64,000 bases of DNA. It comes from Collimonas humicola (lineage in GTDB: Bacteria > Pseudomonadota > Gammaproteobacteria > Burkholderiales > Burkholderiaceae_D). The notes beneath the pieces were generated by a model. The model was given only the letters and a program-made list of their open reading frames with translations. It ran no database searches and was not told where the DNA came from. Location: assembly GCF_018304945.1 (NCBI RefSeq), contig NZ_JAGQEE010000001.1, positions 1,426,001 to 1,490,000 of the forward strand. The letters run 5' to 3'. Positions 1-64,000 of this stretch are shown here, in pieces; position 1 is the first letter of the stretch, and each line of letters opens with the position of its first letter. The translations under genes were made by a program, and so were the position numbers.

Positions 1-1207
1 GCCCGAAAGTCAGCAGGCTGCCGCCCGCCGCGATGGCGATCAGGCCGCTGCGCACGCCCAGGTGTTCTGCAATCCAGCCGGCCGACAAGGCCCCCAGCGG
101 CGCTGCCGCCACCGTCATGAAGCGCATGGTCGACACCATACGGCCGTGGAAGGCATCCGGCGTCAGCTTCAGGCGCAAGGCCAGGTAAGGCATGAAGTAC
201 AGCATGGCGCTGCAATCGAACACAAACACCACTACGCCATAAGCCAGTGCGCTCAGCAGGGACGAGCCGAAGATGGCGGGCGGAATCGCCGCCAGCAGCA
301 GCCAGGCGGCCGCGGTGCCGCCGAGGCCGATCAGGATCGTGCGGCCGCTGCCGAAGCGCCGCGACAATGGCTTGAGCAGCATCGAGCTGACCAGCACGCC
401 GAAGCCGCCCAGCGTTTGCGCGGCGCCCAGCACACCAGGCGACATGCCCAGCTGCCGCGTGGCGAACAGGATCTGCAACGCCAGATAACCGTTGAACAGT
501 ATCTGCCACAGCGCGGTGCCCCAGGCCAGGGCCCACAGCACTTCGTGATTCCTGACCATCTTGATGCCGTCCACCATTTCGCGGAACGGATGGCGGTTGG
601 ACGGCGCCGGATAAGGATCGCGCTTGCGCAGGTAACGCAGGTTCCACCATGACGACAGAAAGCTGAGGGCATTGACCAGCACCGCCACCGGCGCCGTCAG
701 CAGCTGCACCAGCATGCCGGCGATGCCCGGACCGATCAGGCGCGCCATGGAATCGGTAGCGGCGAACTTGCTTTGCGCATCGAGCAGATGCTCGCGGCCG
801 ACCAGCTGCGCGAGGAATACCTGGGCCGCGCTGCCGCCGACCACGAAGCCGACGCCCATCAGGAAACCCACCGTATAGAGCACATGCATGGACAGCAGGC
901 CCAGCCAGTAACTGATAGGAATCATCACCAGCACGCAGCCGAACAGGAATTCCGACCACAGCAGCACCGGATACTTGCTGCGGCGGTCCAGCCAGACCCC
1001 GGCCGGCAGTGAAAACAAGGCGAACGGCAAGGTTTGCAGGGCAATCAGCGTCCCCATCTGGGCCGGAGTGGCGTGCAGCAGCAGCACCGCCGTCAGCGGG
1101 ATGGCCAGGCTGCTGATCTGTTCGCCGAAGCTGGCGATGGTGGTGGTCAGCCAGAAACGGCGGAAATCGTGGTGGCGCAGCATCGGATCGGCCGACAGCT
1201 TGCGCAT
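1..1207 (-). CDS. MFS transporter (partial, 3' end outside window)
   Basis: Reading the minus strand from an ATG at 1207 gives a continuous hydrophobic protein of about 402 residues still open at base 1. It starts MRKLSADPMLRHHDFRRFW and continues with alternating hydrophobic segments, typical of the 12-TM major facilitator superfamily (MFS_3/enterobactin-exporter-like group). It therefore is an inner-membrane exporter; the substrate cannot be told. No good Shine-Dalgarno precedes 1207 and the frame stays open a little upstream, so the start is uncertain. It is divergent from the TetR gene at 1528 and shares the intergenic region holding a candidate operator, so it may be a drug or electrophile exporter under the same regulator (inference). 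Confidence 0.85.
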   Translation of the reverse strand, partial: MRKLSADPMLRHHDFRRFWLTTTIASFGEQISSLAIPLTAVLLLHATPAQMGTLIALQTLPFALFSLPAGVWLDRRSKYPVLLWSEFLFGCVLVMIPISYWLGLLSMHVLYTVGFLMGVGFVVGGSAAQVFLAQLVGREHLLDAQSKFAATDSMARLIGPGIAGMLVQLLTAPVAVLVNALSFLSSWWNLRYLRKRDPYPAPSNRHPFREMVDGIKMVRNHEVLWALAWGTALWQILFNGYLALQILFATRQLGMSPGVLGAAQTLGGFGVLVSSMLLKPLSRRFGSGRTILIGLGGTAAAWLLLAAIPPAIFGSSLLSALAYGVVVFVFDCSAMLYFMPYLALRLKLTPDAFHGRMVSTMRFMTVAAAPLGALSAGWIAEHLGVRSGLIAIAAGGSLLTFG

Positions 1208-1527
1208 GAAAAATAGACGGAAGGCATTAAAAATGATGGCAACTCTTTGAAGGCGGCAAACTGGGTAAGTGAGCGAAATATGCGAGTGCGGCGCGCAAAG
1301 CTTTGGATAAAAAGCTTATGCAAATGATACCCGTTTGCCTGCCGCTTTTACGTATTTCCATCAATAAATAAGCGGTTTTTGTCTTGAATGAGACACCTGG
1401 GAGACGCCTGCCCGGCTCCTGTCCAAAGCGCGATTTATCAACATGGGGGAACAACGCTATTGTTGCCATTGATTTAATCAATCAAAGTCGTCAAACATTT
1501 TGAGACGACTGGTCATATAATGGCGGC
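1208..1527. other. Divergent intergenic region (MFS / nemR-like)
   Basis: About 320 bases with no supported gene. It separates the minus-strand MFS gene from the plus-strand TetR gene and holds the operator-like box at 1499-1520. Nothing else was recognised in it. Confidence 0.6.
1499..1520. promoter_or_regulatory. Putative NemR-like operator, copy 1
   Basis: The core GACGACTGGTCAT sits 8 bases before the ATG of the TetR gene, inside a 22-base block that recurs with two differences at 2195-2216 upstream of the Old Yellow Enzyme gene. The centre is nearly palindromic (GACYGGTC), as is usual for TetR-family operators. Autoregulation is inferred from this position. Confidence 0.65.
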
Positions 1528-2127
1528 ATGGATAAAGCTCACACTCCCAACGACACCCGCGCGACGCTGCTGGAAACCGGGCTCAAGCTGTTTGTCGAGC
1601 AAGGCTACAACGGCACCGGCATCAAGGAAATCGTCGATGCCGCCGGCGTGCCCAAGGGTTCGTTCTACAACTACTTCAAGAGCAAGGAAGATTTCGGCGG
1701 CGAAGTCATCTCGCATTACGCCGACGGTTTCGCCGCGACCTGGTCGAAGTATTTTGCTGAAGGCCCGGAGCAGCCGCTGGCCGCCTTGCGCTATACCTAC
1801 GAACGCATCATCGGCTACCACGAGCAGTGCGAAGTGAAAGCCGGCTGCCTGCTGGGCAATTTTGCCGCGGAAATGTCGGAATCCAGCGAAGTGTGTCGGG
1901 TCACCCTGCAAGAAGTCGTCAGCGGCTGGCGCAAACGCTTCGTCAGCTATCTGCGCAAAGCCCAGGCCGATGGCACTGTGCGCACCGACCTCAGCGCCGA
2001 ACAGCTTGCCGATTTTTTCTGGAATGCCTGGGAAGGCGCATTGCTGCGCATGAAGATCGAGCGCTCGACAGCACCGGTGCGGGCATGCGTCAACCTGATG
2101 TTTGATCATTTTTTCTTGCCGCAGTAA
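1528..2127 (+). CDS. nemR: TetR/AcrR family regulator, NemR-like
   Basis: The 199-residue protein has the TetR N-terminal helix-turn-helix around residues 10-55 (LFVEQGYNGTGIKEIVDAAG, then VPKGSFYNYFKSKEDF). A ligand domain with cysteines at 101, 107, 123 and 187 follows; the KAGCLLGNF context of Cys107 resembles the redox-sensing cysteine region of E. coli NemR. NemR represses nemA, an Old Yellow Enzyme, and releases DNA when modified by electrophiles or hypochlorite. The next gene here is an Old Yellow Enzyme, and both genes have the same box upstream, which supports the assignment. The symbol is given by similarity of arrangement and family; binding is not shown. Confidence 0.85.
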   Translation: MDKAHTPNDTRATLLETGLKLFVEQGYNGTGIKEIVDAAGVPKGSFYNYFKSKEDFGGEVISHYADGFAATWSKYFAEGPEQPLAALRYTYERIIGYHEQCEVKAGCLLGNFAAEMSESSEVCRVTLQEVVSGWRKRFVSYLRKAQADGTVRTDLSAEQLADFFWNAWEGALLRMKIERSTAPVRACVNLMFDHFFLPQ

Positions 2128-2194
2128 ACAGTTGTCCCCTGCAGCCGGCGCCATGAAGACTGCAGGGAATTTGAACGGGATTTTTTAAAACAAA

Positions 2195-2216
2195 TTTGAG
2201 ACGACCGGTCATTTAA
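2195..2216. promoter_or_regulatory. Putative NemR-like operator, copy 2
   Basis: Core GACGACCGGTCAT, with the fully palindromic centre GACCGGTC, lies 77 bases before the ATG of the Old Yellow Enzyme gene. It matches 20 of 22 positions of the box at 1499-1520. Confidence 0.7.
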
Positions 2217-2293
2217 AGCATATTGAATTGCATTGCCTGCCGTAATCCTAACCACCCAGCGCCTGAGCGCGTTTTAATGAAGAAGGAATCAAC

Positions 2294-3409
2294 ATGAGCC
2301 ACACCAAAGAAGCCCGCACCGAAGACAGCCTGTTCCAGCCCGCCCGCATCGGCGACATCGAGCTGGCCAACCGGATCGTCATGGCGCCGCTGACCCGCAA
2401 CCGCGCCGGCGAGGGCAATGTACCGAACGAACTGAACCTGAAGTACTACGCCCAGCGCGCCTCGGCCGGCCTGATCGTGACCGAGGCGACCCAGGTGTCT
2501 GCCCAGGCACAAGGCTATGCCAACACGCCCGGCCTGCATACGCCGGAACAAGTCGCCGCCTGGAAGAAAATCACCGACGCCGTGCATGAAAAAGGCGGCC
2601 GCATCGTGGTGCAGATCTGGCACACCGGGCGCATGTCGCACGTGTCGTTCCAGCCGGACGGCAAGGCGCCGGTAGCGCCATCGGCTATCCGCGCCGACGC
2701 CAAGACCTTTGTGGTCGGCGAAGGCTTCGTCGACACCTCGGTGCCGCGCGAACTGACCTTGGCCGAAATCCCGGGCGTGGTGGACGACTTCCGCCAGACC
2801 GCAAGACGTGCCCTGGAAGCCGGCTTCGACGGTATTGAAATCCACGGCGCCCACGGCTATCTGCTGGACAGCTTCCTGCGCGACGGCTCCAACCACCGCA
2901 CCGACAACTACGGCGGCAGCATCGAAAACCGCGCCCGCCTGCTGCTGGAAGTGGTCGCCGCCACCACCGCCGAAATCGGCGGCGGCCGCGTAGGCGTGCG
3001 GCTGTCGCCAGTATCGCCCGTCAACGACTCCAGCGAAAGCCAGCCGCAGCCGCTGTTCAACTATGTAGTGGAACAGCTGAACAAATTCGGCCTGGCCTAC
3101 CTGCACGTAGTGGAAGGCCACACCGGCGGCCCGCGCGACAACGCCCCGTTCGACTACGAAGCGCTGCACCAGCGCTTCGACGGCGCCTGGCTGGTCAACA
3201 ACGGCTATGACCGCATGATGGCGCGCGAAGCCATCGCCAGCGGCCACGGCGACCTGGTAGCCTTCGGCCGCGCCTTCATCACCAACCCCGACCTGGTGCA
3301 GCGCCTGCAGCACAACCTGCCCCTCAACGTCCCCTTCAGCGACGCCCCGCTCTACGGCGGCACAGGTGAGCACGGCTACACCGACTACCCGGCGCTGACC
3401 GAAGCATAA
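2294..3409 (+). CDS. nemA: Old Yellow Enzyme family alkene reductase (N-ethylmaleimide reductase type)
   Basis: A 371-residue FMN-dependent (beta/alpha)8 barrel. It begins with the family signature IELANRIVMAPLTRNRA, has the substrate-binding pair in EIHGAHGYLLDSFL, then NHRTDNYGGSIENRARLLLE and the C-terminal phosphate-binding GDLVAFGRAFITNPDLV. Such cytosolic enzymes reduce electrophilic alkenes, nitro compounds and quinones with NAD(P)H. The ATG follows an AAGGA ribosome site by a normal distance. The NemR-like gene and shared operator upstream imply induction by electrophiles. A strong terminator follows, so this is the last gene of the unit. Confidence 0.93.
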   Translation: MSHTKEARTEDSLFQPARIGDIELANRIVMAPLTRNRAGEGNVPNELNLKYYAQRASAGLIVTEATQVSAQAQGYANTPGLHTPEQVAAWKKITDAVHEKGGRIVVQIWHTGRMSHVSFQPDGKAPVAPSAIRADAKTFVVGEGFVDTSVPRELTLAEIPGVVDDFRQTARRALEAGFDGIEIHGAHGYLLDSFLRDGSNHRTDNYGGSIENRARLLLEVVAATTAEIGGGRVGVRLSPVSPVNDSSESQPQPLFNYVVEQLNKFGLAYLHVVEGHTGGPRDNAPFDYEALHQRFDGAWLVNNGYDRMMAREAIASGHGDLVAFGRAFITNPDLVQRLQHNLPLNVPFSDAPLYGGTGEHGYTDYPALTEA

Positions 3410-3429
3410 GCCGAAGCAAAGCCTTCTCC

Positions 3430-3474
3430 AATCCCGCTTGCGCACCACCACTTTACGGCAAGCGGGATTTTTTT
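3430..3474 (+). terminator. Rho-independent terminator after nemA-like gene
   Basis: A perfect 12-bp stem (AATCCCGCTTGC at 3430-3441 with its complement at 3458-3469) is followed by a run of Ts. Confidence 0.9.
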
Positions 3475-3583
3475 CGCCTGGAGATTTGCGAAGCCCGCGA
3501 AAATTGCGAGCCATGGGTTTTGACGTTGACGTTGTTTTTGGGGTTGTTTTTGACGTTGGGTTGCTTTTGAAGTTGGTTTTGAA

Positions 3584-3877
3584 TTCCGCATGGAGACGTT
3601 GCCAAATCCGGCGCGTGTCAGCCGGGAATTGTGAGGGGCATGTTTGAGCCGAAGGCGAGTTTTGCCCCTCACCCGGCTGGCGCGCGCCGGATTTGGGGAC
3701 CCGACCGAAGGGAGGGCAACGGCTTTGCGGTCGCCTTCTTTTTGGTTACTTTTTCTTGGCGAAGCAAGAAAAAGTGACTGGTTGCCGGGCCACCCCCGGC
3801 AAGCATCCACGGAGTAGCAAATGTTTTAGTAACCCGCAGACCGTTCTTAGCATGCCACCGCACTCACTCCGTAACCC
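3584..3877. repeat. Structured composite repeat, copy 1 (body)
   Basis: A non-coding block almost entirely made of inverted repeats. Outer arms are at 3602-3626 and about 3672-3696, inner arms GTGAGGGGCA at 3631-3640 and TGCCCCTCAC at 3663-3672, and a perfect 11-bp hairpin lies at 3748-3775 with loop GCGAAG. A GCCGGG/CCCGGC hairpin follows at about 3780-3805. The whole block recurs in opposite orientation at about 38152-38455. A G/T-rich low-complexity tract (about 3510-3585) precedes it. Both copies end in a REP hairpin. Confidence 0.85.
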
Positions 3878-3940
3878 GGTAACTGGGGTCAGAGTAATTT
3901 TCGCAAAAAGCCGCGAAAAAAAACTCTGACCCCAGTTACC
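3878..3940. repeat. REP hairpin A (GGGGTCAGAGT type)
   Basis: Perfect 18-bp arms: GGTAACTGGGGTCAGAGT at 3878-3895 and the complement at 3923-3940. The inner part (TTTTCGC with GCGAAAA) pairs as well, so nearly the whole 63 bases form one hairpin. Small hairpins of this kind are typical of REP-like elements; no REP-associated transposase gene is in the window. Confidence 0.9.
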
Positions 3941-4083
3941 TCTTTCTTTTGGCAAGGCCGCGTAGGCAAGCAAAAGAAAGTGAGCGGCTGCCGGGCCGCT
4001 CCCGGCTTGTATCCACGGAGTAGCTACGATGTTAACAACCCGTGGACCGTTCTTAGTGCGCCAAGACATGTACTCCGTAGAAC
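3941..4083. repeat. Partial second unit of the structured repeat
   Basis: This stretch repeats the second half of copy 1: the CTTTCTTTTG/CAAAAGAAAG hairpin (3942-3951 with 3971-3980, longer loop), the GCCGGG/CCCGGC hairpin, the ATCCACGGAGTAGC block and the ACCGTTCTTAG block, and it leads into REP hairpin B. It is therefore a tandem partial duplication. Confidence 0.8.
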
Positions 4084-4149
4084 GTCAAATGGGGTCAGAG
4101 TAATTTACGACGATAAAACTGTCGTAAAAAAACTCTGACCCCATTTGAC
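4084..4149. repeat. REP hairpin B
   Basis: Perfect 18-bp arms GTCAAATGGGGTCAGAGT (4084-4101) and the complement (4132-4149). The outer bases differ from REP A, yet both arms changed together. The inner TTACGAC/GTCGTAA also pairs. Confidence 0.9.
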
Positions 4150-4192
4150 TGCGCGACCTGAATCTGGACCGCAAACCCTGCGCCAGAATTGA

Positions 4193-4525
4193 CTATTGCG
4201 ACGCCGGCTTCTCGCTGCCATAGGTGATCGCCAGGTACTCCCCGATTTGCTTAACCTGGTCGTCGCTCAACGGCGCGCCATACGCGTGCTGCATCTTGGC
4301 CACCTCCGCCGTCCACTGCGTCAGCGTCATCTTTCCAGGCTGCTGATTGATATAGTCAGCAGAATGGCAAATCGCACACATCTGCGTCGCAATCACATAG
4401 CCCGGATGGGTAGAAGGCCGCAACTGCGCCGTCTCCTGCGGCAAGGCAATCGTCACCGGCGCAGCCGACGCCCCAAGCACCACGCCAAGCAAAACCCCGC
4501 CCACCGTCGAATTCAGATATTTCAT
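4193..4525 (-). CDS. sorB: Sulfite dehydrogenase cytochrome c subunit
   Basis: A small exported monohaem cytochrome of 110 residues: a hydrophobic signal peptide (MKYLNSTVGGVLLGVVLG), one CAICH haem-binding motif, and a downstream Met in VAKMQHAYGAPLSDDQ that could be the axial ligand. SorB accepts electrons from the molybdenum subunit SorA and passes them to cytochrome c in the periplasm. The gene follows sorA after a few bases on the same strand. The ATG at 4525 is chosen because the AGGGG ribosome site abuts the ATG at 4531 but lies 6 bases from the one at 4525. SorAB oxidises sulfite to sulfate. Confidence 0.88.
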   Translation of the reverse strand: MKYLNSTVGGVLLGVVLGASAAPVTIALPQETAQLRPSTHPGYVIATQMCAICHSADYINQQPGKMTLTQWTAEVAKMQHAYGAPLSDDQVKQIGEYLAITYGSEKPASQ

Positions 4526-4534
4526 GGCCATCCC

Positions 4535-5761
4535 CTAAGCGACATTGATCTTGGTGGTTTCAATCACATTGCGCGCATAGCCCGCCGGATTCCAGGTAGC
4601 CTCCAGCGGCTGCACCTCGCCGCCGTTAGAGGTCGCCCTCACCATCAGCGGCAACTCCCCTTTGTGCAACGGCGTCATGCCAAAGCGCCATTCGCGGAAA
4701 GAATACTTGCCCAGATCCTTGCCCAGCACCGCACTCTTCCAGCTCTGCCCGCCATCGACCGAAATATCCACTGCCCTGATCCCCGTGCCGCCATCAAAGG
4801 CAATCCCCTTCAATTCCAGCCGCCGCCCCGCATGCACCACCGAACCGTCATGCAGGCTGGTGATGAACGAACGCGTCTTCAAACGCGCAATCGGCCGCGT
4901 CTTGGCCGCAGCCGTCCCCGGCTCCACGCACATGCAATCGTTATCCGGCACCCGGTACGCCGTCTTCATGAAAAAGCCGTCGAAGACATGGTCCAGCACC
5001 TCGATCTGGTTCAGGTGCTTGACCCAGTAAGTGCCGAAATACCCCGGCACGATCAGTTTGAGCGGATAACCGTTCAGGAAGGGAATATCCGTTCCATTCA
5101 TCGACCAGGCGATGATCGGTTCGCCGCTCAGCGCATGGTCGATATCGAGCGCCTTGATGAAATCCGGCGTAGTCGGCAGCACCGGCTCGTCGAGGCCGTT
5201 GAAGCTGACCTGGCGCGCATCGCCCAGCACGCCCGCATGTTCCAGCACCGCCTTCAAGGGCACGCCGACCCAGCGCGCATTGCCCATGGAACCATTGCCC
5301 AGCTGGGCGCCGAACACCCGCGGCGTCGAAAACGCGCGGCTGTTGCCGGAACACTGGTTGACCGCCACCACCTCCACCGCCGGCGCCAGCGCCTTCAGTT
5401 CAGCCAGCGACAAGGACAGCTCGCGCGTCACGCGGCCAGCGATCTTCAGCCGGTAGCTGTCGGCGTCGATGGAGGTCGGTATATTGGCCAGGTGATAGCG
5501 CACGAAAAACGCATCGTTGGCGGTGATCGGCCCTTCATTGAAAACGCTGAACGGCGTTTCCAGGTGCGGCGGGCGCGTGGTGATGCGCATCAGCGGCCGC
5601 TTTTGCGGATAAGCGACCAGCTCGCGCTCGCCGTTGTCCACCGGGATGCTGGCGGTCGCCGCCGCAAAACTCTGCATGGGCGCCAGCGCCAGCGAGGTGG
5701 CGGCGAATCCGGCCTGTTGCAAAAACCTGCGGCGTGCGTTGCCGCCTTGATTGAATTCCAT
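4535..5761 (-). CDS. sorA: Sulfite dehydrogenase molybdopterin subunit
   Basis: The 408-residue protein has a twin-arginine signal (NARRRFLQQAGFA) and then a sulfite-oxidase-family molybdopterin domain with the Mo-ligand cysteine, Cys137, in NQCSGNSRAF. The C-terminal dimerisation domain includes VDISVDGGQSWKSAVLGKDL, typical of the family. The ATG at 5761 is preceded by a strong AGGAGG; an upstream in-frame ATG at 5818 lacks one. It acts in the periplasm with SorB to oxidise sulfite, either detoxifying it or completing organosulfur breakdown. SoxC-type sulfane dehydrogenase is a less likely alternative, since no sox genes are nearby. Confidence 0.88.
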   Translation of the reverse strand: MEFNQGGNARRRFLQQAGFAATSLALAPMQSFAAATASIPVDNGERELVAYPQKRPLMRITTRPPHLETPFSVFNEGPITANDAFFVRYHLANIPTSIDADSYRLKIAGRVTRELSLSLAELKALAPAVEVVAVNQCSGNSRAFSTPRVFGAQLGNGSMGNARWVGVPLKAVLEHAGVLGDARQVSFNGLDEPVLPTTPDFIKALDIDHALSGEPIIAWSMNGTDIPFLNGYPLKLIVPGYFGTYWVKHLNQIEVLDHVFDGFFMKTAYRVPDNDCMCVEPGTAAAKTRPIARLKTRSFITSLHDGSVVHAGRRLELKGIAFDGGTGIRAVDISVDGGQSWKSAVLGKDLGKYSFREWRFGMTPLHKGELPLMVRATSNGGEVQPLEATWNPAGYARNVIETTKINVA

Positions 5762-5922
5762 GCTGGCCTCCTGCCATGTCAATATTGTTGTAATGGTCCG
5801 GGCCGATTTCCGCCTCAATAACGAGCGACCGCTCGCCCGGCAAGCATCATCGGTTAATCGCTTAACATGAGCGGAACTTTAGTACGATAATGGCAAGCGG
5901 TAAAGCGAATTGCAAAGCTAAT

Positions 5923-5945
5923 ATCTACCTGCCGGACAGGTAGAT
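5923..5945. promoter_or_regulatory. Inverted repeat in sorA / gcdH intergenic region
   Basis: ATCTACCTG and CAGGTAGAT form 9-bp arms around 5 bases, about 30 bases upstream of the acyl-CoA dehydrogenase ATG. The size and position suit a dimeric repressor or activator; the binding protein is unknown. Confidence 0.5.
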
Positions 5946-5974
5946 CGCAGACAACTGATTTCTGGAGAAAACGC

Positions 5975-7162
5975 ATGTCCTCATCACACGCCAGCTTCCA
6001 CTGGGACGACCCGCTGTTGCTGGAGCAGCAGCTCAGCAGCGAGGAGCGCATGGTGCGCGACAGCGCCGCCGCCTACGCACAGGACAAACTGGCGCCGCGC
6101 GTGCTGCTGTCCTTCCGCAATGAGCGCACCGACATCGAAATCTTCCGCGAGATGGGTGCGCTCGGCCTGCTCGGCGCGACCATTCCCGAAGAATACGGCG
6201 GCGCCGGCCTCAACTACGTCAGCTACGGCCTGATCGCGCGTGAAATCGAACGCATCGATTCCGGCTACCGCTCCATGATGAGCGTGCAAAGCTCGCTGGT
6301 GATGCTGCCGATCTTCGAATTCGGCAACCTGGCCACCAGGCAGAAATACCTGCCCAAGCTGGCCAGCGGCGAATTCATCGGCTGCTTCGGCCTGACCGAG
6401 CCGGACCATGGCTCCGACCCCGGCAGCATGGTCACGCGCGCGCGCAAGGTCGACGGCGGCTACGCGCTGAGCGGCAGCAAGATGTGGATCACCAACAGCC
6501 CGATCGCTGACGTCTTCGTGGTCTGGGCCAAGGACGACGAGGGCGCGATCCGCGGCTTCGTCCTGGAGAAAGGCTGGCCGGGCCTGTCGACGCCGGCGAT
6601 CCACGGCAAGGTCGGCCTGCGCACTTCGATCACCGGCGAGATCGTCATGGACCAGGTGTTCTGCCCGGAAGAAAACGCCTTCCCCGACGTCCGTGGCCTG
6701 AAGGGTCCGTTCACCTGCCTCAATTCGGCGCGTTTCGGGATTGCCTGGGGCGCGCTCGGCGCCGCCGAATTCTGCTGGCATGCGGCGCGCAGCTACACCA
6801 TGGAGCGCAAGCAGTTCGGCCGGCCGCTGGCCGCCAACCAGCTGGTGCAGCTCAAGCTGGTCAACATGCAGACCGAGATCACCATGGCGCTGCAAGGCTG
6901 TTTGCGGCTGGGCCGCATGAAGGAAGAAGGCAGCGCCTCGGTGGAAATCACTTCCATCATGAAGCGCAATTCCTGCGGCAAGGCACTGGATATTGCCCGC
7001 ATGGCGCGCGACATGCTGGGCGGCAACGGCATTTCCGACGAGTTTGGCGTGATCCGCCATCTGGTGAACCTGGAAGTGGTGAATACCTATGAGGGCACGC
7101 ATGACGTCCATGCCCTGATCCTAGGCCGGGCCCAGACCGGGATCGCGGCCTTCGCCAACTAG
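5975..7162 (+). CDS. gcdH: Glutaryl-CoA dehydrogenase (acyl-CoA dehydrogenase family)
   Basis: A 395-residue FAD-dependent acyl-CoA dehydrogenase. Features are the family block [16 protein letters not shown] with KMWITNSP, the [13 protein letters not shown] segment and the catalytic glutamate in [20 protein letters not shown]. The [15 protein letters not shown] stretch and this C-terminus are typical of glutaryl-CoA dehydrogenases, which oxidise and decarboxylate glutaryl-CoA to crotonyl-CoA in lysine and tryptophan breakdown. The ATG follows GGAG. It stands alone; the CoA-transferase often beside it is absent. Another short-chain acyl-CoA dehydrogenase specificity cannot be excluded. Confidence 0.88.
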
Positions 7163-7488
7163 AACGAGTGCGGCTGAGACAACGCCGCACACCTGCAGCA
7201 CCAGCCGGCGGCCGGTCGAATGCGCGCCCCGGCATCGCTGGCGTTGATCGGCCGCGCCAATCCCAATCTATCGCCAATCCCCCCCTTTCCTCCATCAGCG
7301 GCAAGAATTTGTATAAATAATTGCTCGCTTCGTGTCCCCTTTTTCCATCTCGCCGGGCATAACAGATAAGACTCCATGCACGAGAGTCGTGTCGTTGCAG
7401 CTGCTGTCCAGGATGAAATCCGTCCGTTCAATCCCATACCAATAACGATCCGCTGCAACCGGCAGCGTGTCATAGAGGAGCTCAAACC
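7163..7488. other. Intergenic region after gcdH
   Basis: No gene seen. A hairpin GTGCGGC/GCCGCAC at 7168-7190 directly follows the gcdH stop but lacks a T-run. The rest probably holds the promoter of the secreted-protein operon starting at 7489; no clear -35/-10 pair was identified. Confidence 0.4.
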
Positions 7489-7782
7489 ATGAACAACCCT
7501 ATCAGGAATTTGTGCAAGGGCGCGCACGCCCTGTCGCTCGTCCTTGGCGTAGCGGCGCCGATGGCCGCCTCTGCAGCCGAACCGTCTCCCGCGCCAAATA
7601 AAACTCCCCAAACTACTGCCGGCGATAGCGCCGCTCGCCAGGGTGCGCGCCCGGGGGACGGCGTGGCGATGAAAGCTGAAGCGATGCCGCCGCTGGTCGC
7701 TGTAAAGGCCGCCGACGGCACTATTGTAGTGCAGCACTCGGCCGAGATCTCGGCGCCTCAGAAGAAAGCAGAGGTGCGCTGA
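7489..7782 (+). CDS. Small secreted protein of unknown function, coupled to metalloprotease
   Basis: A 97-residue protein with a signal peptide (LSLVLGVAAPMAASAAEPS) followed by a low-complexity Ala/Pro/Lys-rich region without recognisable domain. The start has a good GAGGAG site. Its stop TGA shares one base with the ATG of the following metalloprotease, so the two are translationally coupled. A role as propeptide-like inhibitor or secretion partner of the protease is possible but only inferred from this arrangement. Confidence 0.7.
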   Translation: MNNPIRNLCKGAHALSLVLGVAAPMAASAAEPSPAPNKTPQTTAGDSAARQGARPGDGVAMKAEAMPPLVAVKAADGTIVVQHSAEISAPQKKAEVR

Positions 7783-9455
7783 TGAAACGCCTTATTCATT
7801 GCGCAGGAATACTGGCCTTGCTGTACGGCATACAGGCAGCACAATCCGCCGAACTGGTCCTGGTCAACCAGGATCCCGCCGGAGCCGGCCTGAATGACCT
7901 CACCGCCGCCGCGCCGGTGGGCGGCAATCCCGGCGCAACCCTGGGCGAGCAGCGCCGCCTGGTCTATCAATTCGCGCTCAATATGTATGGCGCGCTGCTG
8001 AACAGCGCGGTGCCGATCAGGGTCCAGGCCTCCTTCAAATCGCTGGGCAAAAACTCGGCCGGCAATGACATCCTAGGCCAGGCCTACGCGATCTATACCT
8101 TTCGGGATTTCGCCAACGCCCCGCTCCCCAACACCTGGTACAGCAAGGCGCTCGCCAATTCACTGCGCGGCGTGGACAACAATCCGCAATCGGACGATAT
8201 CCATTCCGAATTCACCACCGACATCGATGTCGGCGGCGCGGCCAAGGGCTGGTACTACGGCCTGGATGGACGCACGCCAAAAGGCCAAACCAATTTCCTC
8301 GACGTCGTCACCCACGAAATCGGGCACGGCCTGGGTTTTGCCGGCAACAGCGCTACCGACCGCACAGCCGCCGATCCCAGCAATATCTACAATCGCTTTG
8401 TCCGCAGCGCCGGCGGCGCCGATTGGAATGCGATGAGCAACGCCGAGCGGGCCGCGGCCCGGATCGGCGACCATCTGGTATGGACCGGCCCGCAGGTTAC
8501 CGCCGAGGTGCCGATCAAGCTAAAACCAGAACCGGCCTTTCAGATCACGGCGCCGGCAGCGGCGGCCGGCTACAGCGCATTCGTCATCGCCGATTTCGGT
8601 TCGCCGGCGACTGCCGCCGCCTTCACCGGCGCTGTGGTGCAGGCTGTCTACACGGATGCTGGCAATGTCGTGCATACCGACGGCTGCCAGCCCTTCACCA
8701 ACGCCGCCGCACTGACGCAGCGGATAGCGCTGATTGATCGCGGCTCATGCAATTTTTCGCAAAAAGTCCTGTATGCCCAGCAGGCCGGCGCAGTGGCGGC
8801 GATCATCGCCGACAACGGCGGCTCGACTGTCGGCCTGATGGGCACCGGCAATGGTTCGGACCAGGTCACCATCCCTTCGATACTGGTGCCGCAGGCGTTC
8901 GGCAAGCAGCTCCGCGCCAACCTGCAAGGCCTGGCGGCCGGCGGCATCGGTCCCTATGCGGACCGCCGCCTGGCCGGCGTGCTTGCGGATGGCGCGGATC
9001 CTGCCGGCGCAGCGATCCGGCGCGCCAAGATCAATGCTCCGCCAGGGTTCCTGCCGGGATCGACGTTCTCGCATTTCGACCAGAATCTCTTGCCGACGCC
9101 GCTGATGGCGCCGAGCGCCAGTTCCACCGTGATCGCCCAGGCCGACCTCGACCTGACGCCCGCACTGTTCATGGATATCGGCTGGGGCGTCAACCGCGGC
9201 AACCTGAGCCTGCTGGACTGCAATACCAGCGTGCCGGTCTCCTCTCCGGGCGGCCTGATCCCCGGCGCCAACGCGGTGACCAATCTCAAACTGTGCGCCA
9301 AGACCTCAGCCACGGTCGGCGATTACCGCGACTGCACCGGCCGCTACATCCAGTCGCGGCTGGAGGCCAAGCTGTTCAAGCCGGCGCAGGCGCAGAGCCT
9401 GAAGATGTGCCTGGTCGGCAGCAAGGCTGATGCGCAATATGCGGCATGGCATTGA
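7782..9455 (+). CDS. Secreted zinc metalloprotease with PA domain
   Basis: A 557-residue exported protein (signal peptide up to about residue 23). The zinc-protease motif HEIGHGLGF is at residues 178-186, giving two His ligands and the catalytic Glu. A protease-associated (PA) domain lies at about residues 270-390, with IALIDRGSCNFSQKVLYAQQ and AVAAIIADNGG. A cysteine-containing tail ends the protein. The PA domain probably binds substrates or regulates access. It follows, with one-base overlap, a small secreted protein and precedes a surface adhesin, suggesting an exported hydrolase used outside the cell. The substrate is unknown. Confidence 0.82.
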   Translation: MKRLIHCAGILALLYGIQAAQSAELVLVNQDPAGAGLNDLTAAAPVGGNPGATLGEQRRLVYQFALNMYGALLNSAVPIRVQASFKSLGKNSAGNDILGQAYAIYTFRDFANAPLPNTWYSKALANSLRGVDNNPQSDDIHSEFTTDIDVGGAAKGWYYGLDGRTPKGQTNFLDVVTHEIGHGLGFAGNSATDRTAADPSNIYNRFVRSAGGADWNAMSNAERAAARIGDHLVWTGPQVTAEVPIKLKPEPAFQITAPAAAAGYSAFVIADFGSPATAAAFTGAVVQAVYTDAGNVVHTDGCQPFTNAAALTQRIALIDRGSCNFSQKVLYAQQAGAVAAIIADNGGSTVGLMGTGNGSDQVTIPSILVPQAFGKQLRANLQGLAAGGIGPYADRRLAGVLADGADPAGAAIRRAKINAPPGFLPGSTFSHFDQNLLPTPLMAPSASSTVIAQADLDLTPALFMDIGWGVNRGNLSLLDCNTSVPVSSPGGLIPGANAVTNLKLCAKTSATVGDYRDCTGRYIQSRLEAKLFKPAQAQSLKMCLVGSKADAQYAAWH

Positions 9456-9505
9456 ACTGCTTCTGTCCATTACTTCTGTTCATTACCTTACCTTAGGGAA
9501 TTTCG

Positions 9506-11245
9506 ATGAAGAATAGCCGCACAAGAGATGGCGTATCCGGTTTTTCGCTGTTGCAAATGAGCCTGTGCATCGCCGCACTGGGCTGGCTGCCGGCCGACGC
9601 CGGCGCCCAGGCTGCACCTTCCTACTTTGATGCCAACGGCTTGAAGGACGGCAGCGACAACGCCAAGGCCGCAGGCGTCGACGCGGTAGCCGCCGGCAAT
9701 ACCAGCGTCGCCTCGGGCGCACTGGCGACGGCCTTGGGCAGCGGCACCCAGGCCGTTGACCAGAACACCACTGCGGTAGGCGCCTATGCCGCGGCCGTCA
9801 AAGCCAATGCCTCGGCTGTCGGCGCCAACAGTTTTGCCGGCGAGGCCGGCAGCACCGCAGTCGGCGCGAATGCCAATGCCTTCAGCGTCAACGCCACGGT
9901 GGTGGGCGAATCGGCGCTGGTCAATGGCAAGAACAGCACCGCACTGGGGCGGCTGAGCCGCGCCAGCACCGACAACAGCGTGGCGCTGGGCGCCAACTCG
10001 GTGGCTGACCGCGCCAACACCGTATCCGTCGGCAGCGTGCAAAGCGTGACCGACAGCGACGGCAACGTCACGGCGCCGTTCCAGCGCCAGATCATCAATG
10101 TCGCCGCGGGCACGCAGGACAACGACGCCACCAACCTTGCCCAATACCGCGGCCTGGTGACGGCGCTGGGCGGCAATGCCTCGGTCAACGCAGCCGGCGC
10201 GCTGACGGCGCCTTCCTATGTGATCCAGGGCGTCAGCTCTGCCAAGGTCGGCGATGCATTCTCAGCCGTGGATATCTGGATGACCGGCATGCGCTCCTCG
10301 CTCACCAGCCTGGATACGCGTGTGGTCGGCATCGATGCCCGCGCCGCCAAGCTGGAACAGACCGCAGTGACCGCCACCAGCGCCACCACCGCCAGCGCCA
10401 GCAACTCGGCCCAGTACGGCAATGGCGGCACCGCGCTGGTGCTGAACGCCAACAACGGCGCCGGCACCGTCATCAACAATGTGGCTGCCGGCGTTGCCGC
10501 CACCGATGCCGCCAATGTGGGGCAGCTGACGGAGATGCAAAAGGCCCTGGTCTCGCTGTTCAACAGCGGCGCCTGCAAGATCGGCGCCGGCGGCAGCGTC
10601 GCTTGCGGCAACGGCGTCTCGGCCAAGGGCGCGAACGCCATCGCCCAGGGCACCAACGCCAGCGCCAATGGCGACAACACGGTGGCATTGGGCGCCGGCG
10701 CCACGGCCAGCTTCAACGGCTCGGTGGCGATAGGCGCCGGCGCGCAAGCGATTGCCGACCCGGCCACGGCCATCGGCAACAATGCGATCGCCAGCGGCAA
10801 TAACTCAGTAGCCGTGGGCGCCAATGCGGTGGCCTCGGCCTCCAACTCGGTGGCGCTGGGACAAGGTTCGGTGGCGACGCGCGCCAATACCGTATCGGTC
10901 GGCTATGCCGGCGGCGAACGGCAGATCGCCAATGTCGCTCCCGGCACGGCTGGCACCGACGCCGTCAACCTGAACCAGATGCAGGCATCGGCACAGGATA
11001 CGCTGAACCAAAGCAAGAGCTACGCAGCCCGCGCCACCGCCCAGGCGATGGCGATCCCGCACGTGTACATCGCGCGCGGCGACAGCAGCGGCGTGGCGCT
11101 GGGCACCGCCAGCTACGGCGGCTACGGCGCGCTCGGCATCGCTTTCGCTTCCAGCATTTCCCAGCATACCCAGCTGGCTTTTGGCGCCAGCGCCGCCAAC
11201 GGCGGTCAGGTGGCGATCCAGGGCAGCGGCAGCTTCTCCTGGTAG
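9506..11245 (+). CDS. YadA-like trimeric autotransporter adhesin
   Basis: A 579-residue protein with a signal peptide, then many head repeats of the form S.A.G..A.A (AAGNTSVASGALATALGSG, NSVALGANSVADRANTVSVG) in two blocks, about residues 40-190 and 370-470. Neck-like segments such as NVAAGTQDNDATNLAQ and IANVAPGTAGTDAVNLNQMQ lead to a C-terminal membrane anchor of about 70 residues ending in ...GSFSW. The family forms homotrimers on the outer membrane that bind surfaces or host material. The ATG has an AGGGA site. The passenger is short and repeat-built, so it is a modest-size adhesin. Confidence 0.88.
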   Translation: MKNSRTRDGVSGFSLLQMSLCIAALGWLPADAGAQAAPSYFDANGLKDGSDNAKAAGVDAVAAGNTSVASGALATALGSGTQAVDQNTTAVGAYAAAVKANASAVGANSFAGEAGSTAVGANANAFSVNATVVGESALVNGKNSTALGRLSRASTDNSVALGANSVADRANTVSVGSVQSVTDSDGNVTAPFQRQIINVAAGTQDNDATNLAQYRGLVTALGGNASVNAAGALTAPSYVIQGVSSAKVGDAFSAVDIWMTGMRSSLTSLDTRVVGIDARAAKLEQTAVTATSATTASASNSAQYGNGGTALVLNANNGAGTVINNVAAGVAATDAANVGQLTEMQKALVSLFNSGACKIGAGGSVACGNGVSAKGANAIAQGTNASANGDNTVALGAGATASFNGSVAIGAGAQAIADPATAIGNNAIASGNNSVAVGANAVASASNSVALGQGSVATRANTVSVGYAGGERQIANVAPGTAGTDAVNLNQMQASAQDTLNQSKSYAARATAQAMAIPHVYIARGDSSGVALGTASYGGYGALGIAFASSISQHTQLAFGASAANGGQVAIQGSGSFSW

Positions 11246-11251
11246 CTGCAA

Positions 11252-11286
11252 TAAAAAATGGAAGCCATCGGCAACTGGCTTCCATT
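11252..11286 (-). terminator. Terminator between convergent genes
   Basis: Stem AATGGAAGCCA/TGGCTTCCATT (11257-11267 with 11276-11286). On the minus strand it is followed by a run of six Ts, so it ends the TonB-receptor transcript; on the plus strand it may also stop the adhesin transcript, less strongly. Confidence 0.85.
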
Positions 11287-11314
11287 CTTCTTCCCGTACG
11301 ATACCTCCCTGCGT

Positions 11315-13435
11315 TCAGAAAGCGATGCGTCCCTGCAGGTACACCGTGCGCGGTGCGCCCACCAGCTTGCCGATATTCGAATCGGTGGTGCGGGTGAAAT
11401 ACCGCTTGTCGGCGAGGTTGTTGACGCCGGCCAGCAGTTCGGCGCCCTTCAGGCCCGGCACCTTCCAGCTGGCTTGCGCATTCCAGGTGCGGAAACCGGG
11501 AATCTCGCCGTTGCCGCCGTTCGCGCTTTCGGCGATGGTGTTGGCGTTGTCGGCAAACTGCCGGCTTTGATGCGTGCTCGACATATCGAAACCCCAGGCG
11601 CCGACGGTGTAACGGGCGCCGATGGTGTCGGTATTGCGCGAGTAGAACGGCACATCGAGGCCAGCAGTCGGGCCGGATTTCTGCAGCGCGCGGGTGTAGG
11701 TGTAGTTGGCGTAGAGATTCAGGCCGGCCAGCGCGCCGGCCTTGTCGAAGGCATAGTCGATCGCCGTCTCGATGCCGTCATGGCGGGTGGCGCCGATATT
11801 CTGGAACACCGCCGGCGAACTGCCTGCCACCTGCTGGATCTGGTTGTCGAAACGGATGTCGAAAGCGGTGATCTCAGCCGACAGCTGGCGGCTCTTCCAG
11901 CGCGCGCCGATTTCGGCGGTCTTGGCCACTTCAGGCACCAGCGGGTTGCCGGCGATCGCCGCATTGAGCTGGGTATTCTGGACCGGACCGAACGAAGTGC
12001 TGTAATTGCTGAACAGCGTCAGGTTCTGGCTCAGCAGATAGGCTACGCTGAGCGACGGCAAGGCCTTGTTGTTAGCTACCGGGAATACCGGACCGTTGAG
12101 GACATCGGTGCGGGTCGAACGGATATGCTCGTAGCGGATGCCAGGCGTAATGCGCCAGTCTCCCAGTGCGATCTTGTCGTCGATATAGACCGCATGGGCG
12201 CCGGTGAAATTATCGAAAGAGCTCGATGGCGGCGCTGCGATGCCGGTCGCCAGCGCGCTGTTGTACACCAGGTCATTGCCGGTTTCGCGGATATAGCGGT
12301 AACCGACTGTCACATCGTTGACGCTGCCGCCGAGATTGAAGCGCTGCGTATAGCGCGGCTCGATTCCCAGCGTCTGGTAAGTGCGCGGCTGATGGCCGAG
12401 GACTTTGCCGCTGATCAGCGTGCTCTGGCGGAAACTCTCGTTGTAATAAGTGCGGATCTCGAATTCCTGGGTATCGGAAATCGTATTCAGGTAGCCGACG
12501 TCGGCGCCCTTGCGGGTGCCGCTCCAGAAGTCGGTGGGCCGGGTATTCTGGAACGGATTGGCAGCGTATTGCGCAGCGCTCAGGCCGCCCGGCGTCTGCG
12601 AGCGCACGTCGTAATAGGACAGCTTGCCGTAGATCTCTGAACCCGAGGTCAGCTGGTAGCGGTATTTCAAGGCAAAATCGTTGACCGTTTCGCCGCTGTC
12701 GGCGCGCCAGCCGGAGCCGTCGACGCCGGAATACAGTACCGCCAGGCCGAGGCCGTTATCGAGCTGGCTGCCGACGAAGGCGCTGTACTGGCGGTTGGCG
12801 CCGCCAGCCTCGGTGGCGTTATTGGTGCGCACGCTGGCGTCGCCGTTGAAGCCCGGCTCGGTCGGAATCGAGCGGGTCTTGAAATTGATGATGCCGCCGA
12901 CATTCTGCGGACCGAAACGGACCGAGCCGGCGCCGCGTACGACGTCGATCGCCTCGATGTTGTTGAGGCTGACCGGGGCAAACGACAGCTGCGGCTGGCC
13001 ATACGGCGCGACCGCCAGCGGAATGCCGTCGAGCAGCACGGTGGAACGCGGCGAGAAGCGCCCCGCCAGGCCGCGCACGCCGATATTCAGCGAAACCGAG
13101 CTGCCGGCGGAACTGGAATTGTCGCTCACCTGTACGCCAGGAATGCGGCGCATGACGTCGCCGATGCTGGCGGCGCCGGAATTTTCGATATCTTCTTTCT
13201 TGACCACCGTGCGCGCGCCGGGATAGCGCTTGACGCTGTTTTGCAGGCCGGTGCCGAGCCAGTCGCCGCTGACCTGGATCGACTCCAGCGCATGCTCTTC
13301 GGCCGCAGCGCTGGAGTCAACCTGCTGCGCATGCAACGTCGCCGGCAAGGCCAGCACTGCCAGCGCCAGGGCGACGGCAGCGGAGCACTTCAAGCGCGGG
13401 GTGTTCAGAGTCTGGGGAAGTTCGAGGACAGCCAT
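11315..13435 (-). CDS. TonB-dependent receptor (FecA-like, siderophore/iron)
   Basis: About 706 residues from the ATG at 13435, which has an AGGAG site; an upstream in-frame start at 13462 lacks one. A signal peptide (AVALALAVLALPATLHA) precedes a plug domain with DVMRRIPGVQVSDN, GVRGLAGRFSPRSTVLLDGI and IDVVRGAGSVRFGPQNVGGI. A 22-strand beta-barrel follows, ending in the outer-membrane signature LQGRIAF. The plug resembles FecA-type ferric-citrate/siderophore receptors. A Fur box lies about 110 bases upstream, supporting iron-regulated uptake. No FecIR-type regulators or ABC permease are adjacent. Confidence 0.9.
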   Translation of the reverse strand: MAVLELPQTLNTPRLKCSAAVALALAVLALPATLHAQQVDSSAAAEEHALESIQVSGDWLGTGLQNSVKRYPGARTVVKKEDIENSGAASIGDVMRRIPGVQVSDNSSSAGSSVSLNIGVRGLAGRFSPRSTVLLDGIPLAVAPYGQPQLSFAPVSLNNIEAIDVVRGAGSVRFGPQNVGGIINFKTRSIPTEPGFNGDASVRTNNATEAGGANRQYSAFVGSQLDNGLGLAVLYSGVDGSGWRADSGETVNDFALKYRYQLTSGSEIYGKLSYYDVRSQTPGGLSAAQYAANPFQNTRPTDFWSGTRKGADVGYLNTISDTQEFEIRTYYNESFRQSTLISGKVLGHQPRTYQTLGIEPRYTQRFNLGGSVNDVTVGYRYIRETGNDLVYNSALATGIAAPPSSSFDNFTGAHAVYIDDKIALGDWRITPGIRYEHIRSTRTDVLNGPVFPVANNKALPSLSVAYLLSQNLTLFSNYSTSFGPVQNTQLNAAIAGNPLVPEVAKTAEIGARWKSRQLSAEITAFDIRFDNQIQQVAGSSPAVFQNIGATRHDGIETAIDYAFDKAGALAGLNLYANYTYTRALQKSGPTAGLDVPFYSRNTDTIGARYTVGAWGFDMSSTHQSRQFADNANTIAESANGGNGEIPGFRTWNAQASWKVPGLKGAELLAGVNNLADKRYFTRTTDSNIGKLVGAPRTVYLQGRIAF

Positions 13436-13746
13436 GCGGTTTATTCTCCTGATACGCGTCATGTTTGCACTGGCTGTTCTATTGCTACGCGACGTGGTCG
13501 GAAACGGAAGATACTGGCTGGCGGTGAGTTTGCAAAGGTCGAAACAATAATGATTCTCATTATATGTGTCAATGCAAACCCTGGAAATGTTGTTTTTCAG
13601 TTTCGCTGCCGCGGCTCATTACCAGACGGCATCGACAATACGGCTGCATTGCAAATAGCTGCCGCAACCCCTATGATCTGAACGTATCGGAACGGCATGC
13701 ATCCATCTGCGCGACCTAAGGAAACTTCATCCAGGGGGAAACGGAA
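13436..13746. other. Divergent intergenic region (TonB receptor / DUF4019)
   Basis: About 310 bases without a gene. It contains the Fur box at 13546-13564 and presumably the promoters of both flanking genes. Confidence 0.5.
13546..13564 (-). promoter_or_regulatory. Fur box upstream of TonB-dependent receptor
   Basis: AATAATGATTCTCATTATA matches 15 of 19 positions of the classical Fur consensus GATAATGATAATCATTATC. It lies in the promoter region of the TonB receptor, as expected for iron repression. Confidence 0.8.
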
Positions 13747-14169
13747 ATGAAAACCATATTGGCGCTAGCCGCAGTGCTGCTGATGAACGCAGCCCCTTCT
13801 TTCGCCGCCGAGCCGCAAGCAGAAATCATCAAGCAAGCCGAAACCGCAGCCAAGGCATGGATCGCGCTGACCGATGCCGGCAAATACGGCGAGAGCTGGG
13901 AACGCGCCGGCACGTTTTTCAAGACGGGCATTTCCAAGAGCACCTGGGAAACCGGCGTGCGCTCGTTGCGGGCGCCGCTTGGCAGCGTCAAGGCGCGCGA
14001 ACTCAAAAGCACAGAATATGCGACTACCCTGCCCGGCGCGCCTGACGGCGAATACGTGGTGATCCAGTACGAGACCCAGTTCGAAAACAAAAAAGCTGCG
14101 CTCGAAACGATCACGCCCATGCGTGAAAAGGATGGCAGCTGGAAAGTCTCAGGCTATTTCATCCGCTGA
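13747..14169 (+). CDS. DUF4019 domain periplasmic protein
   Basis: A 140-residue protein with a signal peptide (MKTILALAAVLLMNAAPSFA) and a single domain with KAWIALTDAGKYGESWERAG and a C-terminal DGSWKVSGYFIR. These match the DUF4019 pattern, a small NTF2/cystatin-like exported domain of unknown function. A GGGGGAAACGGAA ribosome site region precedes the ATG. It shares the intergenic region with the Fur-boxed receptor gene, but there is no direct sign that Fur controls it. Confidence 0.75.
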   Translation: MKTILALAAVLLMNAAPSFAAEPQAEIIKQAETAAKAWIALTDAGKYGESWERAGTFFKTGISKSTWETGVRSLRAPLGSVKARELKSTEYATTLPGAPDGEYVVIQYETQFENKKAALETITPMREKDGSWKVSGYFIR

Positions 14170-14660
14170 TGGCGAAAGTAAACGCAGGCGAAAAAACAGG
14201 GAGTGGGAAAAGGAGTATAAAAGCAGGGATATCGGCAGCAGTACAGGCGCGGGCTGGGGCTGATGCAACCCCAGGATCCGAAAGCCACCTTGTGAGGGCC
14301 TCGAAATCTCTAAAAACAGGGCGCCTTGTGGGCAAATCTGGACATAACCAGAAATCTTCAACTCCGCCGGCGGCGCAAAACTGGCAGCACATCGGCCGGA
14401 GCAATCATTGAACCGCGGTTCAATCAAAAAATCCATGTGACAAACGTCGATTGCTGTGGTGCACAACAACATTTTCAGTGCACACAGTGTTACAAGAATG
14501 GAATATCATGTCCACTCACAAATTTGTATGTGCCATAGCTGTTTGTTATAGCGGTTGCTGCCGCTGTCTCCGACGGTTTTTGTTGCAGCGCTTATTGCCT
14601 GACGAAGCCTTAGCAGCTCCATGCACACACGAGACCGCACTCTTGCATTGACACCACATC
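14170..14660. other. Intergenic region upstream of LysR gene
   Basis: About 490 bases with no supported gene. It contains an 18-base perfect palindrome at 14407-14424. No clear terminator was found after the DUF4019 gene. Confidence 0.5.
14407..14424. promoter_or_regulatory. Perfect 18-bp palindrome, likely operator
   Basis: ATTGAACCGCGGTTCAAT is fully self-complementary. It lies about 240 bases upstream of the LysR-type gene, in otherwise featureless DNA. It does not have the usual LysR T-N11-A form, so another dimeric regulator is as likely. Confidence 0.5.
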
Positions 14661-15563
14661 ATGATTCGTTTCCGCCAAATCGAAGCTTTCCGTTCACTGA
14701 TGATCTCCGGCACCAGCGTCTCCGCTGCCCGCCGCATGCACGTCACCCAGCCGGCCATCAGCCGCCTGATCGCCGACCTTGAAGCCGATCTCGGCTTCCG
14801 CCTGTTCAACCGCGCCAAGGGCAGGCTTGAGCCGACCAACGCCGGGGTGCGCTTCTACAAGGCGGTGGAGGAAAACTTCCTGGGCCTGGAGCGGCTGATG
14901 CAAGTGGCCGGCAACATCCGCCATGAAGCGCCGGAAGGCTTGACCGTCGCCTGCCTGCCGGTGCTGTCCACCACCCTGCTGCCGGAAGTACTGCAACGCT
15001 TCTTCAAGCAGCATCCGGATGTCTCGGTCAAGATCGACAGCTGCACCGTGCCGGAAATCCTGGTCAGCCTGCAGGATCTCAAGGTCGACATGGCGCTCAG
15101 CCTGGCGTTCCCGCCGTTCGCCGGCATCGAGGTCGAACCGATCATGGAAGCGACCGTGCTGTGCGCGATGCTGGCCACCCATCCGCTGGCGCAAAAGGAG
15201 ATCGTCTTGCCGGAAGACCTGGACGGCGAAAACGTCATCGGCTGGATGCCCAACAGCGCGCAATCCTACGACCGCGAGCTGTCGACCCTGAATTCGGCGG
15301 CGATCCGCCCCAACTACACGATCCAGACGCACACCTCGCATACCCGCTATGCGATGGTGGCCAACGGTTTCGGCGTCGCCATCGTGGAACCGTTCGCGGC
15401 CAAGATCTGGCGCCCGCACGGCGTCGTCACGCGGCCGTTCAAGGCCGACATCACCTACAAGTATGTGCTGGCCTACCCGAGCGGCGGCATCCGCTCGGAG
15501 CTTGCCCACGATCTGCGCGAAGCCGCGCTGCACGTGGCAAAAAACTACTCCTTCGGCCTGTAA
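14661..15563 (+). CDS. LysR-family transcriptional regulator
   Basis: A 300-residue regulator. The N-terminal winged helix-turn-helix spans about residues 1-60 (IEAFRSLMISGTSVSAARR, HVTQPAISRLIADLEADLGF). The periplasmic-binding-protein-like effector domain covers about 90-300 (LTVACLPVLSTTLLPEVLQR, YAMVANGFGVAIVEPFAA). The latter segments resemble the opine/ornithine-type regulators (OccR/NocR/LysR subgroup), which sense amino-acid-like ligands. No ribosome site is obvious. The DUF985 gene begins 13 bases after its stop, so they are probably cotranscribed; the target is unknown. Confidence 0.85.
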   Translation: MIRFRQIEAFRSLMISGTSVSAARRMHVTQPAISRLIADLEADLGFRLFNRAKGRLEPTNAGVRFYKAVEENFLGLERLMQVAGNIRHEAPEGLTVACLPVLSTTLLPEVLQRFFKQHPDVSVKIDSCTVPEILVSLQDLKVDMALSLAFPPFAGIEVEPIMEATVLCAMLATHPLAQKEIVLPEDLDGENVIGWMPNSAQSYDRELSTLNSAAIRPNYTIQTHTSHTRYAMVANGFGVAIVEPFAAKIWRPHGVVTRPFKADITYKYVLAYPSGGIRSELAHDLREAALHVAKNYSFGL

Positions 15564-15576
15564 AAAAGGAAACCGC

Positions 15577-16191
15577 ATGTACACGCCTGCCAGACTGATC
15601 CGGCATTTAAGCGCTTATCTTGCAGAACTGGAGCAGCTCATTACGGCCGGCGCCGGCGGTTTGCCGGCCGAGGCGCTCAACATCAAGCATTACCTGGAGA
15701 CGCTGCACGCCCTGCCCGCGCAGCAGCGCCTGACTGCCGCACATATCCGGCACGGCCTGGCGCTGGAAGTCCATCCGGAAGGCGGCTTCTACCGCGAATT
15801 CATCCGCAACCAGGCGTACACCGTGATTTTCTATCTGCTGCCGGAGCAGGCGATTTCCAGCTGGCACAGCCTGCAAGACACCGAAGAGAGATTCAAGCTG
15901 ATTTCGGGCGACGCGCTGGTCATTCCCAAAATCGGAAGCGACGGCAGCTGGAAACCGGCGGAAACGGTGACTGACGACAACGACGTCGTCATCGAAAAAA
16001 ATGCCGCCGGATTCGGCGACTGGTTCGGCGCCTATCCGAGCGGAGAATATGGACTGGTTACCTGCGAATGCAGAGGACCGTTTGAATTCGCCAAATTCAA
16101 GATCGCCGGCCAGGAAGAGTTAAGCGCGTTCCGGCGCAACAACCCGGAACACGCTCAGCTCATCGACCGGCTCGCTCCCAAGGACGGCTAA
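15577..16191 (+). CDS. DUF985 cupin-superfamily protein
   Basis: A 204-residue protein from the ATG at 15577, preceded by AAAGGA. After an N-terminal helical stretch of about 55 residues comes the cupin_5/DUF985 domain: GLALEVHPEGGFYREF, TVIFYLLPEQAISSWHSLQ, EERFKLISGDALVI and the C-terminal YGLVTCECRGPFEFAKFKI. The family folds as a double-stranded beta-helix; the biochemical role is unsettled, with sugar or metal binding suspected. Its place directly behind the LysR gene suggests a shared transcript. Confidence 0.82.
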   Translation: MYTPARLIRHLSAYLAELEQLITAGAGGLPAEALNIKHYLETLHALPAQQRLTAAHIRHGLALEVHPEGGFYREFIRNQAYTVIFYLLPEQAISSWHSLQDTEERFKLISGDALVIPKIGSDGSWKPAETVTDDNDVVIEKNAAGFGDWFGAYPSGEYGLVTCECRGPFEFAKFKIAGQEELSAFRRNNPEHAQLIDRLAPKDG

Positions 16192-16223
16192 GAACATACG
16201 CCCGACTGAGAGGCGCGATCCGC

Positions 16224-17711
16224 TCAAGTCTGCGGCAAGACAATGGTCGCCACCAGGCCGCCGTCGGGGTGGTTGCGCAATAGCAGTTCGCCGCCATGCG
16301 CCTGCACGATATTGCGTGCAATCCCCAGCCCCAGTCCCATGCCGCCGGCATTCTGGTCGCGCCCGTGCTCCAGCCGGGTGTAGGGATCGAACAGGCTGAG
16401 CAAGGCTTCTTCCGGCACGCCGGGGCCATGGTCGCGGATCTGGATCTGGATATTGGCGCCGGACTCATTGATCAGGCTGGCCACCGAGATTTCCACCTTG
16501 TGGCCGTAATGCAGGGCATTGTCGAACAGGTTGCCGATGGCGCGCTTGAGCGCCAGCGGCTTGGCCATCACTGTCAGCCCGGTTTCGCTGAACGCCACCT
16601 CGTGCCCCGCCATGCGGGCGTCGCGGATCATGCGCAAGATCAGGGCGTCAAGCCGTACCTCGGTGCGGTTTTCATGGATATCGCTATCCTTGACCGACTG
16701 CAAGGCGCCTTTGACCATCATGTCGAGCTCGTCCAGGTCCTCGTGAAATTCGCCGCGCAGCTCTTCGTCGTCCAGCAGTTCGGTGCGCAGTTTCAAGCGG
16801 GTGATCGGAGTCCGCAAATCGTGCGAAATCGAGACGAACAGCCGTTCGCGGTCGTCCAGGTAGCGCTTGATGCGCTCGCGCATGGCGCGGAAGGCGCGCG
16901 CTGTCTTGATGAATTCGCGGCTGCCGGTTTCCGGCAGTTCCGGCGGCGCCTCGCCCTTGCCGAAGGCGTCGGCAGCGTCCGACAGCGCCGCCAGCGGGCG
17001 CGTGGTCCAGCGCACCACCAGGATCGACAGCAGCAGCACGGTCGCCAGCGACACGCCTTGCAGCAGCAGGCGTCCGGCCGACAGCGGGTTATCGCTGTCG
17101 AGGAAATACGGATTGGGCATCAGGGCTGCCAGATACAGCCAGGTGCCAGGCTCCAGTTCCGTCTGGATCACCAGCACCGGCGCCGGATTGGGCTTGATCA
17201 GCAAGGTATGCTGGACCCAGCTGTCCGGCAAGTCCGCCACCTTCAGGCCGTCGGTCGACACCGTCAGGTCCTCGGGCCAGGCAAACGCCAGGCGGAAGCC
17301 GGGCAGGAAAGGCAGGTCGGTTTTCAGGGTCGCGCCGATCTCGCCCAGCGCCATGTCGGCCAGCGGATTGTCGGCGATCTTGCGGATGGTGACCGGACCG
17401 TCGTTGGCGTTGACGAAGAAGCGCGTGCCGCCCATTTCGCGCAGCTGCTGGATCAGGATAGGCCGGTAATTGGCCGGCAGGCTCATGAAGAAGCGGATGG
17501 CGCTGGCGGCGCTGTGGGCCAGGTGCTGGGAAGCGGTCCTGGTCTCGACTTCGGCCTTGCTGCGCAGCTGCGCCGACCAGATCAGGCCGCCGGCCAGCTG
17601 CGTCACCAGCACGCCGAACACCATCACCACCGACAGCCGGCCCAGCAGCGTATGCGGCAGCAGCCATGACAGCAGCCGGTTGTAGCCGGCCGACCAGGTC
17701 GCTCGCGACAT
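16224..17711 (-). CDS. Sensor histidine kinase (sugar-responsive TCS candidate)
   Basis: About 495 residues from the ATG at 17711. Two transmembrane segments (LGRLSVVMVFGVLVTQLAGG near the N-terminus and LLQGVSLATVLLLSILVV near residue 235) enclose a periplasmic sensor of about 170 residues. Next are HAMP, the H-box FVSISHDLRTPITRLK, the N-box AIGNLFDNALHYG, G1 RDHGPGVPEEA and G2 GGMGLGLGIA. The first bases overlap the end of the response-regulator gene. The two genes upstream are the regulator and a sugar-binding protein in the same operon, so the binding protein may present ligand to this sensor (inference). Confidence 0.9.
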   Translation of the reverse strand: MSRATWSAGYNRLLSWLLPHTLLGRLSVVMVFGVLVTQLAGGLIWSAQLRSKAEVETRTASQHLAHSAASAIRFFMSLPANYRPILIQQLREMGGTRFFVNANDGPVTIRKIADNPLADMALGEIGATLKTDLPFLPGFRLAFAWPEDLTVSTDGLKVADLPDSWVQHTLLIKPNPAPVLVIQTELEPGTWLYLAALMPNPYFLDSDNPLSAGRLLLQGVSLATVLLLSILVVRWTTRPLAALSDAADAFGKGEAPPELPETGSREFIKTARAFRAMRERIKRYLDDRERLFVSISHDLRTPITRLKLRTELLDDEELRGEFHEDLDELDMMVKGALQSVKDSDIHENRTEVRLDALILRMIRDARMAGHEVAFSETGLTVMAKPLALKRAIGNLFDNALHYGHKVEISVASLINESGANIQIQIRDHGPGVPEEALLSLFDPYTRLEHGRDQNAGGMGLGLGIARNIVQAHGGELLLRNHPDGGLVATIVLPQT

Positions 17712-17715
17712 GGCT

Positions 17716-18426
17716 TCAGCTATGCGCGGCCGCCACGTCGGCCGAGAACACATAGCCGACGCCGCGCACGGTCTTGATCAGGTGCGGGTCCTTGCCGCCG
17801 TCGTTGAGGCGCAGGCGCAATTTGCTGATCTGCACATCCAGCGAACGGTCCAGCGGGCCGACATCGCGGCCGCGGGTTTCCTCGCACAAGACGCCGCGGT
17901 CGAGCACATCGCCCGGATGCTCGACAAAATACTTCAGCAACTGGTAATCGAGGCCGGTCAGCGCCACCAGCTGGCCTTCCGGGTCGCTCAGGGTGCGCTC
18001 CACCGTATCGAGGGTGAAGCCGACGAAACGGTAGTAGCGCGGCGCCACCGCGCTGTCGATGCCGCTGCGGCGGTGGATGGCCTTGATGCGCGCCAGCAGC
18101 TCGCGCGGGCTGTAGGGCTTGGCGATATAGTCGTCGGCGCCCAGCTCCAGGCCGACCACGCGATCGGTCTCGTCGGAGCTGGCGGTGAGCATGATGATCG
18201 GCACGTTCGACTTGCGCCGGACCGTCTTGCACAGGGCGAAGCCGTCGGTATCCGGCAGCATCACATCCAGGATCACCAGCGACAGTTCTTCCGCGTAGCG
18301 CTGGAACTCGGCCAGGAAGGCTTCGCCGTTATGCGCCAGGCGCACTTCGTACTGGTTCTTTTCCAGGTAGGCTTTCAGCAGCGTCCGGGTCTTCTGGTCA
18401 TCGTCGACTATGAGTATCTTGCGCAT
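17716..18426 (-). CDS. OmpR-family response regulator
   Basis: A 236-residue regulator with receiver domain (MRKILIVDDD; phospho-acceptor Asp54 in VILDVMLPDTDGF; LTASSDETDRVVGLELGADD and the KPYSPREL lysine) and an OmpR/PhoB winged-helix domain at about 135-230, ending with LIKTVRGVGYVF. Its ATG shares one base with the TAA of the sugar-binding protein gene, and its end overlaps the kinase gene by a few bases, so the three are one translationally coupled operon. Decamer direct repeats at 19901-19930 and 20009-20028 are plausible binding sites. Resembles GltR-type regulators of sugar uptake. Confidence 0.92.
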   Translation of the reverse strand: MRKILIVDDDQKTRTLLKAYLEKNQYEVRLAHNGEAFLAEFQRYAEELSLVILDVMLPDTDGFALCKTVRRKSNVPIIMLTASSDETDRVVGLELGADDYIAKPYSPRELLARIKAIHRRSGIDSAVAPRYYRFVGFTLDTVERTLSDPEGQLVALTGLDYQLLKYFVEHPGDVLDRGVLCEETRGRDVGPLDRSLDVQISKLRLRLNDGGKDPHLIKTVRGVGYVFSADVAAAHS

Positions 18427-19799
18427 TATTCCAACTTTCCTGTTTTCGTCACGGTCCGCGCAATGCTGGCGAGCTTGCGCTGGACATCGCTCTCGGACAT
18501 CTTGTCGTCGATGAAGTAACGATGCACTTCGGCGACGATGGCGTCCTTGGCGGTTTCGTCGGCGGCCATGCGGTGCACCAGGCTCGGCGCCTGGTAGGCG
18601 CTGCCCTTGCTGAACGCGGCCCATGAGGCGCGCGCGCAGCTGTCCATCTTCGACAGATCCGGCGCACGCCACACCGGGATCGCGCCCTTGACCTGATTGT
18701 ATGCGGTTTGCACCGGCGGCGACATGATGATCTGCGCCAGCTTTTCCTGCGCCGGCTGGTGCGAATAGTCGCCGGCGAACATGGCCAGGGTATCGACACT
18801 ATACAGATGGTAGTCGGCGGTGCCGGGCACTGTGCTGCAGGCAAAGTCCCGGTCGGTGTTCAGCCCCCAGGCCAGCAGCTCGCCCTTGGCCCAGTCGCCC
18901 ATCACGAACATGGCGGCCTCGCCGCTGGCCAGCTGGCGCGTCATCTCGGGCCAGGGCCTCTCCTTGAGCGGCGCCGGCATCCATTCCTTGAGCGCGCGCA
19001 AGCGTTTGAGCGCATGGGTCATGCGCTGGTCGCCAAAGGCCAGCGGATTGAGATCGACGAACAGCGAGCGGTAATAAGCCGGGCCGCTTTCCGCCAGCAC
19101 CAGCGTTTCGAACAAGGTGGCGACCTGCCAAGCTTCGCTGCTTTGCGCCAGCGGCGTGATGCCGGCTTGCCTGAGCTTGTCGGCGGCGCGGCTGAAGTCG
19201 GCCCAGGTCTTGGGCGGCGCCAGGTTCAGGCGATCGAAGATCTTCTTGTTATAGAACAGGTTGTTGATGCGATGAATTCCCAGGGGCGCGGCCACCACAT
19301 GGCCGCGGTTGAGCACCAGCGACCAGACGGTAGGGAACAGCAGCTTTTGCCAGTTGCCGGGCGTGGCGACATCGTCCAGCTCCAGCAGCAAGCCGAGATC
19401 GGCCCACTCGCCGAACACGATGCCGTTGAGCTGGGTCGCTTCCGGCGCTTTACCGGCCAGCACCATGCTCTTCAGCACCTTGCTGGCGCCGAGGCCGGCG
19501 CCGCCGGGAACGGCGGCGTCGCGCCACTGGATGTTTTCTTCCGCCAGCTTGCCGGCAAGGACATCGACCGCCTTGCGCTCGCCGGCCGAGGTCCACCAGT
19601 GCAGCACCTGCAAGGAAGCCGGCGGCTGGCCGGCGTTGACGGCAGGCGCCAGGCCGGCTGCGCCTGCCGCGCCGATCGCACAGTTCAGCAGAAAGCCAAG
19701 CCCCAGCAGCGCCAACCAGCTGCGATATGCTGTCAGCCACCTTCCCCTGTCATCCTTGCATCTCCCCCAGAGCCGTTCAAGGAGTCGTTTATCAATCAT
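18426..19799 (-). CDS. Sugar ABC-type solute-binding protein, operonic with two-component system
   Basis: About 457 residues from the ATG at 19799, preceded by AAGG; an upstream start at 19847 is less likely. A signal/anchor segment (LALLGLGFLLNCAIGAAGAA) is followed by a cluster-B sugar-binding fold: LQVLHWWTSAGERKAVDVLA, HRINNLFYNKKIFDRLNL, and EAAMFVMGDWAKGELLAWGL. Similar proteins bind glucose or other sugars. No permease or ATPase genes lie in this operon; instead the gene overlaps a response-regulator gene. It may serve as ligand sensor for the adjacent kinase, as chitooligosaccharide-binding proteins do for Vibrio ChiS; this is inference. Confidence 0.87.
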   Translation of the reverse strand: MIDKRLLERLWGRCKDDRGRWLTAYRSWLALLGLGFLLNCAIGAAGAAGLAPAVNAGQPPASLQVLHWWTSAGERKAVDVLAGKLAEENIQWRDAAVPGGAGLGASKVLKSMVLAGKAPEATQLNGIVFGEWADLGLLLELDDVATPGNWQKLLFPTVWSLVLNRGHVVAAPLGIHRINNLFYNKKIFDRLNLAPPKTWADFSRAADKLRQAGITPLAQSSEAWQVATLFETLVLAESGPAYYRSLFVDLNPLAFGDQRMTHALKRLRALKEWMPAPLKERPWPEMTRQLASGEAAMFVMGDWAKGELLAWGLNTDRDFACSTVPGTADYHLYSVDTLAMFAGDYSHQPAQEKLAQIIMSPPVQTAYNQVKGAIPVWRAPDLSKMDSCARASWAAFSKGSAYQAPSLVHRMAADETAKDAIVAEVHRYFIDDKMSESDVQRKLASIARTVTKTGKLE

Positions 19800-19900
19800 G
19801 TGTGCCTTGTTGATATTTTTTATGAACACTACCTGGTCTCCCCACAACGCGTGTGACTATAGCGCAACTCCTGCACGCAACGTTAGCGCTCTTCTCGTTT

Positions 19901-19930
19901 TGTAAAGAAACGTAAGTTTTCGTAAAGTTA
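19901..19930. promoter_or_regulatory. Three decamer direct repeats, putative OmpR-type regulator site
   Basis: TGTAAAGAAA, CGTAAGTTTT and CGTAAAGTTA follow one another without gap, so the YGTAARK core repeats at exact 10-bp intervals. OmpR/PhoB-family regulators bind head-to-tail to such repeats on one DNA face. The adjacent operon encodes such a regulator. Confidence 0.65.
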
Positions 19931-20008
19931 TCTTTTCAATCAGCATCGCATTAGCGCAAGTATTCTGGATAATTGCCGTATGGGAGCATAAAATTTCATT
20001 GGCCATAC

Positions 20009-20028
20009 TGTAAAGATATGTAATCGCC
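20009..20028. promoter_or_regulatory. Two further decamer repeats
   Basis: TGTAAAGATA and TGTAATCGCC again place TGTAA at a 10-bp interval, 108 bases after the start of the first cluster and on the same strand. Confidence 0.55.
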
Positions 20029-20204
20029 AAAAGCTGCCAACTTCGCCTTTCATCAATAAAATCAATAGCTTATGAAAATCATGCGGCCGATCGATGTGAA
20101 AGATGGCGGCACAATTTTTATGGTGCTAATGTCTGTTCGCGGCGGTTTGCTCTGCATGGAGAGCCGCAAAATCCAATCCGATAAAAATCCAAGAGGAGAC
20201 TTAG

Positions 20205-21464
20205 ATGCAAACGGTCAACCGAATTCGCACTATCCGCAACGCCGTACTGATCGCCCTGGCGGCCTGCGGCACGGCACAAGCCGGCACGCTGACCATCGAA
20301 AGCTGGCGCGTCGACGACAAGACCCTGTGGGAAACCGTGCTGATCCCGGCTTTCCAGAAAAAAAATCCGGGCATCGAAGTCAAATTTGCACCTACCGCGC
20401 CAACCGAATACGATTCCAGCCTCTCCGCGCGGCTGGCCGGCGGCACTGCCGGCGACCTGATCGCCTGCCGTCCGTTCGACGTCTCGCTGTCCCTGTACAA
20501 GAAGGGCAACCTGGAAAAGCTGGACGGCAAGCCAGGCATGGAACACTTCCCTGCTTCCGCCAAAACCGCGTGGCAGAGCGATGACGGCAAAGACACTTTC
20601 TGCATGCCGATCGCTTCCGTGATCCACGGCTTCCTGTACAACCAGAAGATCTTCAAAGACCTGAACCTGCAACCGCCCAAGACCGAAGCTGAATTCTTCA
20701 AGGTGCTCGACACCATCAAGAGCAACGGCAAATACGCGCCGCTGGCGCTGGGCACCAACGACCAGTGGGAATCCAGCCAGATCATCTTCACCGGCGTGGG
20801 TCCTAACTACTGGAAGGGCGAAGAAGGCCGCAAGGCGCTGATCGCCGGCAAGGAAAAATTCACCGATCCTAACTTCGTCAACGCTTTTGAATACGAAGCC
20901 AAGCTCGGCAAGTACCTGTCCAAGGGCGCCAGCTCGCAAACCTATGGCGACAGCCAGAACCAGTTCGCCCTGGGCAAGGCAGCGATCTATCCTGCCGGTT
21001 CCTGGGATATCGCCTATTTCAACGACAACTCCAAGATCTCGATGGGCGCCTTCCCGCCGCCGGTGCCCAAGGCAGGCGACAAGTGCTACATCTCGGATCA
21101 CAACGATATCGGCATGGGCGTCAACAAAAAGTCCAAGAACAAGGAAGATGCTTACAAGTTCCTGGCCTGGCTCGGCTCGCAAGAGTTTGCCGACATCTAC
21201 ACCAACAAGGTCACCGGCTTCTTCTCGCTGTCGGATCACCTGATCTCGGTCAAGGATCCGGTCGCCAAGCAGATGATCGACTGGCGCAAGTCCTGCTCCT
21301 CGACCATCCGCCTGAATGCGCAGATCCTGAACCGCGGCGAACCGAGCATGGAAAACCAGCTGTGGAACGTCAATGCGCAAGTGCTGAACGGCAAGCTGGC
21401 GCCTAAGGAAGCTGCAGCGCAGATACAGACCGGTTTTGCCAAATGGTACAAGCCGCAGCAATAA
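20205..21464 (+). CDS. ABC transporter solute-binding protein (GlcNAc / chito-oligosaccharide type)
   Basis: A 419-residue periplasmic binding protein with signal peptide (NAVLIALAACGTAQA), mature start GTLTIESWRVDDKTLWET, and family segments GFLYNQKIFKDLNLQPPKT and FALGKAAIYPAGSWDIAYFN. AGAGGAGAC precedes the ATG. It heads a plus-strand operon with two permeases, an ATPase, a GlcNAc-kinase-like protein, NagA and a SIS-type deaminase, so the substrate is probably N-acetylglucosamine or chitobiose. That assignment rests on the neighbours, not on the binding-site residues. It is separated from the permeases by a 311-base gap with a stable hairpin, typical of genes for over-produced binding proteins. 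Confidence 0.88.
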   Translation: MQTVNRIRTIRNAVLIALAACGTAQAGTLTIESWRVDDKTLWETVLIPAFQKKNPGIEVKFAPTAPTEYDSSLSARLAGGTAGDLIACRPFDVSLSLYKKGNLEKLDGKPGMEHFPASAKTAWQSDDGKDTFCMPIASVIHGFLYNQKIFKDLNLQPPKTEAEFFKVLDTIKSNGKYAPLALGTNDQWESSQIIFTGVGPNYWKGEEGRKALIAGKEKFTDPNFVNAFEYEAKLGKYLSKGASSQTYGDSQNQFALGKAAIYPAGSWDIAYFNDNSKISMGAFPPPVPKAGDKCYISDHNDIGMGVNKKSKNKEDAYKFLAWLGSQEFADIYTNKVTGFFSLSDHLISVKDPVAKQMIDWRKSCSSTIRLNAQILNRGEPSMENQLWNVNAQVLNGKLAPKEAAAQIQTGFAKWYKPQQ

Positions 21465-21775
21465 GCCTTTATTGCATGAATGCTATCGTCTGGCAATGGA
21501 TGGGATTAAGATAGCCCCCATCCTTTGCCGACAAGCCAGCTAGCGTAGCGCTTCGCCAGAAACACTACTCAAGAAGTACTACACTAGCATCCAAGGCTTG
21601 CCAGCAGCGGTTACAGCCCGCTAAGGTCAGGCCCGTGAAGAACGGCATCCGCACAACAATAAGCCGCCATCACGTCCGTATTTCAGAGTTCGCTCTGCGG
21701 GCAGGAGTCGTCTTCACGTTCTCCCCCGTGAGATTGCTGCGCCTGCGGGTGAACTTGCATTCAAAGAAAACCAGA
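21465..21775. other. Intergenic gap between binding protein and permease genes
   Basis: About 311 bases without supported gene. The frame of the following permease remains open back to 21635 but without a ribosome site, and the permease-like sequence begins at 21776. It holds the hairpin at 21492-21529. Confidence 0.5.
21492..21529 (+). promoter_or_regulatory. Stem-loop after binding-protein gene
   Basis: GGCAATGGATGGG pairs with CCCATCCTTTGCC (12 of 13 bp) around a 12-base loop, 27 bases after the stop codon. There is no T-run, so it may stabilise the upstream mRNA or partly attenuate rather than terminate. Confidence 0.6.
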
Positions 21776-22699
21776 ATGAATCTTCAAAAAAAGACCTTCC
21801 CCTGGCACATCGTGGTGTTCCTGGCGCCAGCGGTCATCATCTATTCCATGTTCAGCGCCCTGCCTTTGCTGGACACCCTGCGCCTCGGTTTCTATACCAG
21901 CAACGATGCCGGCGTCCACAGCTTCGTCGGCCTCGCCAATTACCATACCATCCTGTTCGATTCGGACTGGTCCAAGGCGTTCTGGAACGCCATGCTGAAC
22001 AACCTGAAATTCTTCGCCATCCACATGCTGCTGCAGAATCCGATCGGCTTGCTGCTGGCCACCTTGTTCAGCCTCAAGGGGCTGCGCGGCGCGCGCACCT
22101 ACCGTACCCTGATTTTCCTGCCTACGCTGCTGTCGGTGGTGATCATCGGCTTTATCTGGCAGCTGATCCTGTCGCCCTTGTGGGGCGTCGGCGAGGGCTT
22201 GATGCAGCACATCGGCCTGGACGACTACTTTGCGCCATGGCTGGGCCAGGAAAGCAGCGCCCTGCTGACGCTCGGCCTGATCTCGGTCTGGCAATACGTC
22301 GGCATCCCCATGATGCTGATCTATGCGGCGCTGCTGGCGGTGCCGGAAGAAGTGCTGGAAGCCGCCTACGCGGAAGGCGCCAGCGCGTTCCGCATCTTCT
22401 GGCAAATCAAGCTGCCGCTGATCCTGCCGACCCTGGGCCTGGTGACGATCCTGACCTTCGTCGCCAATTTCAATGCCTTCGACCTGATCTATTCGGTCAA
22501 GGGCGCGCTGGCCGGACCGAACTACAGCACCGACATCCTGGGCACTTTCTTCTACCGTACCTTCTTCGGCTACCAGGCGCAGATCGGCAGCCCGACCATG
22601 GGCGCGGCGGTCGCCACCTTGATGTTCCTGGTGATCCTGCTCGGCGTCGCCGGCTATTTCTATCTTGTGCAGCGCAAGCTGACACGCTACGAACTGTAA
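21776..22699 (+). CDS. Sugar ABC transporter permease (MalF/UgpA type)
   Basis: About 307 residues from the ATG at 21776 (MNLQKKTFPWHIVVFLAPAV). Six predicted membrane segments; the EAA loop that contacts the ATPase is EAAYAEGASAFRIFWQIKLP, followed by LILPTLGLVTILTFVANFN. This is the usual inner-membrane half of a CUT1 carbohydrate importer. The next gene, the second permease, starts 12 bases after its stop. An earlier in-frame start at 21635 would add a non-conserved 47-residue arginine-rich extension and is unlikely. Confidence 0.9.
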   Translation: MNLQKKTFPWHIVVFLAPAVIIYSMFSALPLLDTLRLGFYTSNDAGVHSFVGLANYHTILFDSDWSKAFWNAMLNNLKFFAIHMLLQNPIGLLLATLFSLKGLRGARTYRTLIFLPTLLSVVIIGFIWQLILSPLWGVGEGLMQHIGLDDYFAPWLGQESSALLTLGLISVWQYVGIPMMLIYAALLAVPEEVLEAAYAEGASAFRIFWQIKLPLILPTLGLVTILTFVANFNAFDLIYSVKGALAGPNYSTDILGTFFYRTFFGYQAQIGSPTMGAAVATLMFLVILLGVAGYFYLVQRKLTRYEL

Positions 22700-22711
22700 C
22701 GAGGACTTATC

Positions 22712-23611
22712 ATGACATCCATCTCCTCGCTCTCTTCCGCCGCATCCGCGACGCCGGCGCCTGCGCCAGTCGTCGCCCGCAGCCGCTTCGCCAACCTCGG
22801 CCGCATCTGGGTCCACCTGGTGCTGTGCGCCTACGCCGTGATCGCGCTGTTCCCGATCGCCCTGATCCTGATCAATTCGATCAAGTCGCGCGACGCCATC
22901 TTCGACAACCCGCTGGCGTTTCCGACGCCGGACTCGTTCTCGCTGATCGGCTTTGAAAAGGTGCTGCACAACACCAACTTCATGCTCTACTTCGGCAACA
23001 GCCTGGTAGTCACGCTCGGCTCCCTAGCCCTCATCGTGCTGTTCGGCGCCATGGCCGGCTGGGCGCTGTCGGAGTACAAGTTCCGCGGCAACCGCTTGAT
23101 GGCGCTGTACCTGGCGCTCGGCATCATGATCCCGATCCGGCTCGGCACCGTCTCCATCCTGCAGCTGGTGGTCAGCCTCGACCTGATCAACACCCGGACC
23201 GCGCTGATCCTGGTCTACACCGCGCAGGGCTTGCCGCTGGCGGTGATGATCTTGTCTGAATTCATCCGCCAGATCCCCAAGGAACTGAAGGATGCGGCGC
23301 GCTGCGACGGCGTCGGCGAATTCAAGATCTTCTTCCAGATCATCCTGCCGCTGATCCGCCCGGCCATCGCTACGGTAGCGGTGTTCACCATGATCCCGGC
23401 CTGGAACGATCTCTGGTTCCCCCTGATCCTGGCGCCTTCGGATGAAACCAAGACCGTCACGCTCGGCGTGCAGCAATTCATCGGCCAGTACGTGACCGAC
23501 TGGAATTCGGTGCTGGCGGCGCTCTCGCTAGCGGTGATCCCGATCCTGATCATGTACGTCATCTTCTCCCGGCAACTGATACGCGGCCTGACTTCCGGCG
23601 CGGTCAAGTAA
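22712..23611 (+). CDS. Sugar ABC transporter permease (MalG/UgpE type)
   Basis: A 299-residue CUT1 permease. An N-terminal cytoplasmic stretch rich in Ser/Ala precedes the first membrane segment VLCAYAVIALFPIALILINS. The EAA loop is KELKDAARCDGVGEFKIFFQ followed by IILPLIRPAIATVAVFT. It pairs with the preceding permease to form the membrane channel. AACGAGGAC before the ATG gives a ribosome site. The ATPase gene follows after 27 bases. Confidence 0.92.
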   Translation: MTSISSLSSAASATPAPAPVVARSRFANLGRIWVHLVLCAYAVIALFPIALILINSIKSRDAIFDNPLAFPTPDSFSLIGFEKVLHNTNFMLYFGNSLVVTLGSLALIVLFGAMAGWALSEYKFRGNRLMALYLALGIMIPIRLGTVSILQLVVSLDLINTRTALILVYTAQGLPLAVMILSEFIRQIPKELKDAARCDGVGEFKIFFQIILPLIRPAIATVAVFTMIPAWNDLWFPLILAPSDETKTVTLGVQQFIGQYVTDWNSVLAALSLAVIPILIMYVIFSRQLIRGLTSGAVK

Positions 23612-23638
23612 TAGACAAAGCAGAAAACGAGACCTCCT

Positions 23639-24760
<1,122 letters not shown>

Positions 24761-24815
24761 AAATGGATGAATAAATGGATACACTATGCGCCTTCAAAAA
24801 GGCGTGGGAGTTGAG

Positions 24816-25745
24816 TTGAAAACAGCATTCGAATATCTGATCGGGGTCGATGGCGGCGGCACCAAGACCGTGGTCCGGGTGGAGCGCCCGGACGGCAGCC
24901 ATGTCGCCGACGGCAGCAGCGGACCGTCGGCCTTGATGCATGGCACCAGCAAGTCCTGGTGCGCCATCGTCACGGCGCTGGACAACGCCTTCCTGGCGGC
25001 CGGCATCGCGCGCCCGCCGTATGCGGCGATTGCCGCCGGCTGCGGCTTGTCCGGGGTGAACAATCCGCAGTGGGCGCATCAGTTCACCGAGCAGAATCCG
25101 GGCTTCGGCGCGCTGGCCATCGGCACCGACGCCTTCACCACCCTGCTGGGCGCCCACCTGGCCCAGCCCGGCGTGGTGGTGGCGATCGGCACCGGCAGCG
25201 TCGGCGAAGTCTTGCTGGCCGACGGCAGCCGCCGGGAAGTCGGCGGCTGGGGTTTCCAGACCGGCGATGAAGCCAGCGGCGGCTGGATCGGCCTGCGCGC
25301 CGCCAACCACGTTGAACGGGCGCTGGACGGCCGCGCCACCGCCGGGCCGCTGGCCAGGGCCATCGTCCGTTTCTGCGGCGGCGCCGACGACTTCAGCAAC
25401 AGCCAGAACCGGGAACGGGTGATCGCCTGGGTCAACAGCGCCAACCAGAGCATCTTCGCGCAGCTGGCGCCGCTGGTAGTGGCCCATGCCGGTGAGGACC
25501 AGGCGGCGCAGGCCATCTTGCGCAAGGCCGGCGCCGAAATCGACCAGATCGCGCTGGCGCTGGATCCATCGCAGCAGTTGCCGATTGCGCTATGCGGCGG
25601 CCTGGCTGTGCCGCTCCAGGCGTATCTGCCAGAACCATTGAAATCACGCGCGATCACGCCGCGCGCCGGCGCTGCGGCCGGTGCACTGCTGCTGCTGCGC
25701 CGTCAACTCGCAACCGCCGCCGAACCTGCAGGAGAACAAGCATGA
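24816..25745 (+). CDS. N-acetylglucosamine kinase-like (BadF/BadG/BcrA family)
   Basis: About 309 residues from the TTG at 24816, chosen because GGGAG ends 5 bases before it; the in-frame ATG at 24786 has no ribosome site. The first phosphate motif IGVDGGGTKT opens the protein, the second is VVAIGTGSVGEV, and GWGFQTGDEASGGWIGL is typical of ASKHA-type amino-sugar kinases of the BadF family. It probably phosphorylates imported GlcNAc to GlcNAc-6-phosphate for NagA, whose gene overlaps its stop by four bases (ATGA). Confidence 0.86.
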   Translation: MKTAFEYLIGVDGGGTKTVVRVERPDGSHVADGSSGPSALMHGTSKSWCAIVTALDNAFLAAGIARPPYAAIAAGCGLSGVNNPQWAHQFTEQNPGFGALAIGTDAFTTLLGAHLAQPGVVVAIGTGSVGEVLLADGSRREVGGWGFQTGDEASGGWIGLRAANHVERALDGRATAGPLARAIVRFCGGADDFSNSQNRERVIAWVNSANQSIFAQLAPLVVAHAGEDQAAQAILRKAGAEIDQIALALDPSQQLPIALCGGLAVPLQAYLPEPLKSRAITPRAGAAAGALLLLRRQLATAAEPAGEQA

Positions 25746-26869
25746 ACACCACCAGCAACCTGACGCAACTGCATGGCAATGTCCTGACCACCGAGGGCTG
25801 GGTCGCCGGCAGCATCGGCTTCAGCGACATGATCGCCGAGATCAGCGGCGAGGCGCTGGAACAGCCGCCGGAGCAAGGCGACTATATCCTGCCCGGTTTC
25901 ATCGACCTGCACGTGCATGGCGGCGGCGGCAAGGACATCATGGAGGCCGGCGACGCCGTCCATGTGGTCTCGCGCCTGCACGCCCAGCACGGCACCACCA
26001 GCATGCTGGCCACCACCATGACGGCGCCGCTGGAAGAGCTGGAAGCGGCACTGGGCGCGATCGGCAAGGCTTGCCGCGGCCGCCGCGCCGGCAGCGCGCG
26101 GGTGCTGGGAGCGCATCTGGAAGGTCCCTACATCAATCCGGGCAAGCTCGGCGCCCAGCCCGATTTCGCGATTGCCGCCACGGTCGAGCAGATCGACTGG
26201 CTGCGCAGCTTCGCGCCCTTGAAGCTGATCACCATCGCGCCGGAAATCAACGGCCACATGGCGCTGGTCAAGACACTGTCGAAACTGGGCATGCGGGTGC
26301 AGATCGGCCATACCCTGGGTACTTATGAGGACGGCGTCGCCGCCCTGAAAAACGGCGCGGCCGGCTTTACCCACCTGTTCAATGCAATGAGCTCGTTCCA
26401 TCACCGGCAGCCGGGCATGGCGGGCGCCGCCCTGGCGCATGCCGAATATGCCGAGCTGATCCCGGACCTGCTCCACGTCCACCCGGGCGCCATCAAGACC
26501 GCGTTGCGGGCGATCCCGCGCCTGTTCTGCGTCACCGATTCGACCGCCGCCTCCGGCATGCCGGACGGCGACTACATGCTGGGCCGCCAGGTGGTGCACA
26601 AATGCCTGGGCGGCGTGCGGCTGGACAACGGCACCCTGGCCGGCAGCACGCTGACCATGGACCAGGCGCTGCGCAACCTGGTGTCGCTGGGACTGGAAAT
26701 CGCCGAAGCCTCGTTGCGGGTCTCCACCTATCCGGCCGACTACCTCGGCATGCACGAACGCGGACGCCTGAAAGAAGGCTGTTTCGCCGATATCCTGGTG
26801 CTCGACCGCCAGCTCAAACTCAAAGCCGTCTATGTAGAAGGAGAAAGAATTGACCTCGTTGATGCTTAA
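25742..26869 (+). CDS. nagA: N-acetylglucosamine-6-phosphate deacetylase
   Basis: A 375-residue amidohydrolase: metal-site motif PGFIDLHVHGGGGKDIME, GAHLEGPYINPGKLGAQ with the conserved Glu, the histidine in IGHTLGTYEDG, THLFNAMSSFHHRQPG for phosphate binding, and the catalytic Asp in CVTDSTAASGMPDG. It removes acetate from GlcNAc-6-phosphate to give glucosamine-6-phosphate in the cytosol. The ATG is inside the kinase stop (ATGA), and the next gene starts within its last 20 bases, so the three catabolic genes are translationally coupled. Confidence 0.95.
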   Translation: MNTTSNLTQLHGNVLTTEGWVAGSIGFSDMIAEISGEALEQPPEQGDYILPGFIDLHVHGGGGKDIMEAGDAVHVVSRLHAQHGTTSMLATTMTAPLEELEAALGAIGKACRGRRAGSARVLGAHLEGPYINPGKLGAQPDFAIAATVEQIDWLRSFAPLKLITIAPEINGHMALVKTLSKLGMRVQIGHTLGTYEDGVAALKNGAAGFTHLFNAMSSFHHRQPGMAGAALAHAEYAELIPDLLHVHPGAIKTALRAIPRLFCVTDSTAASGMPDGDYMLGRQVVHKCLGGVRLDNGTLAGSTLTMDQALRNLVSLGLEIAEASLRVSTYPADYLGMHERGRLKEGCFADILVLDRQLKLKAVYVEGERIDLVDA

Positions 26870-27872
26870 AGAAGCCCGCTCGGCGGCAGAACATGTCGCC
26901 TTGCAGCTCAGCTGCGACCGCGAGCGCTATGCCGAGCTCGGCCAGCGCCTGCGCGCCGCGCCGCCATCGAGCATCCTGACCGTGGCGCGCGGCAGTTCCG
27001 ACCATGCCGCCAACTATTGCGCCTACCTGATCATGGCGCGCCTGGGCCGCATCGTCGCTTCGCTGCCGTTGTCGCTGGTGACGCTCAACAAGGCGCCGCT
27101 GATCGCCCGCGATGCGCTCGCCATCGCGATTTCGCAATCGGGCCAAAGCCCGGACGTGATTGAACCGATCCGTTATTTCCGCGACAGCGGCGCCGCTACG
27201 GTGGCGCTGGTGAATGACGCCGCGTCGCCGCTGGCCGGCGCCGCCGAATGGGCGCTGCCCTTGCATGCCGGCGCGGAGCTGAGCGTGGCCGCCACCAAGA
27301 GTTTCATCACCAGCCTGGTGGCCGCCGCCCGCCTCACCGCATGCTGGCAGGACGACGCCGCCTTCCTGGCCGCCATCGAAGCCCTGCCGCAAGCCTTGAG
27401 CGCCGCCACCGAGCTCGACTGGAGCGCGGCCATCGAGGTGCTGGCGCCCTCTTCCCGCATCATGGTGGTCGGCCGCGGCATCAGCTTGCCGCTGGCGCTG
27501 GAATCGGCATTGAAATTCAAGGAAACCTCGGCGATCCAGGCGGAAGCCTTCAGCGGCGCCGAAATCAAGCACGGCCCGATGGCCCTGATCGACGAAGGTT
27601 ATCCGCTGCTGATCTTCGCCACACGCGGACCGACCCAGGCCGGCTTGCTCAAGCTGGCCGACGAAATGCGCGGCCGCGGCGCCAAGGTGCTGCTGGCCGC
27701 ACCCGACGATGTGGCGGCGCGCGACCTGACATTGCCTGTAGCCGCTACGCCGGACCTCGATCCGATCGTGGCGATCCAGGCTTTCTATGTGATGGCGGCG
27801 CAGCTGTCGGTAGCACGCGGCATGGATCCCGACCAGCCGCGGCATTTGAGTAAAGTGACGAAGACGCAGTAA
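26850..27872 (+). CDS. SIS-domain glucosamine-6-phosphate deaminase (NagB-II type)
   Basis: A 340-residue protein with two SIS domains resembling the isomerase half of GlmS but without the glutaminase domain: VARGSSDHAANYCAYL, AIAISQSGQSPDVIEPIRY, VVGRGISLPLALESALKFKE and AEAFSGAEIKHGPMALI. Such NagB-II proteins convert glucosamine-6-phosphate to fructose-6-phosphate and ammonia. The start is TTG at 26850, preceded by AAGGAGAAAG; an ATG at 26862 is the alternative. It ends the import-catabolism operon, completing the route from GlcNAc to glycolysis. Confidence 0.9.
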   Translation: MTSLMLKEARSAAEHVALQLSCDRERYAELGQRLRAAPPSSILTVARGSSDHAANYCAYLIMARLGRIVASLPLSLVTLNKAPLIARDALAIAISQSGQSPDVIEPIRYFRDSGAATVALVNDAASPLAGAAEWALPLHAGAELSVAATKSFITSLVAAARLTACWQDDAAFLAAIEALPQALSAATELDWSAAIEVLAPSSRIMVVGRGISLPLALESALKFKETSAIQAEAFSGAEIKHGPMALIDEGYPLLIFATRGPTQAGLLKLADEMRGRGAKVLLAAPDDVAARDLTLPVAATPDLDPIVAIQAFYVMAAQLSVARGMDPDQPRHLSKVTKTQ

Positions 27873-27936
27873 GGCTTGTTGATAATTCGTAAGGCGCGAC
27901 AAAACCGTCACCCGCTTTTCGTCGCGCTTAAGCCGC
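27873..27936. other. Short intergenic hairpin region after amino-sugar operon
   Basis: An inverted repeat GCGCGAC/GTCGCGC with a loop of about 20 bases follows the deaminase stop and may serve as transcript end. REP elements begin just after. Confidence 0.4.
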
Positions 27937-28486
27937 GCAGCTAACTGGGGTCGGAGTGAATTTTCTGCGCGCTTTTTGCAGAAAATTCACTCCGACCCCA
28001 CTTAGCGGGCCACGGAGCGCATGCTCCTGCACTGGCAAAAAAAAACGTAACACGCCCGTTCTTTCTCCGAATCCGTCATGTGAGGTCAGAGTCGAGTTTC
28101 GCGAAAAAGCGCCGCGAAAGTCGACTCTGACCCCAGATGACTCGAAAGTCGACTCTGACCCCAGATGACTACATCGCGCCGGATACGCGCAGCTAACTGG
28201 GGTCGGAGTGAATTTTCTGCGCGCTTTTTGCAGAAACTTCACTCCGACCCCACTTAGCGGGCCACGGAGCGCATGCTCCTGCACTGGCAAAAAAACGTAA
28301 CACGCTCGTTCTTTCTCCGAATCCGTCATGTGAGGTCAGAGTCGAGTTTCGCGAAAAAGCGCCGCGAAAGTCGACTCTGACCCCAGATGACTACATCGCG
28401 CCCGATACACGCAGCTAACTGGGGTTGGATTGAATTTTCTGCGCGCTTTTTGCAGAAACTTCACTCTGACCCCAGATGACTACGTC
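27937..28486. repeat. Tandem array of REP hairpins (2.3 units)
   Basis: A composite unit is repeated with starts at 27941, 28193 and 28415 (steps of 252 and 222 bases; the first unit carries a 30-base extra copy of a right arm at about 28141-28170). Each unit has a type-1 hairpin (CTAACTGGGGTCGGAGTG arm with TTTTCTGC/GCAGAAAA core), a spacer starting CGGGCCACGGAGCGCATG, and a type-2 hairpin (GTCAGAGTCGA with TCGACTCTGAC). The third unit is truncated to a hybrid hairpin with a type-1 left arm and a type-2 right arm. No gene is present. Confidence 0.9.
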
Positions 28487-28498
28487 CGGGTTGGCGCA

Positions 28499-29686
28499 TT
28501 AAAACACATGCCGCATCCCCATCCGCAGCAATCCCTGCGCGCTGTTGCTGGACGGCGCAAATGAATTGCCGATGACGCCATTCACGCCGCGCGACGCCCG
28601 CCGGTAATCGGCTGACACATACAGATCGCTGCGCTTGGACAGATGGTAATCCAGCCCCAGCGACAACTGGTTCGCCCTGGTGCCTTCAAAATGCATGCGC
28701 TGGTAGCCCAGCGTGCCGTCCAGCGCCGCGCTGAGATGATAGCGGCCGCCGACCTCGATCAGGCGCAGATCCGATGCCTGGCCATAGCCGCGAAACTCGA
28801 TATCCGCAAAATTCGCCATGGCGGTCAGGTTGCCGATTTCATAGGCGGCGCCGATGGCGAAGATCTTCTGGCTGTCGATCGCCATGTTCTTGAGCGGAAC
28901 GCGTTCGCCGCTGCCGGCATCGATGGCAAAGGTAGGCTGGCCGAGGAAATGCGTCAGGCCCAGGCTTGGATAAGGTCCAATCGCCTGGGTGCCGCGCGGC
29001 GTGTTCAAGCGCATGTAAGCGGCGCCGGCGGAAAATGGGCCGTATGCGTAATGGGCGCCGATATTCCAGGCCGTGCCGCTGCCGGCGCCCTCGCTGTCAT
29101 TCTCGTCCGGATGCAGGCTCTTGTCGGCAAATGAATACAGCGCGCCAAAGGTCAGCCCGTTGAAATCGGCGCTGGCGAACTTGATCGATCGCTGGATGGC
29201 GTTGCCGGCAATGCGGTCGAAATTCCCCTGGTGCGCAGCGTAGCCGCTGGCGCCGGCGCTGATGTTGAAGGGCGTGACATAGTCGTTGATCAGATCGTAC
29301 TGGGTGCCAAAGGTAACTTGTCCGTAGCGGCCGGCCAAACCGACCATCGCCACTCGGTCGAACATCGTGCCAGGCGAAGACAAGGAACCGTCGTCCAGGT
29401 TGAAGCTGCTTTCCAGCTGAAACACCGCGTTCAGGCCGCCGCCAAGGTCTTCAACACCCTTGATGCCCCAGCGATTCGCTTCCATCACGCCGGTATCCAG
29501 CTTGGCGTTGCCATGCCCGTCGTCATTATTGACCAAGGTGACGCCAGCATCGAGCACGCCATAAAACACTACGGAGCTTGGCGCAGCGGTCCTTTTTCCG
29601 ACTGCAGGGATTTCCGTTTGGGCCTGGATTGCAGGAGAAAACGCCAATGCACAGCTGCCGCCGATGATGCTCAATAAAATTTTCAT
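28499..29686 (-). CDS. Gram-negative porin (OmpC/PhoE-like, betaproteobacterial type)
   Basis: A 395-residue outer-membrane protein with signal peptide (MKILLSIIGGSCALAFSPAIQA) and a betaproteobacterial porin pattern: VVFYGVLDAGVTLVNND, ANRWGIKGVEDLGGGLNAVF, FDRVAMVGLAGRYGQVTFG and the C-terminal MGMRHVF ending in Phe. It forms a general diffusion channel. It lies 106 bases downstream of mgtA on the same strand and could be cotranscribed, but the gap leaves room for its own promoter. REP repeats sit at its 3' end. Confidence 0.92.
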   Translation of the reverse strand: MKILLSIIGGSCALAFSPAIQAQTEIPAVGKRTAAPSSVVFYGVLDAGVTLVNNDDGHGNAKLDTGVMEANRWGIKGVEDLGGGLNAVFQLESSFNLDDGSLSSPGTMFDRVAMVGLAGRYGQVTFGTQYDLINDYVTPFNISAGASGYAAHQGNFDRIAGNAIQRSIKFASADFNGLTFGALYSFADKSLHPDENDSEGAGSGTAWNIGAHYAYGPFSAGAAYMRLNTPRGTQAIGPYPSLGLTHFLGQPTFAIDAGSGERVPLKNMAIDSQKIFAIGAAYEIGNLTAMANFADIEFRGYGQASDLRLIEVGGRYHLSAALDGTLGYQRMHFEGTRANQLSLGLDYHLSKRSDLYVSADYRRASRGVNGVIGNSFAPSSNSAQGLLRMGMRHVF

Positions 29687-29792
29687 AATGTATTCCGATA
29701 ATTTGTTCCACAGTTTTCATATGCCGCAAACCTGCTGCCGGAGGTGTTGCGTCCGGCAGCGGCTTGCTGTCCAAGCAGGTATCAATGCAGGT

Positions 29793-32558
29793 TCAGAACC
29801 ACTGGCCGTAACGGCGGATGTAGATGGTCTTCACGGTTTGCGCCAGGATCATGTAGCCGACCATGGTGGCGACCAGCCAGTAGAAGTACGATTTATCCAG
29901 CGCCACGAAACCGATCGATTCCGCCAGCGGCGAGAACGGCAGGTAGCAGCCGATCGCAATCGCGATGCCGGTCGACAGCAGCACCGGCAGCGCCGCCGTG
30001 CTTTGGATGAACGGGATCTTGCGGGTGCGCAGCATGTGCACCACCAGCGTCTGCGACACCAGGCCTTCAATGAACCAGCCGGAATTCATGATGCTCTGTC
30101 CGGCGCTGCCGCCATCCGCCGCATACATCGCGCCGGCGCCGAACACGGTCCACATCAGGATATAAGTGGTGATATCGAACACCGATGAAGTCGGGCCGAT
30201 CCAGATCATGAAGCGGCGGATATTGCCGGCATCCCATTTGCGCGGCTTCTTGAGGAAGTCTTCATCCATCTTGTCCCAGGGCAGCATCATCTGCGAGATG
30301 TCATAGATCAGGTTCTGGATCAGCAGATGCACCGCCAGCATCGGCTCCCACGGCAGCCAGGCAGAAGCCACCAGCACCGAAAACACATTACCGAAGTTGG
30401 AGCTGGCCGTCATGTTCAGGTACTTGAGGATATTGCCGAAGGTCTCACGGCCTTTGACCACGCCCTCTTCCAGCACCATCAGGCTCTTTTCCAGCAAGAT
30501 GATGTCGGCGGTTTCCTTGGCGATATCGGCGCCGCTGTCGACCGAAATGCCGACATCGGCGTCGCGCAAGGCTGGCGCGTCGTTGATGCCGTCGCCGAGG
30601 AAGCCGACGGTGTGGCCATTGGCCTGCAGCGCCTTGACCACGCGCGATTTCTGCAGCGGCGTCAGCTTGGCGAACACGGTGGTGTATTTCACTGCCTCGT
30701 TGAGCTGCTGCTCGGACATGGCTTCGATTTCCTGGCCGGTCAGCGGCGTGCCAGGATCGAGGCCGACGTCGCGGCAGACCTTGAGCGTGACGATGGCGTT
30801 ATCGCCGGTCAGCACCTTGACTGCCACGCCGTATTCCTGCAGGGCGCGGATGGCCGGCGCCGCTGAATCCTTGGGCGGATCGAAGAAAGTGAGGAAGCCG
30901 CGTACCACCAGCTGCGCTTCATCCTCGGTCTTGTACTGCGTTTTGGCGTGCGCCGGGTCGATTTCGCGTGTGGCGACGATCAATACGCGATAACCTTCTT
31001 CATTGTATTCGCGCGCCTTTTCCAGCAGCGCTGTGCGGGCCTTGGCATCCAATACCTGCACCGCATCGCCCTGCTGGGTATGGCTGCAGACCGCCAGCAT
31101 TTCTTCCACCGCGCCTTTCGACACCATCAGCTGCGCACCGCCCTGGTCCTCGACGATCACCGACAAACGGCGGCGCACGAAATCGAAAGGCATTTCATCG
31201 ATCTTGCTGTATTGCAGCAGCTTGGCGGCCGCACCGCGCTCGTCGGCATGGCTGACGATGGCGATATCCATCAGGTTCTTTTGCCCGCTCTGGTGAAAAC
31301 TGTTCAGCCACGCCAGCTGCAGGATGCTTTCATCCTTGTTGCCGCTGATGTCGAGATGGCGTTCCAGGATGATCTTGTCTTGCGTCAGGGTGCCGGTCTT
31401 GTCGGTGCACAGCACATCCATGGCGCCGAAGTTCTGCACCGAGTTCAAGCGCTTTACCACCACCTTGCGGCGCGCCATCGCCATCGCTCCTTTGGCCAGG
31501 TTGGCCGAAACGATCATCGGCAGCATTTCCGGCGTCAGCCCGACCGCCACCGCCAGCGCGAAGGTCAGGGCCGACATCCAGTCGCCCTTGGTGACGCCGT
31601 TGATCATGAAGACGATAGGCACCATCACCAGCATGAAGCGGATCAGCAGCCAGGAAACGCTGCTGACGCCGCGGTCGAAACTGGTTTCGATGCGCTTGTG
31701 GCTGACCACATTCTTGGCCAGCGAACCGAAATAGGTATTGGCGCCGGTGGCCACCACCACCGCAGTGGCGGTGCCGCTGACGACATTGGTCCCCATGAAG
31801 CAGATATCGGACAGGTCGAGCAAGTCGGCCTGGCTGTCGGCTGCAGGATTGGCGTCGGCGGACTTCTGCGCCACCGCGCCCAGCGTGTCGTATTTCTCCA
31901 CCGGCAGCGCTTCCCCGGTCAGCACGGCCTGGCTGATGAACAGGTCGCGCGAGGCGAACAGGCGGATATCGGCCGGGATCATGTCGCCGGCCTGCAGGCT
32001 GACGATATCGCCCACCACCAGTTCGCGCATCGGAATTTCCTGGCGCTGGGGATTGGCGGCGTCATTGGTCCGGCGCAGCACGGTGGCAGTGGTGCGCACC
32101 ATCGATTTCAACCGTTCGGCTGCCTTGTTAGAACGGTATTCCTGGAAGAAGCGCAGCAGGCTGCTGATGGTCACCATCGTCACCAGGATGATCACCCCTT
32201 TCCAGCTGCGCTCGTCCGGCTCGGCCAGGTGGACATCGAGGATATAGCTGATGGTGGCCAGTATCAGCAGCACGATCACGAAGGGATTCTTGAAAGACAG
32301 GACCAGCTGCACCAGGGCGTGCGGCGCCTTGTCGTGCGCTACCTCATTGGGGCCGGAACGCTGCAGGCGTTCGGCGGCGTCATGGTTGAACAGGCCGAAA
32401 GGCGAGGTTTTGGTGCGGTTGAAGGTCGATTGAATAGGCTTGCCGGACTCTTCGACGACGCGCATCGAGATTTTCTGTTCCGGCGCAGAGGATCCGGAGA
32501 TGAATCCTTTCTGCTTCTGCTTGGGCTTGCCCGCTTTGTTCTTGGCTGTCTGGTTCAT
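29793..32558 (-). CDS. mgtA: Magnesium-translocating P-type ATPase
   Basis: About 921 residues from the ATG at 32558, preceded by AGGAAA (an in-frame ATG at 32606 adds 16 residues and overlaps the stop of a leader ORF). It is a type IIIB P-type ATPase: actuator VLTGEALPVEKYD, phosphorylation motif VLCTDKTGTLTQDKI, nucleotide domain, KVLTGDNAIVTLKVCRDVGL, and hinge GFLGDGINDAPALRDADVGI. Ten membrane segments are expected. It imports Mg2+ at the inner membrane when Mg2+ is scarce. The stretch upstream, with a leader ORF and hairpin, suggests Mg2+-responsive control of the kind known for enterobacterial mgtA. Confidence 0.93.
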   Translation of the reverse strand: MNQTAKNKAGKPKQKQKGFISGSSAPEQKISMRVVEESGKPIQSTFNRTKTSPFGLFNHDAAERLQRSGPNEVAHDKAPHALVQLVLSFKNPFVIVLLILATISYILDVHLAEPDERSWKGVIILVTMVTISSLLRFFQEYRSNKAAERLKSMVRTTATVLRRTNDAANPQRQEIPMRELVVGDIVSLQAGDMIPADIRLFASRDLFISQAVLTGEALPVEKYDTLGAVAQKSADANPAADSQADLLDLSDICFMGTNVVSGTATAVVVATGANTYFGSLAKNVVSHKRIETSFDRGVSSVSWLLIRFMLVMVPIVFMINGVTKGDWMSALTFALAVAVGLTPEMLPMIVSANLAKGAMAMARRKVVVKRLNSVQNFGAMDVLCTDKTGTLTQDKIILERHLDISGNKDESILQLAWLNSFHQSGQKNLMDIAIVSHADERGAAAKLLQYSKIDEMPFDFVRRRLSVIVEDQGGAQLMVSKGAVEEMLAVCSHTQQGDAVQVLDAKARTALLEKAREYNEEGYRVLIVATREIDPAHAKTQYKTEDEAQLVVRGFLTFFDPPKDSAAPAIRALQEYGVAVKVLTGDNAIVTLKVCRDVGLDPGTPLTGQEIEAMSEQQLNEAVKYTTVFAKLTPLQKSRVVKALQANGHTVGFLGDGINDAPALRDADVGISVDSGADIAKETADIILLEKSLMVLEEGVVKGRETFGNILKYLNMTASSNFGNVFSVLVASAWLPWEPMLAVHLLIQNLIYDISQMMLPWDKMDEDFLKKPRKWDAGNIRRFMIWIGPTSSVFDITTYILMWTVFGAGAMYAADGGSAGQSIMNSGWFIEGLVSQTLVVHMLRTRKIPFIQSTAALPVLLSTGIAIAIGCYLPFSPLAESIGFVALDKSYFYWLVATMVGYMILAQTVKTIYIRRYGQWF

Positions 32559-32602
32559 ATGATTTTCCTGTGCCGCATGGACGGCACGGGAAAATCCTGT
32601 CT

Positions 32603-32746
32603 TCATTCAGACAATACTATCCCCTGCCGCGCCACGGCTAAGCGTGTTCGGTTGGTCAAAAATTCGGGACGAAGGTCGCCCGCTGTGGTTATCGTGCTGA
32701 CTATCCAAGCGGGCGGCCTATCGCCACCTTCGCTGTCGTCTTCCAT
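32603..32746 (-). CDS. Putative mgtA leader ORF (acidic/proline N-terminus)
   Basis: A 47-codon ORF with an AAGGAAG ribosome site four to five bases before its ATG at 32746. It begins MEDDSEGGDRPPAW, with four acidic residues in the first six to nine positions and a Pro-Pro pair. Its TGA overlaps the ATG at 32606, an in-frame possible start of mgtA (ATGA). In enterobacteria the mgtA leader peptide MgtL is also acidic and proline-rich at its N-terminus and lets low Mg2+ disturb ribosomes on the leader so that mgtA is expressed. The analogy is inference. It may instead encode a stable small protein. Confidence 0.55.
   Translation of the reverse strand: MEDDSEGGDRPPAWIVSTITTAGDLRPEFLTNRTRLAVARQGIVLSE
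32677..32715 (-). promoter_or_regulatory. Stem-loop within mgtA leader
   Basis: CGCCCGCT and AGCGGGCG form an 8-bp stem around about 23 bases inside the leader ORF, starting near its Pro-Pro codons. A ribosome stalled or dropping off there would affect this fold, as in attenuators. Confidence 0.4.
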
Positions 32747-32807
32747 GTGCTTCCTTGCAATGAAAAGTGGTTGAGTGGGTGCCCCGCAAAGAGACGGGAG
32801 CGGATTT

Positions 32808-32960
32808 TTACTGCGGCATGAAAATGGGCGCCGCGTGCACCTGCGGCTTGCTGTGCGCCGCCAGCGGCGGCAACAGGCTCAGCAGGATGAACAGCCAGGC
32901 CAACGCTGCAAGCAACGCCAGCAGCACCGCATTTCTTGCGCTTAAAAAGTGCTGATGCAT
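32808..32960 (-). CDS. Small single-span membrane protein (50 aa)
   Basis: An ORF of 50 residues with a clear AGGAAG ribosome site seven bases before the ATG. The sequence MHQHFLSARNAVLLALLAAL is followed by AWLFILLSLLPPLAAHSKP, giving one long hydrophobic segment at about residues 9-34 and a short basic/hydrophilic tail. It starts ten bases after the stop of the small gene upstream and lies about 60 bases before the mgtA leader ORF. Small membrane proteins MgtS and MgtR control MgtA stability in enterobacteria; a similar role here is speculative. Confidence 0.65.
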   Translation of the reverse strand: MHQHFLSARNAVLLALLAALAWLFILLSLLPPLAAHSKPQVHAAPIFMPQ

Positions 32961-32969
32961 GCTGCTTCC

Positions 32970-33176
32970 TTAGCGGCCGCTGCCGCCGATCAACGTGCCG
33001 TACATGCCGCAGCTCTGTGCCGGCTGACGGGATTTTTCGGAGCGCGCATTACAGGCATGACGGGCAAGGCTGGCAAGGCTGGCAGCCTGGGAGGAAGTCC
33101 AGCCAAAAGTCCAACCCTTGGCCGATGTTTCCGCGACGCGGATTTTTTGCGCGTTGATGATTGATGCGATAGTCAT
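32970..33176 (-). CDS. Small protein of unknown function (68 aa)
   Basis: A 68-residue ORF from the ATG at 33176, with GAGG seven bases upstream; an in-frame ATG at 33203 is the alternative. The product (MTIASIINAQKIRVAETSAK...) is Ser/Ala-rich with two cysteines and no membrane segment or known domain. Its stop is directly followed by the ribosome site of the 50-residue membrane protein gene, so the pair forms a small operon upstream of mgtA. Not recognised. Confidence 0.5.
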   Translation of the reverse strand: MTIASIINAQKIRVAETSAKGWTFGWTSSQAASLASLARHACNARSEKSRQPAQSCGMYGTLIGGSGR

Positions 33177-33203
33177 GATGAGCCTCGATAGACGTGTTTG
33201 CAT

Positions 33204-33966
33204 AGCGGCTCTGCATATGAGGAGCCGTGATCGAAGGCGAGCTGGGGCGGCGGACTAGGGCCGTTGGCTATGCAACGGGCAAAGACCGGAAATTTGCGCG
33301 CCCCGCTTGCGTATTAAAGATGTTTTACGTAAGGGGCAACTGGGGGGACAGTCCATGTCAACATTCCTTTATAAACGCGCTGGAGCGGCAGCCAGAGCGG
33401 CCGGCAGCTGGTGGGCGGACTGCGGAACGATAGCGCTCATGCAGCGTGGAGCGGCAACGACGTGCCTGGAAAAATAAACCATGCCAATCTCCTGGATCCG
33501 GCATCAGGCAACAGCGAGGACGTGATCAGTCGGCGCGGACACAACCGCAAGGGCGGGCGCGAAAAATCTCGCCGCTGCATGGCAGAAACGGCGGAACAAC
33601 CGGAATATCCGGAACAAATGGATTAAACGACTGGATGGGGATTTAAAGTGCGGTCTTGCTGATCGCATCTACAACTCGGCGTACGCAGAGTCGTAGCGGA
33701 GGGAGGTCTGCTACTGCTATGCGTGCTGTGCCGGGCTGATCGCCCATCCACTTCTACTATTAGAACCAGAGTCCACAGTGGACCTCCATATAATGCAATG
33801 CCCGAAGTTTATCGATGAAAGAATAGCCATGTCAAGCATAAATCCGGCTATTTCAAAAATCGCGCGCTGCCTGAAACATGGCTCCGGCTGTGGCAATCCA
33901 GCCCATCGCACTAAAAATCCGGCAGTCGGATAAACTGTCCGGCTGTATCCCACTTCCGAAATCATC
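33204..33966. other. Intergenic region, about 760 bases
   Basis: Several short open frames exist but none has a convincing ribosome site, composition or known motif. A short palindrome GTCCACAGTGGAC is at 33771-33783. The part from about 33600 is lower in GC. It presumably contains the promoters of the small-gene operon (minus) and of the flavin reductase gene (plus). Confidence 0.5.
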
Positions 33967-34536
33967 ATGCAAAACATCCAAGCTGTAGAACTGGCCAAAG
34001 CCTATCGCCTGTTGAACCACGGTCCTACCACCATCGTCACCAGCGCCCATGCCGGCGCCAGCAACGTGATGGCGGCGGCGTGGGCCATGGCGCTCGATTT
34101 CGATCCGCCCAAAGTGCTGGTGGTGATCGACAAAAGCACGCTGACGCGTGAACTGGTGGAAGCCTCGGGCGAGTTTGCGCTGAACATTCCTACCCGGGCG
34201 CAGGCCGAGCAGACGCTGGCGGTCGGGTCCAGCTCGGGGCGCGATGGCGACAAGTTCACGGCGTTGGATATTGCGACTTTTCCATCGCAGAAAATCGGCG
34301 CGCCGCTGATGTCCGGCTGCCTGGCGTGGCTGGAATGCAAGATCATTCCGGAGCCGCATAATGAGCAGCGCTACGACCTGTTCATCGCCGAGGTGGTAGC
34401 CGCCTGGGCCGATGCTGAGGCGTTCTCGGAAGGCCGCTGGCACTTCCCCAGCGCAGACCGGCATTCCGTACACTACCTGTCCGGCGGCGCCTTCTTTGCC
34501 ACCGGCGAGGCGTTCAACGTACAGCTGAAGCCGTAG
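33967..34536 (+). CDS. Flavin reductase-like FMN-binding protein
   Basis: A 189-residue protein of the flavin reductase-like split-barrel family: NHGPTTIVTSAHAGASNVMA at the N-terminus, FDPPKVLVVIDKSTLTRELV, EFALNIPTRAQ and MSGCLAWLECKIIPEPHNEQ. These bind FMN and reduce it with NAD(P)H, or act as small reductases of unknown substrate. It has no partner monooxygenase next to it and converges with the SDR gene. Confidence 0.85.
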   Translation: MQNIQAVELAKAYRLLNHGPTTIVTSAHAGASNVMAAAWAMALDFDPPKVLVVIDKSTLTRELVEASGEFALNIPTRAQAEQTLAVGSSSGRDGDKFTALDIATFPSQKIGAPLMSGCLAWLECKIIPEPHNEQRYDLFIAEVVAAWADAEAFSEGRWHFPSADRHSVHYLSGGAFFATGEAFNVQLKP

Positions 34537-34580
34537 CGAGGATTCAATTCGCGGCAAGCCTGCGACTGCGCGTACTGAGC

Positions 34581-35339
34581 TTAGCCGCGGCCGATGAACG
34601 GCATATTGGTCGCCATCACCGTCATGAACTGAACGTTCGCATCCAGCGGCAGGCTCGCCATGTAGAGCACCGCATTGGCGACGTTTTCCACCGACATGGT
34701 CGGCTCCACCGCCACCTGGCCATTGGCTTGCAGGATGCCCTGCTCCATCCGTTCCGTCATGTCGGTAGCGGCATTGCCGATGTCGATCTGGCCGCAGGCG
34801 ATATTGTATTTGCGGCCATCCAGCGACGTCGACTTGGTCAGGCCGGTGATGGCGTGCTTGGTGGCGGTATAGGCCACCGAATTCGGCCGCGGCACATGCG
34901 CGGCGATCGAGCCGTTGTTGATGATGCGGCCGCCGCCAGGCGTTTGCGCCTTCATGATCTTGAACGCTTCCTGCGTGCACAGGAAGGCGCCAGTCAGGTT
35001 GACGTCGACCGATGCCTTCCACTGGGCGAAATCAACTTCCTCCAACGACGCCGATTTGGTGAAGATGCCGGCATTGTTGAACAGCAGATCCAGGCGGCCG
35101 AACTGTTCGCCGGCCTTGGCAAACAACGCCTTGACCGATGCCGGATCGCTGACATCCGCCGATACCGGCAAGGCATGCGCCGCCAGCGCGCCGGCGGCCG
35201 CCATCGTCTCCTCCAGCGCCGCAATGCGCCGCCCCGCCAGCACCACGCTGTAATCGTTGCGCAGCAGCGCCAGGGCGATGTGCTTACCGATGCCGGAACC
35301 GGCGCCGGTGACTAATGCGACTTTCTTGCTGACTGCCAT
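34581..35339 (-). CDS. Short-chain dehydrogenase/reductase
   Basis: A 252-residue classical SDR: cofactor motif [19 protein letters not shown], catalytic Ser in [11 protein letters not shown] and [14 protein letters not shown]. The start at 35339 is chosen because AGGAG lies eight bases upstream, whereas the ATG at 35345 is too close to it. The loop [12 protein letters not shown] after the cofactor motif suggests NADP preference. The alcohol/ketone substrate is unknown. It is divergent from the amino-acid transporter operon. Confidence 0.88.
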
Positions 35340-35558
35340 TTCCATGCTCCTGGGTGGTTGTTTTCCTTATTCTAACGATGTTTCGCCTCAAGCCTGTCGC
35401 CCGCCCCGGCATCGCTTGCAAACTTGTAATAATCAAATGCGACTTTGGTCGTTCACTCAGTGATTTTGTTTTGTTAATCTGCCCTGCATGGCGCGCGATT
35501 TTTCGAGCGGCCTGAACAACGGGAACAAACGGAAACATCAACCAGGGACCACAACAAT

Positions 35559-36374
35559 ATGAAATCAACTGCCATCTTATTCGCCGGCCTGACGCTGCTG
35601 TCTGGCCTGGCCCATGCCGACAAACTGGACGACATCAAGAAAGCCGGCGTGCTGCGCGTCGCCACTTTCGACGGCAATCCGCCGTTCGGCTTTGTCGACC
35701 AGAAGACCAATACAATCATCGGCCTGGACGTCGACTACGCCAACGCCGTCGCCAGGAAACTCGGCGTCAAGGTCGAACTGGTGCCGACCAATCCGGCTAA
35801 CCGGATTCCCTTGCTGACATCGGGCAAAGTCGACCTGGTATTCGCCAATTTCACCATCAATCCCGAGCGCGCCCAGGTGATCGATTTCAGCATCCCCTAT
35901 TTCGCCTCCGGCCAGCAGTTCTTGAGCAAGAAAGGCGTGCTCAAAACGGCTTCCCAGATTCCCGAGCTGCGCATAGGCACCGACAAGGGCACCACCATGG
36001 AAACCACCTTGCGCGAGAAATATCCGGCTGCCAAGGTCGTGCTGTACGACGATACGCCGTTCGCCCTGGCCGCCCTGCGCAATGGCAACGTGCAGGCGAT
36101 CACCCAGGATGGCTCCAAGCTGATTGCGCTGCTGGCCAACATCCCGGACAAGGAAAAATATGAAATCCCGGCCTTCGCCATTTCTGAAGAATACGAGGGC
36201 GTCGGCGTGCCCAAGGGCGAAACCCGGCTGGTGAATACGCTCAACGACACCCTCCGTGGATTTGAAAAAGATGGCACCGCCCTCAAGATCTATGACAAAT
36301 GGTTCGGCCCCGACAGCAAATCCCCGCTGCCGCGCCTGTTCAAGATCGGCGACACCAGGCTGAGCCAGAACTGA
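35559..36374 (+). CDS. Amino-acid ABC transporter solute-binding protein
   Basis: A 271-residue periplasmic protein: signal peptide (MKSTAILFAGLTLLSGLAHA), then the SBP_bac_3 pattern LRVATFDGNPPFGFVDQKTN, GLDVDYANAVARKLGVKVEL, VDLVFANFTINPERAQVIDF and YEGVGVPKGETRLVNTLND. It delivers polar amino acids to the two permeases downstream. A terminator-like hairpin between it and the permeases would leave binding protein in excess. The exact amino acid cannot be read from the sequence. Confidence 0.9.
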   Translation: MKSTAILFAGLTLLSGLAHADKLDDIKKAGVLRVATFDGNPPFGFVDQKTNTIIGLDVDYANAVARKLGVKVELVPTNPANRIPLLTSGKVDLVFANFTINPERAQVIDFSIPYFASGQQFLSKKGVLKTASQIPELRIGTDKGTTMETTLREKYPAAKVVLYDDTPFALAALRNGNVQAITQDGSKLIALLANIPDKEKYEIPAFAISEEYEGVGVPKGETRLVNTLNDTLRGFEKDGTALKIYDKWFGPDSKSPLPRLFKIGDTRLSQN

Positions 36375-36430
36375 CCGATCTCCTGCGATTTTCTCCTGCG
36401 CTTTTCTCCTGTTCTCCTGATGTCTGTCTT

Positions 36431-36466
36431 GCACTGGCCATCCTTGCGGGTTGCCAGTGTTTTTTT
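36431..36466 (+). terminator. Terminator/attenuator between binding protein and permeases
   Basis: CACTGGC and GCCAGTG (36432-36438 with 36453-36459) form a stem followed by seven Ts. Partial read-through would supply the permease genes. Confidence 0.8.
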
Positions 36467-36507
36467 GTTTGCGGCCGTTCAGGCCCGTGGTTGGCTGTGA
36501 AGTAAAA

Positions 36508-37266
36508 ATGACTGAATTTCAATCGCTGCTGGGGCAGGCGCTGGCCCCCGAATACCTGGGCTGGCTGGCGGACGGCTTGTGGATGACATTGCACGTTTCC
36601 GCCGTGGTCGCCCTGCTTTCTACCTTGCTGGGCATCGCGATCGCCGCAGCGCGCTCCAACGGACGCCGCTGGCTGGCGCTGCCGGCTGCTGCTTTTCTTG
36701 CGGCATTCCGCAATACGCCGCTGCTGGTGCAATTGTTTTTCTGGTACTTCGGCGTCGCCAGCCTGCTGCCGGAAGGTTCGGGAGAATGGCTGAATACGGC
36801 GCATAGCCTGGCTCTCGGCAGCTACCTGACGCTAAGCTGGCCATCCTTCGAGCTGCTCTGCGCCGTGATCGGCCTGAGCCTGTATTGCGCCGCCTACGTC
36901 AGCGAAGAAATCCGCGCCGGCATGCGCGGCGTGGCGGCAGCCCAGCAACTGGCCGGCGCTGCGCTCGGCCTGACGCGCTGGCAGGTGCTGCGCTACGTAA
37001 TCCTGCCGCAGGCGATGCGGATCGCCCTGCCGCCGCTGCTGGGTCAGTACATGAATATCATCAAGAACACCTCGCTGACCATGGCGATCGGCCTGGCCGA
37101 GCTGTCCTATGTCTCGCGCCAGGTGGAGGCGCAGACCTTCAAGACCTTCCAGGCCTTTGGCGTGGCGACCTTGTTTTATATCGCGGTGATCGCCGTGCTG
37201 GAAATGACCGGGCAATTGCTGCAGCGGCGCCGGCGCCTGGCCATGACCGGGAACGCGCGGCGATGA
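36508..37266 (+). CDS. Amino-acid ABC transporter permease
   Basis: About 252 residues from the ATG at 36508 (MTEFQSLLGQALAPEYLGW). It has the His/Glu/Gln permease pattern: GLWMTLHVSAVVALLSTLLG, AFRNTPLLVQLFFWYFG and the EAA-like loop QQLAGAALGLTRWQVLRYVI followed by LPQAMRIALPPLLGQYMNI. Its last codons overlap the second permease gene (ATGA). An upstream in-frame start at 36451 would lie in the terminator loop and is unlikely. Confidence 0.9.
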   Translation: MTEFQSLLGQALAPEYLGWLADGLWMTLHVSAVVALLSTLLGIAIAAARSNGRRWLALPAAAFLAAFRNTPLLVQLFFWYFGVASLLPEGSGEWLNTAHSLALGSYLTLSWPSFELLCAVIGLSLYCAAYVSEEIRAGMRGVAAAQQLAGAALGLTRWQVLRYVILPQAMRIALPPLLGQYMNIIKNTSLTMAIGLAELSYVSRQVEAQTFKTFQAFGVATLFYIAVIAVLEMTGQLLQRRRRLAMTGNARR

Positions 37267-37982
37267 GCATGCAATTCAGCATCTTGACGGACAACCTGCC
37301 TTACCTACTGTGGGGCGCTTATCCCGACGGGCCGCTGGGCGGCGCTGCCTTGACCGTATTGCTGAGCCTGGGCTCGGCGCTGGCGTCGGCAGGGCTGGGG
37401 TTGCTGCTGGGGATAGGCTTGTCGATGTCGCGCGGCTTCCCTAATTTTCTGCTGACTGCGGTGATCGGATTCTTCCGGGCCATTCCGGTGCTGATGCTGA
37501 TTTTCTGGACCTATTTTCTGTTGCCGGTTGTGTTTCATATCGATGTGCCGGGGGTGTTGTCGGTGATGTGCGCCCTGGCGCTGGTCGGCGGCGCTTATCT
37601 GGCGCATTCGGTGCATGCGGGGATCAGCGGCATCGGCTGCGGGCAGTGGGATGCGGGGCTGTCGCTGGGGATGACGCGGGTGGCGGTGTTGCGGCATATC
37701 GTGCTGCCGCAGGCTTTGCAGATGATGCTGCCGTCTTTCATTAATCAATGGGTGACCTTGATCAAGGATAGTTCGCTGGCGTATATCGTCGGGGTCGGCG
37801 AGTTGTCGTTCGTGGCGGCGCAGGTCAACAGCCGGGTGATGATTTATCCGGCGGAGATATTCATGTTTATCGGCTTGATTTATTTTCTGTTGTGTTCGGG
37901 GCTGGGGTGGTTTGCGCATTGGGTGGCTGCCTATTTCCGCCCGGCGCGGGATATGCGGATAACTCAGGCTGCCGCTATCTGA
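37263..37982 (+). CDS. Amino-acid ABC transporter permease (second)
   Basis: A 239-residue permease partner: GAALTVLLSLGSALASAGLG, GFFRAIPVLMLIFWTYFLLP, GQWDAGLSLGMTRVAVLRHI followed by VLPQALQMMLPSFINQW. The ATG overlaps the stop of the first permease by four bases. No ATPase gene of this importer follows within the window; REP and structured repeats begin instead, so the ATPase must be elsewhere or was lost. Confidence 0.9.
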   Translation: MSMQFSILTDNLPYLLWGAYPDGPLGGAALTVLLSLGSALASAGLGLLLGIGLSMSRGFPNFLLTAVIGFFRAIPVLMLIFWTYFLLPVVFHIDVPGVLSVMCALALVGGAYLAHSVHAGISGIGCGQWDAGLSLGMTRVAVLRHIVLPQALQMMLPSFINQWVTLIKDSSLAYIVGVGELSFVAAQVNSRVMIYPAEIFMFIGLIYFLLCSGLGWFAHWVAAYFRPARDMRITQAAAI

Positions 37983-38088
37983 TTGTGGCTGTGGCTTCGT
38001 GGTATTCGGTCGGATATTTTTATCGGGATTATTTACCACCGCGATTTACGGCCGTTGCGTGATTTCCGTTTTACCCCCTCTTCGCTTA

Positions 38089-38151
38089 GTTAATTAGGGT
38101 CAGAGTTTTTTTTCGCGGCCTTTTGCGAAAATTACTCTGACCCTAATTAAC
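38089..38151. repeat. REP hairpin F
   Basis: Perfect 18-bp arms GTTAATTAGGGTCAGAGT (38089-38106) and its complement (38134-38151), with TTTCGC/GCGAAA inside. The outer bases again differ from the other copies on both arms together. Confidence 0.9.
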
Positions 38152-38455
38152 GGGCTACGGAGTACATGCGGCGACATTCGACTCACGGTTCGTGCGTAAC
38201 TAAACCGGTTGCTACTCCGTGGATGCTTGCCGGGAGCGGCCCGGCAGCCGCTCACTTTCTTTTGCTTCGCCAAAAGAAAGTAAGCAAAGAAAAGGCGACC
38301 GCAAAGCCGTTGCCCTCCCTTCGGGAGGGTTCCCAAATCCGGCGCGCGCCAGTCGGGTGAGGGGCAAAACTCGCCTTCGGCTCAAACATGCCCCTCACAA
38401 TTCCCGGCTGACACGCGTCGGATTTGGCAACGTCTCAATGCGGAACACGTCAAAA
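38152..38455 (-). repeat. Structured composite repeat, inverted copy
   Basis: The reverse complement matches 3584-3877 almost throughout, including the 11-bp hairpin (38254-38264 with 38271-38281, loop CTTCGC), the GCCGGG hairpin, the nested GTGAGGGGCA/TGCCCCTCAC arms and outer arms at about 38333-38357 and 38403-38428. The REP hairpin is at the same end relative to the body as in copy 1, so body plus REP behave as one element of about 360 bases. Confidence 0.85.
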
Positions 38456-38630
38456 GCAACTGCAACTGCAACTGCAACTTCAAAAGCAACAGCAAAATCG
38501 ACACCGCGACCTTGGCTAAGCTAATCGAGCATTGCCATTGCTTTTTAGATAAAACGCAAGAATAAGCAACACAATCACCCGCAAAGAAAATGAAATATTA
38601 GCCGAATTGACTAAATCCAGATTGAATTTA

Positions 38631-38650
38631 TACTGTACATACATACAGTA
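38631..38650. promoter_or_regulatory. LexA (SOS) box upstream of imuA
   Basis: CTGTACATACATACAG fits the CTGT-N8-ACAG LexA consensus exactly, flanked by TA on both sides. It lies 43 bases before the imuA ATG, as expected for DNA-damage induction. Confidence 0.9.
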
Positions 38651-38692
38651 TAATATCTTCTCTCTTAAGTTTTTCCTTACCTCCATTTAGTC

Positions 38693-39472
38693 ATGCCTCT
38701 CTCTGCCAGCGCTTCATCCAACCTTGCCGCTGCGGTTCAGTCGGTTGTTTCGACTTTGCCGCATGCCTTGTGGCGGGCGGATCAGATGGGGAATTATCAG
38801 GGGGTGGTTACGGCTTCCGGTTATGCGGCGCTGGACCGGGAATTGCCGAATGGGGGCTGGCCGCATTCGGCGCTGATCGAACTGCTGCTGCATCAGAGCG
38901 GCTGCGGCGAGATGCGGCTGCTTCAGCCGGCTTTGCTGCAAATTGCGCAACAGCGGCGGATCGTGCTGCTGCAGCCGCCGCATTTGCCGCAGCTGGCGGC
39001 CTGGGAAGGCGCCGGGCTGGCCAGCGAGAAATTGCTTTGGATTAAGACCGCTCGCAGCACCGATGCGCTATGGTCGGCGGAACAGGTCTTGCGCAACGGC
39101 AGCTGCGGCGCGCTGCTGATGTGGCAGTCGCATATCCGTGGCGAGGCCTTGCGCCGCCTGCATCTGGCGGCGCAGGCCAGCGACACCGTGTTGTGGATGA
39201 TCCGTCCGCTCAGCGCCGCCCATGAGTCGTCGCCCTCGCCCTTGCGCCTGTCCTTGCTGCCGGCGCGCAATGGCGTCGAGATCCAGCTGCTCAAGCGTAA
39301 AGGCCCTCAGCATGAACACGCTTTCTACTTGCCGCTGCCGCCCATCGTTCCCGAAATCGGCGCGGCTGCGCCTACTTTGTTAAACCCTCCGGCAACACCT
39401 CATCATGGCACTCTGGATAGGCATACATCTCCCGCTGTTGGCGCTGGAAACCTTGCGCCCGCGCTGGTCTAA
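38693..39472 (+). CDS. imuA: Translesion synthesis protein ImuA (SulA/RecA-like)
   Basis: A 259-residue RecA/SulA-related protein: HALWRADQMGNY, LDRELPNGGWPHSALIELLL (the conserved opening of ImuA), GEMRLLQPALLQIAQQRRIV and ALLMWQSHIRGEALRRLHLA. ImuA works with ImuB and DnaE2 in induced mutagenesis. It heads the cassette behind a LexA box and overlaps imuB by 68 bases. Confidence 0.92.
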   Translation: MPLSASASSNLAAAVQSVVSTLPHALWRADQMGNYQGVVTASGYAALDRELPNGGWPHSALIELLLHQSGCGEMRLLQPALLQIAQQRRIVLLQPPHLPQLAAWEGAGLASEKLLWIKTARSTDALWSAEQVLRNGSCGALLMWQSHIRGEALRRLHLAAQASDTVLWMIRPLSAAHESSPSPLRLSLLPARNGVEIQLLKRKGPQHEHAFYLPLPPIVPEIGAAAPTLLNPPATPHHGTLDRHTSPAVGAGNLAPALV

Positions 39473-40895
39473 GCCTTGCATGTTCGCGGTGCTGGAACAT
39501 GAGCAGGTACTGGCCATGAGCGCCAGCGCGGCCGCCGCCGGCGTGCGGCCGGGCATGCGCCGCGGCGGCGTGCTGGCGCTGGCGCCGGAAGCCTTGCTGT
39601 GCGAGCGCGCAATGATCCGTGAACAAGGCGCGCGCGACGATATCGCGCTGACCCTGCTGCAATACACGCCGGAAGTCGCGCATGCCGAAGAGGACTCGCT
39701 GCTGCTCGACGTCAGCGCCAGCTTGAGCGCTTTCGGCGGCCGCCTGGCGCTGTGCCGCCGCATCCGCGACAGCATCCAGGCACTCGGCTTCAGTCCCCGG
39801 CTCAGCATGGCGCCGACCGCCCAGGGAGCATGGCTGCTGGCGCGCTTTCGGCGCCGCCATCGCAATCCTCCCTTGCCGCGGCAACGGCGCAGCCTGGGCA
39901 TGGCCAGCATGCAGCGCCGGCTGGATGCGCTGCCGTTCGTGATCCTGCCGGCGGCCCGCCCCTACCAGGAATGGCTGGCCGGCATCGGCTGCCAGACCTT
40001 GGCCGATCTGCGCAAGCTGCCGCGCGCCGGCTTGCAGCGGCGCAGCGACCAGCAGCTGCTGGCCAGCCTGGACCGCGCCTACGGCACAGCGCCGGAAATC
40101 TTCGACTGGGTGCAACCGCCGCCGGCTTTTTCCGCCTGGCTGGAACTGCCGGACCGCGTCGAGCATGCCGAGGCAGTGCTGTTCGCCGCGCGCCGCTTGG
40201 TGCTGCAGATGACCGGCTGGCTGGTGGCGCAGCAGCTGGCGGTCTCCTGTTTCCTGCTGTCGCTGGAACATGAACGCGGCCGCCAGGCGATTGCGCCGAC
40301 GCCGCTGGAAATTTCCCTGGCCGAAGCCGCCTGGCATGAAGAACATCTGCTGCGCTTGCTGAAAGAACGACTGGGCCGATTGCAGCTGGAGGCGCCGGTG
40401 ATCGCCTTGCGCTTGCAAGCCACGCAGGTAGCTCCCATGCTGCCGCCGACCGCCTCGCTGTTTCCCGAACCGGGCGGCACGCCCGGCGCCTACGCCCGCT
40501 TGCTGGAACTGCTAAGCGCGCGGCTGGGCAGCGAAAATGTGCTGCAGCCTGCGGCCCAAGCCGATCACCGGCCGGAAGTGGCGAATGCCTGGCAAGCCGC
40601 TACCGCCCAAGGCCGCCGGACGCCAGACGAGAACAGACGCGCACTCCCGCCCGCGCGTCCGTTCTGGCTGTTGCAGGCGCCGCTGGCCTTGACGGTACGC
40701 AATCACCGCCCCTTCTACAGCTCCCCTTTGCGGTTGCTGGCCGGTCCTGAGCGCATCGAATGCAGCTGGTGGGACGGCGTGGCGGCGATGCGCGATTATT
40801 TCGTCGCGGAAGGCGAAGACGCCGCTTGCTACTGGATCTACCGGCAGCGCAGCGGCGATGAAGTCCACTGGTTCCTGCATGGCTTGTTCGCCTGA
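39405..40895 (+). CDS. imuB: Y-family polymerase-like protein ImuB
   Basis: A 496-residue Y-family relative: MALWIGIHLPLLALETLRPR, VLAMSASAAAAGVRPGMRRG, SLLLDVSASLSAFGGRLAL and, at the C-terminus, PFWLLQAPLALTVRN and the IECSWWDG block. ImuB proteins lack the catalytic acidic residues of true Y-family polymerases and act as adaptors to the beta clamp and DnaE2; the opening MALWIGI, where polymerases have an acidic DxD-like start, agrees. The gene lies between imuA and dnaE2 with 16 bases to the latter. Confidence 0.93.
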   Translation: MALWIGIHLPLLALETLRPRWSKPCMFAVLEHEQVLAMSASAAAAGVRPGMRRGGVLALAPEALLCERAMIREQGARDDIALTLLQYTPEVAHAEEDSLLLDVSASLSAFGGRLALCRRIRDSIQALGFSPRLSMAPTAQGAWLLARFRRRHRNPPLPRQRRSLGMASMQRRLDALPFVILPAARPYQEWLAGIGCQTLADLRKLPRAGLQRRSDQQLLASLDRAYGTAPEIFDWVQPPPAFSAWLELPDRVEHAEAVLFAARRLVLQMTGWLVAQQLAVSCFLLSLEHERGRQAIAPTPLEISLAEAAWHEEHLLRLLKERLGRLQLEAPVIALRLQATQVAPMLPPTASLFPEPGGTPGAYARLLELLSARLGSENVLQPAAQADHRPEVANAWQAATAQGRRTPDENRRALPPARPFWLLQAPLALTVRNHRPFYSSPLRLLAGPERIECSWWDGVAAMRDYFVAEGEDAACYWIYRQRSGDEVHWFLHGLFA

Positions 40896-40911
40896 CGCCA
40901 AGGAATAAGCC

Positions 40912-43900
40912 ATGGATGAGATCAAGCCCAATCCCTCGCTCTCAGATATCGTTCCGGGCTCGCTGCCGGAATACGCAGAGCTGCAATGCGTTTCCAACTT
41001 CAGCTTCCTGCGCGGCGCTTCGCATCCCGAGGAACTGGTGGAACGCGCGGCCCAGCTCGATTACCGGGCGCTGGCGCTGACCGATGAATGCTCGCTGGCC
41101 GGCGTCGTGCGCGCCCATGTGGCAGCCAAGGCACATCACCTGCAGCTGCTGATCGGCAGCCAGTTCCAGCTGCATGAAGCCGACGGCAGCCCGGCCTTTT
41201 CATTGATTGCACTGGCGCAGAACCGCGAAGGCTACGGCAACCTGTCGGAACTGATCACGCTGGCGCGCAGCCGCGCCGGCAAAGGCCATTACCTGCTGAC
41301 GCCGCAAGACCTGGACAACCCCGAGGCCGACAACGCCCATCTGCGCCAGCTGCCCGACTGCCTGCTGATCCTGCTGCCCGCGCATGGCATAGGCAGCGCC
41401 ACGCTGATGCAGCAGGCGGCCTGGCTGCACGCCAATTTCCCCGGCCGCTGCTGGCTCGGCCTGACCTTGCTGCATCAGGCCGGCGACGAACGGCAACGCG
41501 CTGTCGTCGAGCAGGTCGCGCAGGCGCAAGGCTTGCCGGTGGTGGCGACCGGCGATGTCTGCATGCACCGGCGTTCGCGCAAGCCGCTGCAGGATACGAT
41601 GACGGCGATCCGCATCGGCAAGCCGGTCGCCAACTGCGGCTATGCGCTGGCGCCCAACGCCGAACAGCATCTGCGCGCCCGGCTGCGGCTGGCCAACCTG
41701 TATCCGGCGGCGGCGCTGGCGTCCAGCGTCGAGATTGCCAGCAAGTGCCGCTTCTCGCTGGATGAACTGCGCTATGAATATCCGGATGAAGTGGTGCCGG
41801 CCGGCCATAGCGCCGCCAGTTACCTGCGCCAGCAAACCTATCTCGGCGCGCGGCGGCGCTACGCCGATGAGATCCCGGCGGTTGTGCAGAACCAGCTGGA
41901 AGACGAGCTGGAGATCATCCATGCGCTGAAGTACGAATCCTATTTCCTGACGGTGTACGACATCGTCCAGTTCGCCCGCAGCAAGGAGATCCTGTGTCAG
42001 GGCCGCGGCTCGGCCGCCAATTCGGCGGTGTGCTACTGCCTCGGCATCACCGAAGTCGATCCCTCGCGCAGCACCTTGCTGTTCGGCCGTTTCATCAGCA
42101 AGGAGCGCGACGAGCCGCCCGACATCGATGTCGATTTCGAGCACCAGCGGCGCGAAGAAGTGATCCAGTACATCTATGAAAAATACGGCCGCCGCCGCGC
42201 CGCCCTGACCGCCGTGGTGATCAGCTACCGGCCGCGCAGCGTGCTGCGCGATGTCGGCAAGGCGCTCGGGGTCGATCCCGGCATGGTCGACCAGGTCGCC
42301 AAATCGCAGCGCTGGTGGGACGACAAGCAGCAGCTGCAGCAGAACTTCAGCGAACTGGGCATAGACCCCGATACGCCGATTGCCGAGCACTGGGCCGGGC
42401 TGTCGCATACGCTGATGGGTTTTCCGCGCCACCTGTCGCAGCACCCGGGCGGCTTCGTCATCTCGCGCGGCAAGCTCTCGCGGCTGGTGCCTATCGAGAA
42501 CGCGGCGATGCCGAACCGCAGCGTGGTGCAATGGGACAAGGACGACCTCGATGCGCTGCGCATCCTCAAGGTCGATGTGCTGGCGCTGGGCATGCTGTCG
42601 ATGCTGCAGCGGGCGCTGGCGATGGTCTCGCGCCAGCGCGGCGCGTCCTTTGAAATGCAGGATATCCCGCGCGAAGATCCGGCCACCTACGAGATGATTC
42701 GCCAGGCCGATACCATAGGCGTGTTCCAGATCGAAAGCCGGGCCCAGATGAGCATGCTGCCGCGCCTCAAGCCAAAGGAGTTCTATGACCTGGTGATCCA
42801 GGTCGCCATTGTCCGGCCCGGGCCGATCCAGGGCGGCATGGTGCATCCTTACCTGAAAAACCGGAAAAAGAAGCCGGAGGAAATCGATTACCCCAGCGAG
42901 GAATTAAAAGTAGCCTTGAAGCGCACCTTGGGAATACCGATTTTCCAGGAGCAGGTGATGCAAATCGCCGTCATCGCCGCCGGCTTCACCCAGGGCGAAG
43001 CGGACGATCTGCGCCGTTCGATGGCGGCCTGGAAGCGTAAAGGCGGACTGGAAAAATTCGAGCGCAAGCTGATCGACGGCATGGTCGCAAAAGAGTATAA
43101 AAAAGATTTCGCCGAAGCCATCTTCAAGCAGATCCAAGGCTTCGGCGAATACGGCTTCCCGGAAAGCCACGCCGCCAGTTTCGCCTTGCTGGCCTACGCC
43201 AGCTCCTGGCTCAAATGCCACGAACCGGAAGCCTTCCTGGCGGCGCTGCTGAACAGCCAGCCGATGGGTTTTTATTCGCCCTCGCAGCTGGTGCAGGATG
43301 CGCGCCGGCATGGCGTCGAAGTGCTGCCGGTGGATATCAACCGCAGCAACTGGGAAGCCGCGCTGGAGCCCACCGCATCGGCGCGGCCGGCAGTCAGGCT
43401 GGGACTCAGCCTGGTGCGCGGCCTGAGTTTCGACAATGCCGAAGCAATCGAAGCCGCGCGCGCGGTACGCCCCTTCAGCGACCTCAAGGACATGGCTTTG
43501 CGCACCGGCCTCAGGCGCGACCAGCTGCAGGCGCTGGCCGCCGCCGGCTCGCTCGCGCCGCTCTCCGGCAACCGCCGCCAGGTCTTGTGGCAAGCCTTGG
43601 TCAGCGCCCCAGAAAAAGGCTTGCTCAGGCCAGCCCAGGTCGACGAGGAAGAACTGCTGCTGGCGCCGCCGGGAGAAGCGGAGAACATCCTGCACGATTA
43701 CCACACGCTGGGCCTGACCCTGGGCCGCCATCCGCTGGCGTTGCTGCGGACGACCCTGAGCGCCAGGCGCTTCCTGCCGGCCGATGTGCTGAACACCTTT
43801 GCCGACGGCCAGCTGGCGCGCGCCTGCGGCATCGTCACGGTGCGCCAGCGCCCCGGCACGGCCAAGGGCGTGGTGTTCGTCACCCTGGAAGATGAAACCG

Positions 43901-44091
43901 GCACCGTCAACGTGATCGTCTGGCCGGACCTGGTGGACCGCCAGCGCAAGGAATTGCGGGGAGCGGCCTTGATGGGCGTGTATGGCGTCTGGCAAACCCA
44001 TGACGACGTCAGCCACCTGGTGGCAAAACGGCTGGTCGACCTGTCGCCGCTGCTAGGCAGGCTCGATACCAGCAGCCGCGACTTTCATTGA
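40912..44091 (+). CDS. dnaE2: Error-prone DNA polymerase DnaE2
   Basis: A 1059-residue C-family polymerase. A PHP domain opens the protein (YAELQCVSNFSFLRGASHPE, ALALTDECSLAGVVRAH). The catalytic Asp triad region is PPDIDVDFEHQRREEVIQ, preceded by the CQGRGSAANSAVCYCLGIT motif and followed by PIFQEQVMQIAVIAAGFTQG. An OB-fold near 950-1030 has VVFVTLEDETGTVNVIVWPD. Length and layout match the DnaE2 group that replicates past lesions in SOS mutagenesis with ImuA and ImuB. Confidence 0.95.
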   Translation: MDEIKPNPSLSDIVPGSLPEYAELQCVSNFSFLRGASHPEELVERAAQLDYRALALTDECSLAGVVRAHVAAKAHHLQLLIGSQFQLHEADGSPAFSLIALAQNREGYGNLSELITLARSRAGKGHYLLTPQDLDNPEADNAHLRQLPDCLLILLPAHGIGSATLMQQAAWLHANFPGRCWLGLTLLHQAGDERQRAVVEQVAQAQGLPVVATGDVCMHRRSRKPLQDTMTAIRIGKPVANCGYALAPNAEQHLRARLRLANLYPAAALASSVEIASKCRFSLDELRYEYPDEVVPAGHSAASYLRQQTYLGARRRYADEIPAVVQNQLEDELEIIHALKYESYFLTVYDIVQFARSKEILCQGRGSAANSAVCYCLGITEVDPSRSTLLFGRFISKERDEPPDIDVDFEHQRREEVIQYIYEKYGRRRAALTAVVISYRPRSVLRDVGKALGVDPGMVDQVAKSQRWWDDKQQLQQNFSELGIDPDTPIAEHWAGLSHTLMGFPRHLSQHPGGFVISRGKLSRLVPIENAAMPNRSVVQWDKDDLDALRILKVDVLALGMLSMLQRALAMVSRQRGASFEMQDIPREDPATYEMIRQADTIGVFQIESRAQMSMLPRLKPKEFYDLVIQVAIVRPGPIQGGMVHPYLKNRKKKPEEIDYPSEELKVALKRTLGIPIFQEQVMQIAVIAAGFTQGEADDLRRSMAAWKRKGGLEKFERKLIDGMVAKEYKKDFAEAIFKQIQGFGEYGFPESHAASFALLAYASSWLKCHEPEAFLAALLNSQPMGFYSPSQLVQDARRHGVEVLPVDINRSNWEAALEPTASARPAVRLGLSLVRGLSFDNAEAIEAARAVRPFSDLKDMALRTGLRRDQLQALAAAGSLAPLSGNRRQVLWQALVSAPEKGLLRPAQVDEEELLLAPPGEAENILHDYHTLGLTLGRHPLALLRTTLSARRFLPADVLNTFADGQLARACGIVTVRQRPGTAKGVVFVTLEDETGTVNVIVWPDLVDRQRKELRGAALMGVYGVWQTHDDVSHLVAKRLVDLSPLLGRLDTSSRDFH

Positions 44092-44103
44092 AGCGAAGGC
44101 GCG

Positions 44104-45510
44104 CTATTTTTGCTGCGGCATGTGCATATGGTCGGGATGCGCGTCGAGCATCAGGTCGATGCCGGCGCCCGGATCTTCGCTGCCGTCTTCCTGCACCGCC
44201 ACTGCGCGCTGCAAGCCTTCTTCATGCGCCAGGTCGCGCTTGCGCTGCCAGTTCACCGCCGCCAGCCCGCCCACGCCCAGCACCGCCAGGCAGGCTGCCG
44301 GCACCAGCATCGGCGTTACATTGCTATTGGTCAGCTTGCCGACATAGGGCATCAGGTTCTGGCCGAAGAAGCCGCCCAGATTGCCGATCGAATTGATGGC
44401 GGCGATGCTGGCCGCCGCGCGCGCGCCCTGGAAGAACTTGGGCGGCAAGGACCAGAAACAGGGATACAGCAAGGTGATGCAGGCGCCGCCGACCACCAGC
44501 GCGCCGAAGCGCAGCACATTGGAATCGAGCAGCGCGCTGGAAGCAAAGCATGCCAACCCCAGCAGGCCGATCACGGCGATCGCCTTGTACACCACGCGGT
44601 CGTGCCGCAATTTCCCCGGCAGCCACAGCAGCAGCAAGACCGCCAGGCCCCACGGCATCATGTTGAGCAAGCCGTTGATGGTAGAACTGACGCCGAAGCC
44701 CTTGACCAGCGTCGGCAGCCAGTAGGTAACGCCGTACAGCGAGGTCGACATCAGCATGTAGGTGGCGGCAAACATCAGCACGCGCAGATCCCACAGGGCC
44801 GCCAGTGGATTGCCGCGGGTGACGTTGGCCGGCGTGTCGCGCCGCATCATGTCGTTCAGCTTGATCTTCTGCGCCGCCGACAGGAACCTGGCTTCAGCGA
44901 TGGAACCCGGCAGATATCCCATCACCACCAGCGTCAGCAGCACCGCCGGCGCGCCGGTGGCGATGAACACCCATTGCCAGCCCGCCAGCCCCAGCGTGCC
45001 GTTCAGGTTCAGCAGCAAGCCGCCGACCAGCGCGCCCAGCATGTTGGCCAGCGCGCTGCCGAGCGTAAACACGCCCAGCACCCGGGTCCGGTATGCCTGC
45101 GGAAACCACAGCGTGAGGTAATAGATCACGCCGGGATAGAAGCCGGCTTCGGCCACGCCCAGCATGAAGCGCAGCACATAGAACATCGGCAGCGAGGTGG
45201 TAAAGCCCAGCAAGATCGTCACCGCGCCCCAGGTGAACATGATGCGCGCCAGCCAGACCCGGGCGCCGTACTTGTGCAAGGCCAGCGTGCTGGGGATTTC
45301 AAACAGCAGGTAGCCGATGAAAAACAGGGAGGCGCCCAGGCCGTAGGCGGCCTCGCTCATGTGCAAGGCATGCACCATGTCCAGCTTGGCGAAGCCGACG
45401 TTCTGACGGTCGATGAAGGACACCAGGAACATCACGATCAGCAATGGCATCAGGCGCCACGCTACTTTCTTCATCAACTGGTCTTCAGACATCTCTGTAT
45501 TTGACTGCAC
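44104..45510 (-). CDS. MFS transporter, anion:cation symporter type
   Basis: About 468 residues from a GTG at 45510 with GGAGA six bases upstream; ATG at 45492 is the alternative. Twelve membrane segments; the first loop DRQNVGFAKLDMVHALHMSE and GVAEAGFYPGVIYYLTLWFP are characteristic of the ACS (tartrate/phthalate/hexuronate) family. It imports an organic acid or sugar acid at the inner membrane. The His/Met-rich tail (DAHPDHMHMPQQK) is unusual and could bind metal. A GST gene lies 75 bases upstream on the same strand. Confidence 0.88.
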   Translation of the reverse strand: MQSNTEMSEDQLMKKVAWRLMPLLIVMFLVSFIDRQNVGFAKLDMVHALHMSEAAYGLGASLFFIGYLLFEIPSTLALHKYGARVWLARIMFTWGAVTILLGFTTSLPMFYVLRFMLGVAEAGFYPGVIYYLTLWFPQAYRTRVLGVFTLGSALANMLGALVGGLLLNLNGTLGLAGWQWVFIATGAPAVLLTLVVMGYLPGSIAEARFLSAAQKIKLNDMMRRDTPANVTRGNPLAALWDLRVLMFAATYMLMSTSLYGVTYWLPTLVKGFGVSSTINGLLNMMPWGLAVLLLLWLPGKLRHDRVVYKAIAVIGLLGLACFASSALLDSNVLRFGALVVGGACITLLYPCFWSLPPKFFQGARAAASIAAINSIGNLGGFFGQNLMPYVGKLTNSNVTPMLVPAACLAVLGVGGLAAVNWQRKRDLAHEEGLQRAVAVQEDGSEDPGAGIDLMLDAHPDHMHMPQQK

Positions 45511-45585
45511 GATGGGTCTCCGTTTTCTTGTGTGAGTCCGTCGTCTGTGGCGACGGATGAGGTGCTGCAAACATCTGCTGCGAAA

Positions 45586-46215
45586 TCAGTCTGGCCAGTG
45601 ACGCTGCCATATGGGTGCTACCTTGGGATGGATTTCTATATTGTCGAGCAGCGCCAGGAAATCCGGCCGGGCTTTTCCCAGGTGTCCCCGTGCGCCCGAC
45701 CATTTGCTCACCACCGCCGCCAGCAGGTCGAGCGCGCCGGGCTCGGCGCCGCTCAGGAATGGGCTTGCGGCATAAGTATCGGCAAAGATTTCCCAATAAC
45801 GGTACAAGCGTTCGCGCGCACCTTGCCGGATCTGCTCCTTGATCGCCTCGTCGGCGTTGAGGCACCAGCGTTCGGGATAGTCGATCACGCCGATGGCCGC
45901 ATAGCAGTTGGCCGCGATGAACACCAGGCCGCGGATGGCCTGGGCACGCTGCATTTCGTTGTCGGGTAACAATCGGGCGGACGGGTGGGTCAATCCGAGA
46001 TGCAGCAGGATCGCAGCGCTTTCGGTGAGCACGCTGCCATCCGGCAGCTGCAAAGTGGGGATTTGCCTGAGAGGGTTGCATTGCTGCAGCGCGTCGACTG
46101 CCGAACCCGGCTCCCAGGAGGCCGCATCAACCAGCCGATAGCCCTGCCCGGCCATCTCCAGCGCGATTTCCACCACGGCAGAGCCGCAGCCCTTGAAGCC
46201 ATAGAGTGTGTACAT
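45586..46215 (-). CDS. Glutathione S-transferase family protein
   Basis: A 209-residue protein with thioredoxin-like N-terminal domain (MYTLYGFKGCGSAVVEIALE; glutathione-binding NPLRQIPTLQLPDGSVLTES) and an all-helical C-terminal domain (FLSGAEPGALDLLAAVVSKW). A cysteine in KGCGSA lies where beta/omega-class enzymes have catalytic Ser/Cys. It may detoxify or cleave a compound brought in by the adjacent MFS permease. Confidence 0.88.
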   Translation of the reverse strand: MYTLYGFKGCGSAVVEIALEMAGQGYRLVDAASWEPGSAVDALQQCNPLRQIPTLQLPDGSVLTESAAILLHLGLTHPSARLLPDNEMQRAQAIRGLVFIAANCYAAIGVIDYPERWCLNADEAIKEQIRQGARERLYRYWEIFADTYAASPFLSGAEPGALDLLAAVVSKWSGARGHLGKARPDFLALLDNIEIHPKVAPIWQRHWPD

Positions 46216-46269
46216 GCAACCCCGCCGTTCTATCTTTTGGAAGATAAATTCTAACAGGGAGTGAAGCTG

Positions 46270-46983
46270 TCATGTCGCCGGGATTGCAGCCGGCCGCGGA
46301 ACCTCCAGGCCCAGCGCATGCCGCACCCGCCCGCAAAACTCGTCCGGCGAACGGGAAATGATTTCTTCCGGCACGCTGAATTTCTTGATCAGCCGCTTGT
46401 GGCTCTCAAAACCGTAGGACACCATGAAGGGGTGCATGCCGGAGCCGATCGCCGCCAGGTAATCCTTGTGCTCGTCGCCGCAGATGTAGCCGCGCGCCGG
46501 GTTGATGTCCATGCGTTCCCGGATGGAACGGAATTCCTGCATCTTTTCCAGGTGCAGCGGCACGTGGGCGAAAAAATCGAAGCTGTCGATATCGATATCG
46601 TGGCGCCGGAACAGCAGCCGCAGCGTGTGCTCCGGGTCGTTGGTCATGTTGCGCGTCACCAGGCCGACCGCGATGTCGGGCGCGGCGACCAGGCTTTGCA
46701 CCAGTTCGGCGATGCCGGGATAGAGCCGGGCTTCTTCCCGGTAGACCTCGGTCAGGGTAGCGATCAGCTGCTTGCGGTTCTGCTTGCCGATCTGCTTTTT
46801 CAGATTGGCTGGGAATTCTTTCAAGCCGCCCAGGTATTTGAACAGGCGGCGCCGCTTCTGGAATCTTTCTTCATCGCCGATCTCCATGCCGTGGCGGGAA
46901 AAGGTCTTGTCGATGGCGCTGTAGGCGTCGATGGTGGTGCCGTCTGCATCGAGAATGATTAATCGCTTGCTGTTTTTATACAT
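46270..46983 (-). CDS. HAD-family hydrolase
   Basis: A 237-residue haloacid dehalogenase-superfamily phosphatase: motif I LIILDADGTTIDAYSAID (nucleophile and acid Asp), motif II VGLVTRNMTN, motif IV YICGDEHKDYLAAIGSGMH. A helical cap of about 60 residues lies between motifs I and II (ERFQKRRRLFKYLGGLKEF). The substrate is unknown. It is divergent from the ACT-domain gene. Confidence 0.85.
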   Translation of the reverse strand: MYKNSKRLIILDADGTTIDAYSAIDKTFSRHGMEIGDEERFQKRRRLFKYLGGLKEFPANLKKQIGKQNRKQLIATLTEVYREEARLYPGIAELVQSLVAAPDIAVGLVTRNMTNDPEHTLRLLFRRHDIDIDSFDFFAHVPLHLEKMQEFRSIRERMDINPARGYICGDEHKDYLAAIGSGMHPFMVSYGFESHKRLIKKFSVPEEIISRSPDEFCGRVRHALGLEVPRPAAIPAT

Positions 46984-47120
46984 TGTCTATCCGTCAGGGA
47001 GAACCAGGGCTTTCACAGCCGTTCTTGACGCCAACATATAGCAGCCGTATGACAGGACGATGACTTCGGCCGCCCACCTGTCAGGTATGATAGCGGCTCG
47101 CCAACCAGCCATCTCCGACC

Positions 47121-47543
47121 ATGAGCGCCATCACCGATCTCGACACCCTGCTCGGCTCCATGAGCCCGCTCGCCAGCGACGGCCTGTTCGTCTTCTGCTG
47201 CATTGCCGACGGCCGCTACGGTGCGCATGCGGACCTGGCGCCGCTCGCTTCGTTCCAGGAAAAGGAAGGTTTGACACTGATCCTGCCGCAGCCGGCAGCC
47301 GACCGCGCCAGACTGGCCTACGAGGGAGTGTTCGCCATGATTACGCTGAGCGTCCATTCCAGCCTGGCGGCGGTAGGGCTGACCGCCGCGGTGGCGGCTG
47401 AACTGACCAGGGCCGGCATCAGCGCCAATGTGCTGGCCGCCTGTTTTCATGATCACATCTTCGTGCCGGCCGCGCGCGCCGGCGAGGCGGTGGCGGCATT
47501 GAACGCGCTGGCGCAGCGCCATGGCGGCAATGGCGCGGGCTAG
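47121..47543 (+). CDS. ACT-domain protein (DUF2241-like N-terminus)
   Basis: A 140-residue protein. The first half (LDTLLGSMSPLASDGLFVFC) matches the DUF2241-type N-terminal module and the second (EGVFAMITLSVHSSLAAVGL, GISANVLAACFHDHIFVPAA) is an ACT_7 ligand-binding domain. Such stand-alone proteins resemble the regulatory part of aspartate kinases and may bind amino acids; no enzyme domain is present. It converges with rarD. Confidence 0.82.
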   Translation: MSAITDLDTLLGSMSPLASDGLFVFCCIADGRYGAHADLAPLASFQEKEGLTLILPQPAADRARLAYEGVFAMITLSVHSSLAAVGLTAAVAAELTRAGISANVLAACFHDHIFVPAARAGEAVAALNALAQRHGGNGAG

Positions 47544-47565
47544 CACAATCCGATACTGAACCGCG

Positions 47566-48474
47566 TCAGGAGCTCCGCAGCGCCCGTTCTTTCTGCAGCA
47601 GGCGCACGCTATGCACCGCGGTCAGCGCCACTGCGCACCAGATCGGAATATAGGTCAGCAACTGGCCCGGCGCCAACGCCTCGCCCAGGAACAGCAGCGC
47701 GACGGCGACCAGCAGCACCGGTTCGACATAGCCGAGGATGCCGAACAAGGCCATCGGCAGCAGCCGGCTGGCGCCCAGGTAAAGGCCGAGCGCCACCGTG
47801 CTGAGCAAACCGAGGCCGGGCAGCAGCAACAGCCACATGCCGGACTGCTGCGCAACCACCGCCAGGGAATCGCGCGCATACAGCATGGCGGCGGCAAACG
47901 GCAGCAGCAAAGCGATTTCGAGGACGAAGCCCGCCACCGGATCGGCATTGATCTTGCGCCGCAAGATAAAGTAAGGAGGATAGCCGAGCGCCACCACCAG
48001 CGTCGGCCAGGCAAAGCTGCGCGTCATCCACAGCTCATGCAGCACGCCGACCAGGGCGCAGGCGACCGCCAGCCATTGGAAGATATCCAGCCGTTCGTGA
48101 TAATAGAAGCGGCCGACCAGCACCATGCTCAAGGGCAGCAGGAAATAGCCGAGCGACACTTCCAGCGCGCGCCCATGCAGCGGCGCCCACAGGAAAATCC
48201 AGAGTTGCACCCCGAGCAGGGACGCCACCACCACCAGCATCAGGCAGGTCAGTGGTTCGCGCCGCAGGCGCTGCAGCAGCTCGCGCGCCTGCGGCCAGCG
48301 CCGCCGCAGGAACAGCAGCGCCAGCGCGCCGGGCAAGGTCCACACCACACGCCAGGCAAAGATATCCAGGCCGTCGAGCGGCGCCAGCAGCCTGGTATAG
48401 CCGGACAGCAAGGCGAACAGCATCGATGCGCCAACCGAGAGGCTGATGCCGCGCCCTATTTCATGCTGGCTCAT
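47566..48474 (-). CDS. rarD: EamA-family transporter RarD
   Basis: A 302-residue inner-membrane protein with about ten hydrophobic segments: ISLSVGASMLFALLSGYTRL, LDIFAWRVVWTLPGALALLF, LGYFLLPLSMVLVGRFYYHE and GILGYVEPVLLVAVALLFLG. The order and the WRVVW and YFLLPL motifs agree with RarD (chloramphenicol-sensitive protein) in the drug/metabolite transporter superfamily. The natural substrate is not known. Confidence 0.88.
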   Translation of the reverse strand: MSQHEIGRGISLSVGASMLFALLSGYTRLLAPLDGLDIFAWRVVWTLPGALALLFLRRRWPQARELLQRLRREPLTCLMLVVVASLLGVQLWIFLWAPLHGRALEVSLGYFLLPLSMVLVGRFYYHERLDIFQWLAVACALVGVLHELWMTRSFAWPTLVVALGYPPYFILRRKINADPVAGFVLEIALLLPFAAAMLYARDSLAVVAQQSGMWLLLLPGLGLLSTVALGLYLGASRLLPMALFGILGYVEPVLLVAVALLFLGEALAPGQLLTYIPIWCAVALTAVHSVRLLQKERALRSS

Positions 48475-48517
48475 GGCATCCGGCTCAGAGTCAAAGTGGC
48501 CGGCTGGGCCGCGGCTT

Positions 48518-48721
48518 TCAATCGGCCAACGCTTCTTTGGCAGCCTGTTCCGGCGTCAAGCCGTCATAAAACTGGTCGGTGAACCATTCCACCTGCTCTT
48601 CGATATGTTCCTGCGCCTGCTCCAGCGTCGCGCCGCCGGCGACCAGGAAACCTTCTACTTCGATACACCAGTTGATCAGAGCCAGCGTTTCCGGATCCAG
48701 CTCTTCATTCTTCTTTGCCAT
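48518..48721 (-). CDS. Conserved small acidic protein, unknown
   Basis: A 67-residue protein from the ATG at 48721 (GGAAA upstream): MAKKNEELDPETLALINWCI then EQAQEHIEEQVEWFTDQFYD and LTPEQAAKEALAD. It is acidic and helical with no known domain, probably cytosolic. It lies 43 bases upstream of rarD on the same strand. Composition and ribosome site support a real gene; function unknown. Confidence 0.7.
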   Translation of the reverse strand: MAKKNEELDPETLALINWCIEVEGFLVAGGATLEQAQEHIEEQVEWFTDQFYDGLTPEQAAKEALAD

Positions 48722-48848
48722 TATTTTTCCAGTCAAAACCATCATGTTGTAGCAGTTTGACAACAAACCCGCCAGCGACCAGGCGCCGGCGGCAAGTTCT
48801 CTGCCGCCGGTATTTTACTCGCCTGCGGACAACTGGACTGCAAATGCG

Positions 48849-49097
48849 TCAGGATGGACTTTGACAAGGCTGCTCGCGCAGATATCTTTCAGTCGAAGCA
48901 GGATGGCGCGCCAGCATGGCCGGCGGCCGGATCGGGCGGGCGGCGAAATTGCCGCCGCAATTGGGGCATACACCCTTGAGCTGCTGGTCGGCGCAATCCA
49001 CGCAGAACGTGCATTCAAAGGTGCAGATGCGCGCGTCCGCCGAGTCCGGCGGCAGGTCGCGGTCGCAGCATTCGCAATTCGGTTTCAACAACAGCAT
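48849..49097 (-). CDS. DUF1272 domain protein (zinc-ribbon-like)
   Basis: An 82-residue protein. The start at 49097 is chosen because AAAGGG lies seven bases upstream but only one base from the ATG at 49103. The DUF1272 signature is clear: LKPNCECCDRDLPPDSADA, then ICTFECTFCVDCADQ and LKGVCPNCGGNF, giving four CxxC-like pairs that probably bind zinc. Function unknown. It follows the OsmC-like gene by 37 bases on the same strand and is likely cotranscribed. Confidence 0.85.
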   Translation of the reverse strand: MLLLKPNCECCDRDLPPDSADARICTFECTFCVDCADQQLKGVCPNCGGNFAARPIRPPAMLARHPASTERYLREQPCQSPS

Positions 49098-49134
49098 GGC
49101 CATTCCCTTTCTTGAGTTCTTGAGTTCTTGAATT

Positions 49135-49614
49135 TCACCCGGCCTGATGGCTCCAGCTGCCCTGGATCGTGATCTCGCTCTTGACCGACCTGGCCAGGAA
49201 GCATTCTTCATGCGCCTTGTGGTGCAGATGTTCCAGCACCGCGTCGTCCGGCACTTTGGCGCCGCCGAAAGTCACTGCCGGCAGCAGCTCCACCAGCGCC
49301 ACCCAGCTTTTGCCGTCGGCGCCGCGCCGCATATGGCCCTGGGCGTTATCGACATAGCGCTCGACCAGGTAGCCGGCGCTCCTGGCGATGTCCAGGAACC
49401 ACAGCATGTGGCAGCTGGACAGCGCGGCGACATAGGCTTCTTCGGGATCGACGTTGGCCGGATCAGACAAAGGCGCCCTGACCACGTGCGGCGAGCTGGA
49501 GGCCGGCACCACCGCGCCGCCGTCGAACTGCCACTGATGGGCGCGGCTGTAGCGGTTATCGACGAAGGCGGCAGCGCCCCGTTCCCATGCGACGGTGGCG
49601 ATATGCGTGGACAT
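49135..49614 (-). CDS. OsmC-family peroxiredoxin-like protein
   Basis: A 159-residue OsmC/Ohr-fold protein: DNRYSRAHQWQFDGGAVVPA, DPEEAYVAALSSCHMLWFLD with the first conserved cysteine, and HHKAHEECFLARSVKSEITI with the second. Two-cysteine OsmC proteins reduce organic hydroperoxides. AAGGAGAATTC before the ATG is a good ribosome site. Confidence 0.88.
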   Translation of the reverse strand: MSTHIATVAWERGAAAFVDNRYSRAHQWQFDGGAVVPASSSPHVVRAPLSDPANVDPEEAYVAALSSCHMLWFLDIARSAGYLVERYVDNAQGHMRRGADGKSWVALVELLPAVTFGGAKVPDDAVLEHLHHKAHEECFLARSVKSEITIQGSWSHQAG

Positions 49615-49752
49615 GAATTCTCCTTGGTTTTGGTTTTCCTGGAATTTTTTTGCGGGACCCTGTAGTGTGTCCGGACGGCTCCCGAATGATATATCTTCAC
49701 ATTACCTTTGAAAAATATTTTACTGGCCTGCAACAACAAACAGGAATTCGCT

Positions 49753-50547
49753 ATGCAACGCAAAATGCATTTCGCCCGCTGCCTGACATCCGCTATGCTC
49801 GTCATCGCCCTGTTTTCCGGCGGCGCCCGCGCAGAACAAATCAACGTCATGAATTCCGGCGGCTTCAGCGCAGCCTACAAGGCGCTCGCGCCCGGCTTCG
49901 AACAGGCCAGCGGCGATACCCTGAACACCGCCTGGGGCCCGTCCATGGGCGCCTCGCCCGAGGCGATTCCCAACCGGCTGCAGCGCGGCGAAGCGGCCGA
50001 CGTGGTGATCATGGTCGGCTATGCCCTGGATGATCTGATCCGGCAAGGAAAAGTAAGCGCCGACAGCCGCCAGGACCTGGCGGACTCACGGATCGGGATG
50101 GTGGTCAAGAGCGGCGCCGCAAAGCCGGACATCAGCACCATGGACGGCTTGCGCCAAGCCTTGCTGAACGCAAGATCGATCGCCTATTCGGACAGCGCCA
50201 GCGGCGTCTACATAGAAAGCAAGCTGTTCAAGCTGCTCGGCATCGAAGACCAGGTCAAGGGCAAGGCCCGCATGATTCAAAAGATCCCGGTCGCCAGCCT
50301 GGTCGCTCAAGGAGAATATGAACTGGGATTCCAGCAAGTCAGCGAATTGCTGCCGGTGAGCGGCGTCGATTTTGCCGGCAAGATTCCGGAGCAGGCGCAA
50401 AGCATCACTACCTTTGCCGCCGGCGTTCCCAGCAATGCCCGGCATCCCGAGGCCGGCAGAAAGCTGATTCGCTACCTGGCTTCCCCGGCAGCTCAGGACG
50501 CGATACGGGATAGCGGATTGGACTCGCTGTCTTCATCACTCCGATAA
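49753..50547 (+). CDS. ModA-like solute-binding protein
   Basis: About 264 residues from the ATG at 49753 (AGGA upstream). Signal peptide LTSAMLVIALFSGGARA, then EQINVMNSGGFSAAYKALAP, GEAADVVIMVGYALDDLIRQ, IAYSDSASGVYIESKLFKLL and YLASPAAQDAIRDSGLD. These fit the molybdate-type SBP_bac_11 family, but no permease or ATPase genes are adjacent, and similar orphan proteins bind other small anions. The substrate is therefore open. Confidence 0.82.
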   Translation: MQRKMHFARCLTSAMLVIALFSGGARAEQINVMNSGGFSAAYKALAPGFEQASGDTLNTAWGPSMGASPEAIPNRLQRGEAADVVIMVGYALDDLIRQGKVSADSRQDLADSRIGMVVKSGAAKPDISTMDGLRQALLNARSIAYSDSASGVYIESKLFKLLGIEDQVKGKARMIQKIPVASLVAQGEYELGFQQVSELLPVSGVDFAGKIPEQAQSITTFAAGVPSNARHPEAGRKLIRYLASPAAQDAIRDSGLDSLSSSLR

Positions 50548-50580
50548 AGCAGGCCGGCGACGTCGCCGGCATCAATCCGG

Positions 50581-51252
50581 CTATTGCTGGCGCCAATAAA
50601 CACTGCCGCCGCCGGCGCCCGGATACAGCTTGGTGTGATTCACATGGTTGAACGCCAGAGGAACCTGGACGGTATCGTAATGCAGCATGAACTGGCGGGC
50701 ATGCAGGCTGGCGATCAGATCGGCAAGGCTGATTTTCGCCGGCGCATAGCCGCGCAAAATGTAGTATTGCATCTGCCACACCTGAGCCCACGCCCAGTTG
50801 TCATGCCAGGAAAAATCACGTTCCGACCATACCGATACATGCGCCTCGGAACGCACATTCTCGACCGAATTCTGAATCGCCGCCTCAGGCAAGACCACTA
50901 CCGTGTAAGCAGAGCGATAGGTAAGGAAATTCAGCAAATCCAGGCCCGCCGATTTCGGCAAATGCTCGATGCAGTCGCCGATAACGGTCAAGTCGAACAT
51001 TTCATCGGTCATCGTGGAAGGAATGTCGACCGCGCTCATCACATGCAGCGGCGAGTAAATATTCTGCAAGCCGAATCTCTCAACGTAGCTGCGCTCTATT
51101 TCCACGCCTTCCACGATTGCATGCGGCAAAACCTGTCTCGCCAGGCGGCCGTACTTCCCTTCGCCGCAACCGATATCCAGGATGCGCTCCGGGGCAAGCG
51201 CACCAAGCAGCGCGCCGGTAACTTCGTCAAATGAACTCGCGGAAAACGGCAT
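50581..51252 (-). CDS. SAM-dependent methyltransferase
   Basis: A 223-residue class I methyltransferase: motif I ILDIGCGEGKYGRLARQVLP, then EGVEIERSYVERF, and motif for acceptor DLTVIGDCIEHLPKSAGLDL. AGGA lies upstream of the ATG. It follows a glycosyltransferase-like gene on the same strand, so the pair may modify a surface glycan; the substrate is unknown. Confidence 0.8.
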   Translation of the reverse strand: MPFSASSFDEVTGALLGALAPERILDIGCGEGKYGRLARQVLPHAIVEGVEIERSYVERFGLQNIYSPLHVMSAVDIPSTMTDEMFDLTVIGDCIEHLPKSAGLDLLNFLTYRSAYTVVVLPEAAIQNSVENVRSEAHVSVWSERDFSWHDNWAWAQVWQMQYYILRGYAPAKISLADLIASLHARQFMLHYDTVQVPLAFNHVNHTKLYPGAGGGSVYWRQQ

Positions 51253-51324
51253 GATCGGTATCCTGGCTAAATAAAATCAATTATCGGATTGCGTAGCATT
51301 ACGCTGAAAATGTATCGCGGCAGC

Positions 51325-52203
51325 TCAGCGGGAAACTGAGGAAACGCTGGCTTGCACCTGCTCGATATCGGCTGCCGCCAGCCAGTGGCAGTAACCGGCA
51401 AGCGTATTGCGGTCGATTTCGGCAAGCGGCATGTGGTCGTATTTGCCGGCACGGAAATCGCGCTTGGACCAATACTCCTCGGTATGCCATGCATGGATAT
51501 GCAAGACGTCGCTGCCCAATGCGCGGCCCGCATGCGGGAAATGATCGAGAAAGCCCTGCGAACAGCGCTGCGGATAAGTGCGGCGCAGCGCCAGCTCTCC
51601 GGCGTACATGGTCAGGACATTCTTGCACCAGCCGGGCCACGCGCCCTCGAAGTCGCGGAATTCTTCGTCCAGAAGTTTCTGGCAATAGTCCATCTGGGCG
51701 ATAACGAAATTGCCCACGAATTCGCTTGGTCCAAGCAGCGAAGCGCCGACATTATGCACGCCGGAATGCGGAAATCCCCAGCGCAGGCTGCACTCGACCA
51801 ATTTCTTGCGGACCTCTTCGGTATAGGCGTAGGCGCCAAATCCGAAACACAATCCGCTCGGACGGAAATCAGCCATCGCGGAGGTGACGAAGGTGTCGCA
51901 ATCGGTCTTCAGGATGTATTGATACGTTTTGCACAGATCGAGGACTTCCGGCTGGCACAGATTTGCAACCGAATTGATGTAGCCGTACCCGGTCCATTCG
52001 CTATGGCTGTCCGCATAAGGCGCGCTTGGCAGCAGCTTGATCCGCGCATCTGCCGGCAGCGCGCTGATGGCGTCCGGATGGCACACGGCGATAATCTCTG
52101 CGCGGGCAAACAGATTGGAATAAATCATGCTCTTGTAGAGCCAATGAAATTCCTCGATCGTCTCTTCCCTGTTGTCGACATACACCAGCACACCTAAATC
52201 CAT
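51325..52203 (-). CDS. Glycosyltransferase-like protein (DxD motif)
   Basis: About 292 residues from the ATG at 52203, which has GAGGA upstream; the frame is open to 52266 without a ribosome site. MDLGVLVYVDNREETIEEFH opens the protein, the likely nucleotide-sugar/metal motif is YILKTDCDTFVTSAM, and FPHSGVHNVGASLLGPSEFV and HIHAWHTEEYWSKRDFRAGK follow. The layout suggests a GT-A-type transferase of an uncharacterised family, possibly DUF7164-like. It is the first gene of a pair with the methyltransferase. Confidence 0.65.
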   Translation of the reverse strand: MDLGVLVYVDNREETIEEFHWLYKSMIYSNLFARAEIIAVCHPDAISALPADARIKLLPSAPYADSHSEWTGYGYINSVANLCQPEVLDLCKTYQYILKTDCDTFVTSAMADFRPSGLCFGFGAYAYTEEVRKKLVECSLRWGFPHSGVHNVGASLLGPSEFVGNFVIAQMDYCQKLLDEEFRDFEGAWPGWCKNVLTMYAGELALRRTYPQRCSQGFLDHFPHAGRALGSDVLHIHAWHTEEYWSKRDFRAGKYDHMPLAEIDRNTLAGYCHWLAAADIEQVQASVSSVSR

Positions 52204-52350
52204 CGCACATTCCTCAATTAAAAATACAGAATCGACAACAAACCGGCATCCAACGATGCCAGGCACAGAACGAATACATATTAATTGATTTCAATAGCAA
52301 CAACGCAGGCGTAAAGGTTTATATGAGGCCGAACTGGATATGACGACCGG

Positions 52351-52650
52351 TTAACACAGTGAAAGCGCTGCGCGTCTGGTCATAGAATCCGTTGCCATTT
52401 GCCCAAGGGCGCTATGCGGGCGAACCGAGTTGTAATCAATTCGCCATACTTCGATGCGCTCACGAGCCTCTTGCAGGCTGCGAAACGCATGCTGGTTTAA
52501 ACATTCTTCGCGCAATCGACCATTAAAGCTCTCGATGTAGGCATTTTCGATAGGCTTTCCTGGCCGAATGAATTGTCGCTTCACACCGCACTGGTACGCC
52601 CGATATAACTGCAATACATCGTGTGCGGATCCATGGCCATCCGAGAGCAC
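52351..52650 (-). pseudogene. IS3-family transposase (OrfB) C-terminal remnant
   Basis: About 99 residues matching only the last part of an IS3-family integrase domain: [40 protein letters not shown] and [20 protein letters not shown]. The catalytic Glu region (IESFNGR) remains, but the preceding DD part and the rest of OrfB and OrfA are missing, and the N-terminal stretch is degenerate. It is a scar at the edge of the Rhs island. Confidence 0.88.
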
Positions 52651-52697
52651 TCTTTTCGGCCTCTATGATTTAGCACGATCCGTCGGCCCTCTACCCG

Positions 52698-53012
52698 CTA
52701 AAGTAGTCGCAATATTCTATTAACATCTTCCGGTTTAGTTTCATGACACCGAACCATGTGATCGCAATATTCCTCCACTGTTCGAATTATCACAATTCCT
52801 TTGCTGAGTTCCTTAGTGATTTTTCGATCAGCAACGTCGTGAATGTCCTGATCAACTCTATCAAATTCGTTGTGTCTAAAGTCTGAAACAAAGCTTGCCT
52901 TCAGGTCTTCTCCAAATTTAGCATCCTGACGTAATAGTCCGATAGGGACGTTGAATATTTCAGCGATTCGCGCAAACGCTCGCTCACGTATTATTTTCTC
53001 AGACACATTCAT
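52698..53012 (-). CDS. Acyl-carrier-protein-like small protein, candidate Rhs immunity
   Basis: A 104-residue protein with a strong AGGAGG site, starting about ten bases after the Rhs-part-2 stop, hence in its operon. The pattern IAEIFNVPIGLLRQDAKFGE, then EFDRVDQDIHDVADRKI and IIRTVEEYCDHMV, follows the helix spacing of acyl carrier proteins, but the Ser that carries phosphopantetheine is not visible at its place. The GC content is well below that of the core genes. Genes directly behind Rhs C-termini often encode immunity proteins; that role here is inferred from position. Confidence 0.6.
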   Translation of the reverse strand: MNVSEKIIRERAFARIAEIFNVPIGLLRQDAKFGEDLKASFVSDFRHNEFDRVDQDIHDVADRKITKELSKGIVIIRTVEEYCDHMVRCHETKPEDVNRILRLL

Positions 53013-53022
53013 GAGTACCTCC

Positions 53023-55362
53023 TTATTTTTTGCAGGAACAATCGTCTGCCGTAGTTGCCTTTACCGCAGCTTGGGCAATAACTGACCAATCATAAAAACC
53101 CTCAAAAACCACTGCTCCTGTAGCCACTGCTCCCACCGCCATGCCCGCAGCACTTCGCCCCAATTCTCGCAACGCCCTAATCCCCAGCCTTCCAGACCAA
53201 CGACTTAATTGACTAGTGATGGGATTCAGCTCATTTTTTGGCACTCCCAGACCTCTAAGTTCCCCTGGCACTTTTGGCATTGTCCCAACAGCGAGATCTC
53301 CAGTAAGGGTGCCCAATGTAGTACCCAAATCAAACCTATTTTCAGCAACATCATTTGCAAACTGATCAAAATTAAAGCATATCAATCCTGTCGGGTCTAT
53401 ATTACTGATCGGGTTGCCCATGGCATAGCTATACGTATTTGTTCCTCCGCCTAGCCCAATCGGGTCCGATTGAACATATCGCCCTTGCTGCGGATCATAG
53501 TCCCGGTTGATGTTGTAGAAGTTGTTTGTCTCTTTATCGTACAGCTGTCCCGGGAAACGTTGGTTGTAGGTGAAAGCGCCCAAACTGCTCGGGTTCTCAT
53601 CCGGCGGTTGGAGCCCAAATGGATCGGCATTATCCCAACGCCAGACCATCTGATTATCGGTCGCTTGCGTAATCACCCGTGGCGAGTTGATGTGATCTGC
53701 GTAAACGTAATAGACATTGGTCGCGGTGGTCTGGCTTGTTCCGGTTCCTGTTACGGTTTGCTTCAGTACTGCCACCGGCAAGTCCCCCAAATACACCGTC
53801 TCTTCAATTGCCTGCTGATTAGCGTCGTATTCGCCAATCAAATGACCTTGCTCGTCATACACATAACTGTTGCTACCAGTGGCGACGATGCTGATCGGGC
53901 CTTGCTTCTGTACCCGCTGATCAATGCCGTTGTGGCTGTAGGTGATGGTATTTCCTGCGTTCGTCGCACTGACCATTCTTCCACGATCGCTATAGGTATA
54001 GCTGATGGTGCCGTCGCTGGTCAGATTGCCTGCCGTGTCATAGGTGTTGCTCTTCGCCGGTGTCGGTCCAGTCGTGGCCGTCAGCTGATTGCTGTTCGCA
54101 GCAATCGTGTTGGTGTAGCTGCCACTGCCGAAAGTCGCTTGAGTTCGGTTGCCATTCTGGTCGTACTGGAAGCTCTGGTTGCTGGTACTGCTGCTGCCGG
54201 TGACACTGTTGAGCCGGTCCAGATTGTCATAGCCGTAGCTTTGATTGAAGTTGGCCGGTGCGCTGTTGCCGGTGCCCGTACCGCTGTGGCTACTCGCCGT
54301 GATCCTGCTGGCCGCATCGTAGCTGATGGTCCGGTTAGTGCCGTTGCTCAAGGCATTGCCCAGTGGATAGCTGGTGACACGGCCATCCAGATCAATGCCC
54401 CTGGCATAGGTGTTCGTGCTGGTACTGCTGCTATTGCCCCAGGTCCAGGCATTGACCAGGCCAAAGGCTTGGTAGCCGATACCGGTGAGTAAGGGGATGC
54501 TGATGCCGGTATTGGTGCCGCCGCCAGTAGTATTGGTCGGGTTCAGGGTCAGGCTGTTGATCCTGCCTGCAGCATCATAGCCGTAGTTGATCCGGTTACC
54601 ACTTGGGTAAGTCGTGCTGACTAATTTACCGGTGGTGTTGCCGCTGCTGCCATAGGCGTAGCTGATCGTGCTGCTGGTGCCGGTGCTGCTCAGTGTCTGC
54701 ACCTTAGTCAGCAAGCGGCCAAAGCCGTCATAGGCATAGGTGGTCTGACCGGAGCCGTCGATCATCCGGGTCAGGTGGCCGATAGCGTTCGGGGCACCTG
54801 TTGTTCCCCCATCGTATTCAAACTGGGTGGCAGTACCGCTGGCATAGCTGATCTGGGTAAGACGGTTGAGGGCATCGTAGCTGTAGCTGGTGGTCTTGCC
54901 GCGGGCATCGGTACGGGTCTTCAGGTTGCCGGCGGCATCATAGGTTTTACTGGTGCTGCCGGTATCGGGGCTGGTGAGCGCGTTCTGGTTACCCAGGCCA
55001 TCGACGGTATAGCTGGTTACCAGATTTCTCGGATCGGTGACGGTGCTGAGCTGGTCCTGGCCGTCATAGGTAAAACTGACGGTGGGGCTGGCGCCGCCTG
55101 CGGCCGGCACCGGTTGAACCTGCTGGATCAGGCGTCCCAGCGGATCGTAGCTTTGGGTGGTGATGTTCCCCAGGGGATCGGTGATCTTGGTCCGATTGCC
55201 CATGGCATCGTATTCATAGCTGGTAGTCGTGTTCTGGACCGCTTGCGCCAGTGCTGTCGTGCCATTCACACTGCCCAGCAGCGGGCTGTAGGCCAGCGTG
55301 AACAGGACCGCACTGGCCAGGGTCTTGATACCCGCTTGTTTCCCCATGAAACTCCCTCTCAT
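53023..55362 (-). CDS. Rhs/YD-repeat protein, C-terminal half with variable tip
   Basis: A 779-residue protein. It has its own signal peptide (MGKQAGIKTLASAVLFTLAY...), then some fifteen YD repeats (TTSYEYDAMGNRTKITDPLG, TSYSYDALNRLTQISYASG). The Rhs core signature RFPGQLYDKETNNFYNINRD with YDPQQGRYVQSDPIGLGGG and NPISNIDPTGL closes the cage. After PTGL a tip of about 115 residues, Gly/Ala-rich with a hydrophobic AAGMAVGAVATGAVVFEGF and a Cys pair at the end, would be the effector or anchor. Its start overlaps the stop of the first half (ATGA). The tip is not recognised. Confidence 0.88.
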   Translation of the reverse strand: MRGSFMGKQAGIKTLASAVLFTLAYSPLLGSVNGTTALAQAVQNTTTSYEYDAMGNRTKITDPLGNITTQSYDPLGRLIQQVQPVPAAGGASPTVSFTYDGQDQLSTVTDPRNLVTSYTVDGLGNQNALTSPDTGSTSKTYDAAGNLKTRTDARGKTTSYSYDALNRLTQISYASGTATQFEYDGGTTGAPNAIGHLTRMIDGSGQTTYAYDGFGRLLTKVQTLSSTGTSSTISYAYGSSGNTTGKLVSTTYPSGNRINYGYDAAGRINSLTLNPTNTTGGGTNTGISIPLLTGIGYQAFGLVNAWTWGNSSSTSTNTYARGIDLDGRVTSYPLGNALSNGTNRTISYDAASRITASSHSGTGTGNSAPANFNQSYGYDNLDRLNSVTGSSSTSNQSFQYDQNGNRTQATFGSGSYTNTIAANSNQLTATTGPTPAKSNTYDTAGNLTSDGTISYTYSDRGRMVSATNAGNTITYSHNGIDQRVQKQGPISIVATGSNSYVYDEQGHLIGEYDANQQAIEETVYLGDLPVAVLKQTVTGTGTSQTTATNVYYVYADHINSPRVITQATDNQMVWRWDNADPFGLQPPDENPSSLGAFTYNQRFPGQLYDKETNNFYNINRDYDPQQGRYVQSDPIGLGGGTNTYSYAMGNPISNIDPTGLICFNFDQFANDVAENRFDLGTTLGTLTGDLAVGTMPKVPGELRGLGVPKNELNPITSQLSRWSGRLGIRALRELGRSAAGMAVGAVATGAVVFEGFYDWSVIAQAAVKATTADDCSCKK

Positions 55363-57695
55363 TGCACTGCTCCCGTGATTTGTTGTATGCGATTTAAGGC
55401 ATCGACGACACGGCTGGTCTGACGCGCCAAGGCGCCGCTTGGATCTTTGACTTGCTCACTGATCCGGTTACCCATGTTGTCCAGGGTATAGGCGATGCTG
55501 TTGCCAAGGCTGTCGGCGATGTTGGTCAGGCGATGGGCGGGGTCGTAGGTGTAGCTGACCGTGGCGGTATTGGGCAGCGTGACCAGCGTCAACTGGCCGA
55601 CGCCGTCGTAGCCATACATGGTGGTTTCTATCGTACCGCCAGAGGTCACCGTCTTGCCGGTCAGCCAGCCGCGTGGGCTGTAGGTCAAGGCAGTCGTCGC
55701 GCCATTGGCATCGGTGATCAGTCCTACCCGGCCGTTGGCGTCGTAGTTCGACAGGGTCGTGACTTGACCAATGGCGTTGGTGATTGTGCTCAGGTTGCCG
55801 CTGCTGTCGTAGGTATAGGTGGTCTTGTCTGCCACATCGATCCTCGGGCCGGTGGCGGTCAAGACCTGGCCGATCGTGTTGTAGGTATAGCTCCAGGTGC
55901 GCGCTGTGCCGACCAGCGTTGGCGACAAGCCTTGGCCGCCGGTAGCATCGCTGGTGGCTTGCACCGTCTTGCTGAGCAGATTGCCGGAGGTGTCGTAGGC
56001 GTAGGTCGTCAACAGTTTCGGCTCAGCGATCTGCAATGGCAAACTGTAGGTGGCATGCCAAGCCGTTGTGATCGTTCTGGCCTGCGACGTGCCGGATGCT
56101 TCCACACGGCTGGTTTCTAGGTTGCGCGTCAGATCATAGCTGTACGTGGTGACGGTGCCATTGAAATCGGTACGCGTTGCGACATTGCCGTTGGCGTCAT
56201 ACGTGACGGCCGACGACGCTGCACCGCAACCGGCGCCGCCCGGTTGGTTTTGACCGGTACTCTTGATCGTGTTGAGCAAGGTTTGAAATGCGTAAGTGCG
56301 GACCGTCCCCAAGGGATCGGTGACGGTGCTTTGGCTGCCTGGCTGCGTGTAGCCGATACTATATTTCTCCACGCCGCCGGCATGCTCGGTCGAAATTCCT
56401 CGGCCACTGCTGTCGTAATTGAAGGTGGCAAAGCGCACATTGTTTTCGTCAACGATACCGGTCAGTGCAGTCGGCAAGTTTGCACCGGCGGTATAGGCCG
56501 GCTCGTTATAGACATAGGTGCGTGTCTTGCCGTCCTGATAGGTCACGCTGACGAGATTGTTATTGCTGTCGTAGCTATAACTGACTGTTTTGCCGCTCGG
56601 ATCCGTCATCTGGCTCACACGGCTATTGCTGTCGTAGGTGAAATTGAGCTGACGACCGAATTGGTCGGTGACACGTAACAGCAATCCTGGCTGCGGTGCG
56701 ACCGCCGCGGGCGTAGTCGCGTCGGAATAACTCAGCGTTTGCACCGAGCCGTCGCGGCTGGTAATACTCAGCAGCTTTCCGTAGGCATCATAGCTTTCTT
56801 GCGATTGGTCAGCAGCGACACGGTATTGCCAGCCGGTGGTATAGACACCGTTGTAGGTCAGGCGCGTCAAGCTATCCGTGATATCTGCATCTGGTTGATA
56901 TCTACCATTGACCAAGGTGAAGGTCAGCATTTTGCCGTCATCACGTTGGACGCCGATATTGTTCGGATATGCGGCGTCGGACCATATCATTCGTTCGTAG
57001 TTGCTGCTCCAGCGGGCACCGTAGCGACTATTGCGAATACTGTTGCTGTTATAGGTGCGCTGTAATTGCACACCACCGCCTGCAATACTCAGATAGTCGG
57101 ATTCCAGTTGTCGTTTGTTGCCGTTGCCGTGATTGATCGGATTGCCGTTCTCGATCGAGATTCTGGCTTTGCAACTGGCGGGAGGTTTACCGGTATTTTT
57201 GTCGTTCGGCGCTGTGCCGGAATTGTATTGGCAGCTGTTGGGGTTGTTGGGCTCCGGTTTGCACGAAGAATCGGGAGGCGGCGGAGCACCACAAGCACCA
57301 ATAGCGCTAACTAGATTGGGCACGCCACATGAACCTTCGGGCGACACAACAACACCAGCAGCTCTCCCATCTACATAGCACGTCATCGGACCTGGATCAC
57401 CAATGCCCCAAGGTAAAACAGCAAAAGTACCAGTCAAATTTCCTACATAGTACTTACACGCAGCAATTGCATCGGGAAATCCCCCTGACCAAGTATAACC
57501 AGCAGCATGACTCGCTTTATGTTCTAACAGAATTGCTGACGCGATTACGAGTCCAACAAAAATCCGCTTTGGTCGATTTCTCAATATAACAAGGTTCAAA
57601 TCATTCGAAGTTGAGCCATTGCTCATTTCTATATCAATCAGTTTTGCCATGGTTGACTGCATCGACACAACACTCGTACTTTTCACTTCCGTCAT
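55359..57695 (-). CDS. Rhs/YD-repeat protein, N-terminal half (DUF6531-type)
   Basis: A 778-residue protein with AAAGGG upstream of the ATG at 57695. A long N-region of about 45 residues precedes a hydrophobic export segment (IFVGLVIASAILLEHKASHA). A Cys-containing, proline-rich domain follows, then INHGNGNKRQLESDYLSIAG (DUF6531-like) and a long series of YD repeats (YSYDSNNNLVSVTYQDGKTR, YTYDSSGNLSTITNAIGQVT). It stops with VVDALNRIQQITGAVQ, in the middle of what is normally an uninterrupted repeat array; the array resumes in the next gene. GC is lower than in the flanking core genes, especially at the 5' end. Confidence 0.88.
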   Translation of the reverse strand: MTEVKSTSVVSMQSTMAKLIDIEMSNGSTSNDLNLVILRNRPKRIFVGLVIASAILLEHKASHAAGYTWSGGFPDAIAACKYYVGNLTGTFAVLPWGIGDPGPMTCYVDGRAAGVVVSPEGSCGVPNLVSAIGACGAPPPPDSSCKPEPNNPNSCQYNSGTAPNDKNTGKPPASCKARISIENGNPINHGNGNKRQLESDYLSIAGGGVQLQRTYNSNSIRNSRYGARWSSNYERMIWSDAAYPNNIGVQRDDGKMLTFTLVNGRYQPDADITDSLTRLTYNGVYTTGWQYRVAADQSQESYDAYGKLLSITSRDGSVQTLSYSDATTPAAVAPQPGLLLRVTDQFGRQLNFTYDSNSRVSQMTDPSGKTVSYSYDSNNNLVSVTYQDGKTRTYVYNEPAYTAGANLPTALTGIVDENNVRFATFNYDSSGRGISTEHAGGVEKYSIGYTQPGSQSTVTDPLGTVRTYAFQTLLNTIKSTGQNQPGGAGCGAASSAVTYDANGNVATRTDFNGTVTTYSYDLTRNLETSRVEASGTSQARTITTAWHATYSLPLQIAEPKLLTTYAYDTSGNLLSKTVQATSDATGGQGLSPTLVGTARTWSYTYNTIGQVLTATGPRIDVADKTTYTYDSSGNLSTITNAIGQVTTLSNYDANGRVGLITDANGATTALTYSPRGWLTGKTVTSGGTIETTMYGYDGVGQLTLVTLPNTATVSYTYDPAHRLTNIADSLGNSIAYTLDNMGNRISEQVKDPSGALARQTSRVVDALNRIQQITGAVQ

Positions 57696-58500
57696 TTCGA
57701 TCCCTTTTGTACGCCCGAAACTAAACTCCTGTGCCGCACTGTCATCAGTCCTTAAATGCGCAATTTCTTTTTACGCAACTAAGAAGCTATGGCAGATCCA
57801 GGAACAAGATCCTCTTTCCTTGAGCTAGCCATGTTTTCCCGGACTCAATCATGCTCACCGCACATTAAGTTACATACGGGAACGCAAATGTATTACGGGA
57901 AAGCAATTCCAGCAATCCAGAAATCCAGAAATCACTATTTATTCCACTGCACATTCGTAGACATTCAAATAACAACATTTTGCAATATATCTATTGTGTG
58001 TTGCCGATAAAAATTGCCAAATTTGAATTACGAATGGCATTCATGTCAACGCGGCAAGTAGATACCGATCATCGGCACTAGCGTTATATAGAGAACTAAG
58101 CTCGAAGGAACATTTTGTATGCTGCGGAAAGCGACTTATTTTCCGTACATAAATTCCCTATCCGGAATTTCACCAGACATAAAGTAAACCAATTTCCTTC
58201 CCAGTTTCGTGGCAGCCATCGCCAACGAAAATCAGCCCACATGTCATGCGATCACTAACCAAAAAAACAATTCGCATTTCCCATTCCAGCGCACTTTTTT
58301 GAAACCACAAGGTCATCCCGTTCAGGAAATACGCATGTATTTCGCCATTTTTCCTTCACCGCGAAAAAATAGCGATAAGTCCACCTGCAAAAACAACAGA
58401 TCCTACAACTTGAATAAAAGCCAATGCAAACAACGGTTTATGAGCGCATTTAAAAAAACGTAACAGAAGTGATATTTCTATATGTCAATACCACTTTAAT
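57696..58500. other. AT-rich intergenic DNA of the Rhs island
   Basis: About 800 bases markedly richer in A/T than the rest of the window, with no ORF having both ribosome site and recognisable product. On the minus strand at about 58375-58440 an open stretch reads FALAFIQVVGSVVFAGGLIA, a membrane-like segment, but with no start codon, so at most it is a gene remnant. This looks like acquired or decaying DNA. Confidence 0.5.
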
Positions 58501-58505
58501 ACAGG

Positions 58506-58534
58506 TTGACAACCACTTTTCGGGTCCCTAAAGT
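58506..58534 (+). promoter_or_regulatory. Candidate sigma-70 promoter of chitinase gene
   Basis: A perfect -35 box TTGACA at 58506-58511 and a -10-like TAAAGT at 58529-58534, spaced 17 bases. It would leave an untranslated leader of about 200 bases before the TTG start at 58747. Confidence 0.45.
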
Positions 58535-58746
58535 CCCTCAATAGAAGTTTCCATGTGGAAATTTATTAGCCCTGCAAGCAAGCGCATCGATCAATGGCAA
58601 CCGGCATCCAGGCATTAATCGAACATTTTGCGAACATTGTGCCCCCCCTGTTTCCCCACGATTGTTCGCTGCAGTTTTCGATCACGATTTCACACCGCGG
58701 CCGCAGGCAGGGCTGCACCAGCCGCCACTCTATCCAGGAGAAGAAA

Positions 58747-60012
58747 TTGAAACTGAAGATGATAAAAAGCTTGGCAATCTGTCTTTCATACACTGCGCTG
58801 TCGGCGCATGGCGCAGGGCTGCAGGCTTCTGCCGGCGGCAGTGCAGGCATCGCCCAGGCCGGATTGAATGCGGCGCCGGCAGCCAGCTGCCAGTACAGCG
58901 CCTGGACCGCCGGCGTCAACTATGCGATAGGCGCCATCGTCCAATATCCGGCCAACGGTTCTTTCTATAAAGAAGTGAACGCCGGCAGCAACGGCAGCGA
59001 CGGCACCGATCCGACCATCAGCACCTGGTACTGGCAGCCGACCACCTGCAGCGGTTCGCCGGCGCCGGCGCCTTCAAGCGGCCTCATCTACAGCCCTTAT
59101 TTTTACTCCGGCGACACCAGCGGCGACCAGCTCAATACGGCCGTTACCGGCAGCTCGCAACCCTTGCTCAAGGCCATGCCCGCCAGGCTGACGGCGGTGA
59201 CCTGGGCATTTGCCACCGGCAGCTGCGGCAGCGAAAACTGGAATGGCGTATCGGCGGCGGCGTTCGCCAAGGCCAACGTGGCAAGCTTTGTCAGCGCCGG
59301 CAAAAAATACATCGTCTCGACCGGCGGCGCCGGCGCCAATTTCACCTGCACTTCGGACGCCAATTTCGCCAAATTCATCAAGACCTACTACAGCGCAAAC
59401 CTGCTCGGCATCGACTTCGATATCGAGAACACCCAGACCCAGAGCGACATCAACAACCTGGTCGCGCGCGTAGCTGCGGCGCAGGCGGCCTATCCCAAGC
59501 TGCGCTACAGCTTCACGCTGGCGACCGACGGCGGCAATGAAAGCCAGAGCCTGGGGGACATGGGCGTAAAAGTGATGACGGCGATCCAGAATTACGGCTT
59601 GAAGAATTACACGATCAACCTGATGACCATGGATTTCGCCAATTCCGGACAGGAAAATTCCGCGTTGTGCACGCTTAACGGCAGCGGCAAATGCGATATG
59701 GGCAAGTCAACCATCAGCGCCGCCGAAAGCCTGCACAATCACTGGAAAGTGCCATACAGCCAGATCGAGGTCACGCCTATGATAGGCGGCAACGACAGCA
59801 TAGACGAAACCTTCACCCTGGCCGATGCCGTCACCGTTTCCAACTATGCCTTGTCGAAGAAACTGGGCGGCGTGCATTTCTGGGCTTTCGCGCGCGACCG
59901 CGACTGCGCTCCGGCGACGTCGGACAACAACTCCTCCGACACCTGCAATAACTACGGCAAGGCCGGAACCCTGGGCTACACCAACAAGTTCCTCTCGGCG
60001 CTCGGCTTCTAG
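58747..60012 (+). CDS. Secreted GH18 chitinase with CBM5/12
   Basis: About 421 residues from a TTG at 58747, chosen because AGGAG (58736-58740) lies six bases upstream; the ATG at 58759 would be 18 away. Signal peptide to about residue 22. A chitin-binding CBM5/12 spans about 48-101 (YSAWTAGVNYAIGAIVQYPA, ISTWYWQPTTC), then a short Pro/Ser linker and GH18 from about 112. The SxGG motif is STGGAG (191-196) and the catalytic block GIDFDIE (221-227) with acid Glu227. The residue before this block is Leu, where the DxxDxDxE consensus has its first Asp. It degrades chitin outside the cell and feeds the amino-sugar operon. Confidence 0.9.
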   Translation: MKLKMIKSLAICLSYTALSAHGAGLQASAGGSAGIAQAGLNAAPAASCQYSAWTAGVNYAIGAIVQYPANGSFYKEVNAGSNGSDGTDPTISTWYWQPTTCSGSPAPAPSSGLIYSPYFYSGDTSGDQLNTAVTGSSQPLLKAMPARLTAVTWAFATGSCGSENWNGVSAAAFAKANVASFVSAGKKYIVSTGGAGANFTCTSDANFAKFIKTYYSANLLGIDFDIENTQTQSDINNLVARVAAAQAAYPKLRYSFTLATDGGNESQSLGDMGVKVMTAIQNYGLKNYTINLMTMDFANSGQENSALCTLNGSGKCDMGKSTISAAESLHNHWKVPYSQIEVTPMIGGNDSIDETFTLADAVTVSNYALSKKLGGVHFWAFARDRDCAPATSDNNSSDTCNNYGKAGTLGYTNKFLSALGF

Positions 60013-60146
60013 GCAGCGCATTCATCGATAGCACCAGCGCGTCCATACCCGGCAGCAAGCCGGGAATGGCACCCCTTGTTTGCGCGCGGCTCCCCGCAAC
60101 GCTTCTCTGATACGTGAAGCACACTTTCTACTGGACTGGAACGACC

Positions 60147-61376
60147 TTGAAAACTCCCTCCGTTAAATATCTCGCCGTCAGCGCCGCCTTTTCCCTCGCC
60201 AATGCGGTAGTCCTGAGCGGCTGCAGCTGGGCCGCCGGCTTCAAGCATCCCGGCGTGCTGGTCGACCTTGCGCGCCTCAACTACATCAAGAGCCAGGTCA
60301 ATGCCGGCGCCGAGCCTTTTGCCTCGGCCTATGAAGCGGCCAAAAGCACGACGCAAGGATCGCTCAGCTACCGGGTGCAAGGACCGCCCGCCAGCCACGT
60401 GATCGAATGCGGCTCCGGATCGGTGCCGGATCACGGCTGTTCGACCGAAGACAGCGACGCCGCAGCCGCCTATACCCAGGCGCTGCTGTGGTTCATTTCG
60501 GGCAACGCCACCTACGCCAAGAATGCGATCGCCATCATGAACACCTATGCGCGCAACCTGAGCGGCGGGCATACCGGTTCCAACGCTCCCCTGCAATCGG
60601 CATGGACAGCGGAAAAATGGCCTGCAGCGGCGGAAATCATCCGCTACACCTATAGCGGCTGGGCGGCTGCCGACGTCACGGCGTTTCAAAAAATGCTGAC
60701 TACCCAGTACCTACCCTACATCAACAACAACCAGGGCGCGGGCAAGAACGGCAACTGGGAACTGAGCATGATCGACGGCATGCTCGGCATTGCCGTATTC
60801 ACCGAAGACAAGGCGCTGTTCGCTGCGGCAACCAGCTTGTGGAAGAAATGGGTGCCCGCTTATTTCTACAACCATGCGCAAGACGGCAGCGCGCCGGTGA
60901 AATTCAGCGGCAGCCCGAGCAGCTGGAACGGCCAGACCGTCTTCAACGCAGCCACCAGCGGCGTATCGCAAGAGACTTGCCGCGACACCCAGCACGTGCA
61001 GCTCGGCATGGCGGCCACCTTCAATGGCGCCGAGACCGCCTATATCCAGGGCACCGACCTGTACACGCCTATGCAGGCGCGCCTGACCACGACGCTGGAA
61101 TACCATGCACGCATGCTGCAAGGCGTGCGCAACACCTCGCAGACCGACAGCGTCCCCATCCCCGCCGGCTTCCCCGGACTATGCGACGGCAACTATATCC
61201 CTGTGCTGAAAGGCACCATGGAACGGGGCTATAACGCCTATCACAATCGTTTGGGCGTTGCATTGCCGCAGACCCTGAAGCACCTGGTCAACGACGTCAG
61301 GCCAAAAGCCAGTCCGGACGATTTGCACGACGTCATCCTGGAAACCCTGACGCATGGCGGCAGCCCCGCGAAATAA
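60147..61376 (+). CDS. Alginate-lyase-superfamily secreted lipoprotein
   Basis: About 409 residues from a TTG at 60147 (GGA six bases upstream); a GTG at 60114 is the alternative. The N-terminus ends in the lipobox LSGC, so it is likely a lipoprotein. The alpha-toroid lyase pattern includes AGFKHPGVLVDLARLNYIKS, AYTQALLWFISGNATYAKNA, NGNWELSMIDGMLGIAVF and ETCRDTQHVQLGMAATFNGA, as in the PF05426 alginate lyase group. Substrates in this group include alginate and glucuronan-type polymers, so the polysaccharide here is uncertain. It sits between a chitinase and a CBM6 protein. Confidence 0.8.
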   Translation: MKTPSVKYLAVSAAFSLANAVVLSGCSWAAGFKHPGVLVDLARLNYIKSQVNAGAEPFASAYEAAKSTTQGSLSYRVQGPPASHVIECGSGSVPDHGCSTEDSDAAAAYTQALLWFISGNATYAKNAIAIMNTYARNLSGGHTGSNAPLQSAWTAEKWPAAAEIIRYTYSGWAAADVTAFQKMLTTQYLPYINNNQGAGKNGNWELSMIDGMLGIAVFTEDKALFAAATSLWKKWVPAYFYNHAQDGSAPVKFSGSPSSWNGQTVFNAATSGVSQETCRDTQHVQLGMAATFNGAETAYIQGTDLYTPMQARLTTTLEYHARMLQGVRNTSQTDSVPIPAGFPGLCDGNYIPVLKGTMERGYNAYHNRLGVALPQTLKHLVNDVRPKASPDDLHDVILETLTHGGSPAK

Positions 61377-61455
61377 CACCCGCCGCGGCAGTTACGCATG
61401 GAGCATGCGTGTTGTAACTTCTCGCCGCGCGCCACAAAACCGACTGGAGAACATG

Positions 61456-63732
61456 TTGAACACTGACGCCCTCGGATACTTATTCAAGAACTTCACGCTG
61501 GCCCTTGCCAGCGCCAGCATCCTGTGCGCCTGCGGCGACGGCGGCAGCGCCAGCCCAGGCAGCGCCGCCAGCAGCGCGAAAAGCGCGGCCGCCGCTACTG
61601 CCGGCTCTCCTTACGGCGGCACGCCATGGCCGCTGCCAGGAACAATCCAGGCGGAAAATTTCGACAACGGAGGACAAAGTGTCGGCTACTACAACGCCGC
61701 CAACACCAACCAGGGCGGCCAGTATCGCAGCGCCGAGGGCGTCGGCATCGAAGCCTCCAGCGACAGCGGCGCCGGCTACGACGTCGGCTGGACTACGGCC
61801 GGAGAATGGCTCAACTACACGGTCAACGTCGCGGCGACCGGCAGCTACACGCTGCAAGTGCGGGTCGCCAGCCTGGGCCAGGGCGGCAATTTCCATGTCA
61901 ATGTGGACGGGACGGCGGCGACTTCGCAGCTGACCATCCCGGACACCCAGGGCTGGCAGAACTGGCAGACGCTCTCCTCCAGCATCAGCCTGACGGCCGG
62001 CCAGCACGTCATCCAGCTGTACATGGATAGCGCCGGCAGCAGCGGTGCGGTCGGCAACTTCAACTGGCTTGTCGTCAGCAGCGCCGGCGCCGCGCCCGAC
62101 TTCGGTCCCAATGTGCTGATCTTCGATCCCGGCATGTCGGCCGCCGCCATCCAGGGCCGGCTCAATACAGTGTTCAGCCAGCAGCAAAGCAACCAGTTCG
62201 GCAACGCCCGCTATGCACTGCTGTTCAAACCCGGCGCTTATAACGTCGACGTCAATGTCGGTTTCTATACCCAGGTGCTCGGCTTGGGAAATTCGCCCGA
62301 CGACGTCAACATCACCGGCGCGGTGCACGTCGAAGCCGACTGGGACAACGGCAACGCGACGCAGAATTTCTGGCGCGGCGCCGAAAACATGGCGGTCAAT
62401 CCGAGCGGCAGCCTGGACCGCTGGGCGGTATCGCAGGGCTCGCCATTGCGCCGCATGCATATCAAGGGCAACCTGGCGCTGGATGACGGCGGCTGGTCCA
62501 GCGGCGGCTTCCTGGCAGACTCCAAGGTCGACGGCCAGGTCCAGTCCGGCGGCCAGCAGCAATGGTTCACCCGCGATTCGCAAATCGGCAGCTGGAGCGG
62601 CGCCAACTGGAACATGGTGTTCGCCGGGGTCGACGGCGCGCCCGGCGGCGTGGTCTGGCCGAATCCTCCCGACACTGTGCTGGCGACCACGCCGCTGGTG
62701 CGGGAAAAGCCTTTCCTCACCATCGACGCCGGCGGCAACTATAACGTCTTCGTTCCCGCGCTCGCCAGCAACAATCACGGCGTCAGCTGGACCAGCGGCG
62801 CCGCAGCCGGCCAATCGCTCTCCATCAGCAGTTTCTATATCGCCAAGGAAGGCGTTGATACCGCCGCCAGCATCAACGCCGCCCTGAGCCAGGGCAAGAA
62901 CCTGATCCTGACGCCGGGCGTCTACCATCTCAACGACACCCTGCGCATCGCCCGCGCCAACACCGTGGTGCTGGGCCTCGGCCTGGCGACGCTGCTGCCC
63001 GATAACGGCGTGGCCGCCATGTCGGTGGCCGACGTCGACGGCGTCAAGATCGCCGGCATCCTGTTCGATGCCGGTCCGCTCAGCTCGCCTGTCCTGCTGG
63101 AAGTCGGACCGACAGGAAGCAGCGCCAGCCATGCCGCCAATCCGACCTCCCTGCACGACCTGTTCTTCCGCATCGGCGGCGCAACCGTGGGCAAGGCCGC
63201 GGTCGGCCTGAAAATCAACAGCAGCGACGTCATCGGCGACGATTTCTGGATCTGGCGCGCCGACCATACCTACGGCGTCGGCTGGAGCAGCAACACCGCC
63301 ACCAACGGCCTCATCGTGAACGGCGCCAATGTCACTATCTACGGCTTGTTTGTCGAGCACTTCCAGCAATACCAGACGCTCTGGAACGGCAACGGCGGCC
63401 GTGTCTATTTCTACCAGAGCGAACTGCCCTACGATGTGCCGGACCAGGGCAGCTGGATGAACGGCGGCAAGAACGGCTACGCCTCCTACAAGGTAGCCGA
63501 CTCGGTCGCCAGCCACCAGGCATGGGGAGTCGGCATCTACTGCTACTTCAGCAGCAACAGCAGCGTCAAGGTATCGAGCGCGATCGAAGCGCCGGCCTCC
63601 GGCTTGAACGGCGCCATGTTCCATAACATGACGACGGTCTCGCTGGGCGGCGTCGGTGAGATCACGCACGTCATCAACCAGTATGGCAATAGCGCCAACG
63701 CCGGCTCCAGCGTAGTCAGGCTGGCGAAATAA
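61456..63732 (+). CDS. CBM6-containing beta-helix lipoprotein (glucanase-like)
   Basis: About 758 residues from TTG at 61456 (GGAG six bases upstream; the ATG at 61453 is only three away). A lipobox-like LCAC is followed by a Ser/Ala linker. The CBM6 at about residues 45-190 has IQAENFDNGGQSVGYYN, GAGYDVGWTTAGEWLNYTVN and NFNWLVV. The remainder resembles a two-lobe right-handed beta-helix: FLTIDAGGNYNVFVPALASN, LTPGVYHLNDTLRIARANTV and LGLGLATLLPDNG. This fits GH55-like (beta-1,3-glucan) or related polysaccharide-active proteins. Fungal-wall glucan is a plausible substrate, by inference from the neighbours. Confidence 0.75.
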   Translation: MNTDALGYLFKNFTLALASASILCACGDGGSASPGSAASSAKSAAAATAGSPYGGTPWPLPGTIQAENFDNGGQSVGYYNAANTNQGGQYRSAEGVGIEASSDSGAGYDVGWTTAGEWLNYTVNVAATGSYTLQVRVASLGQGGNFHVNVDGTAATSQLTIPDTQGWQNWQTLSSSISLTAGQHVIQLYMDSAGSSGAVGNFNWLVVSSAGAAPDFGPNVLIFDPGMSAAAIQGRLNTVFSQQQSNQFGNARYALLFKPGAYNVDVNVGFYTQVLGLGNSPDDVNITGAVHVEADWDNGNATQNFWRGAENMAVNPSGSLDRWAVSQGSPLRRMHIKGNLALDDGGWSSGGFLADSKVDGQVQSGGQQQWFTRDSQIGSWSGANWNMVFAGVDGAPGGVVWPNPPDTVLATTPLVREKPFLTIDAGGNYNVFVPALASNNHGVSWTSGAAAGQSLSISSFYIAKEGVDTAASINAALSQGKNLILTPGVYHLNDTLRIARANTVVLGLGLATLLPDNGVAAMSVADVDGVKIAGILFDAGPLSSPVLLEVGPTGSSASHAANPTSLHDLFFRIGGATVGKAAVGLKINSSDVIGDDFWIWRADHTYGVGWSSNTATNGLIVNGANVTIYGLFVEHFQQYQTLWNGNGGRVYFYQSELPYDVPDQGSWMNGGKNGYASYKVADSVASHQAWGVGIYCYFSSNSSVKVSSAIEAPASGLNGAMFHNMTTVSLGGVGEITHVINQYGNSANAGSSVVRLAK

Positions 63733-63828
63733 AGATACGCAGGCTTACCTGCTCGGGAATTGTTCTAGTTGACAAATGTTTGGCTTACAAATTAATCAAC
63801 CACGACATCATTCATTCTGGAGAATACT

Positions 63829-64000
63829 TTGCCTAATTTACCCATGAAGACAATATCGAAAGCCCTGCTGCTTTCCTGCGGCCTGCTGGCCTTGTCCCTG
63901 AACGCCGGGGCGCACGGCCTGGCGGCCGGCAGCCAGGCCAGGCTGGACGCCAGGGTCGCCCCCTGCGACGCTGCCTGGGTCGACGGCGCCGTTTACACCG
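63829..64000 (+). CDS. Exported protein, 5' part only (chitin-binding-like start)
   Basis: The frame is open to the window end, giving 57 residues. GGAG at 63819-63822 lies six bases before a TTG at 63829, the same arrangement as in the preceding genes; the first ATG is at 63844. The product starts with a signal peptide (MKTISKALLLSCGLLALSLN) and continues with VAPCDAAWVDGAVYT, which resembles the start of a CBM5/12 chitin-binding module. Probably another secreted polysaccharide-active protein; the catalytic part is beyond the window. Confidence 0.65.
   Translation, partial: MPNLPMKTISKALLLSCGLLALSLNAGAHGLAAGSQARLDARVAPCDAAWVDGAVYT

Follow-up and report, generated by a model that had tools for sequence, protein, structure and literature searches.

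What does a short open reading frame (ORF) that stands directly before the gene for a Mg2+ pump do in Collimonas humicola? This ORF, the leader, lies at 32603-32746 on the minus strand of the window (the whole 64,000-nucleotide stretch of DNA that was analysed, positions 1,426,001 to 1,490,000 of contig NZ_JAGQEE010000001.1; all coordinates below are those of the window), has 47 codons, begins MEDDSEGGDRPPAW... and reads MEDDSEGGDRPPAWIVSTITTAGDLRPEFLTNRTRLAVARQGIVLSE in full. Its Shine-Dalgarno (SD) sequence, AAGGAAG, is at 32750-32756 on the same strand. ORF and SD are both present as the original prediction described them; that prediction took the ORF for a translational Mg2+ switch of an mgtA gene, built like the enterobacterial MgtL leader and coupled to the pump through an overlap of stop and start codons. 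Among the 23 SD-preceded ATG ORFs of 8-60 amino acids in the window, the leader is the sole one whose positions 2-5 include at least two acidic residues, a criterion that was chosen post hoc, when the leader and its relatives had already been seen. A consensus scan of 32450-33250 found no promoter inside the leader region, which is a weak test because 0.3 promoters are expected by chance, and a TAGTAT-like element there differs by eye between Collimonas genomes.

The pump gene itself (29793-32558, minus strand, ATG at 32558) encodes a Mg2+-translocating P-type ATPase that is probably of the MgtB type, as follows: the protein scores 1640 bits against NF011702 (PRK15122, which we take to be MgtB; cut-off 975) and 1304 bits against TIGR01524, is about 65% identical to copies on Rahnella and Serratia plasmids and 50.7% identical to E. 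coli MgtA, and its Serratia plasmid relative sits in an mgtC-mgtB pair. A relative on an Enterobacter soli plasmid, 62% identical, stands in the order mgtC - pump - mgtR - mgtU. The NF011702 score, the mgtC neighbours of the relatives and the 50.7% identity to MgtA thus place the pump, measured against the family model, the plasmid relatives and E. coli MgtA, probably nearer MgtB than MgtA, and the mgtA label of the original prediction is corrected accordingly; many records label such pump genes mgtA. By eye, no mgtC was recognised among the ORFs at 26-37 kb of the window.

The start codon also had to be moved. The leader's TGA sits within an ATGA at 32603-32606 (minus strand), and the ATG at 32606 is in frame with the pump, but it has no SD by the score used and the ATGA overlap is found in two of seven Collimonas (L001 and L003), the other five having ATAA. 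The ATG at 32558 is preceded by an SD in all seven (AGGAAA at 32564-32569, minus strand, in the window). From the sequence the pump start is likely to be this ATG, 44 nt past the leader stop and with its own SD; the distance from leader stop to pump start is 43-44 nt in Collimonas and 42-47 nt in Burkholderia (excluding L073 and L099, in which the leader is present but the pump start call failed and which are left out of the Burkholderia alignment as well). Stop-start coupling through ATGA, which the original prediction included, is not supported on these grounds.

The leader frame is open in 7/7 Collimonas orthologues, and an equivalent ORF is present in 25/25 Burkholderia. The other two frames run into a stop within 47 codons in all seven Collimonas (both frames) and in 23 and 25 of the 25 Burkholderia. 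The four alignment gaps within the Burkholderia ORF are of 6, 3, 3 and 3 nt, and the four gaps between its stop and the pump start of 3, 5, 1 and 2 nt. The original prediction had looked to the Oxalobacteraceae for conservation of the frame; the frame is indeed kept, but the reach of the comparison is limited, since close pump orthologues occur in the seven Collimonas and in none of the other genomes among the 392 drawn from the window's family. The clade to which the window's genome belongs also contains Collimonas OK307, C. antrihumi and OK607. A class-level search of 369 genomes gave no match at E up to 1e-290 beyond the genome itself. The leader table in all holds 51 loci, 3 of them duplicates.

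The peptide, in turn, drifts: the leader has a pN/pS of 0.90 among the Collimonas and 0.87 among the Burkholderia sequences. Codons 1-12 change more slowly at the amino acid level than silently (0.063 vs 0.129 in Collimonas, 0.045 vs 0.091 in Burkholderia), but the ratio is equally low in the +1 control frame (0.053 vs 0.138, Collimonas codons 1-12), so the low pN/pS of these codons is by itself no proof of coding. Frame-breaking indels occur in the second half of the Pandoraea ORF, which is read in three different frames among the species; the leader nevertheless ends at the same TAG in 6/8 and elsewhere in 2/8. A frame that is kept while its peptide drifts at a pN/pS of about 0.9 argues for a translated leader and not for a working protein, and the ORF, which is real and conserved, looks like one that must be translated but whose product need not work. 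The same figures bear on the idea that its product is a small protein with the pump as its target, in the manner of MgtR or MgtU. Its length of 45-57 amino acids in several genera and the annotation of the Phyllobacterium copy as a hypothetical protein would suit such a role; the pN/pS ratios, the different frames of the second half in Pandoraea and a Pfam search that gave nothing even at an E value of up to 1 make it highly improbable, and a functional small protein was rejected because of the pN/pS and Pfam results.

What is kept in the peptide is the character of its beginning. Collimonas leaders start MEDDSEG or MEGDSEG, that is, with E2 D3 D4 (E2 G3 D4 in three), and carry P11 P12 (with the variants R-P, S-P and T-P); the Burkholderia leader starts MNSDDSSRLPLAG, that of Pandoraea MDDGSSR, of Sphingomonas MDEGPSR, of Aeromonas MTEEPKPRP, of Paludibacterium MLSDEPEPRP and of Phyllobacterium MDDYPSRPAAL. 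On a Serratia plasmid MDDDPGRKMIPAW is located between mgtC and mgtB, in Aquitalea the acidic ORF MSDDSYGPIPAG extends beyond the pump start, and farther upstream of the pump Paraburkholderia has MPDSDxWPLR and Chromobacterium MPEEPEPR. The early acidic codons, whose conservation the original prediction named as a check, are found in Collimonas, Burkholderia, Pandoraea, Sphingomonas, Phyllobacterium, the Serratia plasmid and others, before the same pump.

To put a number on this, we counted SD-led ATG ORFs of 8-60 amino acids, at most 1300 nt upstream of the pump, in which two or more of the residues 2-5 are acidic. Over 25 loci of the pump clade such acidic starts are found in 18 of 32 ORFs upstream of the pump, as against 2 of the 42 that lie elsewhere (p 7e-7), a value that is a guide only, because the criterion was fixed after the leaders had been seen, the 25 pump-clade loci were hand-picked from those fetched (about one per group) and related genera are not independent. 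Both of the "elsewhere" ORFs are the Chromobacterium MPEEPEPR, which is upstream too, just past the 1300-nt limit. In 22 loci of pump paralogues (excluding L134, the paralogue of the genome itself) the counts were 0/5 upstream and 0/34 elsewhere, or 0/39 together. By these criteria no acidic-start ORF was found in Rahnella, Shinella, Cronobacter, Achromobacter, Chitinasiproducens or Paracoccus, the last of which has MPDDSRR with a weaker SD; the upstream ORF of Enterobacter soli begins MMDVPRRLK. Several Paraburkholderia/Caballeronia loci (L032-L035, L046, L066 and L088) have an extra ORF, MYFALL/MHFALL..., which separates the acidic ORF from the pump.

How might translation of such a leader be connected to the pump gene? 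The leader RNA, 226 nt long, has a better fold than its shuffles (z -3.8; 0/200 equally good), and three elements, all read on the minus strand, can be recognised in it. A hairpin, H1, of two helices lies at 32669-32724, inside the ORF and after the acidic and proline codons; the stem-loop at 32677-32715 of the original prediction is present and forms its core. An anti-sequestor, AS (32581-32630), pairs the leader end at 32609-32630 with 32581-32602. A sequestor hairpin, SQ (32561-32596), holds the pump SD, shares the strand 32582-32596 with AS, and has a predicted supporting helix between 32607-32613 and 32547-32553 (95.9% of cells paired). As read from the sequence, then, the leader end and the pump SD compete for one strand, AS and SQ are mutually exclusive, and SQ hides the SD.

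In the seven Collimonas the two helices of H1 have 98.4% and 100% of cells paired, AS has 93.2% with two pairs changed on both sides, and SQ has 96.9%; overall the values are 96.1% for H1 plus AS and 96.6% for SQ, against 31-55% for slid controls. H1 shows hardly any covariation there because it is almost invariant. The covariation score of Collimonas H1 plus AS is reached by 1/500 shuffles and its both-side changes by 58/500; for SQ the figures are 58/500 and 356/500, so the covariation of SQ is within that of the shuffles. Columns 137, 176 and 191 covary (A-U-A in three sequences, A-U-G in L004 and G-C-G in three), but on the sequences at hand this three-way change is one event on the tree, a single subclade split. 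Burkholderia follows the same plan, with 95.0% and 88.7% of cells paired in the two helices of H1 (25 sequences) and 93.8% and 93.9% in H1 plus AS and in SQ; the covariation scores are reached by 3/500 shuffles each and the both-side changes by 11/500 (H1 plus AS) and 251/500 (SQ).

The duplexes were also compared with shuffles one sequence at a time. In 7/7 Collimonas both are stronger than expected (AS, z -2.8 to -5.9 with 0-2/300 shuffles equal; SQ, z -2.2 to -5.6 with 0-7/300 equal). Among 19 distinct Burkholderia sequences 0-248/300 shuffles equalled AS and 0-171/300 SQ, and in Pandoraea, where both AS and SQ are present in 8/8, AS is weak (6-71/300) and SQ moderate (1-20/300). The predicted exclusive structures are thus strong in Collimonas, mixed in Burkholderia and weak in Pandoraea.

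An RNA that binds Mg2+ directly, a riboswitch in which the ORF is incidental, might leave similar traces: H1 is almost invariant in Collimonas, and the Collimonas alignment fold is split about 0.6 to 0.4 between two states, SQ and AS respectively (in the Burkholderia alignment AS is predicted with near certainty). Against it stand the conservation of the reading frame and its SD, the gaps that keep the frame and the acidic beginning of the peptide, and no Rfam family matches: the window gives no match at the gathering cut-off, no covariance model of the Rfam Mg2+ riboswitches matches the leader, at E up to 1 the one match within 32500-33900 is a chance-level snoRNA, and on 14 relative loci the one match is a tRNA-Sec distant from the leader. 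A riboswitch is on this evidence improbable.

If the leader is translated, the position of the ribosome should decide between AS and SQ, and we modelled this by moving a ribosome footprint along the leader in 7/7 Collimonas, 9/25 Burkholderia and 5/8 Pandoraea. In 7/7 Collimonas the modelled openness of the pump SD does not exceed 0.17 while the ribosome stands at codons -9 to -3, and in 8 of the 9 Burkholderia modelled a ribosome that has reached the last codons locks the SD. With the ribosome just upstream of the last codons the SD is more open in most; in L007, L048 and L069 it is mostly closed at all ribosome positions, and in L068 it is unchanged. When the interval was shuffled in six sequences, the open-to-locked difference was reached in 0, 0, 1, 0, 0 and 3 of 60 shuffles, a control that contrasts codons -18/-15, the most favourable, with -8/-5, both picked after the scan. 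The five Pandoraea modelled, in which an internal loop of SQ takes in part of the SD and makes the measure blunt, gave no clear effect, and the modelled switch was not seen in Phyllobacterium, Serratia and Enterobacter. The model thus suggests that a ribosome on the last 11 or so codons keeps AS from forming, so that SQ can lock the pump SD, most clearly in Collimonas. The open state is less distinct: mean SD openness is 0.48 in Collimonas (n=7) and 0.27 in Burkholderia (n=25) for the ribosome-free RNA and 0.32 and 0.23 with an early ribosome, so that the SD of the free RNA is half open in the one and mostly closed in the other and the ON state is not clear.

A ribosome that terminates behaves differently in the model. 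At the stop it makes the SD less open than in free RNA in 0/7 Collimonas and 9/25 Burkholderia, which does not support the terminating ribosome as the lock, and ribosomes on the last codons were substituted for it. Mean openness in Collimonas in fact rises from 0.48 to 0.63 (0.41 to 0.80 in L002, 0.22 to 0.53 in L007), as it should if a ribosome, on finishing the leader, unfolded SQ and started anew at the pump, which would make completion the ON signal; the short stop-to-start gap in both genera also agrees with such translational coupling. We nonetheless consider coupling unlikely on balance, since ribosomes on the preceding 11 or so codons lock the SD, the ATGA overlap is confined to two of the Collimonas, and a Mg2+ importer would be switched on by completion at high Mg2+, contrary to need.

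The reading that we prefer, to which we give a probability of roughly 50%, is an MgtL-like Mg2+-sensing translated leader for an MgtB-type pump that acts on translation initiation, with a Mg2+ dependence and polarity that we infer. At low Mg2+ ribosomes would drop off at the acidic and proline codons by intrinsic ribosome destabilisation, as on E. coli MgtL; AS would then form, the SD would be free and the pump would be made (ON). At high Mg2+ the leader would be read to its end, SQ would form and the pump would be OFF, a state possibly aided by Rho on the RNA past the leader. This polarity is taken by analogy from MgtL, for which PMC11282234 and PMC11552253 describe that translation at sufficient Mg2+ represses mgtA, that the early EPDP leads to drop-off under Mg2+ limitation, and that the early acidic and proline codons determine mgtA expression. 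In an EttA assay on YFP reported in PMC11282234, EE or DE had no effect, ED a weak one, and DPEE was the minimum with a clear effect; the Collimonas leader has E-D-D-S-E, with proline at 11-12 only, which counts as a caution.

The leader could instead sense Mg2+ and pass the signal on through Rho-dependent termination, completed translation exposing the RNA past the stop and AS hiding it after drop-off. Such an output is described for Salmonella mgtA in PMC11552253 and PMC11282234, which disagree on E. coli, and by eye the Burkholderia strand after the leader stop is C-rich. The Collimonas strand is not notably so, however, and termination leaves the strong pairing of the shared strand with the pump SD unexplained; we regard it as unlikely. 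An SD-hiding translational output, conversely, is not described for MgtL in what was available of the same two papers, and Collimonas, with predicted SD sequestration and a pump nearer MgtB, would differ in this from Salmonella MgtL with its output via Rho.

How close, then, is the preferred SD-sequestering leader to known systems? It shares with MgtL an SD-led short ORF on the same strand upstream of a P-type Mg2+ ATPase, conserved early acidic and/or proline residues (EPDP itself is absent in Collimonas) and, computationally, RNA structures at the leader that exclude one another. It has 47 codons, whereas E. coli MgtL has 17 in the annotated record, and its stop is 44 nt from the pump start, against 140 nt at mgtL. 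The parallel drawn by the original prediction therefore holds for the short ORF with its strong SD, the early acidic and proline codons, the exclusive folds and the Mg2+ ATPase downstream, and fails for stop-start coupling and for the identity of the gene as mgtA. The leader of the Salmonella mgtCBR operon carries MgtM and MgtP and controls a pump of the same type; it lies before mgtC, whereas the Collimonas leader directly precedes the pump gene. In translational attenuators of the erm/cat type a stalled ribosome on a leader ORF opens the SD of the next gene. In both cases the position of a ribosome on the leader sets whether the next SD is hidden, but the stalled ribosome of erm/cat opens it and the last-codon ribosome of Collimonas is predicted to close it. 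No report of such leaders in Burkholderia or Collimonas was found in the literature searched, most subscription papers being beyond reach.

A wider proposal, which we put forward tentatively, is that leader-peptide Mg2+ sensing by ribosome destabilisation generally controls the clade of MgtB-type pumps in alpha-, beta- and gammaproteobacteria, beyond the enterobacterial MgtL, with acidic starts such as DDSSR, EDDSEG, PEEPEP and PDSD, sometimes with a pair of leaders before one pump gene, and by way of a bistable SD-hiding hairpin in Burkholderia and Collimonas. If this is true, ion sensing through ribosome stability would be a widespread regulatory principle, leaders with varied acidic motifs would form a natural set for finding out what kinds of nascent chain destabilise ribosomes when Mg2+ is low, and the Collimonas locus would be a case where the output of a ribosome-destabilisation signal is translation initiation. 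The corrections to the label of the pump gene, nearer MgtB, and to its start codon also matter in their own right.

Other small ORFs lie farther upstream on the minus strand. At 33255-33356 an SD-led ORF, MDCPPSCPLRKTSLIRK..., keeps MDCPP in 7/7 Collimonas (with a TTG start in three), although a 1-nt deletion in L002 shifts the frame after codon 5; it is possibly a second, proline-rich leader on the same transcript. At 33717-33776 a GTG ORF, VDSGSNSRSGWAISPAQHA, follows GGAGG and begins about 60 nt past a TTGACA at 33835; by eye it resembles MDSDSCSRLHSAMWANQN of Aeromonas and MDSSCSRSQIDTTA of Caballeronia, and it is possibly a first leader near the transcript start. A hydrophobic ORF of 50 amino acids at 32808-32960, MHQHFLSARNAVLLALLAALAWLFILL..., adjoins the leader, is conserved in Collimonas (its ATG is ATT in L006) and has no Pfam match, and the same null result was obtained for a 77-amino-acid ORF at 32970-33203 with a block, KGWTFGWTS/KGWIFGWTA, conserved in Collimonas.

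Upstream of the pump in two relative loci (L038:2269-2679 and L072:2233-2604) there is an ORF like the C-terminal domain of MgtC/SapB; PF21770 gives 27.7 bits in Pandoraea (cut-off 27) and 17.1 bits, below the cut-off, in Aquitalea. By eye, a small ORF with a WRxxPxxGxLE-like sequence stands upstream of the pump on plasmids of Shinella, Phyllobacterium, Rahnella and Paracoccus (L135, L136, L137 and L139). Elsewhere in the window, at 27928-28560, a repeated stretch beside a porin gene contains ORFs such as FLQKARRKFTPTPVSCA several times by eye, and is perhaps an intergenic repeat array.
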